Shown here: positions 1 to 64,000 of the stretch, piece after piece
Position numbering within the stretch: position 1 is the stretch's first letter
Layout: every line of letters begins with the position of its first letter
From: Christiangramia sabulilitoris
GTDB lineage: Bacteria; Bacteroidota; Bacteroidia; Flavobacteriales; Flavobacteriaceae
Assembly: GCF_007050985.1 (NCBI RefSeq)
Contig: NZ_VHSF01000003.1
Span: forward strand, 221,500 to 285,499
Direction: 5' to 3'
Length of the DNA stretch: 64,000 bases
Notes under the pieces: model-generated
Database searches by the model: none
What the model saw: the letters and a program-made list of their open reading frames with translations, nothing else
What the model was told of the DNA's origin: nothing
Translations under genes and position numbers: made by a program

Positions 1-425
1 TCACGGTCACTGCATCTCCATCACAGGTAGCAGAGGTAATATCATCCCCTACAAAGGCGACGGTAACAGGTCCATCACAGTTATCGGTCTCACCGGTTAC
101 ATCGTTAATATCAGCATCAGGAATATCTGAGAAACACTCCACATTGATATCCGTTAAGACATCTGCCGTTGGAGGGGTCACATTATCCACATTGATCGTT
201 TGCGTAATATTGGTGGTGTTACCGCTACAATCGGTCAGGCTATAAGTCCTGATCACGGTCACTGCATCTCCATCACAGGTAGCAGAGGTAATATCATCCC
301 CTACAAAGGCGACGGTAACAGGTCCATCACAGTTATCGGTCTCACCGGTTACATCGTTAATATCAGCATCAGGAATATCTGAAAAACACTCCACATTGAT
401 ATCCGTTAAGACATCTGCCGTTGGA
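1..425 (-). repeat. Tandem 252-bp (84-residue) coding repeat
   Basis: Bases 1-173 match 253-425 at every position but one (131 is g, 383 is a), an offset of exactly 252 bases or 84 codons. The unit encodes one HYR-like module of the surface protein. The identity stops sharply at 173/425, where the coding sequence switches to different text. Near-perfect identity suggests recent duplication or gene conversion, and more copies probably lie beyond the left edge. Confidence 0.95.
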
Positions 426-2137
426 ATCGTGCTATCCACCACCCTATTGGTAGCGGGAGAAGCAGCACACGACGCAATAGTGCTTACAGCCCCGGCTGCG
501 GTAGAGCCACAGGCTGATGCCAAAACATACCTAGTTCTTATATTATACCCGCTACAATTATCGTCGGTTGGCGGAGTATTGGCTCCCCAGTTAACACCAT
601 TATCAAAAGAATATTGAATATTAAATCCAGTAACAGAGGTTGGCGCAGTTACGCTAATGGTTCCACAACCCTCATTAACTGTAGGCGCCGGTGGCGCATT
701 CGGAAAAATCACAGCATTTCCGGTATCTGACGAACTACAGGCTGCCGGAGCAGATGTACTGGTCGACCCACAAGACCCATTAAAAACGTATCGGGTTTTC
801 ATTGAATAGCAACCAGGAGTGGTTGAAGTGGAAGTATTGGAAGTACTCCAGGTAGATCCATCATTAAAACTATACTGAGGTGTAAAACCCGTTACAGAAG
901 TCAGGGCAGGGATGGTCAATACTGAATTACAGGTATTGGCCACTACTGGTACAGCAGGTTTTGCCGGGAAGATTATTGCATTACCCGTTGGGGATGCTGC
1001 ACAAGGTGCTGCTGTATTAGCGGCATTAGCCCCACAAGCATTGGTTAACACAAAGCGAGTTTTCATCGAATAACAACTGGCAGTGGTTGAAGTAGATGTA
1101 CGAGTGGTACTCCAAGTAGAACCATTATCAAAGCTATACTGGGCTGTGAAACCGGAAACGGTGGGTAGTTCCGGAATCGACAGTGAAGAATTACAGGTAT
1201 TTGAGACTACCGGGGCTGCCGGAGCCGAAGGAAAGACTACAAAAGACTTGGTATCAGAACATCCTCCTGTTGTAGAATAAGTCACAGAGAAACATCCTGG
1301 AGTTGAGGGGGAGAAAACACCTGTTGAGGAATTTATACTTCCACCTCCAGTCACCGACCATGTACCTCCTGGATTCCCATCTGTTTGCGTAAAGGTTATA
1401 TCCCCACCAACACAACTGTTTACTGAATTAATATTAGGTTGAGTACAGGAAACATTATAATTTATTTCAAGTTTAATCGCCCCCTGCCCATTTGTTCCTT
1501 GCACACATATAACTTTTGGATCACCTCCAACGATTACAAAACTCGCACTACCATTAGCAGATGCCCAATTTTGAAATGACTGTCCTAACGAATTTGTGGC
1601 AGGAGCTGTCAACTTAATAGTCTCGCCATTTCCCACAAACTGAAAATTATTATTAGTAGTGCTAGGATTTGCATTTCCGGAACCACTATTGAGTATTGTA
1701 CCGGTACAATTATTAGAATTATATCTTACAAAATTAACAGTTACTTGACCTGAATTTGTATCAATCCTAATATTCCCATCCGTAAAAATTGTACTCGCTG
1801 TAGAGCCGGACTGGTCCCCAATCACCTCAACGGTAAATTCTACCCCAATGTGTCTTTCCTCAATTGGAAATTGGATTTCCCAAGTACCATCTGGATTCAC
1901 AGGATAATTATGATAATCGTGGTCATGATCATACTCCGGATCTTCGTAGAAATGTACAGTAACCGTGGTATCACCGGTCCAGCCGGCCCCTGTTACAATA
2001 GCAGTTTCACCGGGAGAATAATCATCCTTGTCAGATGTAACAGTCTGAGCAACACCTAAATTCACATTAAAAAGCAGGGAAAATGTAAGGAAAACTAATC
2101 CTACAGTTTTACCTGTCAGAGGTAAAAAACTCTTCAT
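1..2137 (-). CDS. Secreted multi-repeat surface protein (N-terminal part, truncated by window edge)
   Basis: The frame is open from an ATG at 2137 to the left edge with no stop, so about 712 residues are visible and the C-terminus is missing. The first ~31 residues look like a Sec signal peptide (hydrophobic core VGLVFLTFSLLF, likely cleavage after GVAQ). The next section (SDKDDYSPGETAIVTGAGW) resembles Ig-like domains of bacterial surface proteins. Then come about three repeats of roughly 80 residues with the recurring text QYSFDNGSTWS and paired cysteines, and then HYR-like 84-residue modules (VECFSDIPDADINDVTGE, NCDGPVTV). Such proteins in Flavobacteriia are usually large type IX-secreted adhesins, but the C-terminal sorting domain would lie outside the window. 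Specific function unknown. Confidence 0.8.
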   Translation of the reverse strand, partial: MKSFLPLTGKTVGLVFLTFSLLFNVNLGVAQTVTSDKDDYSPGETAIVTGAGWTGDTTVTVHFYEDPEYDHDHDYHNYPVNPDGTWEIQFPIEERHIGVEFTVEVIGDQSGSTASTIFTDGNIRIDTNSGQVTVNFVRYNSNNCTGTILNSGSGNANPSTTNNNFQFVGNGETIKLTAPATNSLGQSFQNWASANGSASFVIVGGDPKVICVQGTNGQGAIKLEINYNVSCTQPNINSVNSCVGGDITFTQTDGNPGGTWSVTGGGSINSSTGVFSPSTPGCFSVTYSTTGGCSDTKSFVVFPSAPAAPVVSNTCNSSLSIPELPTVSGFTAQYSFDNGSTWSTTRTSTSTTASCYSMKTRFVLTNACGANAANTAAPCAASPTGNAIIFPAKPAVPVVANTCNSVLTIPALTSVTGFTPQYSFNDGSTWSTSNTSTSTTPGCYSMKTRYVFNGSCGSTSTSAPAACSSSDTGNAVIFPNAPPAPTVNEGCGTISVTAPTSVTGFNIQYSFDNGVNWGANTPPTDDNCSGYNIRTRYVLASACGSTAAGAVSTIASCAASPATNRVVDSTIPTADVLTDINVECFSDIPDADINDVTGETDNCDGPVTVAFVGDDITSATCDGDAVTVIRTYSLTDCSGNTTNITQTINVDNVTPPTADVLTDINVECFSDIPDADINDVTGETDNCDGPVTVAFVGDDITSATCDGDAVTV

Positions 2138-2476
2138 AATAAACTGGTTTAAATTGAAAACTTGTTGCGAATACCAGTAGGGATAAGGTATCCAGGGTGT
2201 AGGTATCGAGAAATCTGGTTAGTTGAATCAATATATTTCAATACATTGACCACTAGGCAATTAACAAATTATATAGTTTTGTTTAAAGTAAAAAAAAAGA
2301 TTTTTCGAAGAATTGTAATTTTTTATCGGTAAAAAACGTAATCCATTGTAAACCAGGTAAAAAAACATCTAATTGAAATGATTTTAAAAATTTAAAGGGC
2401 GGTCCTAGATTAATATTATAAGAATATACCACCTTTTTCGGGTGGTAAAGAAGGTATTCCGGAAAAAAGTGCCCGG

Positions 2477-2569
2477 TCAGGTAAGATATTTAAACACAAT
2501 ATACACGGCCAGAACCACACTAAGAGCTAGTATAATATTCCGGTAAATATGACTATAATCCTGAATCAT
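2477..2569 (-). CDS. Candidate 30-residue single-pass membrane microprotein
   Basis: An ATG at 2569 opens a 30-codon frame ending in TGA. It starts with a polar segment (MIQDYSHIYRN), followed by a hydrophobic helix (IILALSVVLAVYIVF) and a short KYLT tail, the layout of a small membrane protein with one transmembrane segment. No ribosome-binding site is evident, as is normal in Bacteroidota. I do not recognise a family, and short hydrophobic ORFs can occur by chance in AT-rich DNA, so this is a candidate only. Confidence 0.35.
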   Translation of the reverse strand: MIQDYSHIYRNIILALSVVLAVYIVFKYLT

Positions 2570-2741
2570 AACTTATTGGTTAATAGGACTTACCAAATTA
2601 AGCCGCTGAATAAAATTAATTTATAAGGGTTTTCCCCTATTTTTCGTCATTATAATCTTAGGCAGAACTAGCATTGTCTGTCTTAAAAGCTCTGATTTAG
2701 TCTGCTTTTTAATCTATATGGCGATGGGTTTGTCCTAAAGT

Positions 2742-2848
2742 ACTCAAACTTCAGGAGTCGCTGCGCGCATCCTGCAAAGCAGCTCTCAATAAAAGATGTT
2801 TTCGAAGAAACTCAAACTTAAGGATTCGCTTCGCGCATCCTGCAAAGC
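2742..2848. repeat. Two imperfect 39-bp direct repeats
   Basis: Copies at 2742-2780 and 2810-2848 share 36 of 39 bases (core CGCGCATCCTGCAAAGC). They sit 29 bp apart in non-coding DNA. They resemble dispersed intergenic repeats rather than coding sequence; role unknown. Confidence 0.85.
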
Positions 2849-2880
2849 TCCGCTTTGAAAATCAAACAGCCACAAAATCA

Positions 2881-2913
2881 AAAAAGCAAGCTTTATGATT
2901 TCGCTTGCTTTTT
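2881..2913 (-). terminator. Intrinsic terminator after tRNA-Arg
   Basis: Perfect 10-bp inverted repeat AAAAAGCAAG ... CTTGCTTTTT with a 13-base loop, 11 bases beyond the tRNA 3' end on the minus strand. The A/T ends would give a U-tract in either direction. Confidence 0.75.
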
Positions 2914-2923
2914 GATTTATTCG

Positions 2924-2997
2924 TGACCCCGGCAGGATTCAAACCTGCAACCCTCAGAGCCGAAATCTGATGCGCTATTCAGTTGCGCCACGGGGCC
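2924..2997 (-). tRNA. tRNA-Arg (anticodon TCG)
   Basis: On the minus strand the 74-base sequence folds as a cloverleaf. The acceptor stem is GGCCCCG/CGGGGTC (one G-U pair), the D arm GCGC..GCGC, the anticodon stem TCAGA/TCTGA with loop TTTCGGC, and the T arm GCAGG/CCTGC with loop TTTGAAT. The discriminator base is A, and CCA is not encoded. The anticodon TCG reads CGA and possibly other CGN arginine codons. Confidence 0.95.
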
Positions 2998-3046
2998 TTT
3001 TATTTAAAATTCACATTTCGACTGCGCTCAATGTGATAACAATTAT

Positions 3047-3496
3047 TTACGCTAATTTTTTTCGTACAATTCCAGAAATGGTTTTTCCATCAGCTCTACC
3101 GGCTAATTTTCCACTGGCCATTCCCATTACTTTGCCCATATCCTGCATTCCTGAGGCTCCGGTTTCAGCAATGATCTCTTCAACCTCTGCCTCGATTTCT
3201 GCCTCACTCAATTGCTCAGGAAGAAATTGCTCAATTACGGCAGCTTGTTGCAATTCAGGTTCAGCAAGATCCTCTCTACCCTGCTCCTTATATATCTGAG
3301 CACTATCCTTGCGCTGTTTAACCAGTTTTTGCAGAAGTTTATTTTCCTCATCTTCGGTTAGACCGTCTTTAGAGGAAGTTTCAGTAGCAGCAAGTAATAT
3401 TGCACTTTTAACAGCTCTTAAAGCCTCAAGTTTCATACTATCTTTAGCTCGCATAGCCGCTTTCATTTCGACCATTACCTTTTCCTGTAAACTCAT
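3047..3496 (-). CDS. GatB/YqeY domain-containing protein
   Basis: 149 residues, the normal size for the YqeY family, whose helical domain is homologous to the C-terminal tRNA-binding domain of GatB (Asp/Glu-tRNA amidotransferase). Recognisable text includes MKAAMRAKDSMKLEALRAVKSAI near the start and QFLPEQLSEAEIEAEV, then GKVMGMASGKLAGRADG near the end. The stand-alone protein has no firmly established role; tRNA binding is inferred from GatB. It lies alone between tRNA-Arg and a divergent radical-SAM gene, so it is probably monocistronic. Confidence 0.9.
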   Translation of the reverse strand: MSLQEKVMVEMKAAMRAKDSMKLEALRAVKSAILLAATETSSKDGLTEDEENKLLQKLVKQRKDSAQIYKEQGREDLAEPELQQAAVIEQFLPEQLSEAEIEAEVEEIIAETGASGMQDMGKVMGMASGKLAGRADGKTISGIVRKKLA

Positions 3497-3743
3497 AGTT
3501 GCAAATTTATTGGTGCGAAGATAAAATTTTCCTGACGAATTTACTACTAATTATTAATTGCATAATTAAGGAATTATGGCCTCCTGAAGTATAACCGTTT
3601 ATAGGTCCAATCCTAATAACAAAACCAGGAATTTCCATTTCAAATAGATTAATGAGCACAGTTTAAATTTGAAAATGCTATTTAAAATTCGAAATGCATC
3701 AAAACCTTTTGATTAAAACTTATTATTAAATAGGAATTATTCC

Positions 3744-3751
3744 TAATTTTG
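3744..3751 (+). promoter_or_regulatory. Probable -7 promoter element before the radical-SAM gene
   Basis: TAATTTTG matches the Bacteroidota -7 consensus TAnnTTTG and lies 16 bases before the ATG at 3768. It is embedded in a dyad-rich stretch (GGAATTATTCC then GGAAAAATTCC, 3733-3763) that could be an operator. Confidence 0.5.
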
Positions 3752-3767
3752 GAAAAATTCCAATTTT

Positions 3768-5027
3768 ATGGATTTCGATCGAATTAAAGAAAAACTCAAT
3801 ATTCTTGCAGATGCCGCTAAATACGATGTTTCCTGCTCGAGTAGTGGTAGCAAGAGAACAAACACTAAAAAAGGCCTGGGAGATTCCAGTGGGATGGGTA
3901 TTTGCCATTCCTATACCCAGGATGGTCGCTGTGTCTCTTTATTAAAGATCTTGCTTACCAATCACTGTATCTTCGATTGTGCCTATTGCGTGACCCGGAA
4001 AAGCAATGATATTAAGAGAGCGGCTTTCAAGGTTCAGGAAGTTGTAGATCTTACCATTAGCTTTTACCGTCGTAATTATATTGAAGGTCTTTTTCTAAGT
4101 TCGGGAATTTTTAAAAGTCCAGATCATACCATGGAGAGATTGATAAGCGTTGCAAAAAAACTCAGGCTGGAGGAAAATTTCAATGGGTATATTCACCTGA
4201 AAAGCATTCCCGGAGCCAGCGACGAGCTCATGCGTGAAGCAGGATTATATGCAGACAGGCTAAGTGTGAATATCGAGATCCCTACAAAATCTGGCCTTAA
4301 ACTTCTTGCGCCAGATAAAAAACATGAGGATTTCATGAAACCTATGGAAAAGGTAAAGAATGAGATCATTCAATACAAAGCAGAATCAAAGCTTATCAAA
4401 AGCACTCCTAAATACGCGCCCGCAGGGCAAAGTACTCAAATGATCGTAGGCGCTACTGGTGAAAGTGACCGAGATATCATGTACTCATCAGCATTCTTCT
4501 ATAAAAACTATAATATGAAAAGGGTTTACTATTCGGGATACGTTCCAATTAGTACAGATCCAAGGTTGCCGGCTATCGGAACACAGGTTCCCATGCTAAG
4601 GGAAAACAGATTATATCAGACAGATTGGCTAATGCGATTCTATGGTTTTGATATCCGGGAATTACTTAATGATCAGAATATGCACCTGGATATGGAGATA
4701 GATCCCAAATTAAGCTGGGCCCTGCGTAACAGACACCTGTTTCCGATGGATGTTAACCGGATAGAAAAGCAACAATTACTGAGAGTGCCTGGAATTGGAT
4801 TAAAATCTGCTAATAAGATCGTACAGGCCAGGAAATTCAGAAAATTAAACTGGGAACACCTCCAAAAGATCGGTATATCCACGAACCGGGCGAAATATTT
4901 CATTACCTGTGATTCAAGGGAGAAAGAGCTACGTGATTTATCGAGTGAGCATTTAAAACAGCTGATTTTAAAAACCTCGCATAGCAAATTCAGAACAGAT
5001 CTTAGCCCGCAATTAAGTTTATTCTAA
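3768..5027 (+). CDS. Radical SAM protein linked to DNA metabolism (UDG-associated family)
   Basis: 419 residues. The radical-SAM cluster motif is CX3CX2C at Cys67, Cys71 and Cys74 (HCIFDCAYC). The C-terminal third carries a helix-hairpin-helix-like segment (LLRVPGIGLKSANKIVQAR), suggesting nucleic-acid contact. This layout matches the family annotated as putative DNA modification/repair radical SAM protein, which is usually encoded next to a second DNA-metabolism protein or a uracil-DNA-glycosylase-type protein. Here the partner gene follows with a 1-base overlap (TAATG), indicating translational coupling. The chemical reaction is not established. Confidence 0.85.
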   Translation: MDFDRIKEKLNILADAAKYDVSCSSSGSKRTNTKKGLGDSSGMGICHSYTQDGRCVSLLKILLTNHCIFDCAYCVTRKSNDIKRAAFKVQEVVDLTISFYRRNYIEGLFLSSGIFKSPDHTMERLISVAKKLRLEENFNGYIHLKSIPGASDELMREAGLYADRLSVNIEIPTKSGLKLLAPDKKHEDFMKPMEKVKNEIIQYKAESKLIKSTPKYAPAGQSTQMIVGATGESDRDIMYSSAFFYKNYNMKRVYYSGYVPISTDPRLPAIGTQVPMLRENRLYQTDWLMRFYGFDIRELLNDQNMHLDMEIDPKLSWALRNRHLFPMDVNRIEKQQLLRVPGIGLKSANKIVQARKFRKLNWEHLQKIGISTNRAKYFITCDSREKELRDLSSEHLKQLILKTSHSKFRTDLSPQLSLF

Positions 5028-5803
5028 TGACCGGAACAGTTCTTAAATACGATGGAAGTTTCCAGGGATTTCTCACCTGTATATTTACAGGGTATGAACA
5101 GAAACTGCAGGTCGTGGAGATCGTCCCGGCAGGTGAGGACCAGCAACAGCTATTTAGCGAAACGCAGATCATCATAGCAGACGAGCAGAAGGCGCTAAGG
5201 GTATTAAAAGGTTTAAAAGCTAAGGTTTCCACCAATACCATGACCAGGATCAATTGGGCATTCCTCAGCGAAGCCCCGGGCATCGAGATGAAGCTATATA
5301 ATATGATCAGTTATATTTTTTCTACTAAAGAAAAGGTGGACACAGATTATTCGCATCCTTCTGTGCTTTACATTTCAAATATCGCCAAGCAGGTAGGCAG
5401 GGAAAAACATCGTATGGAAGCCTTCGTACGTTTCAGGTTAACAAAAGATGATATCTATTTCGCCATTATAGAACCAGATTTCAATGTATTACCTATCATC
5501 CTTAAACATTTTAAAAGCCGGTATGCAGACCAGAAATGGCTGATCTATGATATAAAAAGGAAAATAGGACTCTATTACGACCTCTATAAAACAGAATATG
5601 TATCGATGGAATTGCCGGAAGATATTGGCATTTCCGGCGGAAATCCGGAGTACTTTGAGGCAGGAGAAATTTATTTTCAGAAATTATGGAAAGAATATTT
5701 TGACTCGACAAATATCAAAAGCCGAGTAAATATGCGCCTTCACGTGCAACATGTCCCTAAGAGATATTGGAAATATTTAAGTGAAAAGAGTCCTTTTGCA
5801 TAA
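5027..5803 (+). CDS. Radical-SAM-partner DNA metabolism protein (TIGR03915-like)
   Basis: 258 residues, starting inside the stop codon of the radical-SAM gene. It fits the family of probable DNA-metabolism proteins that always accompany that radical-SAM enzyme (FLTCIFTGYEQKLQ near the start; HVQHVPKRYWKYLSE at the end). In many bacteria this partner is fused to a uracil-DNA-glycosylase-like domain; the length here leaves no room for such a fusion. The pair probably acts on damaged or modified DNA, but the substrate is unknown. Confidence 0.8.
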   Translation: MTGTVLKYDGSFQGFLTCIFTGYEQKLQVVEIVPAGEDQQQLFSETQIIIADEQKALRVLKGLKAKVSTNTMTRINWAFLSEAPGIEMKLYNMISYIFSTKEKVDTDYSHPSVLYISNIAKQVGREKHRMEAFVRFRLTKDDIYFAIIEPDFNVLPIILKHFKSRYADQKWLIYDIKRKIGLYYDLYKTEYVSMELPEDIGISGGNPEYFEAGEIYFQKLWKEYFDSTNIKSRVNMRLHVQHVPKRYWKYLSEKSPFA

Positions 5804-5823
5804 TTAAAATTTGTTTAACTTTG
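5794..5823 (+). promoter_or_regulatory. Promoter of the small lipoprotein gene
   Basis: TTTTG (5794-5798), a 17-base spacer and TAACTTTG (5816-5823) match the Bacteroidota housekeeping promoter. It starts inside the end of the preceding gene and lies 28 bases before the ATG at 5852. Confidence 0.7.
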
Positions 5824-5851
5824 TGTCTTCAACTAATTAAACATTTTAACA

Positions 5852-6085
5852 ATGAAAAAATTATTTTTACTATTTGCTGTTGCAACAATGTCCCTTTCAA
5901 TCTATTCTTGTAGAGAAACTACCGAAGAGAATGCAGAAGATACTGTAGAATCTATGGAAGAAAACGTAGAAGAAGCTGCTAACGATGCTGAAAACGAAAT
6001 CGAAGCTGCCGGTGAGGAAGTAGAGACTGAAATGGAAGAAGAAGTAGAAGGAACTGATGATATGAACGAAGATGATGATATGTAA
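5852..6085 (+). CDS. Small acidic lipoprotein
   Basis: 77 residues. A lipoprotein signal peptide (KKLFLLFAVATMSLS) ends in lipobox IYSC, with Cys at about residue 20. The mature part is almost entirely acidic and low-complexity (runs of E, D, A, N), ending in DDMNEDDDM. It has its own promoter and terminator. The downstream gene at 6163 is a clear paralogue: both have SIYSCRETT at the lipidation site. No enzymatic fold is recognisable; a cation-binding or periplasmic spacer role would be guesswork. Confidence 0.75.
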   Translation: MKKLFLLFAVATMSLSIYSCRETTEENAEDTVESMEENVEEAANDAENEIEAAGEEVETEMEEEVEGTDDMNEDDDM

Positions 6086-6102
6086 TCATTTCCTTTCTTA
6101 AT

Positions 6103-6135
6103 AAAAAAAAGCCATTCTCTGAATGGCTTTTTTTA
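6103..6135 (+). terminator. Intrinsic terminator
   Basis: Hairpin AAAAAAAGCCATTC-TCT-GAATGGCTTTTTTT, a near-perfect 14-bp stem with a 3-base loop and U-tract, 18 bases after the acidic lipoprotein stop. Confidence 0.9.
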
Positions 6136-6162
6136 GTTAATAACCCTAATAAATTGATCAAA

Positions 6163-6408
6163 ATGAGAAAATTGTTGATTTTATGTATGTCTGCTATTTT
6201 GAGCATGTCTATTTATTCCTGCCGGGAAACTACCCAGGAAAAAACAGAAGAAGCTGCAAAAGCGATTGGCGAGGATATTGAATCTGGAGCCAGGGAAGCA
6301 GGAGAAAAAATTAAAAAAGGCGCTGAAAAGCTCGAGAAAGAGATCGATGAAGAAATTCACCAGACAGATGATGTAAATGGTGAAGAAGCTGCAGATGATG
6401 CTATTTAG
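6163..6408 (+). CDS. Small helical lipoprotein, paralogue of the upstream gene
   Basis: 81 residues from the ATG at 6163; a TTG nine bases upstream is possible but unnecessary. The signal peptide ends in lipobox IYSC followed by RETTQEK, identical to the upstream paralogue over SIYSCRETT. The mature part is charged and heptad-like (KAIGEDIESGAREAGEKIKKG), predicting an amphipathic helix like those of LEA- or YtxH-type stress proteins. Function unknown. It is separated from its paralogue by a strong terminator, so it probably has its own transcription start or depends on read-through. Confidence 0.75.
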   Translation: MRKLLILCMSAILSMSIYSCRETTQEKTEEAAKAIGEDIESGAREAGEKIKKGAEKLEKEIDEEIHQTDDVNGEEAADDAI

Positions 6409-6428
6409 TCGGGTGGCGAAGTAATTAT

Positions 6429-6455
6429 AAAGCGAAGTTTTACTTCGCTTTTATT
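6429..6455. terminator. Bidirectional terminator between convergent genes
   Basis: AAAGCGAAG-TTTTA-CTTCGCTTT hairpin, with T-rich sequence after it on the plus strand. It overlaps the stop codon of the minus-strand polyprenyl synthase gene. Confidence 0.8.
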
Positions 6456-7428
6456 TTTTTCGATCTATTACATAATTAACCATCAATTCAAGACTATCAC
6501 GATATTCAGATTCAGGATATCGTTTAAGGATCTCAAGAGCTTCCTGCTGAAATTGTTTCATGCGTTTAACCGCATAATCCAATCCACCGTTATCCTTTAC
6601 AAACCGAATAACTTCCTTTACCCTGCCCCGGTCCTTATTGTGATTTTTTACTGAATTGATCAACCAGTCCTTATCTTTTTGTGAAACATTATTCAATGTA
6701 TAGATAAGTGGAAGGGTCATTTTTTGCTCCTTTATATCAATTCCCGTAGGCTTTCCTATTTTTTCGGTCCCATAATCAAAAAGGTCATCTTTAATCTGAA
6801 ATGCCATTCCTATGAGTTCTCCAAATTTTCTCATAGTAGGTACTTCATCGCTTTCTGGTTTTACCGAAGCTGCTCCCAGACCGCAACAGGCAGCTATTAA
6901 GGTAGCAGTTTTCTGTCTTATGATCTCATAATAGACCTCTTCTGTAATATCAAGACGCCTGGCCTTTTCGATCTGTAGCAATTCCCCCTCACTCATCTCT
7001 TTTACCGCTACCGAAATGATCTTCAGCAGGTCAAAATCATTATGATCTATAGAAAGTAATAAACCTTTGGAAAGCAGATAATCTCCCACCAGCACTGCGA
7101 TCTTATTTTTCCATAAAGCATTGATGCTGAAAAATCCTCTCCTGCGGTTTGAGTCATCCACCACATCATCATGCACCAAAGTAGCTGTATGAATAAGTTC
7201 GATCACTGAAGCCCCGCGATAGGTACGTTCATTCACTTTTCCGTCTGAAACCATTTTGGCCACCAGAAAAACGAACATGGGCCGCATTTGCTTGCCTTTA
7301 CGGTTTACTATATAATGGGTGATCCTGTTAAGAAGAGCGACTTTCGAGGACATGGATTCGAAGAACTTTTTCTCGAAAAGTTCCATCTCTTTTTCCACCG
7401 GAAGTTTTATTTGGGAAATAACCTTCAT
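6451..7428 (-). CDS. Polyprenyl (trans-isoprenyl) diphosphate synthase
   Basis: 325 residues, typical of long-chain trans-prenyltransferases. The first aspartate-rich motif is DDVVD (residues 87-91, followed by DSNRRRG) and the second is DDLFDYG. It extends allylic diphosphates with isopentenyl diphosphate. In flavobacteria the product is most likely the hexaprenyl side chain of menaquinone-6, but chain length cannot be read from sequence alone. It lies 58 bp after rlmN on the same strand. Confidence 0.9.
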   Translation of the reverse strand: MKVISQIKLPVEKEMELFEKKFFESMSSKVALLNRITHYIVNRKGKQMRPMFVFLVAKMVSDGKVNERTYRGASVIELIHTATLVHDDVVDDSNRRRGFFSINALWKNKIAVLVGDYLLSKGLLLSIDHNDFDLLKIISVAVKEMSEGELLQIEKARRLDITEEVYYEIIRQKTATLIAACCGLGAASVKPESDEVPTMRKFGELIGMAFQIKDDLFDYGTEKIGKPTGIDIKEQKMTLPLIYTLNNVSQKDKDWLINSVKNHNKDRGRVKEVIRFVKDNGGLDYAVKRMKQFQQEALEILKRYPESEYRDSLELMVNYVIDRKK

Positions 7429-7486
7429 AAAGGGCGTAAATATACATATTTAAACCGAAGGTTTGTCCAATCTGGCATCATCGAAA

Positions 7487-8530
7487 TCAGGCAGATTTAT
7501 TCGCCAGTTGTCCGCAGGCTGCATCAATATCCTTGCCTCTGGATCGCCTTACCGTAACCGTGATACCATTTCTTTCCAGCATATCCTGGTACATATTCGT
7601 AGCAGCAGAGGCTGCCTGCTGAAAATTCCCGTCATCAATAGGATTATATTCAATAAGATTCACCTTGCAAGGCACATATTTACAGAATTTCACCAGGGCT
7701 TGTGCATCTTCCCGGGTATCATTAATATCCTTCCAGACGATATACTCGTAGGTGATCCTGCTTTTAGTTTTCGAATACCAGTATTCCAGGGACTCTTTGA
7801 GATCCTCTAAGGGAAAGGTTTCATTAAAGGGCATGATCTGGGTTCTCACCTCGTTCCTTGCGGAATGTAGTGAAACAGCCAGTTTGATCTTAGCCTCATC
7901 ATCTGCCAGCTTCTTGATCATTTTAGGAACTCCCGAAGTTGAAATCGTGATCCTTTTCGGCGACATCCCTAATCCTTCAGGAGAAGTGATCTTCTCCACC
8001 GCTTTCATCACGTTATTATAATTCATCAAAGGCTCACCCATGCCCATAAAAACAATATTAGAAAGCGGTCTGTCAAAATAAAGTCGGCTTTCATTATCTA
8101 TGGCTACTACCTGATCATAAATCTCATCCGGATTAAGATTACGCATTCTTTTCAACTTAGCTGTGGCGCAAAACTGGCAATCCAGACTACAACCTACCTG
8201 AGATGACACACATGCTGTGGTCCTTGTTTTGGTAGGTATCAAAACCGACTCAACGGTTAAGGAATCGTGAAGTTTAACCGCATTTTTAATAGTACCATCA
8301 CTGCTTCGCTGCATACGGTCTACGCGAATATGGTTAATCACAAAATTATCCTTTAGCTTTTGCCTGGTTTCCTTCGATATATTGGTCATATCGTCAAAGG
8401 AATGAGCAGCCTTGTTCCATAACCATTCATATACCTGGGTTCCACGAAAAGATTTGTCCCCTTCAGAAACAAAAAATTTCTGCAGTTGTTCTTTCGTTAA
8501 TGCCCGTATATCTTTCTTCTTGTCTTTCAC
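7487..8530 (-). CDS. rlmN: 23S rRNA (adenine-2503-C2)-methyltransferase RlmN
   Basis: 347 residues. The radical-SAM cluster is CX3CX2C at Cys114, Cys118 and Cys121 (CSLDCQFC). The two further catalytic cysteines of the RlmN mechanism are present: Cys107, seven residues before the cluster, and Cys339 (DAACGQL) near the C-terminus. It methylates C2 of A2503 in 23S rRNA and, in E. coli, also A37 of some tRNAs. Its upstream region has its own TAACTTTG promoter element and the queA terminator. Confidence 0.96.
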   Translation of the reverse strand: MKDKKKDIRALTKEQLQKFFVSEGDKSFRGTQVYEWLWNKAAHSFDDMTNISKETRQKLKDNFVINHIRVDRMQRSSDGTIKNAVKLHDSLTVESVLIPTKTRTTACVSSQVGCSLDCQFCATAKLKRMRNLNPDEIYDQVVAIDNESRLYFDRPLSNIVFMGMGEPLMNYNNVMKAVEKITSPEGLGMSPKRITISTSGVPKMIKKLADDEAKIKLAVSLHSARNEVRTQIMPFNETFPLEDLKESLEYWYSKTKSRITYEYIVWKDINDTREDAQALVKFCKYVPCKVNLIEYNPIDDGNFQQAASAATNMYQDMLERNGITVTVRRSRGKDIDAACGQLANKSA

Positions 8531-8542
8531 GCTGCTAAATTA

Positions 8543-8550
8543 CAAAGTTA
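8543..8550 (-). promoter_or_regulatory. Probable -7 promoter element of rlmN
   Basis: TAACTTTG on the minus strand, 12 bases before the rlmN start codon. No clear TTG was found at the expected -33 distance. Confidence 0.5.
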
Positions 8551-8589
8551 AAACCGAATGCTTCAGTCTTTTAAATATCTATAGCTTAC

Positions 8590-8628
8590 AAAAAAGGCCA
8601 TAAACCGTATCATCAGTTTATGGCCTTT
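8590..8628 (-). terminator. Terminator of queA
   Basis: On the minus strand AAAGGCCATAAAC, a 10-base loop, then GTTTATGGCCTTTTTTG: a 13-bp stem followed by a U-tract, about 18 bases past the queA stop. Confidence 0.9.
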
Positions 8629-8646
8629 AAGTTTCAGGATGACTGA

Positions 8647-9702
8647 TTAAAGAATCAGCATTGCATCTCCGTAAGTATAGAATCTGTATTTTTCCTTTAC
8701 CGCCTCTTCATAGGCCTTCTTCATAAAATCGTGACCTGCAAAAGCAGATACCATCATAAGCAAAGTAGATTTTGGAGTATGGAAATTGGTGATCATACAA
8801 TTGGCGATGTTAAAATCGTAAGGCGGGAAAATAAATTTATTAGTCCAGCCACCAAATTCGTTCAAAGTCTGGTCTGAAGAGACAGCACTTTCCAGAACTC
8901 TCATAACCGTCGTCCCAACTGCGCAAACTCTTCTTCTTTCCTGTTTCGCCTTGTTGATAATTTCTGTGGCATCTTTCTGAATAAATGCCTCTTCACTGTC
9001 CATCTTATGCTTGGAAAGATCTTCTACCTCAACCGGACTAAAAGTACCTAAACCAACATGTAAAGTAACCTCAGCAAAATCAACACCTTTGATCTCCAGT
9101 CTCTTTAATAAATGCTTGGAAAAATGCAGACCGGCAGTTGGTGCTGCTACTGCGCCTTCTTTTTTAGCATAAATGGTCTGGTATCTCTCCTCATCTTCCG
9201 GCTCTACCTCTCTTTTAATATATTTTGGCAGTGGAGTTTGCCCCAGTTCTTTCAGTTTCATTCTGAAATCACTATAAGAACCATCATATAAAAATCTTAG
9301 GGTTCTACCACGGGAAGTTGTATTATCTATTACTTCGGCTACCAGACTTTCATCTTCACCAAAATAAAGTTTATTTCCAATTCTTATTTTTCGGGCTGGG
9401 TCCACAAGAACATCCCAAAGTTTAGTTTCCGGGTTTAATTCTCTTAATAAGAAAACTTCTATCCTGGCACCTGTCTTTTCTTTGTTTCCGTATAATCTGG
9501 CGGGAAAAACTTTAGTATTATTAAGAACCATTACATCTTCAGGCTCGAAATAATCGATTATATCTTTGAATTTTTTATGTTCAATCGTCTGCTCTTTGCG
9601 GTTAAGTACCATTAACCTGGCTTCATCCCTGTTTTCAGATGGATATTCAGCCAAAAGTTCTTTAGGCAGTTCAAAATTGAAATTAGAAAGTTTCATTCCC
9701 AT
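8647..9702 (-). CDS. queA: tRNA preQ1(34) S-adenosylmethionine ribosyltransferase-isomerase QueA
   Basis: 351 residues, full length. Recognisable family text: [20 protein letters not shown] near the start, [33 protein letters not shown] in the centre and [17 protein letters not shown] near the end. It transfers the ribosyl part of SAM to preQ1 in tRNA to make epoxyqueuosine. Two ATGs are possible (9702 or 9696). It is preceded by a good promoter and followed by a terminator, so it is probably a single-gene unit. Confidence 0.96.
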
Positions 9703-9725
9703 AGTTGTTCCTGTTTTAAAGGCTG

Positions 9726-9757
9726 CAAATATACAATCTCAACATAGGGGTTGTCAA
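9726..9757 (-). promoter_or_regulatory. Promoter of queA
   Basis: TTG (9757-9755), a 21-base spacer and TATATTTG (9733-9726) on the minus strand. This is a full match to the Bacteroidota promoter, 23 bases before the ATG at 9702. Confidence 0.75.
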
Positions 9758-9780
9758 GTAAATGACGGTTTATTTGGAAA

Positions 9781-11007
9781 TTAAATAATTTCGCGTGCGT
9801 TGAAACCCAATTTTTTGAGATCTTTCCAGAAGTCCGGGTAAGATTTTGAGACCACTCCGGCGTCCTCGATGGAGAAAGAAGTTTTAAACGCAAGCGGCGC
9901 AAAAGCCATAGCCATCCTATGATCGTTATACGTTTTTACTAAAACATCCCGGTTCAGGCTCCCTGTGGACAAAAGTTTCAGACAATCATCTGTGATCTCC
10001 ACCATAGCCCCAAACTTTTCCATTTCATTTTTAAGTGCCTGCAACCTGTCTGTTTCCTTTATCTTAAGGGTGTGTAATCCGTCTAATTTACATTCCATAC
10101 CTAAGGCAAGGCAGGTAACGGCAATGGTTTGAGCAATATCTGGTGAATTTCTCAGGTTTTCGTAAATACGGAAAGACCGCTTTCTACCCTCCTTTCTAAG
10201 GATAATCGTATTTTTTCCGAATTCTGTTCGAACGCCGAAATGCTCATAAATTTTCGCCAGGCAGGAATCTCCCTGTCTGCTATCTTTGCGGTAATTGGAT
10301 AAGGTGATCTCTGCAGATTCTGAAATCGCGGCTATACTATAAAAGTAAGAAGCAGAACTCCAGTCAGACTCCACAGCCACAGTGACCGGGTCTACGGTCT
10401 CAACAGGTTCAATATAAATCCTCTCGTCTCTGAAATTACCTTTTATACCAGCCTGCTGTAGAATTTCAAGAGTCATAAGTATATAAGGAGTCGAGGTAAC
10501 CTGCCCTTCTAAAATGATCTCCAGACCATTGGGTAGGGAAGATCCAATTAGCATAAGAGCAGAAATATACTGGCTGCTAATATTGGCTTTTAACTTTACC
10601 GAATCTGCATGTAAACGTTTCCCTTTTATGATCAGCGGAGGAAATCCTACTTGATTTTTATACTGAATATCAGCGCCCATTCTCTGCAAGGCATCAACAA
10701 GTAACCTGACAGGTCTTTCCTGCATTCTTTTACTGCCGGTAAGCTCTACCTCGCATCCTTCTTTTGCTGCAAAATAGGCAGTTAAGAATCTCATGGCTGT
10801 TCCGGCATGGTGAATATCAATAAGACCATCGCCTTTTTCCAGAGCTGCTTTAAGAACAACCGTATCATCGCTGTTGGAAAGGTTCTCTATGCTAATTTCA
10901 GGATATAAAGCCTTGAGAATAAGCAGACGGTTAGATTCACTTTTAGATCCTGTGATCTTAAGATCTGCCTTTACTTCTGTATTTTCATTGATTAGGGATA
11001 GATTCAT
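9781..11007 (-). CDS. aroA: 3-phosphoshikimate 1-carboxyvinyltransferase (EPSP synthase)
   Basis: 408 residues, slightly shorter than E. coli AroA (427). The phosphate-binding segment near the start reads ITGSKSESNRLLIL, and HHAGTAMRFLTAYF matches the second conserved loop. The C-terminal part has KETDRLQALKNEMEKFG and YNDHRMAMAFAPL. It joins shikimate-3-phosphate and PEP on the way to chorismate, feeding the Phe/Tyr operon at 17.8-21.7 kb. It is the last gene of the run that begins with rsgA. Confidence 0.95.
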   Translation of the reverse strand: MNLSLINENTEVKADLKITGSKSESNRLLILKALYPEISIENLSNSDDTVVLKAALEKGDGLIDIHHAGTAMRFLTAYFAAKEGCEVELTGSKRMQERPVRLLVDALQRMGADIQYKNQVGFPPLIIKGKRLHADSVKLKANISSQYISALMLIGSSLPNGLEIILEGQVTSTPYILMTLEILQQAGIKGNFRDERIYIEPVETVDPVTVAVESDWSSASYFYSIAAISESAEITLSNYRKDSRQGDSCLAKIYEHFGVRTEFGKNTIILRKEGRKRSFRIYENLRNSPDIAQTIAVTCLALGMECKLDGLHTLKIKETDRLQALKNEMEKFGAMVEITDDCLKLLSTGSLNRDVLVKTYNDHRMAMAFAPLAFKTSFSIEDAGVVSKSYPDFWKDLKKLGFNAREII

Positions 11008-11036
11008 CTTGGAAATTAAAAGAATAGATTACTAAA

Positions 11037-11291
11037 TTAATCTTTCTTTTGCTTCCCACGAAACTGACCGAAGGCTAAAATAAAACCATATAAAAATGCT
11101 GCCAGTAACTGACCGATTATAAAACGTATAAGCTTACCATTCGCGGTTCTTTCCTCAAAAAATGCTCTAAACTCAAACCCTCCGTATTCAAAGAGCATAC
11201 TAATTACGTTATACAGAATTAAGAATGAGAGTCCCAGCCAGAATACAGATTTCCAAAATGCGTTTTGAGATATTATGGATTTAAACTGCAT
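11037..11291 (-). CDS. Small two-TM membrane protein, unknown function
   Basis: 84 residues. Two hydrophobic stretches (VFWLGLSFLILYNVISMLF and LLAAFLYGFILAFGQF) are separated by a charged loop (EERTANGK), and the tail is basic (RGKQKKD). Its ATG overlaps the stop of the MazG-like gene (TAATG), so translation is coupled. I do not recognise a named family; similar short proteins next to mazG occur in flavobacteria as I recall, which is not verified here. Confidence 0.8.
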   Translation of the reverse strand: MQFKSIISQNAFWKSVFWLGLSFLILYNVISMLFEYGGFEFRAFFEERTANGKLIRFIIGQLLAAFLYGFILAFGQFRGKQKKD

Positions 11292-11617
11292 TACCTAAGT
11301 TTTTCATTATTCTTATGCCTGTCTTTATCCCGTTTTGTTTTGAGATCCAATTTACGGTCAAAGGCCTCCTGCAGATCCACCCCGGTTTGGTTAGCCAGGC
11401 AAAGAACTACAAATACAACATCTGCCAGTTCTTCGCCAAGGTCTTTATTCCTATCGCTTTCCTTTTCACTCTGTTCACCGTAGCGTCTTGCTATGATCCT
11501 GGCAACTTCGCCCACCTCTTCAGTTAGCTGGGCCATATTGGTTAGTTCATTAAAGTAACGAACACCATGTTCCTTTATCCAGTTATCTACCGCTTTCTGC
11601 GCGTTCGCTATGTCCAT
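11291..11617 (-). CDS. MazG-like nucleotide pyrophosphohydrolase
   Basis: 108 residues, a single MazG-type all-alpha NTP-PPase domain. The metal-binding acidic motifs are visible as LTEEVGEVARIIARR and LGEELADVVFVVLCLAN, spaced as in the family. It likely hydrolyses non-canonical or excess (d)NTPs to the monophosphate plus pyrophosphate. Its first 35 bases overlap the 3' end of the upstream DUF3857 gene in another frame, unusually long for neighbours in this window. Confidence 0.88.
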   Translation of the reverse strand: MDIANAQKAVDNWIKEHGVRYFNELTNMAQLTEEVGEVARIIARRYGEQSEKESDRNKDLGEELADVVFVVLCLANQTGVDLQEAFDRKLDLKTKRDKDRHKNNEKLR

Positions 11618-13643
11618 CTTCTAAAGTTTTCTCCAAAACTATAGCTTCGCTATGTTTTTTAATAATATTCGAATAAAACTTTTTCAATAAATCATACTCT
11701 TCTGCCTGAAACGCCGATTTTTTTAAACTTATCAGCGATGAGATCCTGATAGTATTTCCTGCACCGTTAACGATAAATTTGAATTCACCTACATCTTTCC
11801 CAAGACTGAAATGTATACTTTCTGGAAGAGAGGAAATTTCGTAACCATCTGGCAACAAAATATTCACAGTGTGAATTTTTGACTCTGGAAAGTCAAAGAG
11901 AATGGGATAAATTCTTTCATCATCTTTAAAAGGATTTTCCTGAAGGCCTTCAAACAAAAGCGGTTGAAAATAGATCTTATCTCCTATCACGGATGTAGCT
12001 GATGGAATTTTGAAATCGAAATTTTCAATAAGCTCGGCACCCAGGTCCTTATCATTCTCTGAGGTATAATCAGAAATCTCCAGATCCTCAAAGTTTGGCC
12101 ATCTTTTGGCAATCCCGTTATCAGGCTCTGGCATGTAGTGATCTCCCCTAAATTCTTTCGCGAAAAGGCCGGTATATAATTTTCTTTCAATTCCTTCTGC
12201 ACCTGCATCTGTTATCTTGATATTCATACTTACCGCAGTCTGGGATTGATAGGTCGGCATTAAATTGATCCATAAAGAAGTTTTATCATCCCTGATTAAT
12301 CTTCCCTGCCAGTTCCGGGCTCTTTTTGGTAATTCTCCAATCCCGGCGAAAGGATCTGTAGCATCCAGCAGATATATCGATTGTCCAATCTGCAGACCGG
12401 CGATAACATAATTAAAGCCATCCCTGGTTGGATAAAGCGGTACTCCATTAGAAGGAGTACTCACTAAAACAGGATTTGCATTAAGGTTCGCATATTTCAA
12501 CATTGAAATTAAAAGCAAATTAATATCACCTATATTTCCTGAACCCTCTTTGAAGGCTTTTTTAAGGCCGTTATCCGGATAATATCCAGCATTACCATTC
12601 CATTTCACTTTTTGTTTCAGGAAATTGAAAATCTTATTGGTCTTCATCAAAGGATCTGAAATCCCGGCCAGCAACTGGTCTAATTCTTCATCATAATAAT
12701 TATCCCTGGATAAGTCATTACCTATGCCCAGATCATAGTAGATAGATTTAGCCACACCTTCCCAGGATTCAGAATAGTTTTTTACCGTAGAATTCGGGAA
12801 TTTCGTATACTGTAACTCCCAATCAAGAAAAGCGGCATAATTGTGCAAATGTTCTACATAAGATTCCTGCTTTAAAGCTGGAATATTCTCCTTATTGACC
12901 GAATATTTTAAATTAACATATTCTACAACATTGTTGGAAGTTGTATTAGAAACAATAACACCAAATGAATTTGTCTCTCTGTTGAAGCTGGAAAAATTAT
13001 ATTTGGCATTTTTTCTCTCTTCCTGAATATCTATCACCAATGAGGATCGTAAATTCTGGTATTTACTAAAATAAAAATACTCCGGAATCGTTACATCCAC
13101 CTCCAGTTTATCAATTGGAATCGTGTATTGCAACGGAGTTCTACCAATAGAACCCAGATATGGAGAGCGTATTTTATAGATGTATTCTATTACACTACCC
13201 TCTTTTACCGCCGGCATTGTAAATGAGGTAATTCTCCAGTATTTTGAGCTTTCCTCTTCAAAAATCTCATCTTTTCTTAACTTTTCTTCCTCTAATTTGC
13301 CATCTACCATATTATAGGTAATCCCTTTTAGATAGTAAATCTTCTCCTCATCACTACTTCCATTGTACCTACTTATTTTTTTATTTGCCCACTCAAAACC
13401 CTCTTTATTATAGATTTTTATTCGCTCATGTACCTCTGTAATCAGTATAAAACCATCATTCTTATCAAGATCATAGTATACATTCTGGCTACGGTATAAT
13501 ACGGCAGCATCTGCATCTTTCTTTATTGGATGTTCTTTTTGGAGAACCTCTTTTTTCGAGACCTTCCCAAATTTATAATTCTGGCTGTTTCCATGTTGAA
13601 AACAAAAAAACAGCAGACAAATGATGATAAAATTCCTGGACAT
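11583..13643 (-). CDS. Secreted DUF3857/transglutaminase-like protein without the catalytic Cys
   Basis: 686 residues with an N-terminal signal peptide (FIIICLLFFCFQHGNSQ). The N-terminal half matches DUF3857 and is followed by a transglutaminase-like fold. At the position where its neighbour has GYGDCKGL, this protein has GSGNIGDINLLL, so the nucleophilic Cys is Ile. The downstream His position reads FNYVIAG, while an Asp remains (LLDATDP). This suggests a non-enzymatic, perhaps binding, derivative. It lies 3 bp after its homologue, so both are co-transcribed. Probably periplasmic or outer-membrane associated; function unknown. Confidence 0.85.
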   Translation of the reverse strand: MSRNFIIICLLFFCFQHGNSQNYKFGKVSKKEVLQKEHPIKKDADAAVLYRSQNVYYDLDKNDGFILITEVHERIKIYNKEGFEWANKKISRYNGSSDEEKIYYLKGITYNMVDGKLEEEKLRKDEIFEEESSKYWRITSFTMPAVKEGSVIEYIYKIRSPYLGSIGRTPLQYTIPIDKLEVDVTIPEYFYFSKYQNLRSSLVIDIQEERKNAKYNFSSFNRETNSFGVIVSNTTSNNVVEYVNLKYSVNKENIPALKQESYVEHLHNYAAFLDWELQYTKFPNSTVKNYSESWEGVAKSIYYDLGIGNDLSRDNYYDEELDQLLAGISDPLMKTNKIFNFLKQKVKWNGNAGYYPDNGLKKAFKEGSGNIGDINLLLISMLKYANLNANPVLVSTPSNGVPLYPTRDGFNYVIAGLQIGQSIYLLDATDPFAGIGELPKRARNWQGRLIRDDKTSLWINLMPTYQSQTAVSMNIKITDAGAEGIERKLYTGLFAKEFRGDHYMPEPDNGIAKRWPNFEDLEISDYTSENDKDLGAELIENFDFKIPSATSVIGDKIYFQPLLFEGLQENPFKDDERIYPILFDFPESKIHTVNILLPDGYEISSLPESIHFSLGKDVGEFKFIVNGAGNTIRISSLISLKKSAFQAEEYDLLKKFYSNIIKKHSEAIVLEKTLEDGHSERAESGR

Positions 13644-13646
13644 GAT

Positions 13647-15563
13647 TTACGCTTTATTTACTGGGACAATTACGGCTCTTTGGTTAGTTATTTGATGAAC
13701 CTGGCTTATAAAATTTCTGAACTTTTTAAATTTTTCCGGAGGCCAAACACCTTCTAATAACTGTACATTTCTTTGCACGACGATCTGCTGTATTTCATTT
13801 TTATTTACAACTGAAACCTCCAAAGAAATACTACCAAATTCTGTTTTTATAAGTTTACTTTCCGGTAAAGCTTCAACTTCATATCCCACCGGCAGGCTAT
13901 AATTGAAATTCTCCTGGAACGTCCTGCCTCTCTTGATTATAATCTCAGTTTTCCTTTCTTTATCCTTCGCCACCTTAAGATCAAAACCATTTATAAAATT
14001 TAAGGGCATCAACAATCTTTCTCCCGCAGTGCTGCAAAAATTATCTGCATTAAAACTCAGATTTTCTATAAATTCGACATTCTTCTTATCATTTTGAAAA
14101 TCTATGCTTTCAAAATTCAGACTCTGGAAGTGTGCCCAGTTTTCCTGGTAAAATGATTTCCGGCGGTCTTCTGGCTGGTTTTCCAACAGGTAAATATCTC
14201 CGTAGGGAACTCCGTAACTCTTTCTTTGAAATTGTGCATTAAATCCTCCACCGCTATTAAGTTCAATATCAACCCTGACTTTTTGTAAATTTTCCCCGGT
14301 AGTATATTTTCTCGTTCTCACGATTTCTCCACCTTCGGGTTTTATTTTAACAGCATATCTATCGTCTGTAAAATCACCCAGGTAACCAAATGGAATATCC
14401 TGGCTGGTGCATTCCAACCAGATATCCTCATCATTCTCCCGGGGAATGCTCAGGATGACATGATTACCCTGCATTTTGGTAAATTCAGGATCTATATTTC
14501 TTTTAGTACCTCCATAGATCACGGTATAGTCAGATTCAATACCCTGACTTGCCAGGAGAGCTTTGGTATAATTGGTTAAACCTTTACAGTCCCCATAACC
14601 CAATCTGTCTACCTCCATAGCACTGTAGGGTTTCCATCCCCCAATCCCAAGCATAACTGCTATATAGCGCGTATTATCCTGCACATATTTATATATGATG
14701 CGTGCTTTTTCTTCTTTTGATGAAACTCCTTTGGTTAATTCTTCTACCTTACTAACGATTACATCTGACAAAACTCCCTGCCCTGCTACCAGGTTTTGAT
14801 ATTGCCATTTCCCAAATTCTTTCCAATCGCGGGATTCCCCGTCAATTCCTTCCAGAGAAAATTTATCCAGGGCAACAATTACCTGTGCACTTTTGCTTCT
14901 AAATGAAGGTCCCAAAGGTTCAAAAGTATCTGCAGCTATGTTTGTTGCTGAATAATCCAGGTCAAATTCAGAATTGTTAGAACTATAATCCAGTGTTTCC
15001 AGATTACGTTCGGTAAATCTTAAAGGGATCTGAGCATCATTTAAAAGACGGTAAGAAGAATTTTCTATACTTACTTTATAACCTTCCTGTGGCCACCAAT
15101 CTGGCAAAAACACTGAGTTCCTGGTTCTGATCCTGGAGGTATAAATAACCGTATACGGATACTTTTGAGGGGTATAATCAAGATAACTTACTTTATTATC
15201 TGAAAAGAGTATAAAATCCTGGAAATTGCTGCTAACAGAAAAATCTCTTTGTTTAAATTTTCTGATTTCCTTGCCGTTAAAATCAAGAATTACCGCCTTT
15301 TGCTCTTTAATTATTAGACCTTTATCGAAATTCTCGTAGGCATTAATAAATTTTTCTCCAGATTTATTCAGCACTGTGACCACTCTGTGGGTTGATATTT
15401 CCACATCGTCAACAGCTTTGACTTCTATTTCTGTGTGTTGTTTGCGAACAACGGCATTAGCATTAACAAGTAATTTAAGGTCAATAGAATTCACCTTATA
15501 GGTTTCCTGGCTTTGTAGGGTAGAAAAAAGTCCAAGGAAAACCACAATAAAAAAATTGCGCAT
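13647..15563 (-). CDS. Secreted DUF3857 protein with intact transglutaminase-like triad
   Basis: 638 residues. The signal peptide is RNFFIVVFLGLFSTLQSQ. The DUF3857 domain covers roughly the first 250 residues, followed by a transglutaminase-like domain with the expected order Cys (GYGDCKGL), His (QGNHVILSI) and acidic residue (IWLECTS). Such domains may act as cysteine peptidases or transferases on cell-envelope substrates; the substrate is not known. Located between dtd and the Cys-less homologue. Confidence 0.88.
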   Translation of the reverse strand: MRNFFIVVFLGLFSTLQSQETYKVNSIDLKLLVNANAVVRKQHTEIEVKAVDDVEISTHRVVTVLNKSGEKFINAYENFDKGLIIKEQKAVILDFNGKEIRKFKQRDFSVSSNFQDFILFSDNKVSYLDYTPQKYPYTVIYTSRIRTRNSVFLPDWWPQEGYKVSIENSSYRLLNDAQIPLRFTERNLETLDYSSNNSEFDLDYSATNIAADTFEPLGPSFRSKSAQVIVALDKFSLEGIDGESRDWKEFGKWQYQNLVAGQGVLSDVIVSKVEELTKGVSSKEEKARIIYKYVQDNTRYIAVMLGIGGWKPYSAMEVDRLGYGDCKGLTNYTKALLASQGIESDYTVIYGGTKRNIDPEFTKMQGNHVILSIPRENDEDIWLECTSQDIPFGYLGDFTDDRYAVKIKPEGGEIVRTRKYTTGENLQKVRVDIELNSGGGFNAQFQRKSYGVPYGDIYLLENQPEDRRKSFYQENWAHFQSLNFESIDFQNDKKNVEFIENLSFNADNFCSTAGERLLMPLNFINGFDLKVAKDKERKTEIIIKRGRTFQENFNYSLPVGYEVEALPESKLIKTEFGSISLEVSVVNKNEIQQIVVQRNVQLLEGVWPPEKFKKFRNFISQVHQITNQRAVIVPVNKA

Positions 15564-15615
15564 TCCGGGGGGCTGGCTTTAAAGTTTGGCGCAATATATA
15601 AAAAATTAACGTTTT

Positions 15616-16068
15616 TTAACGTTTGTCTTTAGAATCTAGTAAAATTGTTACAGGACCATCATTTATTAAACTAACTTTCATATCTCCGCCAAAAACTCCT
15701 GAACCTACAAATTTTTCAAAACGTTCTTCGAAGATTCTTATGAATTTTTCATACATAGGTTCTGCAAATTCGGGCTTAGCAGCTTTTATGTAACTTGGCC
15801 TGTTTCCTTTTTTAGTACTCGCATGTAAGGTAAACTGGCTTACAATGATTGCCTCACCCCCAATACTTTGTAAAGATTCATTCATCACTCCATCCTCGTC
15901 ATTGAAGATGCGCATATTTATAATTTTCCTGCACAGCCAATCAATATCCTCATCCCCATCTTCATCCTCAATTCCCAGTAAAATCAATAAACCTTTTCGC
16001 ATTACCGCGCATACTTTTTGATCTACCATGACCGAAGCTTCGGAAACACGTTGAATAACAGCTTTCAT
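15616..16068 (-). CDS. dtd: D-aminoacyl-tRNA deacylase
   Basis: 150 residues, the exact family size. Conserved motifs are the SQFTLHAST strand (SQxT) and the C-terminal GPVTILLDSK, the Gly-Pro motif that gives chiral specificity. It removes D-amino acids mischarged on tRNA. Its ATG directly abuts the stop codon of rsgA with no gap, so the two are one transcript. Confidence 0.96.
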   Translation of the reverse strand: MKAVIQRVSEASVMVDQKVCAVMRKGLLILLGIEDEDGDEDIDWLCRKIINMRIFNDEDGVMNESLQSIGGEAIIVSQFTLHASTKKGNRPSYIKAAKPEFAEPMYEKFIRIFEERFEKFVGSGVFGGDMKVSLINDGPVTILLDSKDKR

Positions 16069-17016
16069 CTATTTTTGATATTGATCTACCCGGTAATTAT
16101 CATCTTCGCCCTTCATGATCTGCAAATAACTTTTATATCTGGACCAGGCGATCTCGCCTTCCTCCAGAGCATCTTTTACCGCACATTTAGGTTCCTCAAC
16201 ATGCAGGCAATTATGAAATTTGCAATCCTGTTTGCGCTCAAAGAATTCCGGAAAATAATCACCAATTTCCTCTCGGTCCATATCTACGACCCCAAAACCT
16301 TTAATTCCGGGGGTATCTATTATGCGGGCATCAAAACTCAGGTCGAACATCTCGGCAAAGGTGGTAGTATGCTGTCCCTGGCTATGCTGCCTGGAAATTT
16401 CTGAAGTTTTGAGATCGAGGCTGGGTTCAATAGCATTTATCAGGGTAGATTTCCCGGTACCACTATGCCCCGAGATCATGCTGGTTTTACCGGTCATTTT
16501 ATCCTTAACCTTATCCACATTTTTACCCAGTTTGGCCGAGATCCCGATGCATTCGTAACCTGCACCCCGGTACATTTTAGCAAGGTATTTTACCTCACCC
16601 AATTCTTCCGGAGAATAGGTATCCACCTTATTAAATAAAAGTACTGCTTTAATCTCGTAGGCCTCTGCCGTCACTAAAAAACGATCTATGAAGGTGGTAA
16701 GTGTAGGTGGATTATTTAAGGTAATGAGCAAAAATACCTGGTCAATATTAGAAGCTATGATATGGGTTTGCTTCGAGAGATTTACAGATTTACGAATAAT
16801 ATAATTATCGCGCTCCGTGATCTTTTTGATGACCCCGGTATTTCCTTCGACACCTTCCTCTAAATCAAAAGAAACCTTATCTCCCACGGCAACCGGATTT
16901 GTACTTTTGATACCCTGAATCCTGAATTTTCCTTTTATACGGCATTCAAAGAATTCTCCATTCTCAGCTTTTACCTGATACCAGCTTCCTGTAGATTTAT
17001 AAACCGTTCCCTGCAT
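16069..17016 (-). CDS. rsgA: Ribosome small-subunit-dependent GTPase A
   Basis: 315 residues. An N-terminal OB-fold (KAENGEFFECRIKGKFRIQG) precedes a circularly permuted GTPase with motif order G4 (FNKVD), G1 (GHSGTGKSTLIN) and G3 (DTPGIKGFG). The C-terminal zinc-binding motif is present (CKFHNCLHVEEPKC). It acts in late 30S maturation. It is the first gene of the minus-strand run rsgA-dtd-DUF3857-DUF3857-mazG-like. Confidence 0.97.
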   Translation of the reverse strand: MQGTVYKSTGSWYQVKAENGEFFECRIKGKFRIQGIKSTNPVAVGDKVSFDLEEGVEGNTGVIKKITERDNYIIRKSVNLSKQTHIIASNIDQVFLLITLNNPPTLTTFIDRFLVTAEAYEIKAVLLFNKVDTYSPEELGEVKYLAKMYRGAGYECIGISAKLGKNVDKVKDKMTGKTSMISGHSGTGKSTLINAIEPSLDLKTSEISRQHSQGQHTTTFAEMFDLSFDARIIDTPGIKGFGVVDMDREEIGDYFPEFFERKQDCKFHNCLHVEEPKCAVKDALEEGEIAWSRYKSYLQIMKGEDDNYRVDQYQK

Positions 17017-17067
17017 TAAAATGATATAAAATTAAAATCCTGATGTTTTATGTTAAATTTTTTAAGA

Positions 17068-17075
17068 TATATTTG
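17068..17075 (+). promoter_or_regulatory. -7 promoter element before the 17102 gene
   Basis: TATATTTG, a perfect TAnnTTTG match 26 bases before the ATG at 17102. The upstream -33 element is T-rich but not a clear TTG. Confidence 0.6.
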
Positions 17076-17101
17076 TCGCATCCAATAATTAACCTATTAC
17101 C

Positions 17102-17749
17102 ATGTACAAATTTACTTTTAAATTATTCATGGCCATGCTATTCTTATTTAATTTGAATACAGCGATGGCCCAAACCAATCTGTATCAACATCCACAATTT
17201 GATCAATTAACCGCCGGTCACAAAATTATTGCCATTGTGCCATTCGAGGCAAGTGTCAATCTACGACCTAAACAAATGAAAGACATGACCCCAGAGCAAT
17301 TAGCTAAGCTGGAAGAGAGCGAAGGTTTATCGATCCAGGCAGCTATGTATTCCTGGTTTCTCAAGCGCAAAAAACGTGGTGACTTAAAGGTAGACGTACA
17401 GGATCCCAAAAGGACAAATGCACTTCTTCACCAGGCAGATTTTACAGATCTTAATTTGCATACCCCTGAAGAAATCGCAGCAATACTGGGCGTTGATGCA
17501 GTAATTTCAGGAACATTCGAGACAGACAAACCAATGTCTGAAGGTGCTTCAATTGCCCTTGGTCTGCTTATTGGTTTCTGGGGTAGCACCAATACTGCGG
17601 TGATAAATATGAGCGTAAATAATGCTGAAAGTGGAGAGCTGCTTTGGAATTATAATAAAAAGGTCAGAGGCAGTCTGGGTAGTGATAATGACACCCTTAT
17701 AAACACCTTAATGCGTAAAGCATCAAGGCGTTTGGGATATACAGATTAG
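17102..17749 (+). CDS. Secreted protein of unknown function
   Basis: 215 residues with a signal peptide (LFMAMLFLFNLNTAMAQ). The mature part has a Rossmann-like opening (KIIAIVPFEASVNLR), the text LGVDAVISGTFETD and a glycine-rich hydrophobic segment (ASIALGLLIGFWGS), then ESGELLWNYNKKVRGSLGS. This resembles periplasmic proteins of the CsgG/GNA1162 type that begin with an IAIVPF strand and end with a GELLW segment. That is a resemblance by eye, not an assignment. Monocistronic, with its own promoter and terminator. Confidence 0.75.
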   Translation: MYKFTFKLFMAMLFLFNLNTAMAQTNLYQHPQFDQLTAGHKIIAIVPFEASVNLRPKQMKDMTPEQLAKLEESEGLSIQAAMYSWFLKRKKRGDLKVDVQDPKRTNALLHQADFTDLNLHTPEEIAAILGVDAVISGTFETDKPMSEGASIALGLLIGFWGSTNTAVINMSVNNAESGELLWNYNKKVRGSLGSDNDTLINTLMRKASRRLGYTD

Positions 17750-17767
17750 CAAATATCACCATAGAAT

Positions 17768-17799
17768 AAAAAAGCTGTCAAAATCTGACAGCTTTTTTT
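17768..17799. terminator. Bidirectional intrinsic terminator
   Basis: AAAAAGCTGTCA-AAATC-TGACAGCTTTTTTT hairpin between the convergent 17102 gene and the aromatic operon, placed to end both transcripts. Confidence 0.9.
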
Positions 17800-17804
17800 A
17801 TACC

Positions 17805-18893
17805 TTACCGTATCCCGTCAAGGATCTTTTGCTGGTGGTTGATCGATTCCTGGTGAATTGCCTTGAACATCCTTAATACAAATTCTTCACTAAGACCTTT
17901 CTCCTCACCTTCCAGCACCATTTTACCCAGGATCTCATTCCATCTTTTAGTTTGCAGGATCGCTACATTCTTTTCTTTCTTAACCTGTCCAATCTCTTCG
18001 GCGATCTTCATTCGTTTCGAAAGGATCTCCAGGATTTGAGTATCGGTTATATCTATCTTGGATCTTAGAGCAGTTAACTTGTTCTGAAATTCTTCACTTG
18101 CAGAAATTTCTTTACGTACTTTAAGGTCTTCCATCATTTTTATAAGAGTTTCCGGGGTGATTTGTTGGGCGGCATCACTCCATGCTTTATCGGGAGTATG
18201 ATGAGTTTCCACCATAAGTCCGTCATAATTAAGATCCAGCGCGGTCTGGCATAGATCAAAGATTATATCCCTTCTTCCTGCAATATGAGATGGATCCAGG
18301 ATTAGAGGCAGATCTGGAAACTTATTCTGAAGCTCGATAGGTATCTGCCATTCCGGATTGTTTCTGTATTTGGTCTTTTCATAGGCTGAAAATCCACGGT
18401 GGATCACTCCAAGCTTATTGATATTAGCTGTATGAAGCCTTTCTACGGCACCAAGCCATAGAGAAAGATCAGGATTTACCGGATTTTTAACCAGAACTAT
18501 CTTATCTGTACCTTTCAAGGCATCTGCAATTTCCTGTACGATGAAGGGAGAGACAGTGGTTCTAGCACCTATCCAAAGAATATCAACATCATGTTTTAAA
18601 GCAAGATCTACGTGATTCGGGTTTGCCACTTCTGTAGTAGTAAGCATTCCTGTTTCTTCTTTTGCCTTCTGAAGCCATTTTAAACCTAAAGCTCCAACTC
18701 CTTCAAAATTACCTGGCCTTGTTCTTGGCTTCCATATTCCAGCTCTTAGCACGGTAGCATCGCTATCTTTTAATTGGTGTGCGATCGTTAGTACCTGTTC
18801 TTCAGTTTCGGCACTGCAAGGTCCGGCAATTACCAATGGATGCGATAATCCAAAATCATCCAACCACGTTCTGAGTTCCTTTTTATTTTCCAT
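17805..18893 (-). CDS. Bifunctional DAHP synthase / chorismate mutase (AroQ type)
   Basis: 362 residues. The N-terminal ~260 residues are a type I-beta DAHP synthase: PLVIAGPCSAETEEQV, VLRAGIWKPRTRPG, LVKNPVNPDLSLWLGAVERL, LPLILDPSHIAGRRD, DGLMVETHHTPDKAWSDA. The C-terminal ~90 residues are an AroQ chorismate mutase helix bundle (KLTALRSKIDITDTQILEILS). The protein links the first step of the shikimate pathway to the branch-point step for Phe/Tyr. It is the last gene of the operon and overlaps tyrA by 11 bases. Confidence 0.94.
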   Translation of the reverse strand: MENKKELRTWLDDFGLSHPLVIAGPCSAETEEQVLTIAHQLKDSDATVLRAGIWKPRTRPGNFEGVGALGLKWLQKAKEETGMLTTTEVANPNHVDLALKHDVDILWIGARTTVSPFIVQEIADALKGTDKIVLVKNPVNPDLSLWLGAVERLHTANINKLGVIHRGFSAYEKTKYRNNPEWQIPIELQNKFPDLPLILDPSHIAGRRDIIFDLCQTALDLNYDGLMVETHHTPDKAWSDAAQQITPETLIKMMEDLKVRKEISASEEFQNKLTALRSKIDITDTQILEILSKRMKIAEEIGQVKKEKNVAILQTKRWNEILGKMVLEGEEKGLSEEFVLRMFKAIHQESINHQQKILDGIR

Positions 18894-19767
18894 TTTCCAG
18901 TATTTTTAATTCTTCGTTATTACTTATTCCGTTTAGCACCTCTCTTATATGGTTCGTTTTTTCCATTTCGTTAAAAACCTCCTCAAAATTATCTTCCTGC
19001 ATTAGTTTTCTGAAATACTTCAAATTCGATATATATTCGTCCAGGGTTTCTATTACATTTTTCTTATTAAGATTGAAAATAGGCGTCCACATGGCCGGAG
19101 AACTCTTTGCTAATCTTACGGTGGAAGCAAAACCACTTCCTGCCAGGTCAAATATATCCCGTTCGTTTTTTTCCTTGTCCAATACGGTTTTCCCCAGCAT
19201 AAATGAACTTATATGCGATAAGTGTGAAACATAAGCTATGTGACGGTCATGGGATTTTGGATCCATATACCTGATCCTCATCCCTATCGCCTTAAAGATC
19301 TCCAGGGCTCTTTCCTGTAATTTGAAGGCAGTTTTTTCCACCTCGCATATTATACTGGTCTTATCTTTAAATAATCCATGAATGGCTGCGGTAGGTCCAG
19401 AAAATTCTGTCCCTGAAATTGGATGCCCAGCCAGGAAATTTCTACGCTTTGGATGATCAGCTACTTTTGCACAGAGATGTTCTTTGGTAGAACCGGCATC
19501 GGTAACCACACAATTATCATTTACAAGGTCCAGGATTATAGGCAAAACTTCCAGCGAGGCATCTACCGGAATCGCCAGGTAGACCAGATCTGCACCTATA
19601 AGGTCTTCAAATTTTGCTTTATGATCTATTAAACCTAATTCCAGAGCTTTATCCAGGTGATGTTCATCACTGTCTATCCCATAAATCTCTACCTGCTCCA
19701 AAACCGATTTGAGATCCAGGGCAAATGATCCTCCTATAAGGCCAACTCCAATTATAAAAACCTTCAT
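18883..19767 (-). CDS. tyrA: Prephenate dehydrogenase
   Basis: 294 residues. The NAD-binding motif is IIGVGLIGGSFALDL at the N-terminus, followed by the helical dimerisation domain with HPISGTEFSGPTAA and VSHLSHISSFMLG, including the conserved substrate-binding histidines. It makes 4-hydroxyphenylpyruvate from prephenate. No ACT domain is present, so feedback control may act elsewhere. It overlaps the aminotransferase gene by 4 bases. Confidence 0.94.
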   Translation of the reverse strand: MKVFIIGVGLIGGSFALDLKSVLEQVEIYGIDSDEHHLDKALELGLIDHKAKFEDLIGADLVYLAIPVDASLEVLPIILDLVNDNCVVTDAGSTKEHLCAKVADHPKRRNFLAGHPISGTEFSGPTAAIHGLFKDKTSIICEVEKTAFKLQERALEIFKAIGMRIRYMDPKSHDRHIAYVSHLSHISSFMLGKTVLDKEKNERDIFDLAGSGFASTVRLAKSSPAMWTPIFNLNKKNVIETLDEYISNLKYFRKLMQEDNFEEVFNEMEKTNHIREVLNGISNNEELKILENGK

Positions 19768-20909
19768 TTCTTTATTCTTTTAAATGCTTCATCGATCAAT
19801 TCTTCACTCGCACAAAGAGAAAACCGTACATATCCCTCTCCCTGAGATCCAAAAATAAACCCGGGAGAAATAAAAATATCATATTCATAAAGCAATTCGT
19901 TTACTACTTCTTCAGAGGTTTTCCCTTCCGGAGTTTTGGCCCAAATGAAAAGACCAACCTGTTTGTCACTTACCTCACAGTTCATCTCTTCTATCAATGC
20001 CAGAATTTTCTCTTTCCTCAGGGCATAAACCTTATTCTGCTCATCAAACCAGGAAATTCCAAGCTTAAGCGCCTCGATAGCTCCTGCCTGCACTGGATAA
20101 AACATACCGCTGTCCATATTTGATTTCACCTTTAAAACAGCGTTTATATTTTTCTGGCTCCCGGCTAAAATTCCGACCCTCCATCCGGCCATATTAAAAC
20201 TCTTGCTCAGGGAGTTTAGCTCCATCACATAATCACTTAACTCATTTTTTTTAAGAATACTTCTGGGTTCATCATTCTGAATAAAACTATAGGGATTATC
20301 ATTGATCACCAGGATCTCGTGTGTTTCGGCAAATTCTGTTAGTTCCCTGAAAAACTTTTCTGAAGCTGTCGCTCCGGTAGGCATATGAGGATAATTCACC
20401 CACATAATTTTAACTTTACCAAGATCTTTTTTCGCGAGTTCTTGCAGGTCTGGCAGCCAGTTATTTTCGGCATTCAATTCATAATTTCGTTCCTTAGCCT
20501 CCAGAAGTTTAGAAACAGAACTATAAGTTGGATACCCGGGATTAGGCAGCAATACTTCATCTCCAGGGTTTAAAAAAGCCATGGATATATGCATGATTCC
20601 CTCTTTACTTCCCATGAGCGGAAGAATTTCAGTTTCAGGATCCAACTTAAGATCGTAGAATTTTTCATAAAATCTGGAAATTCCATTCCTCAATTCATTC
20701 ACCCCTTTATAGGGCTGATATTGATGAGCGCCGTTAGAACTCAGGGCAGAATTTAAAGCCTTTACCACCTCTGGTGGTGGTGCGAGATCGGGGCTGCCTA
20801 TCCCAAGATTAATAATTGGCCTTCCCTGCTCCCTTAGCCCGGCAACTTCCCGAAGTTTTTTCGAAAAGTAGTATTCCTGAACTGTATCAAGTCTTTTTGC
20901 CGTTATCAT
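19764..20909 (-). CDS. Class I/II PLP aminotransferase, probably aromatic
   Basis: 381 residues, fold type I. The glycine-rich N-terminal segment is INLGIGSPDLAPPPEVV, and the PLP lysine lies in LNSLSKSFNMAGWRVG. It lies between pheA and tyrA with 4-base overlaps on both sides, so the likely reaction is transamination of prephenate, phenylpyruvate or 4-hydroxyphenylpyruvate. Substrate preference is inferred from context only; the closest general family (LL-DAP/alanine/aromatic aminotransferases) is broad. Confidence 0.88.
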   Translation of the reverse strand: MITAKRLDTVQEYYFSKKLREVAGLREQGRPIINLGIGSPDLAPPPEVVKALNSALSSNGAHQYQPYKGVNELRNGISRFYEKFYDLKLDPETEILPLMGSKEGIMHISMAFLNPGDEVLLPNPGYPTYSSVSKLLEAKERNYELNAENNWLPDLQELAKKDLGKVKIMWVNYPHMPTGATASEKFFRELTEFAETHEILVINDNPYSFIQNDEPRSILKKNELSDYVMELNSLSKSFNMAGWRVGILAGSQKNINAVLKVKSNMDSGMFYPVQAGAIEALKLGISWFDEQNKVYALRKEKILALIEEMNCEVSDKQVGLFIWAKTPEGKTSEEVVNELLYEYDIFISPGFIFGSQGEGYVRFSLCASEELIDEAFKRIKK

Positions 20910-21733
20910 ACAAGCTTATTTTTATAGATGCCCAGAACTTTAAGTTCTTCGGTCATTAATTTTAATACGTTAATCGCTTTTTCCAGATCGTCAAACTTCT
21001 CAAAAATCACATCTACGAAAAATGAATATTTCCAGGGTTCATCGATTATGGGAAGAGACTGGATTTTGGTCATATCCAGGCAACAATCCCGGAGGATATT
21101 TAAAACCGAAACCAGGCTCCCCCGTTCGCTTTTCAGATCAAATTTAAGTGATGCCTTATCCAGTTTTTCTCCGTTAGGTTTTTGCTTTTCAGTACCCAAA
21201 ACCAGAAACCGGGTAGCATTGCTTTTTATAGTATGTATTTCTTTCGCCAGAATTTCCAGACCATACATTTCTGCAGCGGCTGGGCTGGCCACGGCAGCGA
21301 CCTTCAATTTTCCTTCTTCTGAAATCCTTCTGGCAGCTTCCGCAGTATCTGCGTCTTCTATCAATTTAATATGCGGATGTTTTTTGAAGAACTCCTTGCA
21401 TTGTAGTAAAGCCATAGGATGAGAAAACACCTTTTTTATTTCCTCAATTTTCTGTCCTTCAATCGCCATCAAATTCATATTTACCGGCGTATAATGCTCC
21501 CCAATCACACTCAAATTATATTCATCAATAAGGGCATAATTTGGCAAAATTGAACCGGCAATACTATTCTCAATGGCCATGACCGCTTCATTGGTTTCTC
21601 TGCCTGCAAGCTTTTGAGCAAGCTCGTGGAAAGACAAATGCTCCATTACCGCAATATCCTTGTGGTAATAATCCATCGCTACCAGATGATGAAAGGAACC
21701 TTGAATCCCCTGTATGCCTACTTTTTTATTCAT
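20906..21733 (-). CDS. pheA: Prephenate dehydratase
   Basis: 275 residues. The catalytic PDT domain has GIQGIQGSFHHLVAMDYY, AIENSIAGSILPNY and the active-site text SNATRFLVLG. A C-terminal ACT domain follows (RGSLVSVLNILRDCCLDMTKIQSLPI), consistent with phenylalanine feedback. It converts prephenate to phenylpyruvate. It is the first gene of the operon; its ATG lies only 6 bases past the U-tract of an attenuator terminator, with no Shine-Dalgarno visible. Confidence 0.94.
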   Translation of the reverse strand: MNKKVGIQGIQGSFHHLVAMDYYHKDIAVMEHLSFHELAQKLAGRETNEAVMAIENSIAGSILPNYALIDEYNLSVIGEHYTPVNMNLMAIEGQKIEEIKKVFSHPMALLQCKEFFKKHPHIKLIEDADTAEAARRISEEGKLKVAAVASPAAAEMYGLEILAKEIHTIKSNATRFLVLGTEKQKPNGEKLDKASLKFDLKSERGSLVSVLNILRDCCLDMTKIQSLPIIDEPWKYSFFVDVIFEKFDDLEKAINVLKLMTEELKVLGIYKNKLV

Positions 21734-21738
21734 ATATC

Positions 21739-21771
21739 AAAAAAAAAGTCCCGATCTAAGATCGAGACTTT
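21739..21771 (-). terminator. Attenuator terminator of the Phe/Tyr operon
   Basis: On the minus strand AAAGTCTCGATC, loop TTA, GATCGGGACTTT, then U-tract: eight T from 21746 to 21739, ending 5 bases before the pheA ATG. The 3' arm contains GATCGGGA (21756-21749). The same GATCGGGA occurs inside the leader ORF at 21814-21807. Both can pair with TCTCGATC (21767-21760; seven Watson-Crick pairs and one G-U), so antiterminator and terminator are mutually exclusive. Confidence 0.88.
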
Positions 21772-21795
21772 ACTATAATTTTATGTTGATGTTAA

Positions 21796-21873
21796 TCATA
21801 TAGCATTCCCGATCCTATTTCTGGTATAGAAATAAAAATAATAGAATGCGTTCCAAGTGATTAAACCTTTCAT
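21796..21873 (-). CDS. Phe/Tyr leader peptide (25 residues)
   Basis: ATG at 21873, TGA at 21798-21796. Residues 10-16 are FYYFYFY, encoded by seven consecutive aromatic codons (three Phe, four Tyr); Trp is at residue 7. The first residues read MKGLITWNA and the tail TRNRIGNAI. The antiterminator segment GATCGGGA begins at the codon for Arg20, two codons beyond the space a ribosome stalled at Tyr16 would need. A ribosome reaching the stop codon would cover it and let the terminator form. This is the textbook layout of ribosome-mediated attenuation, responding to charged tRNA-Phe and tRNA-Tyr. Confidence 0.86.
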   Translation of the reverse strand: MKGLITWNAFYYFYFYTRNRIGNAI

Positions 21874-21892
21874 TTCGAATAATTACGAAAGA

Positions 21893-21923
21893 CTAAAGTA
21901 ATGCTTAAATTTTATAATCAAAA
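21893..21923 (-). promoter_or_regulatory. Probable promoter of the Phe/Tyr operon
   Basis: TTTTG (21923-21919), an 18-base spacer and TACTTTAG (21900-21893), one mismatch from TAnnTTTG. Transcription would start near 21886, giving a leader RNA of about 150 bases that contains the leader ORF and attenuator. Confidence 0.55.
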
Positions 21924-22057
21924 TTAATTAGCATCAAAATCTTTAGTTTTCTGAATTTCGGAAAATCAGTGATAAATACCAACGATTTATAATTAATCTG
22001 CTACTTAAACGTTGAAATTTTGAAAAATAATCAGCAGTTTCCCTGATTATTTATTCC

Positions 22058-22065
22058 TAATTTTG
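22058..22065 (+). promoter_or_regulatory. -7 promoter element of gldA
   Basis: TAATTTTG matches TAnnTTTG and lies only 12 bases before the ATG at 22078, so the transcript would have a very short 5' UTR. This also argues against the TTG at 22063 as a start codon. Confidence 0.5.
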
Positions 22066-22077
22066 AAACTGAAGAAT

Positions 22078-22998
22078 ATGTCTGTATCTGTAGAAAATAT
22101 CACCAAACAATTTGGCAGCCAAAAGGCTCTGAATGACGTTAGTTTTAAAATAGGCAGCGGGGAGATCGTTGGATTTCTTGGACCTAACGGCGCTGGAAAA
22201 TCCACGTTGATGAAGATCCTGACGGGCTTCCTCACCCCAGATTCCGGTTTCGCAGAAGTTTGTGGGTATAATACCAAAACTAACATTTCAGCAATCCAAA
22301 GCCAGATTGGCTATCTCCCGGAACATAATCCATTATATCTTGAAATGTTCGTAAGGGAATATTTAAATTTTAATGCTTCGGTTTACCATGCAGATAAGAA
22401 ACGTGTCGAAGAAGTTATCAAACTAACCGGCTTAACCCCGGAAGCGAACAAAAAAATAGAGCAACTATCCAAAGGATACCGGCAGAGAGTTGGCCTGGCT
22501 GCAGCGCTTTTACACGACCCACAGGTGCTTATTCTGGACGAACCTACCACGGGACTTGATCCAAATCAACTGGTAGAGATCAGATCTTTAATCAGGAATA
22601 TTGGAAAAGCTAAAGCAGACGGCAAACCTGGTAAAACAGTTTTTCTCTCCACTCATATTATGCAGGAAGTGGAGGCAATCTGTGACCGGGTTATTATTAT
22701 TAATAACGGAAAAATAGTGGCAGACAAAAAACTTAAAGATCTGCGCGAGGAAAATGAACAGGTTATTTTTGTGGAATTTGATTATAGGATCGAAGAAATT
22801 GCGCTTAAGGACATACCCCAACTTAGATCTGCTAAAAACACGGGCGGTTTTACTTATGAGTTGATCTTTAATACTAAAAAAGATATGCGACCGGCAGTTT
22901 TTGATTTTGCTCACGACAACGGATTAAAGACACTTCAGCTAAACCAGAAGACCAAGAACCTGGAAAGCCTTTTTGCTGAATTAACGGCTTCACAATAA
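22078..22998 (+). CDS. gldA: Gliding-motility ABC transporter ATP-binding subunit GldA
   Basis: 306 residues from the ATG at 22078; an upstream TTG at 22063 overlaps the promoter. ABC ATPase motifs: Walker A GPNGAGKSTL, signature LSKGYRQRVGLA, Walker B VLILDEPTTGLDP, H-loop STHIMQEVE. With its C-terminal accessory domain it matches GldA, which works with the permeases GldF and GldG; those are not next to it here. In Flavobacterium johnsoniae GldA was linked to gliding, but many non-gliding relatives carry it. Confidence 0.85.
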   Translation: MSVSVENITKQFGSQKALNDVSFKIGSGEIVGFLGPNGAGKSTLMKILTGFLTPDSGFAEVCGYNTKTNISAIQSQIGYLPEHNPLYLEMFVREYLNFNASVYHADKKRVEEVIKLTGLTPEANKKIEQLSKGYRQRVGLAAALLHDPQVLILDEPTTGLDPNQLVEIRSLIRNIGKAKADGKPGKTVFLSTHIMQEVEAICDRVIIINNGKIVADKKLKDLREENEQVIFVEFDYRIEEIALKDIPQLRSAKNTGGFTYELIFNTKKDMRPAVFDFAHDNGLKTLQLNQKTKNLESLFAELTASQ

Positions 22999-23125
22999 CT
23001 AAAATCTAACTAGAGAATCCTCATCATGTCCCGAAATATTGGGAGTTTAAGGATCTCGTGAAAAGAAGTTGAAACTCCAGAGGCAATTGGACAGCTTATC
23101 AAAGCCTTCTGAATAATGAGCTTCA

Positions 23126-23160
23126 AAAAGTCCCCATTTTAGGGGATTTAGGGGGCCTCG
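23126..23160. repeat. Short intergenic repeat-like element (GTCCCC...GGGGATTTAGGGG)
   Basis: The text AGTCCCCATTTTAGGGGATTTAGGGGGC resembles the element at 37037-37063 (AGTCCCCTTGGGGGATTTAGAGGC). It supplies the stop codon of the DUF2807 gene. Such elements recur in Bacteroidota intergenic DNA. Confidence 0.5.
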
Positions 23161-23903
23161 AAAATCAACCTTCCCCTAAAATGTTCTTCCACATCCACAA
23201 CCGGTGGCCGGTTCACTGAAATTATATCTCCGTAGCTAAAAATATTCCCTTTCAAACTTTGTTGAGGATTGACGATCAATTTATTGGTCCCGCGATGAAA
23301 AAGTTCATAATTCTGTACAATCAGATCCCTCGCCTCAAGTCTGCCATCACCCGCAGCAAAGAACCCGTCGAAATTTTGCACGCTTCCAGATAGGAAAAAG
23401 TGAGAATAATTATCATTGGTAATCCTGAGGTTTTTCACCTTCAGATCTAAAATAAAAGCACCATTCGTATGAATTTCAGGATCTACGGCCTGATTTTCGG
23501 AAACCAGCCATAGGTTGTCCAGTTCCAGAGTTCCGATACTTTCCAAAGGAATATTTCCAGCATGGCGTATATAAGTCAATTCTGGTGTGGTAACGTAAAT
23601 TTTAGTGACCCCATAATCCCGGAATAAGTTACATCGATTTTCGTTTCTCAGGACCAGACGATTATCAACTACTTCTGCCGTTATCTCGTTAAGCAGATTT
23701 TCTCCACTTTCTATGATCACTTTATGTTCAGCTCCCTGGGTAATAAATAGTTTTATCTTATCGTAAACCATAATTTCCTGAAAAGCTTCCACCGTTACGT
23801 TCCTGCTGACAATATCTCCGGTTGTCTGGAGACAATTTCCCGCATCTTCAGAATCACAACTAAGAAAACCTACCAAAATCATCAGGATTAAAATCTTTCT
23901 CAT
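23148..23903 (-). CDS. DUF2807 (GIN-type) lipoprotein
   Basis: 251 residues. The lipoprotein signal is KILILMILVGFLSC. The rest is a right-handed beta-structure of the DUF2807 type (head GIN domain), seen as VTVEAFQEIMVYDKIKLFITQG, NLLNEITAEVVDNRLVL and YVTTPELTYIRHAGN. These are secreted or outer-membrane adhesin-like domains of unknown role, common in Bacteroidota. Its ATG overlaps the stop of the PagL-like gene by 4 bases, so the two form an operon. The stop codon lies inside a repeat-like element. Confidence 0.85.
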   Translation of the reverse strand: MRKILILMILVGFLSCDSEDAGNCLQTTGDIVSRNVTVEAFQEIMVYDKIKLFITQGAEHKVIIESGENLLNEITAEVVDNRLVLRNENRCNLFRDYGVTKIYVTTPELTYIRHAGNIPLESIGTLELDNLWLVSENQAVDPEIHTNGAFILDLKVKNLRITNDNYSHFFLSGSVQNFDGFFAAGDGRLEARDLIVQNYELFHRGTNKLIVNPQQSLKGNIFSYGDIISVNRPPVVDVEEHFRGRLIFEAP

Positions 23904-25003
23904 AACCTGTATCCTATTGAAAATTCAACCGCTTCAGCATTTGCACCGTGAGATCTTACGGTTACAGAAGCCCACCAATCATCTGTAATCTTTCTTTCCA
24001 GGCCCATTCGATTATAAACCTGCTCTACATAATCTGTATAAGGATAATAAGCATAATACCCTAACTGGGTGATCAGGGCCATTTTGTTGAAGGTAAGCTT
24101 ATGTCCAAGGAAAACCCCGATCCTTTTTGCATCTTCATCGCCCCGGGTACCTTTTGAGGGGAAGGCCGAGGCCTGATAATTTATAAACTCTTCCATAGAT
24201 CTTGAAAAAAATAATTCAGTTCCCGCCTGTAGAGTACTTTTATGGTTAATAACCTTATCTGCATACGCAGCCAGCGTTAAAAAAGGCAATTTAGGAGAAC
24301 CCACCACACCCGCGGTATTGAAACCGCTCCTTACCGCAAAATTATAACGCACCGGTTCAGTGTATTTTTCATTTTCTTCTCGCAGGATATAATCCGGATG
24401 ATTTTCATGATCCAGTGTATAATTCAACCCTACATTAAAGGTAAAGGTGTTTGTACTGTGGTTTGGCGAACCGGTATCTGCATTAGAATAATGGATCACG
24501 GTAATTCCGGCATTTATTCCCAAACCTCCAATAATATTCTCTTTTTGCAGATTACCCATTAAATAGGTAGAACTTAGAAATCGCGTTCCAAAAGCGTTAT
24601 TGAAATAATTAGTATCGGCATCATAAGGATTGGTTGTGTATGCAACGCCCTGTCCTATCCTTATCATAAGTAATCTCTTTATAAAATAGAAGCTGAAATG
24701 CCCATACATAGAATAATTTTCTCCTAAATAGGTGTTTTTCAGATCCTGGTATATAAATGAAAAACCATAATCGGGATAATTATATCGCCTTTCCCATTTT
24801 TCCAGACCGTAGGTCTTCCTGTTCAGGCTTAGTAAAATACCATTAGGATGATCGGTGATCAAATGAGCGATATCAGGATTATGCTCCAGGATAGTACCAT
24901 AATAATAACTGGCATCTAAAGAAAAATACTTTTCAGGTTTTTCTTCCTGGGCCAGGGATATAAAACTGCATAGAAAGAGCAGGAACGGGGCAATTCTTTT
25001 CAT
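23900..25003 (-). CDS. Outer-membrane lipid A 3-O-deacylase-like (acyloxyacyl hydrolase) protein
   Basis: 367 residues with a signal peptide (APFLLFLCSFISLAQ) and alternating beta-strand pattern, ending with a hydrophobic aromatic C-terminus (VEFSIGYRL) as expected for a beta-barrel. The text HYSNADTGSPN matches the PagL active site (His-Ser in HxSNAxxxxPN). It probably removes an acyl chain from lipid A at the outer membrane. It is longer than Pseudomonas PagL, which is usual for Bacteroidota homologues. Confidence 0.82.
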   Translation of the reverse strand: MKRIAPFLLFLCSFISLAQEEKPEKYFSLDASYYYGTILEHNPDIAHLITDHPNGILLSLNRKTYGLEKWERRYNYPDYGFSFIYQDLKNTYLGENYSMYGHFSFYFIKRLLMIRIGQGVAYTTNPYDADTNYFNNAFGTRFLSSTYLMGNLQKENIIGGLGINAGITVIHYSNADTGSPNHSTNTFTFNVGLNYTLDHENHPDYILREENEKYTEPVRYNFAVRSGFNTAGVVGSPKLPFLTLAAYADKVINHKSTLQAGTELFFSRSMEEFINYQASAFPSKGTRGDEDAKRIGVFLGHKLTFNKMALITQLGYYAYYPYTDYVEQVYNRMGLERKITDDWWASVTVRSHGANAEAVEFSIGYRL

Positions 25004-25063
25004 ACGAAAGCAAATCTAACATATTTACGAAAAAAACTGCCTTTTAGTTGAAAGCATAAAATC

Positions 25064-26020
25064 CTAAAAAACCGCGGTGGCAATTTTCTGAATATTCGTG
25101 CTTTTTCCCATAGAATAATAATGTAGTACCGGGACTCCGCCGGCAATAAGTTCCTTGCTCTGCTGTATGCACCATTCTATCCCTACCTGCCTTACCGCAG
25201 CATTATCCTTACACTTTTCCACTTCCCTGATCAAACAATCTGGCATATCCACATGAAATCTATGCGGAATAACGCTTAACTGTTTTTTGGTGGCAATTGG
25301 TTTTAAACCGGGAATGATGGGAACATCAATACCGCTCTCCCGACATTTTTCAATGAATTCGAAATACCTGTTATTCTCAAAGAACATTTGGGTTACCACA
25401 TATTCCGCACCGGCCTCGATCTTTTCTTTTAACCGTTGAATGTCCTTATCTATACTTGGGGCTTCCATATGCTTCTCAGGATAACCGGCAACACCCACGC
25501 AAAAATCGGTGTTATGACCTTTTTCAATAACCTCATCAAGATATTTCCCCGAATTAAGGTCGTAGATCTGGTATACCAGATCTTTGGCGAAGCAATTCCC
25601 GTTCTTCTCGGGTTTAAAGTAAGTCTCACTTTTTACCGCATCCCCGCGCAAGGCCATCACATTTTTAATTCCCAGGAAATCCAGGTCGATCAGGAAATTT
25701 TCGGTATCTTCCTTAGAGAATCCACCACAAAGGATATGCGGTACGGCATCAACTCCATATTTGCTCTGGATAGCAGCACAGATGCCCACGGTTCCGGGAC
25801 GTTTTCTCACGATCTTTTTTTCCAGCAGTCCGTTCTCCTTTTCAGAATATACGTATTCCTCCCGGTGGTAGGTCACATCAATAAACGGTGGATCAAATTC
25901 CATCAATGGATCTATATTTTCATAGATCGAATTAATATTGTAACCCTTCAATGGCGGTAGGATCTCGAAAGAGAACAAGGTTTTCTCCTTGGCTGCTTCT
26001 AAATGTTCGGTGATTTTCAT
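25064..26020 (-). CDS. metF: Methylenetetrahydrofolate reductase
   Basis: 318 residues from the ATG at 26020. A longer frame from 26134 is open, but its extra 38 residues translate an intergenic repeat (AMLSLSKHEGK) and are not family-like, so I reject that start. The text TLFSFEILPPLKG, VDVTYHREE, HILCGGFSKEDTENFL and QMFFENNRYFEF is typical of MetF. It supplies 5-methyl-THF to the MetH encoded upstream and lies in the SAM-I riboswitch operon. Confidence 0.94.
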   Translation of the reverse strand: MKITEHLEAAKEKTLFSFEILPPLKGYNINSIYENIDPLMEFDPPFIDVTYHREEYVYSEKENGLLEKKIVRKRPGTVGICAAIQSKYGVDAVPHILCGGFSKEDTENFLIDLDFLGIKNVMALRGDAVKSETYFKPEKNGNCFAKDLVYQIYDLNSGKYLDEVIEKGHNTDFCVGVAGYPEKHMEAPSIDKDIQRLKEKIEAGAEYVVTQMFFENNRYFEFIEKCRESGIDVPIIPGLKPIATKKQLSVIPHRFHVDMPDCLIREVEKCKDNAAVRQVGIEWCIQQSKELIAGGVPVLHYYSMGKSTNIQKIATAVF

Positions 26021-26079
26021 TAAAATTTTTTCTTTTATTATCTGGGCGTTGCCCTTCGGGCCGGGCTTTTCGCTGTATC

Positions 26080-26227
26080 TTTTACCTTCATGCTTCGACA
26101 GGCTCAGCATTGCGGTAAAAGGATGCCGCTGCAATCCCTAACGCATTTCCTTTTTTTAATTTCTCGTCATTCTGAACTTGTTTCAGAATCTCAAGAGAAG
26201 CTAAAACTCCCGAAGCTTCGGGAGTTT
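26080..26227. repeat. Intergenic palindromic repeats between metH and metF
   Basis: Three pieces: CTTCGACAGGCTCAGCATTG (26097-26116), the inverted repeat ATTCTGAACTTGTTTCAGAAT (26168-26188), and the perfect 24-base palindrome at 26204-26227 with core TCCCGAAGCTTCGGGA. The same core recurs at 30723-30738. These look like REP-type mobile elements; they could also act as processing or partial termination sites inside the operon. Confidence 0.75.
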
Positions 26228-26243
26228 CAACTTAACGTATTTT

Positions 26244-28922
26244 TTAATCAGCAATATTGGGATTAAGCCATTTTTCCGCCTTCTTATATTCTATACCTTT
26301 TCTATTAGCAAAATCCCTTACCTGGTCTTCCTTGATTTTCCCAAGTCCAAAATACCTCGCTTCAGGATTCGCGAAATAATAACCACTTACGCTGGCCGCC
26401 GGCCACATCGCCAGGCTTTCGGTAAGTTCTACACCAATTTTTTCCTTAACCTGCAAAATTTCCCAAATAGTAATTTTCTCCAGATGATCTGGACAGGCAG
26501 GATAACCCGGTGCGGGACGAATTCCTTTGTAGACTTCTTTGATCAGTTCTTCGTTGCTCAGACTTTCGTCTGAAGCATATCCCCAATGCTGAGTCCTTAC
26601 CTCTTTATGCAGGTATTCCGCAAATGCTTCGGCCAGACGATCGGCCAGGGCCTTGATCATGATCGAATTGTAATCGTCATGATCTTTTTCAAACTTCGCA
26701 GCCAATTCCTGGGTTCCGAACCCGGTAGTCACACAAAAACAGCCTATATAATCATTGATTCCGGATTCCTTAGGTGAAATAAAATCTGCCAAGGCGAAAT
26801 TCGGCTGATCCCCGTGTTTCTTTAATTGCTGCCTGAGTGTTCTGAAAATTGCTGTTTTCTCAACAGAATCCTGCTTAAATTTCACTTCGATATCGTCGTG
26901 ATTGACCGTATTCGCTTCAAACAATCCAAAGATCGCTTTCGCCTTCAGCAACTTTTCATCAAGAATTCGTTGAAGCAAAACCTGGGCATCATCGAATAGA
27001 CTTTGCGCTTGCTCACCAACAATCTCATCCTTTAGAATATCTGGATATCTCCCATGCAGATCCCAGCTTCTAAAAAACGGACTCCAATCTATATAATCCA
27101 CCAGTTTATGCAGATCAAAATCTTCAATCACCTGGATTCCTAATTTAGCAGGCTTAGTTATTTGCGTTTTATCCCAATCGATCTGGAATTTGTTTTCCCT
27201 GGCCTCCTGGATACTTAAAAAAGACTTGACCTTACTCCTTTTGCTAAAATTCTTCCTGAATTCGTCATACTGAACTTTCAGGTCGTTCTTATATTTCTCA
27301 CGTGTACTATCCTTTAGCAGATCTCCGACTACGGTCACCGCCCGGGATGCATCGTTTACATGAGCGACCGCGTGTTTATATTGCGGATCTATCTTTACCG
27401 CGGTATGAGCTTTGGATGTGGTTGCACCACCAATCAAAAGCGGAACAGAAAAATCCTGACGCTCCATTTCCTTAGCCAGGAAAACCATCTCATCGAGTGA
27501 CGGAGTAATAAGTCCGCTAAGACCTATCACATCTACATTCTCTTTTTTGGCAGTTTCAATAATTTTTTCCGGCGGCACCATCACCCCAAGATCAATGATC
27601 TCATAATTATTACAGCCCAATACCACGCTCACGATATTTTTACCAATATCATGTACATCGCCTTTTACCGTAGCCATTAAAATACGACCAGCCGATTGTC
27701 TTTTATTCGATTTATCGGCTTCGATATATGGTAAAAGATGGGCTACCGCCTTTTTCATAACCCTTGCCGACTTCACCACCTGTGGCAGGAACATTTTCCC
27801 GCTTCCAAAAAGGTCTCCAACCACATTCATTCCTATCATAAGAGGACCTTCAATAACATCCAGAGGCTTTTCAGCTTCAATACGTGCCTGCTCGATATCT
27901 TCTAAAATATATGCGTCAACTCCTTTTACCAGGGCATGAGTGATCCTATCCTGAAGTGGCTTTTCCCGCCAGGAAAGATCAATTTTATTCTCTTTTTTTC
28001 TTCCTACTACGTTTTCAGCAAAATCGAGAAGTCTCTCGGTCGCGTCATCTCTTCGGTCGAGAATCACATCTTCCACATGTTCCAGTAGATCTTTCGGGAT
28101 CTCGTCATAAACTTCCAGCATAGATGGATTTACGATCCCTATATTCATTCCGGCTTTAATAGCATGATATAGGAATACTGAATGCATAGCTTCCCGCACA
28201 GGATTATTCCCGCGGAAAGAAAATGACACATTACTAACTCCACCGCTCACACTGCAATGAGGAAGGTTCTGTTTTACCCAACGCGCTCCTTCGATAAAAT
28301 CTATCGCATTTCTCTTATGCTCGTCCATCCCCGTTCCAACCGGGAAAATATTGAGATCGAAAATGATATCCTCAGGAGGGAATTTCACCTTATTGACCAA
28401 AATATCATAGGATCTTTTCGCGATCTCAATTCGTCTCTCATAATTATCTGCCTGGCCAACTTCATCAAACGCCATTACGATCACAGCCGCACCATAACGC
28501 CTGATCTTATTCGCATGACTTATAAATTCTTCTTCACCCTCCTTTAAACTGATAGAATTCACCACACATTTTCCCTGTACTACCTGTAGCCCGGCTTCGA
28601 TAATTTCCCATTTGGAACTATCAATCATAATAGGAACCCTCGAAATATCAGGTTCTGCCACAACCAGGTTCAGGAATTTGACCATGGCTTCCTTGCCTTC
28701 AATAAGGCCATCATCCATATTTACATCGATGATCTGCGCTCCATTTTCTACCTGTTCGCGGGCAACTTCAAGGGCTTCGTCATATTTCTCTTCCTTGATA
28801 AGTCTCAAAAATTTACGAGAACCAGCCACGTTGGTTCGTTCCCCAACATTTATAAAATTGCTCTCCGGGAAGATCACCAGAGGTTCCAGTCCGGATAATT
28901 TTAAGGGTCTGATTTCTGACAT
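26244..28922 (-). CDS. metH: Methionine synthase (B12-dependent), C-terminal polypeptide
   Basis: 892 residues carrying three of the four MetH modules. The pterin-binding domain starts at about residue 22 ([16 protein letters not shown]), the cobalamin domain has Asp422-x-His-x-x-Gly427 (GDVHDIGKN), and the reactivation domain has the AdoMet motif [12 protein letters not shown] near residue 820. The homocysteine-binding module is a separate gene directly upstream with a 2-base gap, so MetH works as two polypeptides here. It methylates homocysteine using 5-methyl-THF and cobalamin. Confidence 0.96.
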
Positions 28923-28924
28923 TC

Positions 28925-29941
28925 TTAAATACTTTGAGTTTGAAGAGTTCTTTTAAGTTTTCTTGGCTGGTAATCCTTGGCAATTTCCGCGATCGCTTTA
29001 ATGTGAGACGGAGTGGTTCCGCAGCAACCGCCGAGAATATTCACGAGACCTTTTTCCAGGTACTCACGGATCTGATTTGACATTTCCTGCGCATCCTGAT
29101 CGTACTCTCCAAAGGCATTGGGAAGTCCGGCATTGGGATAGGCTGAAACACCAAATTCGGTATTCCTGGCAACCGCTTCCAGATGAGGAGTCAATTGCTT
29201 GGCTCCTAAAGCGCAATTAAACCCAATGCTTAAAAGCGGAATATGAGAAATTGAGATCAGAAATGCTTCGGCAGTCTGGCCTGACAATGTTCTTCCGGAA
29301 GCATCTGTAATTGTTCCGCTTACCATTACCGGAATATCCACATTCAGTTCTTCCTTTAATTCGTCTATTGCAAAAAGAGCTGCCTTGGCATTCAGGGTAT
29401 CAAAAACTGTTTCCACCAAAAGCACATCTACCCCACCATCTATCAAGGCTTTTGCCTGCTGTTTGTAAGCCACTTTCAGTTCTTCAAATGAAATAGCACG
29501 AAAACCAGGATCGTTCACATCAGGACTCATACTAGCCGTTTTGTTGGTAGGTCCCATTGCCCCGACGACAAATCTCGGTTTTTGAGGATTTTCAGCAGTG
29601 ACTTCTTCCGCGGCCTTTTTGGCGATCCTGGCCGATTCATAATTGAGCTCATAGACCAGCTCTTCCATTTGATAATCGCCCATGGCGATGGTAGTTCCCG
29701 AGAAGGTATTGGTTTCCACAATATCGGCTCCGGCATCGAAATACTTCCGGTGGATGGTAGCGATGGCTTCAGGTTGCGTAATAGACAGCAGGTCGTTATT
29801 TCCCTTTAGAGAAACAGGCCAGTCGGTAAAACGTTTTCCGCGGAAATCCTCTTCAGAAAATTTATATTCCTGAAGCATGGTCCCCATGGCACCATCAAGT
29901 ATTAATATTTTTTGTGAGAGTAACTCTTCTATTTTCGACAT
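28925..29941 (-). CDS. metH: Methionine synthase, homocysteine S-methyltransferase subunit
   Basis: 338 residues, equivalent to the N-terminal barrel of MetH. The text [15 protein letters not shown] is at the start. The zinc-binding cysteines are in [11 protein letters not shown] and the [14 protein letters not shown] motif near the C-terminus. It activates homocysteine thiolate and must pair with the 892-residue partner. First gene of the SAM-I riboswitch operon metH-N, metH-C, metF. Confidence 0.95.
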
Positions 29942-29956
29942 GTTCTATAAAATGAA

Positions 29957-30095
29957 CGTTATCAAAAAAAGAAGACAGGAAAGAATTCTTGTTTGTTATC
30001 TATCCGAGACTGAACTCAGTAGAATGTAGCACCTTCTCCAAAGGAGGGTTGCTAAGGTTTCACAGGGTCTATTCCCTCAACCTTTCTTGATAACG
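29957..30095 (-). promoter_or_regulatory. SAM-I (S-box) riboswitch controlling metH-metF
   Basis: On the minus strand the aptamer spans 30095-29995: P1 GTTATC/GATAAC, the conserved core TCAAGAAAGGTTGAGGGA, ACCCTGTGAAACCTTAGCAACC and the P3/P4 region ending CGGATAGATAAC. It lies 54 bases before the start codon. A second GATAACG (29965-29957, TTGATAACG) close to the start can form nine perfect pairs with the 5' P1 strand (CGTTATCAA, 30095-30087), so P1 has a competing partner. I see no strong terminator, so translation or early-elongation control is more likely than simple termination. Confidence 0.92.
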
Positions 30096-30123
30096 ATTGT
30101 TAGTAAACAATGAACTTACTGGG

Positions 30124-30155
30124 CAAATATACAGTTATAATAAACCCAATAGCAA
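30124..30155 (-). promoter_or_regulatory. Promoter of the metH-metF operon
   Basis: TTG (30155-30153), a 21-base spacer and TATATTTG (30131-30124) on the minus strand. Transcription would start about 20 bases before the SAM-I aptamer. Confidence 0.75.
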
Positions 30156-30172
30156 GGTTTTAAGAAAATTTT

Positions 30173-30595
30173 CTATAAAACCTTCTCTCCATTCAAGGTG
30201 ATGGTGTAACTGATCTCAGCAGCTTTTTCCAGCATTTTGGAAACGGAACAATACTTATCCATCGATAATTTTACCGCTCTTTCTACTTTGGCTGGCGGAA
30301 TATCTCCTTTCAGAATAAAGTCCAGGTGAATCTTCTTGAATACATTTGGAATATTGCCATCTTCACGGTAACCGTCTACCTCTACCCTAAGATCTTCCAG
30401 TTCATGATTCTGCTTTCTCAGGATCATCACGATATCAATGCTACTGCAACCTGCAATACCGCGAAGCAAAAGATCCATAGGGCTAGCCCCTTTTGGTTCA
30501 TCATCGGTTTTATTGTCTAGAAGAACAATGTTCCCTCGTTCGTTTACGGTTTCAAAAAGGTAATTATCGTTGATACGTTTTAAGCTGATCTTCAT
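30173..30595 (-). CDS. OsmC/Ohr-family protein
   Basis: 140 residues. The fold signature of the OsmC superfamily is visible: GASPMDLLLRGIAGCSSIDIVMIL with the first redox Cys, and SMDKYCSVSKMLEKAAEISY with the second. Members reduce organic hydroperoxides with a Cys pair, though the YhfA-like branch has no proven substrate. It is the last gene before the metH riboswitch and lies 150 bp after the ferredoxin-NADP reductase gene, separated by repeats. Its link to sulfur metabolism is contextual only. Confidence 0.88.
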   Translation of the reverse strand: MKISLKRINDNYLFETVNERGNIVLLDNKTDDEPKGASPMDLLLRGIAGCSSIDIVMILRKQNHELEDLRVEVDGYREDGNIPNVFKKIHLDFILKGDIPPAKVERAVKLSMDKYCSVSKMLEKAAEISYTITLNGEKVL

Positions 30596-30675
30596 GGTTT
30601 CGAATTTTCATCAAAGATATGAATTCTGCTTTTTCCCGCGGGTAACAAAGGTTACCTTTAAATTTTTCTCAAAAG

Positions 30676-30756
30676 CCGTCAAGCTGATTTTGTTTCGGCT
30701 TCTCTGCTTGAGGTCCTGAACCTCCCGAAGCTTCGGGACAGGATGACATTCTAAAC
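30676..30756. repeat. Intergenic palindromic repeats
   Basis: Contains CCGTCAAGCTGATTTTGTTT-like and GGACAGGATGACATTC ends around the 16-base palindrome TCCCGAAGCTTCGGGA (30723-30738), which is shared with 26208-26223. Confidence 0.7.
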
Positions 30757-31815
30757 ACTGATGCTCTGCACAACTTCCCTTTTAGCCTCTTTCTTTGAAC
30801 CATCAAATCCTTCCACACCGCCAACAGTAGTGTATTTCAATACATATTTCTTATCTGGGAAAATTCGTTGATATGCACTCTGACACATGATAGCAGCCTC
30901 ATGAAAACCGGAAAGGATAAGTTTCAGTTTTCCTTTATAAGTATTCACATCGCCGATCGCATAAACTCCGGGAATATTTGTTTGGTAATCATAAGAATTA
31001 TCAACTTTTATGGCATTTTTTTCAATCTCCAATCCCCAGTTACCAATAGGCCCCAGTTTTGGTGATAATCCAAAAAGCGGGATAAAATCATCTACCTCCC
31101 TGAATTCTTCTCCTCGTGCCTTGTCTTTATGACGAATTACCACCTTTTCAAGTTCATCTTCTCCTTTTAAACCAACTACCTCAGCATTAGTGATCATTTC
31201 AATTTTACCCAGCTTCGCCAGTTCAGAAACCCTTTCTACGGAATCCAGAGCACCACGAAATTCTTCCCTTCTGTGTACCAAGGAAACTTCTGAAGCCACA
31301 TCAGATAAATAAATAGCCCAGTCTAAAGCAGAATCTCCACCACCGGCAATTACCACTTTTCGATCGCGATACACTTCAGGATCTTTAATAAAATAGGAAA
31401 CTCCTTTATCTTCAAAATCTGAAATATTGGCAATAGGTGGTTTTCTAGGCTCAAAAGATCCAAGCCCACCAGCAATTGCTACTACAGGTGCATGATGCTG
31501 AGTTCCCTTATTAGTAGTCACAATAAAAGTTCCGTCATCCAGCTTTTCCAGAGTTTCCGCACGTTCACCAAGAGTGAATCCGGGTTCGAAAGGCTTAATC
31601 TGTTCCATGAGATTTTTCACCAGATCTCCCGCCAGGATCTCCGGAAAAGCCGGAATATCATAAATGGGTTTTTTTGGATAAATTTCTGAACATTGCCCAC
31701 CAGGTTGTGGAAGCGCATCTATCAAATGTGTTTTCAGCTTTAATAATCCCGCTTCAAAAACGGTAAATAATCCGGTAGGCCCGGCCCCGATTATCAGGAT
31801 ATCTGTTTTAATCAT
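30751..31815 (-). CDS. Thioredoxin-reductase-like ferredoxin--NADP+ reductase
   Basis: 354 residues. FAD-binding IIGAGPTGLFTVFEAG at the N-terminus and NAD(P)-binding VIAGGGDSALDWAIYL in the middle. The redox CxxC of true thioredoxin reductases is absent, which together with the length places it with TrxR-like ferredoxin/flavodoxin-NADP+ reductases. In this cluster it could pass NADPH electrons to the siroheme sulfite reductase through ferredoxin (inference). It overlaps sirC by 8 bases. Confidence 0.88.
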   Translation of the reverse strand: MIKTDILIIGAGPTGLFTVFEAGLLKLKTHLIDALPQPGGQCSEIYPKKPIYDIPAFPEILAGDLVKNLMEQIKPFEPGFTLGERAETLEKLDDGTFIVTTNKGTQHHAPVVAIAGGLGSFEPRKPPIANISDFEDKGVSYFIKDPEVYRDRKVVIAGGGDSALDWAIYLSDVASEVSLVHRREEFRGALDSVERVSELAKLGKIEMITNAEVVGLKGEDELEKVVIRHKDKARGEEFREVDDFIPLFGLSPKLGPIGNWGLEIEKNAIKVDNSYDYQTNIPGVYAIGDVNTYKGKLKLILSGFHEAAIMCQSAYQRIFPDKKYVLKYTTVGGVEGFDGSKKEAKREVVQSISV

Positions 31816-32401
31816 TACTCTCTTTTTTTACGATTAAGGATTCTGTTATTGTATTCATTTGTTCCACCTTGGCTTCAAAATCACCTTTAATGGATTTTCT
31901 ATATTCATTTAAATTTTCGACCATCTGGTTCACATTCTCAGGGATCACCTCTTCGAAGAACTGGCGTAAGCGCTTCGCTGTGGTTGGGGACTTCCCGTTG
32001 GTTGAAATCGCGATTTTCACATGACCTTTATTTACAATTCCGCCCATATAGAAATCACAGAGTTCAGGTGTGTCGGCGATATTAGCCAGCAAAAATCTCT
32101 TTTTGGCGTGGCGGTGAACCCGTTTATTAAGTTTCGCATCGTTGGTTGCGGCGATCACGAAATGTTTTTTTCTCAGATACTTCTTTTTATACCTGCCTTT
32201 GATCAATTTCGCACCGTGTTTCTTTGCCAGTTCTTCCGTTTCCGGTAAAAACCATTTTGCTACGATCTCAACCTGTGCATTCGGACTTGATTTGAACAGG
32301 AAATGAAGTTTTTCATGTCCCACATTTCCGCCCCCAACTACCAGGATGTTCAGTTTATTGACCTTTAGAAAAACAGGGTATAGTTCGTTTCTTTCTTCCA
32401 T
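31808..32401 (-). CDS. Precorrin-2 dehydrogenase / sirohydrochlorin ferrochelatase (CysG N-terminal type)
   Basis: 197 residues, corresponding to the N-terminal half of CysG/Met8p. The NAD-binding motif is ILVVGGGNVGHEKLHFL, and the text NKGHVKIAISTNGKSPTTAKRLRQFFEEVIP is typical. It oxidises precorrin-2 to sirohydrochlorin and may insert iron, completing siroheme for the sulfite reductase. The methyltransferase half is a separate gene upstream. Confidence 0.9.
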   Translation of the reverse strand: MEERNELYPVFLKVNKLNILVVGGGNVGHEKLHFLFKSSPNAQVEIVAKWFLPETEELAKKHGAKLIKGRYKKKYLRKKHFVIAATNDAKLNKRVHRHAKKRFLLANIADTPELCDFYMGGIVNKGHVKIAISTNGKSPTTAKRLRQFFEEVIPENVNQMVENLNEYRKSIKGDFEAKVEQMNTITESLIVKKESND

Positions 32402-32420
32402 TATTTCACAACTATTATTG

Positions 32421-32488
32421 ATTCGTCATCCTGAACTTGTTTCAGGATCTCAAATAGAGAAGCTGAAACAAGTTCAGCTTGACGTGGT
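32421..32488. repeat. Paired inverted-repeat elements between cobA and sirC
   Basis: Two hairpins in a row: ATCCTGAACTTGTTTCAGGAT and AAGCTGAAACAAGTTCAGCTT, both perfect palindromes around a shared CTTGTTTC/GAAACAAG core and each bordered by GTCA or TGAC. They belong to the same family as the elements at 26165, 35419 and 35516. Confidence 0.8.
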
Positions 32489-32493
32489 TTTAT

Positions 32494-33285
32494 TTAAGCC
32501 GCTCCTGCATTTATAAATTTTGATCGCTTTGGAATGCGCTGAACATTCTGAAAAACTTCCTGCAAAGCATTCGCTTCCTTTACCACCTCACCAATTACAA
32601 TAATGGCAGGTGCGCCAAGTTTTTTTTCTGAAGCGATCTTTTCAATGGAATTGATCGTTCCAAAACCTGATCTTTCATTTACGGTAGTTCCATTCTGAAT
32701 AATTCCCACCGGAATATCCTGTTTTCCAAAGCCTTTGAAAACCTCAACAATTTCCGGGAGTTTTCCCATTCCCATTAATATCACAACCGTTGCCGTAGAT
32801 TGAGCCGCCAGGCGAACGTCATTTGATAAATTCTTCTGAGACGTTGTTCCTGTGATCACCCAGAAACTCTCCGATGTTCCTCTTTGCGTAAGCGGGATTC
32901 CGACATTTGCCGGCACTGCAATGGAAGAAGTGATTCCCGAAACTACAGCGGTTTCCACTCCGTTTTTCCTGGCGTAGCTGATCTCTTCTGATCCTCTTCC
33001 AAAAATAAATGGGTCACCACCCTTGAGTCTTACTACGTGGCCACGTTCCAAAGCATATTTCACGATCAATTCATTGATCTCGTCCTGCGAAAAACGATGT
33101 TTGTCTTTTCGTTTCCCTACAAAAATATGTTCCGCTTGTGGCGCATATTCCAGCAGATCCCGATTGATCAAGGCATCGTAAAGAATTACACTGGCCGATT
33201 TCAATGTATTCAAAGCTTTTACGGTGATCAATTCCGGATCTCCAGGTCCTGCTCCAACGACGGTTAGTTTTGGTGAATTATACAT
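32494..33285 (-). CDS. cobA: Uroporphyrinogen-III C-methyltransferase (SUMT)
   Basis: 263 residues from the ATG at 33285. This start is preferred over 33312 because it is preceded by AGGAGGTACAAA, a rare strong Shine-Dalgarno for this genome, and the extra nine residues are not family-like. Motifs: VVGAGPGDPELITVKAL, VRLKGGDPFIFGRGSEE, PAIIVIGEVV. It methylates uroporphyrinogen III twice to precorrin-2, the first siroheme-specific step. It overlaps the end of the sulfite reductase gene by 8 bases. Confidence 0.95.
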   Translation of the reverse strand: MYNSPKLTVVGAGPGDPELITVKALNTLKSASVILYDALINRDLLEYAPQAEHIFVGKRKDKHRFSQDEINELIVKYALERGHVVRLKGGDPFIFGRGSEEISYARKNGVETAVVSGITSSIAVPANVGIPLTQRGTSESFWVITGTTSQKNLSNDVRLAAQSTATVVILMGMGKLPEIVEVFKGFGKQDIPVGIIQNGTTVNERSGFGTINSIEKIASEKKLGAPAIIVIGEVVKEANALQEVFQNVQRIPKRSKFINAGAA

Positions 33286-35371
33286 TTTGTACCTCCTTTG
33301 TTCTAAATGCATCCACCCTCTTCAGGAACAAATGCGCGTCCTCTAAATATTTATTTGCAAAAGCCTCTGTTGGCTCATTTTCATTCAATTGATAAGTGAA
33401 TTCCTTGAAAGTGGTCGACAACTCGATCTTTCCGGTTTCTACAAAAAGCTCATCAAATTGTGCAATGATCCCGGCCTGTGTATTGGTTTTTACATCTTCA
33501 GCCAGCAATAATGCCTTAGCGGAATTCACAATTGAAGTATAGGAATGGTAAATACTATCTGACCAATCCTTTCTCTCCAATGCAGATTTTGCATTATCGA
33601 TCTTTTCTTCACTTTCGAATAAAAGCGTCGCTATCAAATCGATCACCACTCCCGCACATTCACCAACGCCAACCGCCTTTATATATGGAGATTCATGGCC
33701 CCAGTCAACAAAATCATTCTCGCTGAGATTTGAAGTATCAGCAAGGTCTTTCAGCAGATCATAGAAATAGGTTTTCTGCTTACGGTCATAATATTCCGCA
33801 AATTTTTCATCTGCATTTAAATTCGCTTCAAAATCGTTTAGTAAGAGCCTTAGTGCCTCCGGTCCTCTTTTACTCGGGACTTTCACCACTTTATCTGCAA
33901 ATCTTCCCTGACCATTTCCTAAAGTTCCACCACCAAGCAACACCTGAAGTGCGGGAGCCACAGTTTTTCCAACCTTGATAGACATTCCCTGGAATCCAAT
34001 TTCAGCCATATTATGCTGCCCGCAGGCATTCATACATCCGCTAATCTTTATGGTAATATCCTTACCGTTGATAAATTGAGGATATTCTTCTTTTAAAACA
34101 TCTTCAAGTACATCTGCAATTCCGGTACTACTGGCAATTCCAAGATTACAGGTATCGGTTCCAGGGCAGGCGGTGATATCGACTGTTTTATTATAACCGG
34201 TTTCAGCATAGCCCAGTTTTTTTAATTCCGAATAGAAGAATGCCAGAAATTCTTCGCGCACATGGCGGATCAAAATATCCTGTCTAAGGGTTAACCTTAG
34301 CTCATTACCAGCATATTTTTTCACCAGATCTGCCAGCTGCCTGGCGCCACCTGTGTAAAAATCACCTAACGGAACCCGGATTCCAATAGCATATAAACCT
34401 TCCTGCTTCTGTTTAAAGACATTGGTTTGCCTCCAGGTTTCAAAATCTTTCTGATCTTCAATTTCCACTGAAGGAACTTTTACGTCCTGTAATGGCGGAG
34501 CAGCTTCAAATTTCTCAATTTCGAACTTTGGTTGTTTTTGAGACAAAGCTGTTTTCTGAGCTTCCACCAGTTCCATAAAAGCATCTTTCCCTATATCCTT
34601 GATCAGGAATTTCATTCTTGCTTTCAATCGTTTTGCACGTTCGCCATGACGATCAAAAACTCGAAGCACACCTTCAATTAGGGGAATGATCTCTTCAGCA
34701 GGAAGAAAATCATAAAGTTCATCGGCATGTCTCGGCTGGGAACCTAGACCGCCACCTAGCATCACTTTAAAACCGCGTTTTCCATCTTTCAGCTTGGCAA
34801 TAAAACCAAGATCATGTATATAACTTAAGGCTGTATCCTCATCTGAAGATGAGAATGACATTTTAAATTTTCTTCCCATTTCCTGACAGATCGGATTCCG
34901 AAGAAAGAATTGAAAGGCAGCGTGAGCATAGGGGGACACATCAAACGGTTCATTTGGGTCTATGCCCGCGGTTGGAGAGGCGGTAATATTTCTTACCGTA
35001 TTTCCACAGGCCTCCCTTAAGGTAACATCATCTTTTTCCAGCTGTGCCCAAAGCTCCGGAGTTCTATCAAGACTCACATAATGGATCTGGATATCCTGCC
35101 GGGTGGTTATATGCAATCGTCCTTTGGAATATTCATCGGAAACATCAGCGATTCGATGTAGCTGTTCTGAAGTTACTTTTCCAAAGGGCAGTTTTATACG
35201 AACCATTTGTACACCCGATTGTCTTTGCCCGTAAACTCCACGTGCAAGACGCAGGCTTCGGAATTTCTCTTCATCAGCCTTTCCTTCCCGGAACAACCTT
35301 ATCTTCTTTTCTAAATCCAGAATGTCCTGTTCGACAATGGGATTTTCAATTTCGGTTCTAAAACTTTGCAT
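33278..35371 (-). CDS. Siroheme sulfite/nitrite reductase with C-terminal HEPN-like extension
   Basis: 697 residues. Two ferredoxin-like/siroheme half-domains, with ITASPTAGIDPNEPFDVSPY in the first and the [4Fe-4S]-siroheme ligands CPGTDTCNLG and CMNACGQH in the second. About 140 extra helical residues at the C-terminus (after the YFYDLLKDLAD region; SALERKDWSDSIYHSYTSIVNSAKALLL) resemble a HEPN domain. It reduces sulfite to sulfide. It lies behind a Met/Cys leader attenuator placed after cysN. Confidence 0.93.
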   Translation of the reverse strand: MQSFRTEIENPIVEQDILDLEKKIRLFREGKADEEKFRSLRLARGVYGQRQSGVQMVRIKLPFGKVTSEQLHRIADVSDEYSKGRLHITTRQDIQIHYVSLDRTPELWAQLEKDDVTLREACGNTVRNITASPTAGIDPNEPFDVSPYAHAAFQFFLRNPICQEMGRKFKMSFSSSDEDTALSYIHDLGFIAKLKDGKRGFKVMLGGGLGSQPRHADELYDFLPAEEIIPLIEGVLRVFDRHGERAKRLKARMKFLIKDIGKDAFMELVEAQKTALSQKQPKFEIEKFEAAPPLQDVKVPSVEIEDQKDFETWRQTNVFKQKQEGLYAIGIRVPLGDFYTGGARQLADLVKKYAGNELRLTLRQDILIRHVREEFLAFFYSELKKLGYAETGYNKTVDITACPGTDTCNLGIASSTGIADVLEDVLKEEYPQFINGKDITIKISGCMNACGQHNMAEIGFQGMSIKVGKTVAPALQVLLGGGTLGNGQGRFADKVVKVPSKRGPEALRLLLNDFEANLNADEKFAEYYDRKQKTYFYDLLKDLADTSNLSENDFVDWGHESPYIKAVGVGECAGVVIDLIATLLFESEEKIDNAKSALERKDWSDSIYHSYTSIVNSAKALLLAEDVKTNTQAGIIAQFDELFVETGKIELSTTFKEFTYQLNENEPTEAFANKYLEDAHLFLKRVDAFRTKEVQNV

Positions 35372-35418
35372 TATCTTATTATTTAAATTCTTGTCTCTTA
35401 ATGTTCTAATCAGCTTTT

Positions 35419-35545
35419 AATGAGATGCTGAAACAAGTTCAGCATGACGTTATTTTTCTAGAGCTTCCCACTTCTTTTCCCGACCGTCATTTTCACTAAT
35501 CGATTTCATCTAGCTGAGATGCTGAAATAAATTCAGCATGACGCT
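35419..35545. repeat. Two palindromic elements upstream of sir
   Basis: TGAGATGCTGAAACAAGTTC at 35421 and TGAGATGCTGAAATAAATTC at 35516, both continuing AGCATGACG. Each is a perfect or near-perfect palindrome (ATGCTGAA...TTCAGCAT), and the copies are 95 bp apart in the sir 5' region after the attenuator. Confidence 0.85.
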
Positions 35546-35571
35546 TCTTACTATTCAAAACTCTTTAAATG

Positions 35572-35611
35572 AAAAAAGTCCTTTTAGGTGGATCACTTAA
35601 AAGGACTTTTT
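35572..35611 (-). terminator. Attenuator terminator between cysN and sir
   Basis: On the minus strand AAAAAGTCCTTTTA, an 11-base loop, TAAAAGGACTTTTT: a perfect 14-bp stem with a U-tract. The segment CTTTTAAGTG (35603-35594), in the 5' arm and loop, can pair with CACTTAGAAG (35643-35634) at the leader ORF stop codon over ten pairs with one G-U, giving a competing antiterminator. Confidence 0.85.
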
Positions 35612-35636
35612 ATAATTCAGTTTATAAAATAGGCTT

Positions 35637-35684
35637 CTAAGTGTGAGGCGAATAGCACATACACATATTAGACAAAATGTTCAT
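35637..35684 (-). CDS. Met/Cys leader peptide upstream of sulfite reductase (15 residues)
   Basis: ATG at 35684, TAG at 35639-35637, encoding MNILSNMCMCYSPHT. The MCMC run occupies residues 7-10. It starts 27 bases after the cysN stop and ends 25 bases before the attenuator hairpin. No promoter was found between cysN and the leader, so it probably tunes read-through from cysDN into sir according to Cys-tRNA and Met-tRNA charging. A ribosome at the stop codon would cover the antiterminator strand. Confidence 0.75.
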   Translation of the reverse strand: MNILSNMCMCYSPHT

Positions 35685-35711
35685 AATGAATAGTTTCACT
35701 GTTTCCTGATT

Positions 35712-36956
35712 TTATTTTATAAAGCCAACTCCTGCGGTTGTATTAGTAAGGGTATCAACTAGAATAAACCTTCCATTAGCTCGATTATCATGATAACTAT
35801 CTGCAAAAATTGGTTTGCTTAATTTGATCTTTACGCTACCAATATCATTTAAACTTAAAGATGACACTTCTTCTTCCGCTCCAAAATTGGTATCAACATG
35901 ACCTTCAACTTTATCGATCTTAGCCAGTATACCATTTGTATTGTGCTGTAGCACATATTTAGTTCCCGGAACCAAGGCCTTATTGTCCATCCAGCAAACC
36001 ATTGCATCGAGGACTTTAGTTTCTTGAGGTACTTCATTCGATTTCACCAACATATCCCCTCTAGCAACATTAATATCGTCTGCAAGGCTTATAGTAACTG
36101 AACTACCTGCGGGAGCTTCATTAAAAGATTCAGTAAAAAACTGAATATCCTTAATAGTAGAAGTAGTTAAAGATGGAAGTACTGTTATCTCGTCACCAAT
36201 TCTAAAGCTATTCCCACTAATTTTACCGGCATATCCACGGTAGTCATGAAATTCATCGGTTTTTGGCCTGATCACTGTTTGAACTGAAAATCTGGCCTGA
36301 CTTTGTTCTTCAAAATCTTCAGCTTTTAGTGCCTCCAAATGTTCCAGAATTGTTTGACCATTATACCATGGCATCGCAGTAGATTTTTCCGCAATATTCT
36401 CACCCCAAAGTGCACTTACAGGAATAAAAGTTATCTTCTGATCTTTAAAATCACTTTTCGCTCTCAATTCTTCAAAGTCCTGAACAATTTCATTAAATAC
36501 CTCTTCGGAATAATTCACCAGGTCCATCTTATTTACAGCCACGATCACTTCTTTTATTCTCAATAAATTATTAATGAAGAAATGCCTGTAAGTCTGTTCG
36601 ATCACCCCTTTCCTGGCATCAATTAAAATGATCGATGTCTGAGAAGTAGAAGCTCCGGTCACCATGTTTCTTGTGTATTCAATATGTCCTGGAGTATCGG
36701 CAATTATGTAACTTTTTTTAGGTGTCGAAAAATAAATATGGGCTACGTCTATGGTTATACCTTGCTCTCTTTCGGCTACGAGACCATCTGTAGCAAGTGA
36801 AAAATCAAGATAATCAAGCCCATTTTTCTTACTCACTCTGTCAATTGCCTCAATTTTATCTGAAGTAAGCGATTTTGTATCGTAAAGCAACCTTCCAATA
36901 AGGGTACTTTTACCATCGTCTACACTTCCTGCTGTTGCTATTTTTAAAACTTCCAT
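35712..36956 (-). CDS. cysN: Sulfate adenylyltransferase GTPase subunit CysN
   Basis: 414 residues, an EF-Tu-like GTPase. G1 is AGSVDDGKSTLIGRLLYD, G3 DTPGH, G4 VNKMDLV. No APS-kinase (CysC) domain is fused at the C-terminus, which ends shortly after the third beta-barrel domain (NTTAGVGFIK). With CysD it makes adenosine 5'-phosphosulfate from sulfate and ATP, driven by GTP hydrolysis. It lies 110 bp after cysD, with repeat-like DNA between. Confidence 0.96.
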   Translation of the reverse strand: MEVLKIATAGSVDDGKSTLIGRLLYDTKSLTSDKIEAIDRVSKKNGLDYLDFSLATDGLVAEREQGITIDVAHIYFSTPKKSYIIADTPGHIEYTRNMVTGASTSQTSIILIDARKGVIEQTYRHFFINNLLRIKEVIVAVNKMDLVNYSEEVFNEIVQDFEELRAKSDFKDQKITFIPVSALWGENIAEKSTAMPWYNGQTILEHLEALKAEDFEEQSQARFSVQTVIRPKTDEFHDYRGYAGKISGNSFRIGDEITVLPSLTTSTIKDIQFFTESFNEAPAGSSVTISLADDINVARGDMLVKSNEVPQETKVLDAMVCWMDNKALVPGTKYVLQHNTNGILAKIDKVEGHVDTNFGAEEEVSSLSLNDIGSVKIKLSKPIFADSYHDNRANGRFILVDTLTNTTAGVGFIK

Positions 36957-37066
36957 AGCCTCTCCCCGGCCCTCTCCAGAAGAGAGGGAGTTTTATGGGT
37001 ATTTTTTATAGTTAATAATATCATTTTAATAGGTTTTATATAGTCCCCTTGGGGGATTTAGAGGCA
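36957..37066. repeat. Repeat-like spacer between cysD and cysN
   Basis: Contains a purine/pyrimidine hairpin CCCTCTCCAGAAGAGAGGG next to cysN and the element AGTCCCCTTGGGGGATTTAG at 37037, which resembles the one at 23130. It is unusually long for a cysD-cysN junction; the two genes are normally adjacent. Confidence 0.55.
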
Positions 37067-37966
37067 TTAGAAATACCCCTGTTGTTTTCTTGTTTCCATC
37101 GCGGCTTCAGATCTTTTATCGTCAATCCTGGCTCCTCTTTCTGAAATTGCTGAATCTCTTACTTCCTGTATGATCTTTTGAACTGTATCAGCATCAGACT
37201 CTACAGCCGCTGTACAGGTTATATCACCAACAGTTCTGAATCTCACACGTTTTGTTTGTGTGGTTTCGTGATCTTCTTTGTAAACATATTCTGAGGCTGT
37301 CCAGATCAAACCATCTCTTTCAAATATTTCCCGGTCATGAGCAAAATAGATGGATGGTATATCAATGTTTTCCGATTCTATATAACTCCAAACATCCAGT
37401 TCAGTCCAGTTTGAAATTGGAAAAACTCTAACATTCTGGCCAATATCAATTCTCCCATTAAGCATGTCAAAAACTTCCGGACGCTGGTTCTTTTCATCCC
37501 ACTCTCCAAAATCATTTCTAACTGAAAAAATCCGTTCTTTAGCTCTTGCCTTTTCTTCATCCCTTCGGGCTCCGCCTATACAAGCATCAAATTTGAATTC
37601 TTCGATCGCATTCAAGAGGGTATTGGTTTGAAGAGAATTCCGACTGGAATATTTTCCTTTTTCTTCAATAGAAATTCCTTTATCAATATCGTCCTGAACT
37701 CTTCTTACGATCAGATTCAATCCAAGTTCTTTAACAAGGCGATTCCTGAATTCTATAGTTTCCGGAAAATTATGCCCCGTATCTATATGCATTAACGGAA
37801 AGGGGATTTTTGCCGGGTAGAAAGCCTTTTGGGCAAGTCTAACCAGTGTTATAGAATCTTTCCCTCCTGAAAATAAGAGTACCGGATTTTCAAATTGCGC
37901 TACCACTTCCCTGAAAATGTATATAGCTTCGCTTTCTAGTGTATTTTGATTTAAAATTGAACTCAT
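37067..37966 (-). CDS. cysD: Sulfate adenylyltransferase subunit 2 (CysD)
   Basis: 299 residues, the usual length. The PP-loop ATP-pyrophosphatase motif is LLFSGGKDSITLVRLA, followed by MHIDTGHNFPETIEFRN and FDACIGGARRDEEKARAKER. The C-terminus KQQGYF is the family's characteristic end. It adenylates sulfate together with CysN. It starts 10 bases after cysH. Confidence 0.97.
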   Translation of the reverse strand: MSSILNQNTLESEAIYIFREVVAQFENPVLLFSGGKDSITLVRLAQKAFYPAKIPFPLMHIDTGHNFPETIEFRNRLVKELGLNLIVRRVQDDIDKGISIEEKGKYSSRNSLQTNTLLNAIEEFKFDACIGGARRDEEKARAKERIFSVRNDFGEWDEKNQRPEVFDMLNGRIDIGQNVRVFPISNWTELDVWSYIESENIDIPSIYFAHDREIFERDGLIWTASEYVYKEDHETTQTKRVRFRTVGDITCTAAVESDADTVQKIIQEVRDSAISERGARIDDKRSEAAMETRKQQGYF

Positions 37967-37976
37967 TTATATCTTT

Positions 37977-38606
37977 TTACGCGTGTAAACCACATTCTCT
38001 GTTATCTAATACTTTAGTTGGATCGAAATATTTGAATTCGTTCGGTAATTCATTTTCCTTTAAATATTCATCAAGTTGATTATCTGAATAATGATAAAAT
38101 GGACTAACCTTTAATACTCCATCTTTACTATAACTCAAAATATCTATACTGTCTCTGAAAGCAGTCTGACCCTTTCTCAAATTGGTGAACCAAACATCCG
38201 GTTCATGTTCTGCCATTGCTCTTTGAAAAGGCTCCAGCTTCACCTGTTTTGTAAATTCAGCATGAAAAGAACTATCTACTGATGGAATCCCTCCATTAAC
38301 TGCATCTCTGTAGGCGGCTGTTTCAACAGGAGTATACAAGAAAATGTTCAGTTCCAAAGAATCGATTAATTCCTTGGCATGTTTGTAGGTTTGTGGTGTA
38401 TTGTAACCGGTATCACACCAGATCACTTTAATACCTGGTCCTACCGAATTACAGGCATAAATTATTGCAGCTTCATAAGGACGAAAATTAGTTGTAACCA
38501 CAGGTGATTTTGCTTCCTTAGTTGCCCACCTGATAATCTCTTCAGGTTTAGCCTTTTTGAATTTTTTATTCAGCTCTTTTAGCTCTGTATCATTTATCCT
38601 TTTCAT
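37977..38606 (-). CDS. cysH: Phosphoadenylyl-sulfate (PAPS) reductase-type CysH
   Basis: 209 residues from the ATG at 38606, two bases after the DUF2061 stop; an upstream ATG at 38639 would overlap that gene. The PP-loop family core is visible (VIWCDTGYNTPQTY, FTNLRKGQTAFRDSI), and the C-terminal catalytic motif ECGLH is present. The CC...CxxC cysteines that bind the [4Fe-4S] cluster of APS reductases are missing (EFTKQVKLEP instead of a CC motif), so the E. coli-like PAPS-using type is indicated. That type needs an APS kinase, which is not encoded in this window. Confidence 0.9.
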   Translation of the reverse strand: MKRINDTELKELNKKFKKAKPEEIIRWATKEAKSPVVTTNFRPYEAAIIYACNSVGPGIKVIWCDTGYNTPQTYKHAKELIDSLELNIFLYTPVETAAYRDAVNGGIPSVDSSFHAEFTKQVKLEPFQRAMAEHEPDVWFTNLRKGQTAFRDSIDILSYSKDGVLKVSPFYHYSDNQLDEYLKENELPNEFKYFDPTKVLDNRECGLHA

Positions 38607-38608
38607 AA

Positions 38609-38866
38609 CTATTCTTTCCCATATGGTATTAGATTCCAAATCCTTTCATGCCCGAAATACAGGATCATTTTTGTTACCAGTTCTACTGAACCAATAGCTA
38701 GGGCGGTCTCTATCTGCCCGGTAAGGATCCATGATATGATTATAGTATCTATAGTTCCAACTATTCTCCAACTTATCGTTTTCAAAATACTTCGAAAAGG
38801 GCGTTCAGTTGTTTTATCCTTTTTATATGTGCTTTTTGCGTTTGTATGATTTAGTAACATCAACAT
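38609..38866 (-). CDS. DUF2061 membrane protein
   Basis: 85 residues. An N-terminal cytosolic part is followed by the DUF2061 signature ILKTISWRIVGTIDTIIISW and a second hydrophobic segment (ALAIGSVELVTKMILYFG), ending HERIWNLIPYGK. Members are two-helix membrane proteins often encoded with cys genes, sometimes fused to CysC or CysN. A role in sulfate uptake or assimilation is suggested by context only. Confidence 0.85.
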   Translation of the reverse strand: MLMLLNHTNAKSTYKKDKTTERPFRSILKTISWRIVGTIDTIIISWILTGQIETALAIGSVELVTKMILYFGHERIWNLIPYGKE

Positions 38867-38982
38867 ATTCTCTTCATTAAAACTATAATCCTATCGGTTT
38901 ACTAGGTTTTAAACAAAACTAGACTTCACTATTTTAAACACCAATTATTTCTCTAATAAAAATCTTATTTTAACACTTCTCC

Positions 38983-39399
38983 CTATTGCAGGCTGGCAAT
39001 ATCTTCCAAAGTGTTTTCACCAAGTACCTGTAGTGAGGCGTCCCGAACCTGGATCATCAACTTATGAACTGAACAGGTGTTCTCATCCGGGCAATCATCA
39101 CATTTTTCATAGTAATTAAGGCTCACACAAGGGACCATTGCTATGGGACCTTCCAGCACACGGATTACAGCGGTCATCCTTATTTCACCAGGTTCTTTAA
39201 TAAGATAATAGCCTCCGCCCTTACCTTTTTTAGATCCGAGAAATCCCGATTTTCTCAACTCAAGCATGATGCTCTCCAGAAATTTCTGTGAAATATTCTC
39301 ATTTTCTGAAATCTCTGAAGCCTGGACCGGTTTCCTGTCTTTTTTCCTGGCGATATACGCCAGGGCCTTTATACCGTACTTGGTTTTTTTGGAAAGCAT
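38983..39399 (-). CDS. Rrf2-family transcriptional regulator
   Basis: 138 residues. The winged-helix N-terminus reads MLSKKTKYGIKALAYIARK, then ENISQKFLESIMLELRKSGFLGSKKGKGGGYYL (recognition helix and wing). Four Cys follow in CVSLNYYEKC...CPDENTC, which could bind an Fe-S cluster. By position between metZ and cysH it is a candidate repressor of cysteine/methionine genes, analogous to CymR of Firmicutes; this is inference. The AT-rich dyad CTAGTTTTGTTTAAAACCTAG at 38911-38931, upstream of DUF2061-cysH, is a possible operator. Confidence 0.88.
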   Translation of the reverse strand: MLSKKTKYGIKALAYIARKKDRKPVQASEISENENISQKFLESIMLELRKSGFLGSKKGKGGGYYLIKEPGEIRMTAVIRVLEGPIAMVPCVSLNYYEKCDDCPDENTCSVHKLMIQVRDASLQVLGENTLEDIASLQ

Positions 39400-39433
39400 G
39401 GGACGAATATAAAAATATTTTCACTTGCCTTCC

Positions 39434-40651
39434 TTAATTCTTTAATGCTGTCTTTAAATCATTAATAATATCTTCTATATATTCCAGTCCTACCGATATC
39501 CTTACCAGTCCGTCAGTTATCCCTGCTTCCAGGCGCTCATTTTCACTCAGTTTACTATGAGTTGTTGAAGCCGGATGCGTCACTATGGTCCGCGTATCTC
39601 CCAGGTTTGCGGAGCGTGTGCAAAGCTGAAGTTTATCAATAAACCTGCGACCTGCATCAATTCCTCCTTTGATCTCAAAGGCTACTACATTCCCGCCTAA
39701 TCTCATCTGTTTTTTAGCAACTTCATATTGCGGATGCGACTTTAGAAATGGATATTTCACATGCTCCTTTTGCTCTATTTCTTCTAGAAACCCGGCCACT
39801 TTCAGCGCATTTTCGCAATGCTTTTCTAAACGAACCGATAAGGTTTCCAGGCTTTTTGATAGTATCCAGGCATTAAATGGTGAAAGCGCCGGCCCGGTAT
39901 TTCTGCTGAACAAATAAATCTCTCTAATAAGATCTTCCCTTCCCACGGTAACGCCTCCAAGAACTCTACCTTGACCGTCGATTAATTTTGTAGCCGAATG
40001 TATAACCAAGTCTGCTCCAAATTTTATCGGGTTCTGAATATAGGGTGTGGCAAAGCAGTTATCGATGATCAAAATCAAATCATGCTTTTTCGCAATCTTA
40101 CCCAGGTTTTCAAGATCCAGAATATCCACACCGGGATTTGTTGGTGACTCTGCAAACAAGATTTTAGTTTCAGGTTTAATGAAACTCTCGATCGTTTCCG
40201 GTTCATTCACATCAAAATAGGAATGGGAAATATTCCATTTCGGAAAATACTTCGTGAACAGGCCATGAGTCGATCCAAAAACAGATCTCGCCGCAACTAT
40301 ATGATCTCCACTATTCAGCAAGGCGGCCAAAGTGGAAAATACTGCGGACATTCCGGTAGCAAAAGCATAACCTGCTTCTGCAGATTCCATTTTCACTATT
40401 TTCTCTACAAACTCCGAGGTATTGGGGTTGGTAAACCTACTGTATATATTACGCTCTTTCTCTTCCGCAAAACTCGCCCGCATATCTTCTGAATCCTCAA
40501 ACACATAACTCGAAGTTAGATATAGCGGCACCGAATGCTCCTGATATTGCGTTCTTTCACTTTGAGTACGAACAGCGATGGTCTCAAAATGTTCCTCATG
40601 ATGAGCATTAAGTCCGTTCTTCTCAGTTTCTATAGCTTGTAGGTTTTCCAT
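39434..40651 (-). CDS. metZ: Trans-sulfuration PLP enzyme, O-succinyl/acetylhomoserine sulfhydrylase-like (MetZ)
   Basis: 405 residues of the Cys/Met-metabolism PLP family. Cofactor contacts: YAFATGMSAVFSTLAALL, LFAESPTNPGVDILDL, and the PLP lysine in VIHSATKLIDGQGRVLGG. The sequence is closest by eye to MetZ-type sulfhydrylases; cystathionine gamma-synthase activity cannot be excluded. It starts 13 bases after metX, so metX-metZ are one transcript. With MetY it gives two homologous enzymes around one MetX. Confidence 0.85.
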   Translation of the reverse strand: MENLQAIETEKNGLNAHHEEHFETIAVRTQSERTQYQEHSVPLYLTSSYVFEDSEDMRASFAEEKERNIYSRFTNPNTSEFVEKIVKMESAEAGYAFATGMSAVFSTLAALLNSGDHIVAARSVFGSTHGLFTKYFPKWNISHSYFDVNEPETIESFIKPETKILFAESPTNPGVDILDLENLGKIAKKHDLILIIDNCFATPYIQNPIKFGADLVIHSATKLIDGQGRVLGGVTVGREDLIREIYLFSRNTGPALSPFNAWILSKSLETLSVRLEKHCENALKVAGFLEEIEQKEHVKYPFLKSHPQYEVAKKQMRLGGNVVAFEIKGGIDAGRRFIDKLQLCTRSANLGDTRTIVTHPASTTHSKLSENERLEAGITDGLVRISVGLEYIEDIINDLKTALKN

Positions 40652-40664
40652 GATAATTTCAATT

Positions 40665-41708
40665 TTATCGTGTAGTTATATTTACAGTATCAATGCTGCC
40701 ATCTCGCGTAATCCGTGATGAGTTATTATTCAGTATTGCCTTCGTTTGCTGAAAAACCGGTTTTAAAAAACTATTCAACTGCCCGGTTTCGATCAAAAAA
40801 GCATCATGACCATGAATAGACCTGATCTCATGAATGCTGATATTACCTTTTAACAGCGATAGTTCCACATAGGTATTCCAGTTCTCCTCGGCCAGGAAAA
40901 AAAGGTCTGAATTCACTGTTACAATATGGATATCACCTTTGATCCTGCTCGCCGCTTCCAGGTAATTCTGGGAGCCGTCACTTATATCTATAGTGGTGAG
41001 CAAATGGTTCATCAGTTTATAGGAAGGAAGGGTAAACCTGTTCTTAAGCTTTTCCCCATGATGTAAAAGCCAGTTCTCTACCTCAAAAGCCTGGTTGTCC
41101 TTATTTCGTTTACCTTCAAATTTTTGGGCCAGCGACTGCGGAGTGCGGTAAAAGGTCATCGCATGCATCCTTGCATCGTGAACCGGATCTAAAGAATTAT
41201 TCAGAATATGATCCTGGATCCTGCAATTCGCCACCAGCCAGTCTGTCGACTTATAATCGCAGGCAATGGGAATTATATTTTCAGCTAATTCCGGTTTAAG
41301 CGCTGCCAGCTCCCAGGCCAATGCTCCACCTATGCTTCCGCCTATGATTGCAAAAAGTTTAAGGATATTCAGCTTTTCCAAAGCCTGGGCCTGTATCTCA
41401 GCAATATCTCTTAATCTGAATTCCTTATAATTTTCAAAGAACTGATCTTCATGTCCTTTAAATCCGTTTCCCGGAATATTAAAAGCCAGCACACAAAACC
41501 TATCAATATCGATACATCTATTCTTACCAATAAGATCTTTCCACCAGCCTTTACTACCGGTCACCAGTGAGTTCCCGGTAAGTGCATGATTCACGAGAAT
41601 AATGGGGGCATCCGTTGGTTTTTTTCCGAAAAACTGGTAACTCAGGTGGATATCCTGAACCGTTCCTGCGGAATTTTTAAAGTTTTCTATTTTAATCTCT
41701 TGAAGCAT
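40665..41708 (-). CDS. metX: Homoserine O-acetyltransferase-type alpha/beta hydrolase (MetX)
   Basis: 347 residues. The nucleophile elbow is IIGGSIGGALAWELA (Ser in GGSIGG), and the catalytic His is in IRSIHGHDAFLIE near the C-terminus. The text ILVNHALTGNSLVTGSKGWW is typical of MetX. It activates homoserine with acetyl-CoA, or possibly succinyl-CoA since specificity varies in the family, for sulfhydrylation by MetY/MetZ. Confidence 0.92.
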   Translation of the reverse strand: MLQEIKIENFKNSAGTVQDIHLSYQFFGKKPTDAPIILVNHALTGNSLVTGSKGWWKDLIGKNRCIDIDRFCVLAFNIPGNGFKGHEDQFFENYKEFRLRDIAEIQAQALEKLNILKLFAIIGGSIGGALAWELAALKPELAENIIPIACDYKSTDWLVANCRIQDHILNNSLDPVHDARMHAMTFYRTPQSLAQKFEGKRNKDNQAFEVENWLLHHGEKLKNRFTLPSYKLMNHLLTTIDISDGSQNYLEAASRIKGDIHIVTVNSDLFFLAEENWNTYVELSLLKGNISIHEIRSIHGHDAFLIETGQLNSFLKPVFQQTKAILNNNSSRITRDGSIDTVNITTR

Positions 41709-41721
41709 CTAAGTAATTATA

Positions 41722-41905
41722 TTTATGTCATTTGGAACGAAGCGAAGAATCTCTTTGAATAATCAAAAGCATATTAGAGATTCTTCGCTTTTTTCATTAC
41801 ACTCTGAATGACAATTTTTTATCGTGTCATTCCGAACGAAGTGAGGAATCTCCTGAAAAGCCAAATTCTAAGAAATTCATCGCTCTACTTCGCTACGCTT
41901 TTAAT
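41722..41905. repeat. Dense array of intergenic inverted repeats between metY and metX
   Basis: Pieces include GTCATTTGGAACGAAGCGAA at 41728, AGAGATTCTTCGCTTTTTTC, GTGTCATTCCGAACGAAGTG at 41824, and a TTCGCTACGCTTTTAATGAC end. AGAATCTCT...AGAGATTCT forms a long hairpin (about 41748-41790) that could act as an intra-operon terminator or processing site. This family of TCATTC...GAATCTC repeats is dispersed through the window. Confidence 0.8.
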
Positions 41906-41913
41906 GACATTCA

Positions 41914-43206
41914 TTAAACCAATGATCTCTTTTTAATTTGGGCGAAAGCTTCTTTTAGATCAGACTTAAGATCTTCCACATCTTCCAATCCAACAGATAA
42001 CCTGATTAGATCTGGAGTCACTCCCGTAGACGCCTGCTCCTCCTCGGTTAACTGCTGATGCGTAGTACTCGCCGGATGAATAATTAGAGATTTGGTGTCC
42101 CCAATATTGGCGAGCAAGGAAAATACCTTAGCTTCATCTACCACAGTTTTTGCAGCTTCAAACCCGCCTTTCACCCCGAAGGTCACAAGTCCGCTTTGGC
42201 CCTCTGGCAGGTATTCTTTAGCCAGTTTATAATATTTACTGTTTTCAAGCCCCGGGTAATTCACCCATTCCACTTCTTCCTGCTCCTGAAGCCATTTCGC
42301 CAGTTCCAGGGCATTTTTACTGTGCTCTTTGATCCTGATCTTTAAAGTTTCTAGTCCCTGAATTATCTGGAAAGCATTGAACGGACTCAAGGCCGCACCG
42401 TAATCCCTTAAGCCTTCAATTCTAACCTTGGCAATAAAGGCTGCTTCCTCAAGAGCTTCGTGATAAACCAGGCCATGATAACCTGGAGAAGGCTCGGTGA
42501 ATTCAGGGAATTTTCCATTGGCCCAGTCAAAGTTCCCGGCATCGATGATCGCTCCACCCAGGGCAGTTCCGTTACCATTGATATATTTCGTTAGTGAATG
42601 CAGCACTATATCTGCACCATGCTCGATAGGGTTCAGCAGATATGGAGTAGCGACCGTGTTATCCACAATAAATGGAACTTTGAAAGCTTTTGCTTCTTTT
42701 GAAATGCCTTTAAGATCCAGCACATCAAGTTTTGGATTCCCCACAGATTCAGCAAAAAATACTCTTGTATTTTCCCGGGCTGCTTTGGTAAAATTTTCAG
42801 GATCTGTAGGATCTACGAAGGTGGTGGTAATGCCCAGGCGAGGCAGGGTATTCTTGAAAAGATTGTAAGTTCCGCCATAAAGACTATTCGAGGAAACTAT
42901 GTGATCCCCTGCTTTTAATAGAGTTAGCAACGCCGTACTGGTTGCAGCTGTTCCCGAGGCGGTAACTACTGCGGCTATCCCACCTTCCAGTGCCGCCAGT
43001 CGCTGCTCAAGAATATCCAGGGTTGGATTATTGATCCTGGTGTAAATAAATCCCGGTTCGGCTAATGAAAAAAGATTAGCGGCATGGTCTGAATTATTGA
43101 ACACGTAAGAAGTGGTCTGATAAATTGGAACTGCTCTGGTTCCTCCGTTCTGTGTAACATCGTGTCCTGCATGTAAAGCCTTGGTTGAAAAATTTTTAGT
43201 ACTCAT
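41914..43206 (-). CDS. metY: O-acetylhomoserine sulfhydrylase (MetY)
   Basis: 430 residues, the length of the larger OAH-sulfhydrylase subclass. The start STKALHAGHDVTQNGGTRAVPIYQTTSY, PLP-contact VTASGTAATSTALLTLL, DNTVATPYLLNPIEHGADIV and PLP-Lys HSLTKYINGNGTALGG are diagnostic. It makes homocysteine (or methionine) from O-acetylhomoserine and sulfide (or methanethiol). It is first in the minus-strand Met/Cys cluster and lies behind two tandem Met/Cys leader attenuators. Confidence 0.95.
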   Translation of the reverse strand: MSTKNFSTKALHAGHDVTQNGGTRAVPIYQTTSYVFNNSDHAANLFSLAEPGFIYTRINNPTLDILEQRLAALEGGIAAVVTASGTAATSTALLTLLKAGDHIVSSNSLYGGTYNLFKNTLPRLGITTTFVDPTDPENFTKAARENTRVFFAESVGNPKLDVLDLKGISKEAKAFKVPFIVDNTVATPYLLNPIEHGADIVLHSLTKYINGNGTALGGAIIDAGNFDWANGKFPEFTEPSPGYHGLVYHEALEEAAFIAKVRIEGLRDYGAALSPFNAFQIIQGLETLKIRIKEHSKNALELAKWLQEQEEVEWVNYPGLENSKYYKLAKEYLPEGQSGLVTFGVKGGFEAAKTVVDEAKVFSLLANIGDTKSLIIHPASTTHQQLTEEEQASTGVTPDLIRLSVGLEDVEDLKSDLKEAFAQIKKRSLV

Positions 43207-43241
43207 AATATTTGATTTTTAAAGTTGATTATTTCACTAAT

Positions 43242-43280
43242 AAAAAAGTCCCCTTGATTTGCTATTACCAGGGGGACTTT
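43242..43280 (-). terminator. Attenuator terminator directly upstream of metY
   Basis: On the minus strand AAAGTCCCC, an 18-base loop, GGGGACTTTTTT: a 9-bp stem plus U-tract, 36 bases before the metY ATG. The loop contains GGTAATAGCAAAT (43269-43257). Leader segment GCTATTACC (43331-43323) pairs with the loop over nine bases. An identical GTAATAGCAAAT (43386-43375) just before the leader start can pair with the same leader segment. This gives 1:2, 2:3 and 3:4 alternatives. Confidence 0.86.
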
Positions 43281-43305
43281 ATGAATTGAATATTTTAACC
43301 AGATT

Positions 43306-43374
43306 CTAAATTCTCAAGTTTTGGTAATAGCTACGCATGCGACACATACACATCACGTCCATACACATCATCAT
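43306..43374 (-). CDS. Met/Cys leader peptide, metY-proximal (22 residues)
   Basis: ATG at 43374, TAG at 43308-43306. The peptide begins MMMCMDV, continues MCMCRM (residues 8-13) and ends RSYYQNLRI: seven Met and three Cys among the first 13 residues. Such density by chance is very unlikely. Stalling in this run would mask the upstream GTAATAGC copy and free GCTATTACC (codons 14-17) for antitermination. It precedes metY by about 100 bases. Confidence 0.86.
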   Translation of the reverse strand: MMMCMDVMCMCRMRSYYQNLRI

Positions 43375-43462
43375 ATTTGCTATTACTCTATTTTTCATTT
43401 TTTGCTTTTATACTTTGGCTTCCCTTCGCCTGAGCTCCGAGTTACGTTAATTCAATTTTTTA

Positions 43463-43492
43463 AGAAATCCTTCGACTACGCTCAGGATGACA
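43463..43492. repeat. Short dispersed repeat between the two metY attenuators
   Basis: AAATCCTTCGACTACGCTCAGGATGACA, a version of the common Bacteroidota intergenic element TCATCCTGAGCGTAGTCGAAGGAT. It separates the tandem attenuators. Confidence 0.7.
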
Positions 43493-43503
43493 ATTTCGGG
43501 TAC

Positions 43504-43536
43504 AAAAAAAGCCGCTACGGTTGGCAGCGGCTTTTT
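43504..43536 (-). terminator. First attenuator terminator of the metY leader
   Basis: On the minus strand AAAAAGCCGCT, loop GCCAACCGT, AGCGGCTTTTTTT: 11-bp stem and U-tract, 22 bases after the first leader ORF. Leader segment GCAGCG (43578-43573) can pair with CGCTGC (43529-43524) in the 5' arm and loop. At six pairs this antiterminator is weaker than in the other three. Confidence 0.85.
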
Positions 43537-43557
43537 GCATGTATATCTTTTCAGTTT

Positions 43558-43626
43558 CTATGCAATAGAATGCGCTGCGGAGTTTTCCGGCATCATACAC
43601 ATCATATTACAAATTCTACTGATCAT
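43558..43626 (-). CDS. Met/Cys leader peptide, promoter-proximal (22 residues)
   Basis: ATG at 43626, TAG at 43560-43558. The peptide begins MISRICNMMCMMPEN and ends SAAHSIA: five Met and two Cys, clustered in residues 6-12. It is the first ORF after a good promoter, and its stop lies 22 bases before an intrinsic terminator. Same length (22 residues) as the second leader but different in sequence. Confidence 0.77.
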   Translation of the reverse strand: MISRICNMMCMMPENSAAHSIA

Positions 43627-43645
43627 TTTTTCACTATCTGAATTA

Positions 43646-43677
43646 CAAAGATATGCACGGAAATTTTTAATATCCAA
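43646..43677 (-). promoter_or_regulatory. Promoter of the metY leader
   Basis: TTG (43677-43675), a 21-base spacer and TATCTTTG (43653-43646) on the minus strand, 19 bases before the first leader ATG. No second promoter was seen between the two attenuators. Confidence 0.75.
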
Positions 43678-43784
43678 GCAATTAGAAAAGAATTATTGAA
43701 AATAACGTAATTATTCATTTTACTGATCATTCCGGAATTTTTTTGTGGTTTCTTTGAGTTATCTGAAAATCTTTTTTGCGTTAG

Positions 43785-43885
43785 GGATTGAGCGGTTTGT
43801 TTGAGCTCTCCCAATTTTTTCATTGGGAAGCGAGCCGCAAAAGCCCGGCGCAAGCCGCTTAAGGCGTCGCGCAACGCCCGCATTA
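43785..43885. other. GC-rich structured island between metY and metK promoters
   Basis: About 100 bases with far higher GC than the surrounding AT-rich spacer. It contains the hairpin CCCAAT-TTTTTC-ATTGGG (43810-43827) and repeated GCGGCT/GCCGC-like words that could base-pair. A minus-strand frame crosses it (43623-43961) and reads GLRRAFAARFPMKKLGELKQ, but it runs over the promoter and first leader, so I do not call a gene. A structured RNA or a mobile repeat is possible. Confidence 0.4.
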
Positions 43886-43960
43886 GCTTTGATAATATAG
43901 TAACCGGGGTTGAACAAAACCTATAAAAGATCCAAATTGGATAAAATGCCGTTAAATGCA

Positions 43961-43990
43961 TTTGCCATGAATTGAATTTTTATACATTTG
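43961..43990 (+). promoter_or_regulatory. Promoter of metK
   Basis: TTTG (43961-43964), an 18-base spacer and TACATTTG (43983-43990). Transcription would start close to 43997, just before the SAM-II-like element. Confidence 0.75.
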
Positions 43991-44004
43991 TACCCAACAT
44001 ATTG

Positions 44005-44073
44005 AAAGGGATAGATTTGACTGATTGCAACCCTATTATACTTTGAAGAAGTATTTTAAAATGCTAAAGCAGA
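44005..44073 (+). promoter_or_regulatory. Probable SAM-II riboswitch upstream of metK
   Basis: The sequence has the ordered SAM-II hallmarks: P1 AGGG (44007-44010) with CCCT (44031-44034), the loop text ATTTGACTGATTGCAA, and downstream AATGCTAAAGCAG (44060-44072), whose CAG and GC can pair with CTG and GC of the loop to form the H-type pseudoknot. A small hairpin (ATACTT/AAGTAT, 44039-44054) is inserted between P1 and the pseudoknot strand. It lies 70 bases before metK. Assigned by eye to the family known mainly from alpha-proteobacteria and Bacteroidota; P1 is short, so a covariance-model check matters. Confidence 0.68.
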
Positions 44074-44142
44074 ATGTATACTACACTCCACTTAGCTCTT
44101 CACGTCAAATTTTTCCATTCTTATAATTAAAAAAGTAATTGA

Positions 44143-45405
44143 ATGGCTTATTTATTTACTTCAGAAAGTGTTTCTGAAGGGCACCCAGATAAAATTGCAG
44201 ATCAGATTAGTGATGCTTTACTAGATAATTTTCTTGCCTTTGACGGTGAGTCTAAAGTTGCCTGTGAAACGATGGTAACTACGGGACAGGTCGTGCTTGC
44301 TGGTGAAGTGAGAAGTAATACCTATTTAGACGTACAGAATATTGCCCGGGATGTGATCAATGATATTGGATATACTAAAGGCGCATATAAATTTAGCGGT
44401 GACTCCTGTGGGGTGATCTCTTTGATACATGAGCAATCTCAGGATATTTACCAGGGAGTTGACCGTGGAAAAAAAGAAGAGCAAGGTGCCGGAGACCAGG
44501 GAATGATGTTTGGCTACGCAACCAACGAAACTGAAAATTACATGCCACTGGCCCTGGACATCTCTCATAAAATTCTAATAGAACTGGCCAAACTTAGACG
44601 TGAAGGTAAAGATATTGAATACCTGAGACCCGATTCTAAGAGCCAGGTGACTATTGAATACAGCGATGATAATGTTCCGCAAAGAATAGTAGCGATCGTG
44701 GTTTCTACCCAGCATGATGATTTTGATCCTGATGATGAGAAGATGCTGGCGAAGATCAAGAAAGACATGCTTGAAATTCTTATCCCGAGAGTAAAACAAC
44801 AATTGCCGGAATATGTGCAGGAATTGTTTAATGACGATATTGTTTACCACATTAATCCAACCGGGAAATTTGTAATTGGCGGACCACATGGGGACGCAGG
44901 ATTAACCGGTAGAAAGATCATTGTAGATACTTACGGTGGAAAAGGGGCACACGGTGGTGGAGCATTTTCCGGGAAAGATCCTTCCAAGGTAGATCGCTCT
45001 GCAGCCTATGCATCCAGACATATCGCTAAAAATCTGGTTGCCGCAGGCGTTGCTCCGGAAATTCTGGTTCAGGTATCTTATGCCATAGGAGTGGTAGAGC
45101 CAACTTCGATTTCGGTATATACCTACGGAAAGAAAAATACAGACTTAAGCGATGGCCAGATCGCCGAAAAAGTGAAGGAGATCTTTGACATGCGTCCGGC
45201 TGCTATCGAAGACCGGTTGAAGCTAAGAAATCCTATCTATCGCGAAACTGCTGCTTATGGCCATATGGGTAAAGAATCTAGAACAGTTTCAAAGGTTTTT
45301 GAAAGTCCGTATAATGGGAAAATCACCAAGGAGGTAGAATTATTCACCTGGGAGAAACTGGATTATGTAGATAAAGTGAAAGAAGCGATTACCCTCAACA
45401 ATTAA
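44143..45405 (+). CDS. metK: S-adenosylmethionine synthetase
   Basis: 420 residues. Signature segments: [21 protein letters not shown] at the start, [12 protein letters not shown] (methionine/ATP-binding hexapeptide) and [20 protein letters not shown] (P-loop-like nonapeptide GGGAFSGKD). It is a little longer than E. coli MetK (384), as is common in Bacteroidota. It makes SAM from methionine and ATP. It is transcribed divergently from the metY cluster and ends in a terminator, so it is its own unit. Confidence 0.98.
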
Positions 45406-45427
45406 AAAATAACAGGTATAAATTCTG

Positions 45428-45456
45428 AAGCCACGCAATTGCGTGGCTTTTTTTAT
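45428..45456 (+). terminator. Terminator of metK
   Basis: AAGCCACGCAATTGCGTGGCTT perfect 22-base palindrome followed by TTTTTT, 23 bases after the metK stop. Confidence 0.92.
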
Positions 45457-45530
45457 AATTTCTTCGGAAAACCTTAACAGCGGTGAGCTCTATTAATTCC
45501 TACTTTTAAAACTCACCAACCGGTTTTCCT

Positions 45531-46895
45531 ATGTCTTTATTTAAAAAAGTAAGAAACACGATCAACCTCCTAAAGTCGGTTGACATGGATCAATTAGCCA
45601 GGATTAATCAAAAAATTGATCTGGCCGATGCAATGAAGACATTAGGGAATTTAGATGACCGTCAATTGGCCGGATTGATGAAAATGTTAAAAACCAAACG
45701 GAAAAAAGGCCAGCACGACCTCCCTCCCATTGACGGCGATTTTTATAACCTGGACCTGAAATTGACGGAAAAACAGAGGGAAATCCAGTTGAAAGTCCGC
45801 AATTTCATGGAAGACGAGATCAGACCATTAGTAAATGAATACTGGAAAAAGGATCAATTCCCATTTGAGGTTATAGAGAAATTCCGCGATCTAAATATTG
45901 TAGGTGTACCTTATGAAGGGTATGGCTGCCCCAACCTTCCGTTTTTGATGGAAGGTATCGTGGCTCAGGAGATCGCCAGAGTAGATGTATCCATTTCAAC
46001 ATTTTTCGGGGTGCATAGCGGCCTGGCTATGGGCTCGATCTATCTCTGCGGAAGCGAAGAGCAAAAGCAGGAATGGCTACCAAAAATGCAAAAAATGGAA
46101 AAGATTGGTGCTTTTGGCCTAACTGAACCTAATGTAGGCTCGGGAGTCGCCGGCGGCCTTGAAACCACCTGTAAATTTGACGGAGAGAACTGGGTGTTAA
46201 ACGGTCAGAAAAAATGGATTGGTAACGCCACTTTTGCCGATGTTACGATCATCTGGGCGAGAGACCTTGATTCTAACCAGGTAAAAGGATTCCTGGTAAG
46301 GAAAGAAAATCCTGGTTTTAAAACCGAAAAGATCAAAGATAAAATGGCGCTGAGAATTGTACAGAATGCCATTATTACTTTGACCGATTGTAAAATTCCC
46401 GAAAGCGACCGGCTCCAGAACGCTAACTCTTTTAAAGATACGGCAAATGTCCTAAGAATGACCCGAGCTGGGGTAGCCTGGCAGGCGGTAGGATGTGCCC
46501 GAGGAGCCTATGAGAGCGCCTTAAAATACACAAAAAAGAGGGAGCAGTTTGGAAGGCCTATCGCATCCTTTCAATTAATACAGAATCACCTCGTGGAAAT
46601 GCTATCCAACCTTACTTCTATGCAGACTTTATGCTTCAGGCTTTCAGAAATGCAGGACCAGGATATGCTAAAGGATGAGCATGCAAGCCTGGCAAAAGTA
46701 TACTGTAGTATGAGAATGAGGGACGTGGTTAGCCAGGCCCGGGAAGTAATGGGAGGAAACGGAATTTTACTGGAATATGATGTGGCTCGTTTTGTGGCAG
46801 ATGCCGAAGCGATCTACAGTTATGAAGGAACAAAAGAAATTAATTCACTAATCGTGGGCCGTGCAATTACCGGTTACAGCGCGTTTGTGAGCTAA
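45531..46895 (+). CDS. Acyl-CoA dehydrogenase, probably glutaryl-CoA dehydrogenase type
   Basis: 454 residues. A non-standard ~70-residue N-terminal section (INLLKSVDMDQLARINQKIDLADAM) precedes the FAD acyl-CoA dehydrogenase fold. FAD/substrate motifs: FGLTEPNVGSGVAGG, NGQKKWIGNATFADV and the C-terminal YSYEGTKEINSLIVGRAITG, where the Glu of YEGT is the catalytic base position in glutaryl-CoA dehydrogenases. That C-terminal text is the main reason for the subtype. It heads a plus-strand run with the 2-hydroxyacid dehydrogenase and Usp genes. Confidence 0.85.
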   Translation: MSLFKKVRNTINLLKSVDMDQLARINQKIDLADAMKTLGNLDDRQLAGLMKMLKTKRKKGQHDLPPIDGDFYNLDLKLTEKQREIQLKVRNFMEDEIRPLVNEYWKKDQFPFEVIEKFRDLNIVGVPYEGYGCPNLPFLMEGIVAQEIARVDVSISTFFGVHSGLAMGSIYLCGSEEQKQEWLPKMQKMEKIGAFGLTEPNVGSGVAGGLETTCKFDGENWVLNGQKKWIGNATFADVTIIWARDLDSNQVKGFLVRKENPGFKTEKIKDKMALRIVQNAIITLTDCKIPESDRLQNANSFKDTANVLRMTRAGVAWQAVGCARGAYESALKYTKKREQFGRPIASFQLIQNHLVEMLSNLTSMQTLCFRLSEMQDQDMLKDEHASLAKVYCSMRMRDVVSQAREVMGGNGILLEYDVARFVADAEAIYSYEGTKEINSLIVGRAITGYSAFVS

Positions 46896-46912
46896 AATGA
46901 AAAGAAAAATTT

Positions 46913-47842
46913 ATGTCAGTATTAGTAGTATGTCCCGGAAAGGATCCGGAAAATTGGGTAAAAGCTTTAAAAAATCAACATCCGGGAATGAATGTATATG
47001 TCTACCCGGAGGAGCATGATACAGAAGAAGTGGAATTTGCTATCACCTGGAATCATCCCAGAGGTTTATTTAAAAATTATCCAAATCTTAAGGTCATCGC
47101 CAGTATGGGAGCGGGAGTAGATCATATTTTAAGTGATGCCGCATTACCAGACAATGTGGAGGTTACCAAAATTGTGGATGATACCCTAACCGAAGATATG
47201 GGAGATTTTGTGTTAAGCCAGGTCATGAACCATATTCGAGGATTACATCATTATGTGAAAAATCAACAGAAAAAGCAATGGGAAAAGTTCCAGTATAAAA
47301 GACCCCAAAATACAAAAGTTGGTATCATGGGACTGGGAGTACTGGGAAATGCCGTTGCAGATAAGCTCCATAAAAATTTTTTCAAAGTATACGGATGGTC
47401 CCGAACAGAGAAGAATTGTGACAATGTGACCAGCTTTCACGGTAAGGATCAATTACAGGAATTTCTGGAAAATTCTGAAATTCTGGTTTGTTTATTACCT
47501 TTAACAGACGATACCTGTGATATTCTTAATGCAGACCTTTTTGACATGTTGCCGGAAGGTGCGTATATAATTAATGTGGCCAGGGGAGAACACCTGGTGG
47601 AACACGACCTGATGAAAATGATCGATAACGGTCATTTATCAGGAGCTTCTCTGGATGTTTTCAGAGAAGAGCCATTGCCGGATGAACACCCATTTTGGGA
47701 TCACCCTAGAATCAATATTACACCCCATATTGCAAGCTTAACCAAGCCTGAATCTGTCGTAGCCCAGATCGCTGAGAACTATGACCGGATGAAGGAAGAT
47801 GAACCACTCAAAAACAAAGTGGAGATGGAGAAAGGTTATTGA
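46913..47842 (+). CDS. D-2-hydroxyacid dehydrogenase, glyoxylate/hydroxypyruvate reductase-like
   Basis: 309 residues. The NAD(P)-binding motif is VGIMGLGVLGNAVADKL, followed by LVCLLPLTDDTCDILN, INVARGEHLVEHDL and the catalytic His in HPFWDHPRINITPHIASLTKP. The short, GhrA-like architecture suggests reduction of glyoxylate or hydroxypyruvate; the substrate is not proven. It starts 17 bases after the acyl-CoA dehydrogenase gene, so they are probably co-transcribed. Confidence 0.88.
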   Translation: MSVLVVCPGKDPENWVKALKNQHPGMNVYVYPEEHDTEEVEFAITWNHPRGLFKNYPNLKVIASMGAGVDHILSDAALPDNVEVTKIVDDTLTEDMGDFVLSQVMNHIRGLHHYVKNQQKKQWEKFQYKRPQNTKVGIMGLGVLGNAVADKLHKNFFKVYGWSRTEKNCDNVTSFHGKDQLQEFLENSEILVCLLPLTDDTCDILNADLFDMLPEGAYIINVARGEHLVEHDLMKMIDNGHLSGASLDVFREEPLPDEHPFWDHPRINITPHIASLTKPESVVAQIAENYDRMKEDEPLKNKVEMEKGY

Positions 47843-47860
47843 TAATTTAAATAATTGCGG

Positions 47861-48307
47861 ATGGACACTTTTAAAAATATTATGGTCGCTGTAGATTTTA
47901 ATGACAGCATTGGGGAGTTAATGGTTTATGCAGAAAGTCTGGCTCAGAAATTTGAATCAAAAATATGGGTTTTACACGTCGCTGAACCAGAACCGGATTT
48001 TGTAGGTTACGAACCAGGACCGCAATATATTCGCGATATAAAAGCCGAGGAATACCGTGAAGAGCACAGAGCACTTCAGGAAATTTGCAAAAATTTCATA
48101 AGTGCCGAAATTAAATCTGAAGCCTTATTAATCCAGGGATCCACCGTGGAAACTGTTTTAGAAGAAGCTCAGAAATTGAATATAGACCTGTTGATCGTGG
48201 GAACACATAAATATAGCTTCCTGCACAATTTACTACAGGAAAGTATTTCTCTGGAGCTATTTAAGCAGGCAGAAATACCCATGCTCACCATTCCAATCGA
48301 AGATTAA
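47861..48307 (+). CDS. Universal stress protein (UspA family)
   Basis: 148 residues from the ATG at 47861; a TTG two codons upstream is not needed. It begins FKNIMVAVDFNDSIGELMVYA, the Usp strand-helix start. The ATP-binding signature is present as LLIVGTHKYSFLHNLLQESISLELF, which departs from the usual G-x2-G-x9-GS(T/S), so ATP binding is uncertain. A single Usp domain, third in its transcription unit. Confidence 0.88.
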   Translation: MDTFKNIMVAVDFNDSIGELMVYAESLAQKFESKIWVLHVAEPEPDFVGYEPGPQYIRDIKAEEYREEHRALQEICKNFISAEIKSEALLIQGSTVETVLEEAQKLNIDLLIVGTHKYSFLHNLLQESISLELFKQAEIPMLTIPIED

Positions 48308-48318
48308 AAGAATAGAAA

Positions 48319-48350
48319 GATCCCTGGAAGTCCCGGGGATTTTTTATTTT
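48319..48350 (+). terminator. Terminator after the Usp gene
   Basis: GATCCCTGG-AAGT-CCCGGGGATTTTTTATTTT: an imperfect hairpin with a U-rich tail, 12 bases after the stop. Confidence 0.65.
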
Positions 48351-48369
48351 CAGTCAAAATTGAGAAATT

Positions 48370-49311
48370 TTGAAAGTAGGAAAGTCAGAACTGGAAGAGG
48401 TTTCAAAAAAAATAAAACCATACATTCACCGTACCCCGGTGCTTACCTCAGGTTTAATCAACGAAATCGCAGAGGCCGATCTTTTTTTTAAATGCGAGAA
48501 TTTTCAGAAAATGGGAGCATTTAAAATGCGTGGAGCTACCAACGCGATCTTAAATTTAACGGAAGAGCAGAAAAACAAAGGTGTGGTCACCCATTCTTCC
48601 GGTAATTTCGCTCAGGCGCTATCCCTGGCTGCAAAAAGCCTTGGTGTTCCTGCATACATCGTTATGCCAGATTCTGCACCGGCGGTAAAAAAAGCGGCCG
48701 TTAGATCTTATGGAGGAATCATTACCGAATGCCCTGCAACAATAAAAGATCGTGAAGAAACGGCTGCCATGATCCAGAAAAACACCGGGGCCACCTTTAT
48801 TCATCCTTCCAATGATATGGACGTTATATTAGGCCAGGGAACAGCGGCCATGGAATTGCTTGAAGACAAACCGGAACTGAATTTCATTTTCACTCCTGTT
48901 GGTGGTGGTGGATTGATCGCAGGAACGGCACTGGCAGCAAAACATTTTGGTCATAATTGTACCTGTATCGGGGCAGAACCGGAGGAAGCAGATGATGCAT
49001 GGCGTTCACTAAAAAGCGGCAAAATTGAAACTAATCAAACCGTAAATACCATTGCCGACGGTCTTAAAACACAATTAGGAGATAAAAATTTTCCTTTTAT
49101 TAAGGAGCATGTCCAGGAAATAATACGGGTTAGCGAAGCAGAAATCAAAGAGGCGCTTAGAATTATCTGGGAACGTATGAAGATCATTGTTGAACCCTCA
49201 AGCGCTGTGGCCCTTGCTGCTGTTATTAAAGAGAAAGAAAGATTTAAGCATAAGAAGATAGGAATAATCATTTCTGGTGGAAATGTAGACCTGGAAAATT
49301 TACCTTTCTAA
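48370..49311 (+). CDS. Threonine/serine dehydratase or serine racemase-like PLP enzyme
   Basis: 313 residues, fold type II. The PLP lysine is in KMGAFKMRGATNAIL, the glycine loop is VGGGGLIAGTALAAK, and THSSGNFAQAL contacts the phosphate. No regulatory C-terminal ACT-like domain is present, so it is the catabolic or racemase type. The start is TTG: an in-frame TGA lies nine bases upstream and there is no earlier ATG. It converges on the DinB gene with a 4-base overlap. Confidence 0.88.
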   Translation: MKVGKSELEEVSKKIKPYIHRTPVLTSGLINEIAEADLFFKCENFQKMGAFKMRGATNAILNLTEEQKNKGVVTHSSGNFAQALSLAAKSLGVPAYIVMPDSAPAVKKAAVRSYGGIITECPATIKDREETAAMIQKNTGATFIHPSNDMDVILGQGTAAMELLEDKPELNFIFTPVGGGGLIAGTALAAKHFGHNCTCIGAEPEEADDAWRSLKSGKIETNQTVNTIADGLKTQLGDKNFPFIKEHVQEIIRVSEAEIKEALRIIWERMKIIVEPSSAVALAAVIKEKERFKHKKIGIIISGGNVDLENLPF

Positions 49312-49826
49312 AATAATCCTTCTTTTAAAACGGAAATAGTTACCAGCATCTGTCCTATATGTCTCTGCGAGTGTTCTGCAGCATGAAATAAAACTCCAAT
49401 CCTGGTAGATGGAATCTTTTTCCTGCCTATTTCAACTGTATCCAGCAATTCATCCTCCTCTATATTTTTTAAATGTTCCAGCGCATTTTGAATAGATTGT
49501 TCAAGATTCATTAAAAGCTGTTCTGGGGTGATTTTATTATTTGGTTCACCTTCCCTTCTGAATTGATCAAATTGTTCTTTGGTCAATTCCATTCCCTGAG
49601 AATATGTGATCAATCTATCGGTTACACCGGCAATATGCTGAAGATGAAACCCTAATGATGCTCTGCCCGCGGGCGTTATCCATAAAAGATGAATTGGAAA
49701 ATCTTTTAAATATACAGATGCTTCTTCCTTTGATTGTAAAAAGGCATGCGCTGCAGGCTGCAGCAATCTGTTGACACCCGGTACCGGACCCCGAAGCCAG
49801 TTCTCCAATTCTGTATTTTTCTCCAT
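49308..49826 (-). CDS. DinB-family (DUF664-like) protein
   Basis: 172 residues. A four-helix-bundle protein with the metal-ligand histidine pattern of the DinB/YfiT superfamily: GFHLQHIAGVTDRLI and VLFHAAEHSQRHIGQML. Members include bacillithiol or mycothiol-linked S-transferases, but many are uncharacterised. It overlaps the PLP-enzyme gene tail to tail. Confidence 0.85.
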   Translation of the reverse strand: MEKNTELENWLRGPVPGVNRLLQPAAHAFLQSKEEASVYLKDFPIHLLWITPAGRASLGFHLQHIAGVTDRLITYSQGMELTKEQFDQFRREGEPNNKITPEQLLMNLEQSIQNALEHLKNIEEDELLDTVEIGRKKIPSTRIGVLFHAAEHSQRHIGQMLVTISVLKEGLF

Positions 49827-49929
49827 CCTACCTTATTTTTTTGGCTGAAATTTAGTTTTTAGGATTGGGATATAAAAGAAATGCTATCTTTAAGTAGGCC
49901 TACAGGCCCAACTATCAACCTGTTAGCAA

Positions 49930-51741
49930 ATGGAATTATATCTAACCGTCGCAATTATTATCATAGGGATCATTCTCTTTGTGCGTGATTATTTTTCGAT
50001 AGATACTACTTCCATTGTAATCATGGCACTTTTTATTGTATCTGGAGTATTAAGTCCAGAGGAAGGTTTTTCAGGTTTTAATCATCCCGCTACGATCACA
50101 CTGGGTTGTATGTTTGTAGTAAGTGCAGCTGTATTTAAATCTGGGCTTATAGATGGTTTAAGCGCAAAATTGATAAAAATTGCCAGGATCAACTACTTTT
50201 TTGCCCTGGTTTCACTTTGTGTCACCTCGGCAGTACTTTCGGCATTCATCAATGATTCTGCGGTAGTAGCCATATTAATACCGGTCGCTCTACTGGTATG
50301 CAGGGAAGCAGGGATAAGTCCCGCGAGGTTGCTAATTCCAATATCTTTTTCGGCTCTTTTTGGTGGCACCTGTACATTAATTGGTACTTCTACTAATATC
50401 CTTGTAAGCAGTTATGCTGAAAAACTGGGTTCTGAGGCGTTTGGGATGTTCGAATTCTCACTGGCAGCCTTATGCCTTCTGTCTATAGGGATGGCCTATA
50501 TTTTTATCGTAGGACCTATAATGCTCCCAAAGCGAGATTCTCCAAATGATGCCGGGCTAAAGAAAGAAGCAGAAAAATATATGGCCGAGATCGAACTACT
50601 TGAAGATAGTGACGATGTAGACAGATCTATTTCAGAATCAAAACTAGTAAATGATTATAAAGTCCAAATTCTCAGGATAAAGCGGAAGCATTACCGGGTA
50701 TACGAAATTAACGGGGAAACGGTATTAAGGGAAAACGACCTCGTTAGAATTTTGGTGGACCCTGTAAACCTGGCCAAGCTAAAAGTAAAAAAAGGCCTTT
50801 CTGTAAAGGGAGACAAAGAAAATGTACACATTGCTGAACCCAAAGACACCCTTACTCCAAACTCCACCCCGCCAACAGAAGAAAAAAAGATCTATGAAGT
50901 TATGATTCCTTATGGATCTGAACTCGCGGGAAGATCTATTAAACAAATAAATTTCAGAAGTACCTACTATGCTTCGGTCCTTGCCATTAGACACAGAAAA
51001 GAAACTATTACAGAAGACGTGTCCCAGGTCGTTCTAAGGGAAGGAGACATGATGCTTCTATTCGCTTCAGAAAAGGCTATTTCACTGTTAGCTTCAGAGA
51101 AACTGATCGTCACCCTCTCAGAATACCAGGGAAGAAGTGTGAATTATAAAAAAGCCATTCCGGCATTATTGATCGTTATTGGAGTGGTAAGTGCAGCCGC
51201 ATTTAATATTACCTCAATCCTGATAAGTGCCATGATTGGAAGTTTACTACTGGTAACCCTTACCATTTTAAAACCTCAGGAAGCTTATGAGGCCATTGAG
51301 TGGAAAGTAATATTTATGATCGCAGGAGTACTCTCTATGGGTAAGGCTCTGGAAAAGACCGGTGGCTCAGAGATCATTTCCCAGTATATCTATGAGTCTC
51401 TCGGCGGACTCGATCCCCGGTGGACGCTAAGCCTGATCTTTCTGTTTACCTTCTTATCCACCAACGTCCTCTCCAGTAAAGCTGCTGCCGCCTTAATGAC
51501 GCCCATTGTGATTAGTCTCGCGGCGGCTATGCAGGTAAGCGAGAAACCCTTTTTGATCGGGGTGATGTTTGCCTGTTCCCTAACATTTATGACCCCGGTA
51601 AGTTATCCGGTCAACACCATGGTATATGCTCCCGGAAATTATAGGTTCAGGGATTTCATAAAGTTCGGCACACCACTTAACTTTATCATCTGGATCGCAG
51701 CATCCTTTGTTATACCAATCTTTTTTCCGTTTGAAGTATGA
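49930..51741 (+). CDS. SLC13/DASS-family transporter with TrkA-C domains
   Basis: 603 residues. N-terminal membrane part with SLC13 features: FVRDYFSIDTTSIVIMALF, FINDSAVVAILIPVALLV, GGTCTLIGTSTNILVSSY (the SNT motif of the DASS fold). A soluble insert of about 200 residues carries one or two TrkA-C (RCK_C)-like units (YEVMIPYGSELAGRSIKQINF), then the second membrane half with FLSTNVLSSKAAAALMTPI. Family substrates include sulfate, dicarboxylates and phosphate. Sulfate is attractive because of the nearby cluster, but nothing in the sequence proves it. Confidence 0.85.
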   Translation: MELYLTVAIIIIGIILFVRDYFSIDTTSIVIMALFIVSGVLSPEEGFSGFNHPATITLGCMFVVSAAVFKSGLIDGLSAKLIKIARINYFFALVSLCVTSAVLSAFINDSAVVAILIPVALLVCREAGISPARLLIPISFSALFGGTCTLIGTSTNILVSSYAEKLGSEAFGMFEFSLAALCLLSIGMAYIFIVGPIMLPKRDSPNDAGLKKEAEKYMAEIELLEDSDDVDRSISESKLVNDYKVQILRIKRKHYRVYEINGETVLRENDLVRILVDPVNLAKLKVKKGLSVKGDKENVHIAEPKDTLTPNSTPPTEEKKIYEVMIPYGSELAGRSIKQINFRSTYYASVLAIRHRKETITEDVSQVVLREGDMMLLFASEKAISLLASEKLIVTLSEYQGRSVNYKKAIPALLIVIGVVSAAAFNITSILISAMIGSLLLVTLTILKPQEAYEAIEWKVIFMIAGVLSMGKALEKTGGSEIISQYIYESLGGLDPRWTLSLIFLFTFLSTNVLSSKAAAALMTPIVISLAAAMQVSEKPFLIGVMFACSLTFMTPVSYPVNTMVYAPGNYRFRDFIKFGTPLNFIIWIAASFVIPIFFPFEV

Positions 51742-52064
51742 GAAGAGTAAAATTGCATAATCCTTTTAAGACAAGGATCATTGATGAAAAACTGGTACGG
51801 GAACACCTCGCTTTAGAAAGGACAAAGCTGGCTAATGAACGTACCTTACTTTCATATATCAGAGCTTCAATCTATCTCCTCATTAGCGGGCTGGCACTAT
51901 TACAAATCAAGGAATATCAAGGTATAAGCCTGATGTGGGTAGGTTATCTCTCCCTTTTTATATGTGTACTTTTCATTATCGTTGGATTTTCAAGGTATAT
52001 TGCCCTGGAAAGAAAACTAAATAAATTACTTCAACCGGATGAAGAGCTGGAAAGGGATAAATAA
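51738..52064 (+). CDS. DUF202 membrane protein
   Basis: 108 residues. The DUF202 signature LALERTKLANERTLLSYIRAS is at about residue 26, followed by two hydrophobic segments (SIYLLISGLALLQI and YLSLFICVLFIIVGF). Members are small inner-membrane proteins of unknown role (YidH-like). It overlaps the transporter stop by 4 bases (ATGA), so the two are coupled. Confidence 0.85.
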   Translation: MRRVKLHNPFKTRIIDEKLVREHLALERTKLANERTLLSYIRASIYLLISGLALLQIKEYQGISLMWVGYLSLFICVLFIIVGFSRYIALERKLNKLLQPDEELERDK

Positions 52065-52084
52065 TTTCTAAATAAGAAGCACTT

Positions 52085-52435
52085 TTGCAACAAATAGTAC
52101 ACTATTCCCTCCATTTTCTGGTCATAGGCCTCATCGCCTACTTCTACGATAAAAACAACTGGATTAAATACTGGATCGTTCTCGCAGCTACAATGCTTGT
52201 TGACCTGGATCACCTACTGGCTGTACCAATGTTTGATTCAGAGAGGTGCAGCATAGGTTTTCATCCCCTACATTCGCAAATCGCCATCACTGTTTATGTT
52301 CTGGGTATGATCTTTATCAAACAGAGGGTCATAAGATTGATCTGTATAGGTCTTTTCTTTCACATGCTTACAGATTTTATTGACTGTATCTGGACTTATG
52401 CAAAATGTGCCACCTGCCTGCAAGATATCTTTTGA
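52085..52435 (+). CDS. Small membrane protein (DUF6122-like)
   Basis: 116 residues from TTG at 52085; an in-frame TAA lies 12 bases upstream and there is no ATG before it. Hydrophobic segments alternate with conserved-looking His/Asp/Cys text: HYSLHFLVIGLIAYF, VDLDHLLAVP, CSIGFHPLHSQIA, FHMLTDFIDC. The DxDH and HPLH pattern recalls YdjM-like metal-dependent membrane hydrolases and the DUF6122 family. Assignment is by memory and moderate. Confidence 0.65.
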   Translation: MQQIVHYSLHFLVIGLIAYFYDKNNWIKYWIVLAATMLVDLDHLLAVPMFDSERCSIGFHPLHSQIAITVYVLGMIFIKQRVIRLICIGLFFHMLTDFIDCIWTYAKCATCLQDIF

Positions 52436-52692
52436 ATTTTCAGTAATAACCGTCACAAAATATTTTTTACTGAATCTAGCATCATAAGAAAATCTTAGAT
52501 CTTATGATATGATTTTCAGATTTTACAGGCACTTTCAGCTTTAAATTTCTATTTTTCAGGAATCTGTAAAAAATTACCTGTGAATTACAAATCAGCTTAG
52601 ATAAAATCTCTGCACTATGTATAATAGAGCACCAATTTTAAATCAATTATTTTATATTTACAGACCTTAATTCAGCCTAAGAAAACAAAATT

Positions 52693-53307
52693 ATGCATGT
52701 AGCCATCGCCGGAAACATTGGTGCAGGAAAGACCACTCTCACAAGATTATTAGCCAAACATTACAATTGGGAACCACAATTTGAAGACGTTCTGGAGAAT
52801 CCATATTTGGAGGATTTTTACAACAAAATGGAACGCTGGTCGTTCAATCTGCAGATCTATTTCTTAAATAGCAGGTTCAGACAGATCTTACAGATCAGGG
52901 AAAGTGGCAGAAAGATTATCCAGGACAGAACGATCTACGAGGATGCATATATTTTCGCCCCTAACCTGCATGCGATGGGACTGATGACCAACCGGGATTT
53001 TGAAAATTATAAATCTCTTTTTGACCTGATGGAAAGCGTGGTACAGGGACCAGATCTGCTAATATATCTTAGAAGTAGTATTCCCAACCTGGTAGCTCAG
53101 ATTCATAGCCGCGGGAGGGATTATGAAAATACGATCTCTATTGATTATTTAAGCAGACTTAATGAAAGATATGAAGCCTGGGTACATAACTATGACAAGG
53201 GAAATTTATTAATTATTGATGTAGATAATATTAACTTTGTAGACAATCCTGAAGATCTTGGGGATATTATTAACAGGATCGATGGTGAGTTACACGGACT
53301 TTTTTAA
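52693..53307 (+). CDS. Deoxynucleoside kinase
   Basis: 204 residues. P-loop AIAGNIGAGKTTLTRLL at the N-terminus. The deoxynucleoside-kinase ERS-like region reads IIQDRTIYEDAYIFA, and the LID arginines lie in QIHSRGRDYENTISIDYL. It phosphorylates deoxyadenosine, deoxyguanosine or deoxycytidine for dNTP salvage; specificity is not readable. It starts 12 bases before the hydroxylase gene, suggesting one transcript. The 257-bp upstream gap holds no gene I can support. Confidence 0.9.
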   Translation: MHVAIAGNIGAGKTTLTRLLAKHYNWEPQFEDVLENPYLEDFYNKMERWSFNLQIYFLNSRFRQILQIRESGRKIIQDRTIYEDAYIFAPNLHAMGLMTNRDFENYKSLFDLMESVVQGPDLLIYLRSSIPNLVAQIHSRGRDYENTISIDYLSRLNERYEAWVHNYDKGNLLIIDVDNINFVDNPEDLGDIINRIDGELHGLF

Positions 53308-53319
53308 AAGTATAAGACT

Positions 53320-53988
53320 ATGGAATCGACCAAACTGAAAAGGCCAAAACATAAAGGTTCGCCTAAACTTTTCAATAATCCTATTCTTGAAAAGCTAACC
53401 CACACCCATATATCGATCCCCCTGATCATCTTTGGGGTGATCGCGGCAGCCCTGATTTATTACGGAATTATCGAGAAGGGATTTGAAGTACCTGCAATGG
53501 TTGGATTGTTTCTCGCCGGGCTGTTCTTCTTTACCTTTATCGAATATGTGATGCACAGATATCTTTATCATATCCCGGCAACAACTCCTAGAAAACAAAA
53601 ATTATCCTATACAATGCATGGGGTGCATCATGATTATCCAAAAGATAAATCAAGGTTGGCAATGCCACCTGTTTTAAGTCTGGTGATCGCAACCATATTA
53701 TTTATTATTTACCGCGCAGTACTGGGAGATTATGTTTTTGGATTTCTGGCCGGATTCCTGATTGGATATGCCGGATACCTGGCGGTACATTATTCTGTGC
53801 ACGCTTTCAAGGTTCCTAATAACTTTTTGAAGATCTTATGGCACCATCACAGCATCCACCATTACCGTGAGCCCGACAGGGCTTTTGGAGTTTCTTCTCC
53901 ATTATGGGATCAGATCTTTAGAACCATGCCCAGAAAAGCACCTGGTAGCCAGCGTGCAGCCGTAGGAACCAATATTGATCCAAGTTAA
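53320..53988 (+). CDS. Fatty acid hydroxylase (sterol desaturase superfamily)
   Basis: 222 residues. Integral-membrane di-iron enzyme with the histidine clusters HRYLYH, HGVHHDYP, HYSVHAF and HHHSIHH in the order typical of fatty-acid 2-hydroxylases (Scs7/FA2H). Two transmembrane hairpins surround the clusters (PLIIFGVIAAALIYYGII, VLSLVIATILFIIYRAV, FGFLAGFLIGYAGYLAV). It may hydroxylate acyl chains of sphingolipids or ornithine/amino lipids of the flavobacterial envelope (inference). Confidence 0.87.
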   Translation: MESTKLKRPKHKGSPKLFNNPILEKLTHTHISIPLIIFGVIAAALIYYGIIEKGFEVPAMVGLFLAGLFFFTFIEYVMHRYLYHIPATTPRKQKLSYTMHGVHHDYPKDKSRLAMPPVLSLVIATILFIIYRAVLGDYVFGFLAGFLIGYAGYLAVHYSVHAFKVPNNFLKILWHHHSIHHYREPDRAFGVSSPLWDQIFRTMPRKAPGSQRAAVGTNIDPS

Positions 53989-54010
53989 AATTTAAAAATA
54001 AAATGTATTT

Positions 54011-54043
54011 AAGATCCTGGTAACGCCGGGATCTTTTTTTTTT
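54011..54043. terminator. Bidirectional terminator
   Basis: AAGATCC...GGATCTT stem with inner CTGG/CCGG-like pairs, followed by TTTTTTTTT on the plus strand, between convergent genes. Confidence 0.8.
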
Positions 54044-55081
54044 CTACTGAATGAAACCATTTTCACGGGCGTGCTTTTCGGCTTCGGTAGAATTTTCAGC
54101 CATAAGTACCGGTACAGTATCAAAATTATCTATTAAGCTACGCACCCTTGCCATTTGCTTTTTATGCTTCACGCTTCGAAGGTAAATCGCCAGGATCCTG
54201 TCTGAGTACTGTGCGGCGATATCAGTGTATATACTTGCATCATGCTCTCCACTATCCCCTATCAAGATAAATTTCATATCAGGATAGGTTTTTAAAATAT
54301 TGGTGATCTCCTTTTGCTTATGAGGTTTTTCAGGTTTCAGAGTTCTATCGAATGGAGTGACAAAATCTCTTAAAAGAATTGGCCCTTTAGGAAAGCCATT
54401 ATGGTCTAAAAATAGTTTAAGGTATTCGTAAAGGTTCCAGGGACTGTTGCTTAAATAAAAAATAGGGTTTTTGGATTCTTTCTTAACACCCTCATGTAAT
54501 TTTTGATAGAGACCCGGAGCACCTTTAAAAGAAATCCTTTCATAGGCATTGGTTAAAAGTGAATTTTTGAGCAGACGTAGTTTTAAAAATGAGGTCACCC
54601 CCGTTTGTAAAATTGTATCATCAATATCACTAATAACACCATATTCAGCATCTACCTGAGGCACCAGAAATTCACCTATGGCGGGATCATTCAATAATTC
54701 AGTTTTTGGAGCGAGGTTATTTTTATAATAAATTTCATATTCTAACCAGCCTTCCCGGTCTGCATGTTCGGCTAAATTCTTTTCAATAGTTTTATCAAAA
54801 ATAAAATAGCCTTCATCATTTGTAGTTCCCGTGAGATTAACTTTATCCCGCAGTATCAATTGCATCTTGGCATCGGGAATCTCGAAACTATCAAATTGCT
54901 TCCAGGTATTTTTAATCGTTTTCCACAGAGATTGGTCTTTAATGATATGTAAAGGTTCATTATCCAGAACCCGGCCTTTTATATATAAATGGGAATAAGT
55001 ACCGTAACTTCTATAAGGCAAAATATAAACCTGATCCAGATTTTTATACCTGCCAAGTACTTTTTTGAAACGTTTTCGCAT
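54044..55081 (-). CDS. APP1-type phosphatidate phosphatase domain protein (DUF2183)
   Basis: 345 residues. HAD-type nucleophile motif ISDIDDTILQTG (DxDxT) at about residue 151, then FYLSNSPWNLYEYL and FILIGDSGEHDASIY, as in the APP1 catalytic domain. The N-terminal ~140 residues form a beta-rich domain usual in bacterial members. In yeast App1p dephosphorylates phosphatidate; the bacterial substrate is not established. No signal peptide is seen, so it is probably cytoplasmic or peripheral. Confidence 0.88.
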   Translation of the reverse strand: MRKRFKKVLGRYKNLDQVYILPYRSYGTYSHLYIKGRVLDNEPLHIIKDQSLWKTIKNTWKQFDSFEIPDAKMQLILRDKVNLTGTTNDEGYFIFDKTIEKNLAEHADREGWLEYEIYYKNNLAPKTELLNDPAIGEFLVPQVDAEYGVISDIDDTILQTGVTSFLKLRLLKNSLLTNAYERISFKGAPGLYQKLHEGVKKESKNPIFYLSNSPWNLYEYLKLFLDHNGFPKGPILLRDFVTPFDRTLKPEKPHKQKEITNILKTYPDMKFILIGDSGEHDASIYTDIAAQYSDRILAIYLRSVKHKKQMARVRSLIDNFDTVPVLMAENSTEAEKHARENGFIQ

Positions 55082-55163
55082 TAAGGTGGTTAGTTTTTTT
55101 CAAGTTAGTTTTTATTGCAAAAATTCTTTTAGGAGTTCCCCAGATTTAGGGAATATTTAATAT

Positions 55164-57587
55164 TTACAGGCGGTTAAGGCGTTCCAACGCTGCCTCCATA
55201 TCAATATTACCAGATAAAACACCCTGGAAAAGATCCCCTTTATCCTGCAATCTCGCCGGCATGTTCTGAATATTAAAATCCTTAATTCTCAAGTCTGTAT
55301 TTAACTCATCCCATTGTATAGGGGCAGATACCGGCGCTCCAGGTCTAGGTCTCACACAATAGGCAGAAGCTAAAGTCTGTCCACGACGGTTCTGCAAATA
55401 ATCCAGGTAAATCTTTCCATTTCTCTTTTTTAGTGCGCGCTCCATCGTAGTCAAATCCCTGGTGCGCTCATTAATAAAATAACAAAGTAGCTTAATAAAA
55501 TCCCTGGCTTCGTCATAACTGTATTTTGCATTTAAGGGAATATAAATATGCAGTCCGCTGGAACCACTGGTTTTACAAAAAGCAGGAATATCTGCAGCAT
55601 CCAGAATTTCTTTGGATACCTGAGCCACTTCTATAACCTGCTTAAAAGTATTCTTTGGCGAAGGATCCAGGTCTATTACAGCATAATCTGGTGAATCCAG
55701 CTCATTAATTTTTGAGTTCCAGGGATTTAGTTCTATACAACCAAGATTGGCCATATATAAAAGACTGGCCTCATCCTGACAAAGCAGGTAGTCAATATCC
55801 CTTTTTGAAGATGCTGAATAGATCTTAAAGGTGTTCAACCATTTTGCAAGTAAGCCTTCATTGTCCTTTTGATAAAACCCCGGTTTGTTGATCCCGTTTG
55901 GATGCCGGTGTAAATTCTGGGGACGGTCTATTAAATACGGCAGGATATAATCAGAAACATGAAGGTAATAATCAATAAGGTCATATTTTCTAAGGCCGGA
56001 ATCCGGCCAGTATATTTTTTCCAGATTGGTAATATTTACTTTACGACCGCCAATCTCCAGAGAGTTGGATGATATGGATACCGGCGTATCCTGGGTTTGG
56101 TCGGCCTGATTCTCCTTTGTTACCTCGGTAATTTCTTTGTCTTCCCTTAAACCCTTAAATATCGGATGCCTCATTTTTCCGGTCCTGGTCCATTCAGAAA
56201 AACGAACCTCGCAGATTAATTGTGGATTAACCCAATGGGCAATTCTCCCCTTTAAGTTTATCTTTTCCTCAAAAGGACTCCTTCCGGTTTTAGAAGACTG
56301 AAGTTTTTCAAGAATATCCTTTTGATCTTTTGCCGAAAATCCCGTTCCAACGTTACCTATATATTCAAGTTTACCATTTTTATACATTCCAAGTATGAGG
56401 GAACCGAACAAAGCTCCCTTACTTTCGGTATATCCACAGATAAGCGCCTCCTGACTTTCAAAAGCTTTCACCTTTAACCAGTTCTCAGAGCGGTATCCCG
56501 GCACATAAGTTGAACTGGCTTTTTTAGCAATAATTCCTTCCATGCCTGCTTCAATTGCTTTTTCATAAAAAGCAGTACCCATAGTTTCAATATGATCGCA
56601 ATAAAGACTAAGACTTGTATCCTGAAGAATTTCCGGGATCAGACTTTTTCTATCCAATAAGGGAAGGTCGAGCATACTATGACCATTCAGGTAAAGCATA
56701 TCAAAAACATAATATTTCAGTTCATATCCCGAGGATTCAGAATAATTCTGTAATTCCTGAAAAGCAGGTAATCCTTTTTCATTCAATGCCACAACCTCCC
56801 CGTCCAGGATGACTTCATGGGGAATAGATTGCAGGTCCCGCACCAGATCTGGAAACCTGGAATCATAAGAAATTCCGTTTCGTGAAGTCAGGGAAACCTT
56901 AGAATTTTCAATATGAGCGATCATTCGGTAACCATCCCATTTCAATTCGTAGATCCAGTCGGGATGATTAAAAATTTTTTTAGCTGTAGTGGCCAGCATA
57001 GGTTTGATTACGGCCCTAGGATCCAGCTTCTTAACTTTGGGGTCAATTCTGTTTTCTTCGGTAATATCTCCACGATAATCTTCGGCATCATATAAGAGAT
57101 CAGTAGAATAGGTGTCTTTTTTCTTTATGAGTAACCAATGATTCTGCTGGCCTTCCCTTTCTGTTTTTAACAGGGCAAATTCCCCTTTAACCTTCTCTCC
57201 ACGGAACAAAAGTTTGAGATTGCCTTCCTTATATTGTTGGGATAATGATTTTTCACTAATTGCAGATCTGAAAGTTCCGGAATCCCAGATCTTCATTTTG
57301 CCAGCGCCATAGTTTCCTTTGGGTATTACACCTTCAAATGTGAGGTATTTGATGGGGTGATCTTCAGTTTGTACTGCCAGGCGTTTATCACCGGGGTTCA
57401 TTGAAGGACCTTTGGGAACTGCCCAGCTTTTAAGAACTCCTTCCATTTCTAAACGCAGATCATAATGTAACCTGCTGGCTCGATGTCTTTGAAAAACGAA
57501 CCTGTGTTTATCAGATTTGTCATAATCGCCGCCAGGTTCTGGAGTATCAGAGAAATTTCTCTTTTTTATATACTCATCTAATCCCAT
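55164..57587 (-). CDS. ligD: NHEJ DNA ligase D (phosphoesterase-ligase-polymerase)
   Basis: 807 residues with all three LigD modules in the order PE, LIG, POL. The 3'-phosphoesterase has FVFQRHRASRLHYDLRLEM and EDHPIKYLTFEGVIP. The ATP-dependent ligase has its adenylation lysine at Lys216 (ELKWDGYR). The primase-like polymerase has the acidic pair in YAVIDLDPSPKN. It seals double-strand breaks with Ku. It lies 3 bases after ku on the minus strand, so the two are coupled. Confidence 0.96.
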   Translation of the reverse strand: MGLDEYIKKRNFSDTPEPGGDYDKSDKHRFVFQRHRASRLHYDLRLEMEGVLKSWAVPKGPSMNPGDKRLAVQTEDHPIKYLTFEGVIPKGNYGAGKMKIWDSGTFRSAISEKSLSQQYKEGNLKLLFRGEKVKGEFALLKTEREGQQNHWLLIKKKDTYSTDLLYDAEDYRGDITEENRIDPKVKKLDPRAVIKPMLATTAKKIFNHPDWIYELKWDGYRMIAHIENSKVSLTSRNGISYDSRFPDLVRDLQSIPHEVILDGEVVALNEKGLPAFQELQNYSESSGYELKYYVFDMLYLNGHSMLDLPLLDRKSLIPEILQDTSLSLYCDHIETMGTAFYEKAIEAGMEGIIAKKASSTYVPGYRSENWLKVKAFESQEALICGYTESKGALFGSLILGMYKNGKLEYIGNVGTGFSAKDQKDILEKLQSSKTGRSPFEEKINLKGRIAHWVNPQLICEVRFSEWTRTGKMRHPIFKGLREDKEITEVTKENQADQTQDTPVSISSNSLEIGGRKVNITNLEKIYWPDSGLRKYDLIDYYLHVSDYILPYLIDRPQNLHRHPNGINKPGFYQKDNEGLLAKWLNTFKIYSASSKRDIDYLLCQDEASLLYMANLGCIELNPWNSKINELDSPDYAVIDLDPSPKNTFKQVIEVAQVSKEILDAADIPAFCKTSGSSGLHIYIPLNAKYSYDEARDFIKLLCYFINERTRDLTTMERALKKRNGKIYLDYLQNRRGQTLASAYCVRPRPGAPVSAPIQWDELNTDLRIKDFNIQNMPARLQDKGDLFQGVLSGNIDMEAALERLNRL

Positions 57588-57590
57588 TTA

Positions 57591-58361
57591 TCAGGAAGCC
57601 TTTTTCTTTTTTTCCAGACTTGCTTTAAGTTGCGCCATAAGATCCTTGGCCGGAGTAGGTTTGCTTTCGAATTTCTCCGGTTTTGCTATTTTCCCCGTAG
57701 CTTTAGAATTGATGATCTTCATTAATTGATCATTATAGACATCTTTATATTTATCGAAATCGAAATCTGAAGTATACTGCTCGATCAGGGATACTGCCAT
57801 ATCTACCTCCTTCTTACTGATTTTGGTATCTGGTAATTTAAGATCGCCCGGATCTCTGATTTCATCCACGAACCTTATCACATGTAAAACGAGGGCATTT
57901 TTGTATACCCCGATTAAACTTAAATGTTCTTTTTGCCGCATCACAAAAGTAGCAACACCCAGCTTGCCGGTTTTCTTTAAGGCATCCCGTAAGAGATTAT
58001 AAGACTTACCCCCTTCCTTCTGTGGTTCCAGAAAGTATGGTTTCTTAAATAAAACATCGGCAACCTCAGCTTCATCTATAAATTCCTCGATATCTATGGT
58101 TTTACTTTTCTTCATATTCGCCTGCTCAAAATCTTCTTTTTCAAGCACGACATAATCCTCATCCTTTTTAAAACCCTTTACGATATCTTTCCATTCCACT
58201 TCTTTACCTGTGTCTTCATTTACACGTTTATACCGTATGCGTGCATTATCCCTTCTATCCAGCATATCAAGATCCAGTTTCCTGTCTTCTGAACCTGAAT
58301 ACATCTTGATAGGGATAGAAACCAACCCGAAGCTAATTGAACCATTCCAGATCGATCTCAT
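57591..58361 (-). CDS. ku: Bacterial Ku DNA end-binding protein
   Basis: 256 residues. Begins MRSIWNGSISFGLVSIPIKMYSG, the near-invariant bacterial Ku start. The barrel core is visible (YKRVNEDTGKEVEWKDIVKG, YFLEPQKEGGKSYNLLRDAL), with a lysine-rich C-terminal tail (KASLEKKKKAS) that helps DNA binding. It recruits LigD. It starts one base after the stop of the small Rho-N-type gene. Confidence 0.96.
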   Translation of the reverse strand: MRSIWNGSISFGLVSIPIKMYSGSEDRKLDLDMLDRRDNARIRYKRVNEDTGKEVEWKDIVKGFKKDEDYVVLEKEDFEQANMKKSKTIDIEEFIDEAEVADVLFKKPYFLEPQKEGGKSYNLLRDALKKTGKLGVATFVMRQKEHLSLIGVYKNALVLHVIRFVDEIRDPGDLKLPDTKISKKEVDMAVSLIEQYTSDFDFDKYKDVYNDQLMKIINSKATGKIAKPEKFESKPTPAKDLMAQLKASLEKKKKAS

Positions 58362-58362
58362 C

Positions 58363-58611
58363 TTAGTGATTTCTTAAGGCTTCTATTAATTCATCCTTAG
58401 TCATGTCACCTCTGCCCTCTATTCCAATTTCTTTGGCTTTTTCGTATAATTCTTCCTTAGTTCTATCTTCATATTTTGAAGCCTTGCCACCTTTCTTTCC
58501 GGAATTTGGATCATTGGCGATCCTAGCAGCTTTTTCCCTGCTCATGCCCTCATCGACCAATTTCTCATACTGTTCATCATTTTTAATACTTGGACCGTGA
58601 TCTTTTGCCAT
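58363..58611 (-). CDS. Small DUF7218/Rho-N-domain-like protein upstream of ku
   Basis: 82 residues. The N-terminal half MAKDHGPSIKNDEQYEKLVDEG and SREKAARIANDPNSGKKGGK matches the small plant/bacterial-type KDHGPS proteins. The C-terminal half (RTKEELYEKAKEIGIEGRGDMTKDELIEALR) is a SAP/Rho-N-like nucleic-acid-binding helix pair. Its gene is joined to ku with one base between them, making a three-gene NHEJ unit. A DNA-binding accessory role is inferred. Confidence 0.82.
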   Translation of the reverse strand: MAKDHGPSIKNDEQYEKLVDEGMSREKAARIANDPNSGKKGGKASKYEDRTKEELYEKAKEIGIEGRGDMTKDELIEALRNH

Positions 58612-58934
58612 TTTTATGCGTTTTAGTTACTCTTTAAAACTACGATTTTAGTCCCTAAAGCGTTAGGTTTAAAAACCTGATTAACTAGAGTTTAACTATG
58701 AATTTTAACAACTTTAAACATTCCTTAAGAGCATGTTAAAGTCAATACTTCTGGAAAACTGTATAGCCACTGAATTAGGGGGAAGCCGTAACTTAAAACG
58801 AACTGTCAAAATTATTAAAATCAGTTAATTAGGTTAAATTTTTAGTTCGATTGAAAGTCTGAAACTATATTTACTGCCTAACTGAATTCCTTACAAAATG
58901 TAATTTATAAACCAACTTACTGGAGGAAAAAATC
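58612..58934. other. 323-bp divergent promoter region
   Basis: AT-rich spacer between the NHEJ unit (minus) and the 58935 gene (plus). It contains a possible -7 element TATATTTA (58866-58873) for the plus-strand gene and, directly before its ATG, TGGAGGAAAAAATC, a strong Shine-Dalgarno unusual in this window. No ORF or RNA gene could be supported. Confidence 0.5.
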
Positions 58935-59402
58935 ATGCGAACAGTTGAGAAGAAGAGAACCATTGAATTGCTGGAAAAACTGAGAGTATTTAACAAAAAG
59001 AGCGCTTACATTTATAAGATTACCATGGAACGGGAAAAACGTTTGCTCTTAAAAAATATGTATTATAAACTGTATGAGCAGAAAGTAAAATTTCTTGAAG
59101 AAATCGAGGACACTATAGAACAGCTAAAAAAAGAAATATCACCTCTTAAGGATCCAAAATTACTTTCGTTTTACCAGAGAAGGAAATGTATTTTAGGCAA
59201 AAATTACCTGAAATATAAATTGAGGCTTCGTTTTGCTGATATTCAGAAAAGGGAATTAAAAGGCTTCGAAAAATACCAGAAATATCTTTCTAAAACCAGT
59301 CATGCCTGTGTACGGGAACTATTTTTGGATCATAAGCATAAAATAAAAGAGAACCTCAACCAAATGCAGGTTTCCTCGGTTATGAAATTCCCTATCGCCT
59401 AA
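58935..59402 (+). CDS. Helical basic protein of unknown function
   Basis: 155 residues, strongly basic and helical with no signal peptide. The text IELLEKLRVFNKKSAYIYKITME, LYEQKVKFLEEIEDTIEQLKKEI and LRFADIQKRELKGFEKYQKYL suggests a four-helix bundle like DUF2383 ferritin-like proteins, though I cannot confirm metal ligands. Two cysteines (RKCILG, HACVRE) lie in the second half. It has a consensus GGAGG ribosome-binding site. Position opposite the NHEJ unit hints at stress expression, but this is speculation. Confidence 0.7.
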   Translation: MRTVEKKRTIELLEKLRVFNKKSAYIYKITMEREKRLLLKNMYYKLYEQKVKFLEEIEDTIEQLKKEISPLKDPKLLSFYQRRKCILGKNYLKYKLRLRFADIQKRELKGFEKYQKYLSKTSHACVRELFLDHKHKIKENLNQMQVSSVMKFPIA

Positions 59403-59409
59403 AAAGAAA

Positions 59410-59440
59410 AACTCCGCTCAAAAAGCGGAGTTCTTATTTT
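59410..59440. terminator. Bidirectional terminator
   Basis: AACTCCGCT-CAAAA-AGCGGAGTT hairpin with T-rich flanks on the plus strand and A-rich flanks giving a U-tract on the minus strand. It ends both the 58935 gene and hppA. Confidence 0.88.
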
Positions 59441-59458
59441 TCATTTAAGGACTAAAGT

Positions 59459-61867
59459 CTATTTCAAAGCATCTACTTTAGCTTTAACTTCTTCCTCGGT
59501 TCCTTTAAAAGTATATTCTTTGGATTCAGAAGCGCCATCTTTCGTGGTAATAACTTCTACATCTGCCACCGTTTGCCCATCTTCAGTATACATATCCACT
59601 TTCATCTCTTTTTCAACCAGTACTTCAGAAGACTGCACCACGGCAGTTTCTTCAAGATTAGGAATATCACCCTCAGTATGTCCACCCAAAATCGGGGCCA
59701 GAACTAAGCCGATCAAACAGGTTAGTTTAATTAGAATATTCATGGATGGCCCGGAAGTATCTTTAAATGGATCTCCCACGGTATCACCTGTAACGGCAGC
59801 TTTGTGAGCATCTGAACCCTTGTAGGTCATTTCACCATTGATCATCACACCAGCCTCAAAAGACTTTTTTGCATTGTCCCATGCCCCTCCGGCATTGTTC
59901 TGAAAGATCGCCCATAATACACCACTAACCGTTACTCCGGCCATATATCCACCTAGCATTTCGGCAATTAACATATTTTCGTATCCAAAGATCTTCGGCA
60001 GGAAAGCGATCAAAATCGGGAATCCAATGGTTATCACACCCGGTAAAAGCATTTCCTTAAGCGCAGCTTCCGTAGATATAGCAACACATTTATCATATTC
60101 AGGCTTTCCGGTTCCTTCCATGATACCTGGAATTTCTTTAAACTGCCTTCTAACTTCGCGCACCATTTGCATGGCTGCTTTTCCAACAGAGCTCATCGCT
60201 AATGCTGAAAATACTACCGGAACCATTCCACCAATAAATAGCATTGCCAGTACAGGTGCTTTGAATATATTGATCCCGTCTATACCGGTGAAAGTCACAT
60301 AAGCTGCAAAAAGAGCCAGTGAAGTAAGCGCTGCAGATGCGATCGCGAATCCTTTACCGGTAGCGGCAGTAGTATTTCCTACTGAATCCAGAATATCTGT
60401 ACGCTCTCTAACTATTGGTTCCTGATCGCTCATTTCTGCAATACCACCCGCATTATCTGCGATAGGTCCAAAAGCATCAATGGCCAGCTGCATGGCTGTA
60501 GTGGCCATCATAGCAGAAGCAGCAAGTGCTACACCATAGAAACCTGCAAAAGCATAAGATGCCCAGATCGCAATAGCAAATAATAAAATTGAGTAGAACG
60601 TAGAGATCATACCGGTGGAAAGTCCTGCGATTATATTGGTCGCCGCCCCTGTACTTGAATTCTGAACGATACTCATTACCGGTTTTTTACCAAGCCCGGT
60701 ATAGTATTCGGTAACGGCTGAGATCACTCCTCCTACGATTATTCCTACTAAAGAGGCATAAAAAACGTTTAGAGAGCTAATCGTTTTCATTTCGAAACCT
60801 GCTTCACCCCCAACAAAGAATCCCATGGTCATGGAATTTGCCGGAAGCATCCAGGTTACCAGGAAATAACTGGCAATAGCCACTAAAATAATAGAAACCC
60901 AGTTCCCGATATTCAGTGCCTTTTGAACCTCGGCTTCTTTGGCGTCATTGGAACTTATTCTTACCAGTAAGGTACCAATGATAGAAATGATAATTCCCGC
61001 ACCGGAAATGGCCATAGGTAAAAGAATTGGTCCTATTCCGCCGAAACCTTCCGCAGTAATATCACCTCCCATATCCTTAATAATATAGTTACCAAGAACC
61101 ATCGCGGCAAGGACAGTCGCTACATAACTACCAAAAAGATCGGCTCCCATCCCGGCCACATCCCCAACATTGTCACCAACATTATCTGCGATCGTAGCAG
61201 GATTCCGCGGATCATCCTCTGGGATTCCAGCTTCCACTTTACCTACAAGGTCGGCTCCAACATCTGCCGCCTTGGTATAGATACCTCCACCCACACGGGC
61301 AAAAAGAGCGATGGATTCTGCGCCTAAAGAGAAACCTGCCAGAGTTTCCAGCACTATGGTCATTTGATCTGTATTGGTCCATTCTCCACCCATGAAATAA
61401 TGGAAAAAGAGGATAAAGAATCCTGTAAGACCTAAAACTGCGAGACCGGCAACCCCAAGTCCCATTACTGTTCCACCACCAAAAGAGATATTCAGGGCTT
61501 TAGGTAAACTGGTACGTGCAGCCTGGGTGGTACGCACGTTTGTTTGGGTTGCGATCTTCATTCCCATATTTCCTGCGAGGGCAGAAAAGAATGCTCCAAA
61601 AATGAATGCAACAATAATTAGATAATGTGTAGTTGGGACGAAATAAGCAATTGCAGCCAGAGCGATACTGGCGCCGACCACGAAGATGGCCAATAATTTA
61701 TATTCTGCATTTAAAAAGGCCAGGGCGCCTTCATAGATATGGTTTGAAATATCTTTCATTTTTCCGTCTCCGGCATCCTGTTTCATGACCCAGGATCTTT
61801 TGACCCACATAAAAATGAGTCCGATTATCGCCAGTACTACTGGCATATAAATCATTATTGCTTCCAT
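59459..61867 (-). CDS. hppA: Membrane-bound cation-translocating pyrophosphatase
   Basis: 802 residues with about 16 hydrophobic helices. The PPi-binding region is [20 protein letters not shown], then [19 protein letters not shown]. In [12 protein letters not shown] the residue that decides K+ dependence is Ala, the K+-dependent type; whether H+ or Na+ is pumped is not settled by that. After the last conserved segment the protein continues for ~65 acidic, soluble residues (from about 735, [19 protein letters not shown]), an extension absent from most homologues I know. It couples PPi hydrolysis to ion export. Confidence 0.95.
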
Positions 61868-61934
61868 ATATTAGCTAGGTTAATTTGTTAATAAATTATT
61901 AATGCCCGCTAATGTAGTAAAATTGGCAATAATT

Positions 61935-61968
61935 AAAAAAGCAATAACTTTTTAAGGTTATTGCTTTT
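61935..61968 (-). terminator. Terminator of ppa
   Basis: AAAAGCAATAAC-TTTTTAAG-GTTATTGCTTTT, a perfect 12-bp stem between the ppa stop and the hppA start, so ppa and hppA are probably separate transcripts. Confidence 0.85.
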
Positions 61969-62000
61969 AATTTCTCAAAATAAAGGGAGAATATTTATGA

Positions 62001-62513
62001 TTATATACCGAAGCGTGATTTATCGCCTTCATAATTCTCAAAACGCTCTACGCATTGTCTGATAATCTCTCTGGCTTCTTCTGCATCACCGAAATCTCCG
62101 GTATCCACTTTTTTCTTTTCAAGATCTTTATATACTTTAAAGAAATGCTCGATCTCCTTAATCATGTGACCGTTCAATTCTTTAAGATCGTTTAGCCTGT
62201 TCCAGATAGGATCTGAAACCGGTACACAGATAATCTTCTCATCCGGTCCTTTTTCATCGGCCATATGGAATACACCAATAGGTTTTACCTCCATTACAAT
62301 CCCCGGGAATGTTGGTTCTGAAACCAATACCAGTACATCCAAAGGATCCTGATCCAAAGCTAAAGTGTTAGGAATGAAGCCATAATCTGCAGGATACATC
62401 ATCGAAGAGAAGATCATCCTGTCGTAGCGAACTTTTTTCAGTTCAAAATCATATTCGTATTTGTTTCTACTCCCTTTTGGGATCTCGATCAATACATCAA
62501 AAGTATCAGACAT
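62001..62513 (-). CDS. ppa: Soluble inorganic pyrophosphatase (family I)
   Basis: 170 residues. The substrate loop is IEIPKGSRNKYEYD, and the signature DxDPxD is present as LDQDPLDVLVL. It hydrolyses cytosolic PPi. Having a soluble and an ion-pumping pyrophosphatase side by side means PPi can be either burned or used for energy. It has its own promoter and terminator. Confidence 0.97.
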   Translation of the reverse strand: MSDTFDVLIEIPKGSRNKYEYDFELKKVRYDRMIFSSMMYPADYGFIPNTLALDQDPLDVLVLVSEPTFPGIVMEVKPIGVFHMADEKGPDEKIICVPVSDPIWNRLNDLKELNGHMIKEIEHFFKVYKDLEKKKVDTGDFGDAEEAREIIRQCVERFENYEGDKSRFGI

Positions 62514-62547
62514 TTTTCTTTGTTTTCTTCATTAAAATTAAGGGCTG

Positions 62548-62555
62548 CAAATATA
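62548..62555 (-). promoter_or_regulatory. -7 promoter element of ppa
   Basis: TATATTTG on the minus strand, 35 bases before the ppa ATG at 62513. Confidence 0.6.
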
Positions 62556-62581
62556 GTTATTTCTGATTGTTAAATCATTAA

Positions 62582-64000
62582 CTAAAAGTGAAATCCGAAA
62601 TCAATTGTAAATGCCATAGATCTGGCGTCTGGATTCTGGAAATAGTTACCTCTGAAGTGCACATCAAACCTCATCACTTTTAAGATATTTCCTATACCTA
62701 CACTGTATTCGTAAAAGGGATCGGAATCTGGAGCTGTTAGTGGCAAACCGGAAGCATCTATCTTTTTACTTTCTTCTGAGATGTCTCCGTAAACTGCCCT
62801 AAAGCCAATTAATTCCCGTAGATCGAGTTCTCTTAGAAGAGGTATCCTGGAAAAAATCCTACCGTTAAAATTATGGCCAATATGAATTGCAGAATAACTA
62901 TCGGTTACGAACTCATAGAAATCAAGGGTGGGAAATGTATTATAAAGTTCAAAATAGGTCTGGTTTCCGGGAACCACACTTAAAAGCCCTAAAGGTACAG
63001 CGCCAAAGGTCTTACCTGCTTCCAGGCTAATATTTGAGAACCCTACGCCCCCGATTAGCAATGGCTGATTATAAAAGAATTGGATTTTTTTGTAGTCGAA
63101 ATCACTATCAAACACGTCTTTAACGCCCAGGCTGTAATTGAGGAACAGTGTTGGAAAATCCTCTTCATTCACCACATTCCTTTCCACCCCATACCCGGAG
63201 ACCTTTCTACCCGGCATCCAGGTAAGTATAGTAGAGAATTCAGTCTGGTGAATTTCTGAAGCGATTTCAGTTCTTTCCTCATTTACATAATAATCCAGGC
63301 TGAAATCTGGGGAAGCCGGACTAAGCTCGCGATAATTCGCACCAAATCTTACCGTAAAATTCTTGAGAGGTTCCATTTCTACAGAAAAAACACTCAGGTT
63401 GATACTACTTAATTTATCGGTATCTCCAATATTCAAAAGGGAGGATGAGGCAAGACTGCGTCCCAGAACATCTGTAGAATTGGTAAGGCTGGTTCCAAGT
63501 TGCTCCACATCTCTTCTGTTTCCGCCACTAATGATCAATCGTGATTTAGGATCCAGCAATACCTTTCCCGATATGCCATATTTAAATTTCTGATCTTTGA
63601 AACCATAAGCACCGTATGCTTCAATTCGCCAGGGATCGCTCTGGCCAAAATAGGTACGCCCTCCAAATCTCGTTCTCACCCCCTCCACATCGTTGAAACC
63701 AAACGTGGAATAGATCGGGCCATAATCCCAGCCATCAAACTCAACATATCCGGATTGTACGATCGTGGCGACATTGTAAAGCCGGTTAAATGCTTTTGTC
63801 TTGGTAAGACTATCCAGCATTATATAAATACCTTCTTCATCCTCGTTCAGTTTTTCCAGACGGTTTGCAGACCAGAATTCCTCGCTTTGGTTGTATGCCT
63901 GCGATTGCGGGTTATAAACTGGTTGCTGATAAAATGAAGCCGGTCGCTTATTATTAAACTCATATTCATCATAAAGCATGGTACGCTTGGCATAAACACC
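62582..64000 (-). CDS. DUF5686-type outer-membrane protein (C-terminal part, truncated by window edge)
   Basis: The frame is open to the right edge with no start in view that fits: the ATG at 63979 is internal, because the seven codons before it are also open. About 472 residues are visible. They form a beta-barrel-like domain rich in alternating aromatic and polar residues, ending MAFTIDFGFHF with a C-terminal Phe. The text YVEFDGWDYGPIYSTFGFNDVEGVRTRFGGRTYF matches the DUF5686 family of Bacteroidota, which normally begins with a carboxypeptidase-like regulatory domain. Function unknown; probable outer-membrane location. Confidence 0.8.
   Translation of the reverse strand, partial: GVYAKRTMLYDEYEFNNKRPASFYQQPVYNPQSQAYNQSEEFWSANRLEKLNEDEEGIYIMLDSLTKTKAFNRLYNVATIVQSGYVEFDGWDYGPIYSTFGFNDVEGVRTRFGGRTYFGQSDPWRIEAYGAYGFKDQKFKYGISGKVLLDPKSRLIISGGNRRDVEQLGTSLTNSTDVLGRSLASSSLLNIGDTDKLSSINLSVFSVEMEPLKNFTVRFGANYRELSPASPDFSLDYYVNEERTEIASEIHQTEFSTILTWMPGRKVSGYGVERNVVNEEDFPTLFLNYSLGVKDVFDSDFDYKKIQFFYNQPLLIGGVGFSNISLEAGKTFGAVPLGLLSVVPGNQTYFELYNTFPTLDFYEFVTDSYSAIHIGHNFNGRIFSRIPLLRELDLRELIGFRAVYGDISEESKKIDASGLPLTAPDSDPFYEYSVGIGNILKVMRFDVHFRGNYFQNPDARSMAFTIDFGFHF

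Follow-up and report, generated by a model that had tools for sequence, protein, structure and literature searches.

Putative tandem trp-type attenuators with methionine and cysteine codons upstream of metY in Christiangramia and other Bacteroidota

Enterobacterial attenuators of the trp/his/thr type combine a short ORF, in which codons for an amino acid of the pathway occur, with protector, antiterminator and terminator hairpins that exclude one another and with a U-run; for methionine genes the known means of control include MetJ/MetR-type regulators, SAM riboswitches (SAM-I senses SAM by means of an aptamer) and T-boxes. Control by a trp-type attenuator that reads Met and Cys codons would be one more solution for methionine genes, in a phylum where few attenuators have been worked out. 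For Flavobacterium psychrophilum, which belongs to the same bacterial family as the organism studied here, 'strong clues' for leader-peptide attenuation 5' of amino-acid biosynthesis operons have been described, with pheA and hisG among the conserved structured 5' elements (PMC9723704); the words 'methionine' and 'metY' are absent from its main text. Short ORFs with runs of Cys codons lie 5' of sulfur genes in actinobacterial cys operons (PMC1262725); unlike the leaders reported below, these have no conserved terminator hairpin, and no conserved RNA structure is given for methionine operons, in the portion of that article accessible to us. Two short ORFs within a single leader are found in the tandem attenuators of Salmonella mgtCBR, where control is thought to be transcriptional (PMC3641672, partial text); that operon encodes Mg2+ transporter and virulence functions, whereas the leaders described here carry the same codon types in both ORFs and precede sulfur amino acid genes. 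The methionine 5'UTR of Xanthomonas (PMC6230763, partial text) was set aside as a comparator because its authors note a similarity to the SAM-I aptamer. We found no Met/Cys leader-peptide attenuator in Bacteroidota in the open-access literature; the supplementary list of PMC9723704 was not covered, and priority is therefore uncertain.

The window analyzed here (the whole stretch of 64,000 nucleotides from Christiangramia sabulilitoris) contains, judging from sequence and comparison, two Met/Cys leader attenuators in tandem 5' of metY (Table 1). We consider it very probable that these are ribosome-mediated (trp-type) transcription attenuators acting in series, probably on one transcript, and that their targets are metY and, probably, the genes for sulfur assimilation and methionine that follow it; this is not backed by expression, ribosome or probing data. 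What sequence and comparison supply are the ORFs, the codon enrichment, the alternative helices, the distance from control codon to helix, a promoter-like box restricted to leader 1, the gene association and an exchange with SAM-I riboswitches. Like the trp/his/thr type, the leaders have short ORFs with pathway codons, mutually exclusive hairpins and a U-run; they differ in using both Met and Cys codons, in occurring in Bacteroidota, in forming two units in series and, for leader 2 of Christiangramia, in an antiterminator that takes up mainly the terminator loop. The sequence-only reading of this DNA had proposed one attenuator before metY; that interpretation is supported but was incomplete, given that two attenuators stand in series there and a third lies inside the sulfur cluster. 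We take the gene to be metY from its position beside a metX-like gene and from general knowledge of the family.

Table 1. Coordinates of the predicted attenuator units and associated features in the window
Feature	Positions	Strand	Description	Basis
Bacteroidota-type promoter (putative)	43646..43677	-	TTGG 43677-43674, 20 nt, TATCTTTG 43653-43646; 19 nt 5' of leader 1 ATG	sequence
Leader 1 ORF, MISRICNMMCMMPENSAAHSIA then stop	43558..43626	-	control codons N-M-M-C-M-M	own terminator downstream
Leader 1 segment 1, TGTAAT	43606..43611	-	partner ATTGCA 43566-43561	window fold and covariation
Leader 1 segment 2, GCAGCG 43578-43573 and ATTGCA 43566-43561	43561..43578	-	within ORF end	
Leader 1 segment 3, CGCTGC	43524..43529	-	common to antiterminator and terminator	
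Terminator 1	43504..43536	-	13-bp hairpin and T-run	fold; 7 core pairs covary
Leader 2 ORF, MKNRVIANMMMCMDVMCMCRMRSYYQNLRI then stop	43306..43398	-	inner ATG at 43374	flagged in 23/24 Christiangramia loci
Leader 2 segment 1, GTAATAGC	43379..43386	-		1:2 swap test
Leader 2 segment 2, GCTATTACCA	43322..43331	-		own-versus-swapped 2:3 pairing
Leader 2 segment 3, TGGTAATAGC	43261..43270	-	mainly terminator loop, plus last base of the 9-position 5' arm	
Terminator 2	43242..43280	-		fold; both-side change in 2 pairs
metY-type gene (Cys/Met metabolism PLP enzyme)	41914..43206	-	first gene past the attenuators	Pfam PF01053
Leader 3 ORF, MNILSNMCMCYSPHT then stop	35637..35684	-	between cysN-like and sulfite reductase-like ORFs	
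Leader 3 segment 2, CACTTAGAAG	35634..35643	-	partner CTTTTAAGTG 35603-35594	
Terminator 3	35572..35610	-		sequence; motif in 20/28 loci searched

Leader 2 corresponds to the ORF that the sequence-only reading had singled out. Direct inspection bears out its description: the minus-strand ORF MMMCMDVMCMCRMRSYYQNLRI has 22 codons before its stop, with seven Met and three Cys among the first 13; the 12-mer GTAATAGCAAAT occurs at both 43386-43375 and 43268-43257, and GCTATTACC at 43331-43323; and the terminator before metY folds as a 9-bp helix (AAAGTCCCC/GGGGACTTT), continued past a C-A mismatch by four further pairs, with a T-run to 43242. Translation more likely begins at an in-frame ATG at 43398 (30 codons, starting MKNRVIANMMMCM) than at the inner ATG at 43374, because in relatives a similar extension is likewise open in this frame, although this inference from sequence does not settle the matter. 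Among all ATG-started ORFs of 10-70 codons on both strands of the window, only leader 1 and this ORF contain at least six Met/Cys codons in 10, and only this ORF contains at least seven, a density that no ORF attained in 10 three-mer shuffles (at a threshold of five in 10 there are four window ORFs, compared with 0-3 per shuffle).

In leader 1 the control zone contains on average 4.2 Met and 1.9 Cys codons (n = 74, of which seven lack Cys), and in 70 of these 74 copies 11-12 nt separate the end of the last clustered Met/Cys codon from the antiterminator, a spacing that matches the downstream reach of a stalled ribosome. In leader 2 the corresponding distance varies more, being 5 or 11 nt in 59 of 72 copies. 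Rows without the anchor motif were excluded, leaving 74 of 76 leader-1 and 72 of 85 leader-2 copies for the spacing measurement and 67 of 85 for the leader-2 1:2 swap described below. Within 75 nt upstream, a TAnnTTTG box is present in 56 of 76 leader-1 copies (4.05 expected from mononucleotide shuffles), mostly 18-22 nt from the ATG, as against 3 of 84 leader-2 copies (2.4 expected); a strict two-box pattern is found in only 18 of the 76 and 1 of the 84. The presence of a promoter-like box 5' of leader 1 but not of leader 2 indicates that both attenuators are probably carried on one transcript. The promoter call in the window relies on what we take to be the Bacteroidota consensus. Relatives differ in the length of the spacer that separates terminator 1 from leader 2 (43399-43503); this spacer contains an apparent dispersed repeat, GTCATCCTGAGCGTAGTCGAAGGAT.

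We evaluated the leader 1 helices by covariation in 46 diverse sequences, using 500 shuffles per helix. The antiterminator 2:3 (GCAGCG with CGCTGC) has 98.5% of cells paired and 22 double-change cells, with a score of 0.234 (shuffled mean 0.084); the seven core pairs of the terminator 3:4 have 100% of cells paired, 41 double-change cells and a score of 0.358 (shuffled 0.155); and the protector 1:2 has 87.0% paired, 19 double-change cells, change on both sides in five of six pairs and a score of 0.266 (shuffled 0.163). For none of the three did any of the 500 shuffles match the covariation score or the percentage paired, and slid controls were only 25-54% paired. At one 2:3 position A-U, C-G, G-C and G-U all occur, and all 39 distinct sequences are paired there. 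For 2:3 and 3:4 two cruder measures do not stand out: the number of pairs with both-side change was matched by 94 (2:3), 39 (3:4) and 11 (1:2) of 500 shuffles, and the number of further pair types by 182, 133 and 31, respectively.

An alignment-free comparison pairs each ORF with its own terminator or with a swapped one (179 ORF-terminator pairs, sorted by peptide pattern into 80 of class 1 and 99 of class 2, or 76 and 85 after deduplication; a few leaders are possibly misplaced). The mean 2:3 energy is -14.3 kcal/mol with the own terminator versus -11.6 when swapped for leader 1 (76 copies), and -14.2 versus -12.1 for leader 2 (85 copies), with 0 of 2000 permutations in either case. For 1:2 the values are -9.0 versus -7.2 kcal/mol in leader 1 (68 copies; 0/2000) and -8.2 versus -7.0 in leader 2 (67 copies; 0/2000), with 14 of 2000 for the 17 Christiangramia copies alone. 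The outer part of the leader 1 antiterminator by itself (2b:3b) is weak (-4.0 versus -3.6 kcal/mol; 2/2000 permutations). No covariation or swap control fully removes shared ancestry.

Folding of the window RNAs gives alternative structures of the same kind. Without the upstream part and without segment 4 the antiterminator forms in both leader 1 (-14.2 kcal/mol, z -2.56) and leader 2 (-16.9 kcal/mol, z -2.71; a 10-bp 2:3 helix). When the 5' part is included, the pre-terminator RNA of leader 1 folds into 1:2 (z -2.02) and its full RNA into 1:2 plus the terminator (-42.4 kcal/mol, z -5.56). The minimum for the pre-terminator RNA of leader 2 is 2:3 and not 1:2 (z -1.31), which leaves termination in the absence of translation less certain for this leader; as far as a computed fold can tell, this speaks against a strong protector in leader 2. 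In all these predictions the terminators beat the antiterminators once segment 4 is present, so that antitermination must be kinetic.

The mutually exclusive pairings proposed by the sequence-only reading for leader 2 fared unequally. Its 2:3 helix is backed by the own-versus-swapped pairing and by several pair types (strands GCTATTACC/GGTAATAGC; within segment 3, TGGTAATAG is unchanged in 24 of 24 aligned loci). The 1:2 pairing does exist and passed the swap test, but its register shifts and not every locus keeps it: among 17 Christiangramia loci, 13 duplexes are strong (-7.8 to -14.2 kcal/mol), three are lost and one is cut by a contig end. The location of the 2:3 helix in the terminator loop, earlier remarked on as odd, holds for Christiangramia and Salegentibacter, but in Flavobacterium and others it involves the terminator arm, with or without the loop. 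In Flavobacterium-type loci the helix joins CCAAA to TTTGG in the terminator arm, in Christiangramia it joins GCTATTACCA to TGGTAATAGC, which is mostly loop, and others use both; on these sequences the loop-located helix is best described as a lineage-specific slide.

The arrangement has what a trp-type attenuator would need: pathway-amino-acid codons in a short ORF, a predicted intrinsic terminator between ORF and gene, an antiterminator 2:3 mutually exclusive with that terminator, a protector 1:2 that frees it (clear in leader 1, less so in leader 2), and control codons positioned to leave segment 2 free under a stalled ribosome. Translation and stalling, the identity of the tRNA that is sensed, the kinetics and how termination responds, also to Met/Cys limitation, are inferred. 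In the proposed sequence of events, polymerase would leave the promoter and a ribosome would start the leader ORF. With Met-tRNA and Cys-tRNA charged, the ribosome would reach the stop codon and cover segment 2, allowing the terminator 3:4 to form; with Met-tRNA (or Cys-tRNA) in short supply, it would stall on the run of ATG/TGY codons and mask segment 1, leaving segment 2 free for segment 3 and the terminator blocked. If there were no translation, 1:2 would pair and the terminator would form. Polymerase would have to pass both attenuators, and placing two attenuators for one signal one behind the other could make repression multiplicative or the response sharper.

The window's metY is 99% identical to its best match among named records, from Christiangramia gaetbulicola. 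In the genus set (24 Christiangramia metY loci) leader 1 is found at all 23 loci with sufficient upstream sequence, and leader 2 was flagged at 23 of 24, being eroded in one (L018); indels in the control zones are mostly multiples of three. A covariance model of leader 1 matched 81 of 397 family genomes at E <= 1e-3, many of the weak matches being bare terminators. Inspection by eye of the best 30 of these matches identified 24 with a Met/Cys leader, metY being the next large ORF in 20 of the 24, and rejected six as false (L052, L057, L058, L061-L063); weaker matches beyond the best 30 were not counted as real. The nearest 80 named metY loci (Christiangramia, Salegentibacter, Flavobacterium, Kordia and others) include 72 in which one or more Met/Cys ORFs fall within 900 nt, and 34 in which two are present; such an ORF lies 5' of metY in F. 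psychrophilum (L177). Conservation of the Met/Cys codons in relatives, whose absence would have counted against the sequence-only reading, was found, although it is patchy in the family.

To this a broad family sample adds 135 loci, seven of which were left out for lack of an identified metY start (L010 and L020 in the genus; L091, L096, L116, L123 and L137 elsewhere), so that 22 genus and 106 other loci remained (genome G033 is represented twice, as L028 and L100). Outside the genus, 12 of 106 loci exceeded the threshold, 10 of them leader-like by eye (L143 and L163 looked like chance matches), compared with none on the antisense strand and two in a three-mer shuffle. The figure of 10 in 106 is a lower bound, since the threshold misses leaders that are real by eye (L054); most metY loci in this sample have no Met/Cys leader. 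Beyond the family, 346 genomes of the order gave five matches at E <= 1e-4, all of which we inspected: one before metY (G574) and one before PAPS reductase-like genes (G058) are convincing, one before a gene that is metX-like by eye (G037) is probable, and two (G608, G628) are false. Among 345 genomes of the class there were four matches outside the family, comprising two convincing cases (two leaders 5' of metY in G921, and a leader in G1039 before a gene that by eye resembles the sulfite reductase of the window) and two false ones (G816, G887). Outside Christiangramia, then, Met/Cys leaders are patchy in Flavobacteriaceae and rare beyond the family.

Several loci have one leader only (L046, L054, L056, L125), indicating that the tandem layout is not essential, and leaders also occur at other genes: PAPS reductase-like genes in L269, a metX-like gene in L044 and, in genus g147, serine acetyltransferase and cysteine synthase-type genes (L275, Pfam) and a TonB receptor (L276), all three preceded by relatives of leader 1. 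Judging by the leaders, g147 appears to be Flavobacterium (L275 as in L242; L074 as in L226). In L276 (1257-4533) the TonB-dependent receptor gene has leader 1 on its 5' side and is separated from metY by leader 2, an arrangement that suggests that the receptor imports a sulfur compound. In L269 (540-797), from another family, two leaders stand 5' of the PAPS reductase-like genes, the second of them rich in Cys codons; codon make-up may thus follow the pathway.

The SAM-I riboswitch (RF00162) occupies the same place 5' of metY in many relatives and likewise serves control of methionine synthesis, although the site in the window has no aptamer match. We scanned 40 of the 94 leaderless metY loci and found, upstream and on the metY strand, SAM-I in 36, SAM-II in two and neither in two; three more leaderless named loci have SAM-I. 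At the leader-bearing loci scanned (17 + 17), SAM-I lies upstream of metY in 0 of 34; three leader-bearing loci have it downstream of metY. On a quick metY tree of 53 rows (54 were chosen, and L020 was dropped for want of a protein reading) the leader and SAM-I states require four changes, at least three of them forced by well-supported (starred) branches. We regard it as likely, with less assurance than for the tandem pair itself, that Bacteroidota possess a class of leader-peptide attenuators that senses Met and Cys through tRNA charging, often stands as two in series before metY, has copies at cysteine, sulfate and sulfite-reduction genes, and has repeatedly exchanged with SAM-I on the same gene, the signal changing from SAM to charged Met/Cys-tRNA. 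Such recurrent exchange would constitute a natural experiment on why SAM is sensed in one lineage and tRNA charging in another. One locus (L044) has a Met/Cys leader followed directly by SAM-I before its metX-like gene, that is, two different sensors in series.

Conservation of the ORFs, taken alone, is also compatible with their encoding functional peptides (for example metal-binding ones; Met/Cys-rich peptides are able to bind Cu(I)) or ligand-triggered arrest peptides, with the terminators doing no more than separating them from metY. We consider this very unlikely, because the residues past the control codons follow the RNA pairing (Ala-Ala, Ala-Glu, Ala-Gly and Ala-Arg shift with the terminator arm), because one RNA motif, CCGCAGAGG, encodes (S)AE in the frame used by some lineages and PQR in that used by others, and because most of the inspected associated genes serve Met/Cys synthesis (metY in 20/24). 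Met/Cys richness is kept while Met and Cys swap positions, and past the control codons it is, on these comparisons, the RNA and not the peptide that is under selection. Even less credence can be given to an uncharacterized metabolite riboswitch (for SAM, Met or Cys) with incidental ORFs. The leader RNA is structured, and SAM-I controls metY in many relatives; against this, no Rfam family is over threshold at the site, the parts conserved by eye are codons, the stop position and simple complementary segments without a large aptamer core, and the constant 11-12 nt from codon to helix fits a ribosome. The Rfam scan gave no match to the SAM-I or SAM-II covariance models between 43200 and 43720, no T-box among its matches, and only 23.3 bits for Thr_leader at leader 1 (cut-off 55).

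It is somewhat less implausible, though still unlikely, that only one leader functions and that the other is a decaying duplicate, as the eroded leader 2 of L018 and the single-leader loci might suggest: both leaders are conserved in the genus, both 2:3 pairings beat all permutations, and two Met/Cys ORFs are present in 34 of 80 named loci. The reading that we prefer is that the Met/Cys leaders represent a real and conserved attenuator system without an Rfam family, whose predicted mechanism is well supported by comparison and not by experiment.

The ORFs 3' of metY on the same strand resemble metX, a second Cys/Met PLP enzyme, an Rrf2-type regulator, PAPS reductase, cysD, cysN, sulfite reductase, siroheme genes and metH (names other than the Pfam matches were assigned by eye, and co-transcription is not shown). 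Within this cluster a further Met/Cys ORF precedes sulfite reductase in 22 of 23 Christiangramia genomes at a looser threshold than that for leaders 1 and 2 (at least three Met/Cys in eight codons); it was not found in L296, and the survey excludes L309-L312, where the gene start was not found. The 2:3 duplex of this leader 3 is predicted in 20 of 28 loci, those with the terminator motif, and is nearly invariant; with almost no covariation, its swap test falls short of significance (the observed mean is attained in 518 of 2000 permutations). We classify it as a third, weaker attenuator of the same kind.

Other regulatory RNAs are present in the window. A SAM-II riboswitch (44001-44077, plus strand) lies 5' of the divergent metK, and a SAM-I riboswitch (29993-30096, minus strand) lies 5' of the metH-like gene at the end of the sulfur cluster. 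That gene is split into two ORFs (29941-28925 and 28922-26244), and a Flavo-1 RNA (RF01705; 26055-26147, minus strand, 43.3 bits) is located just 3' of it.
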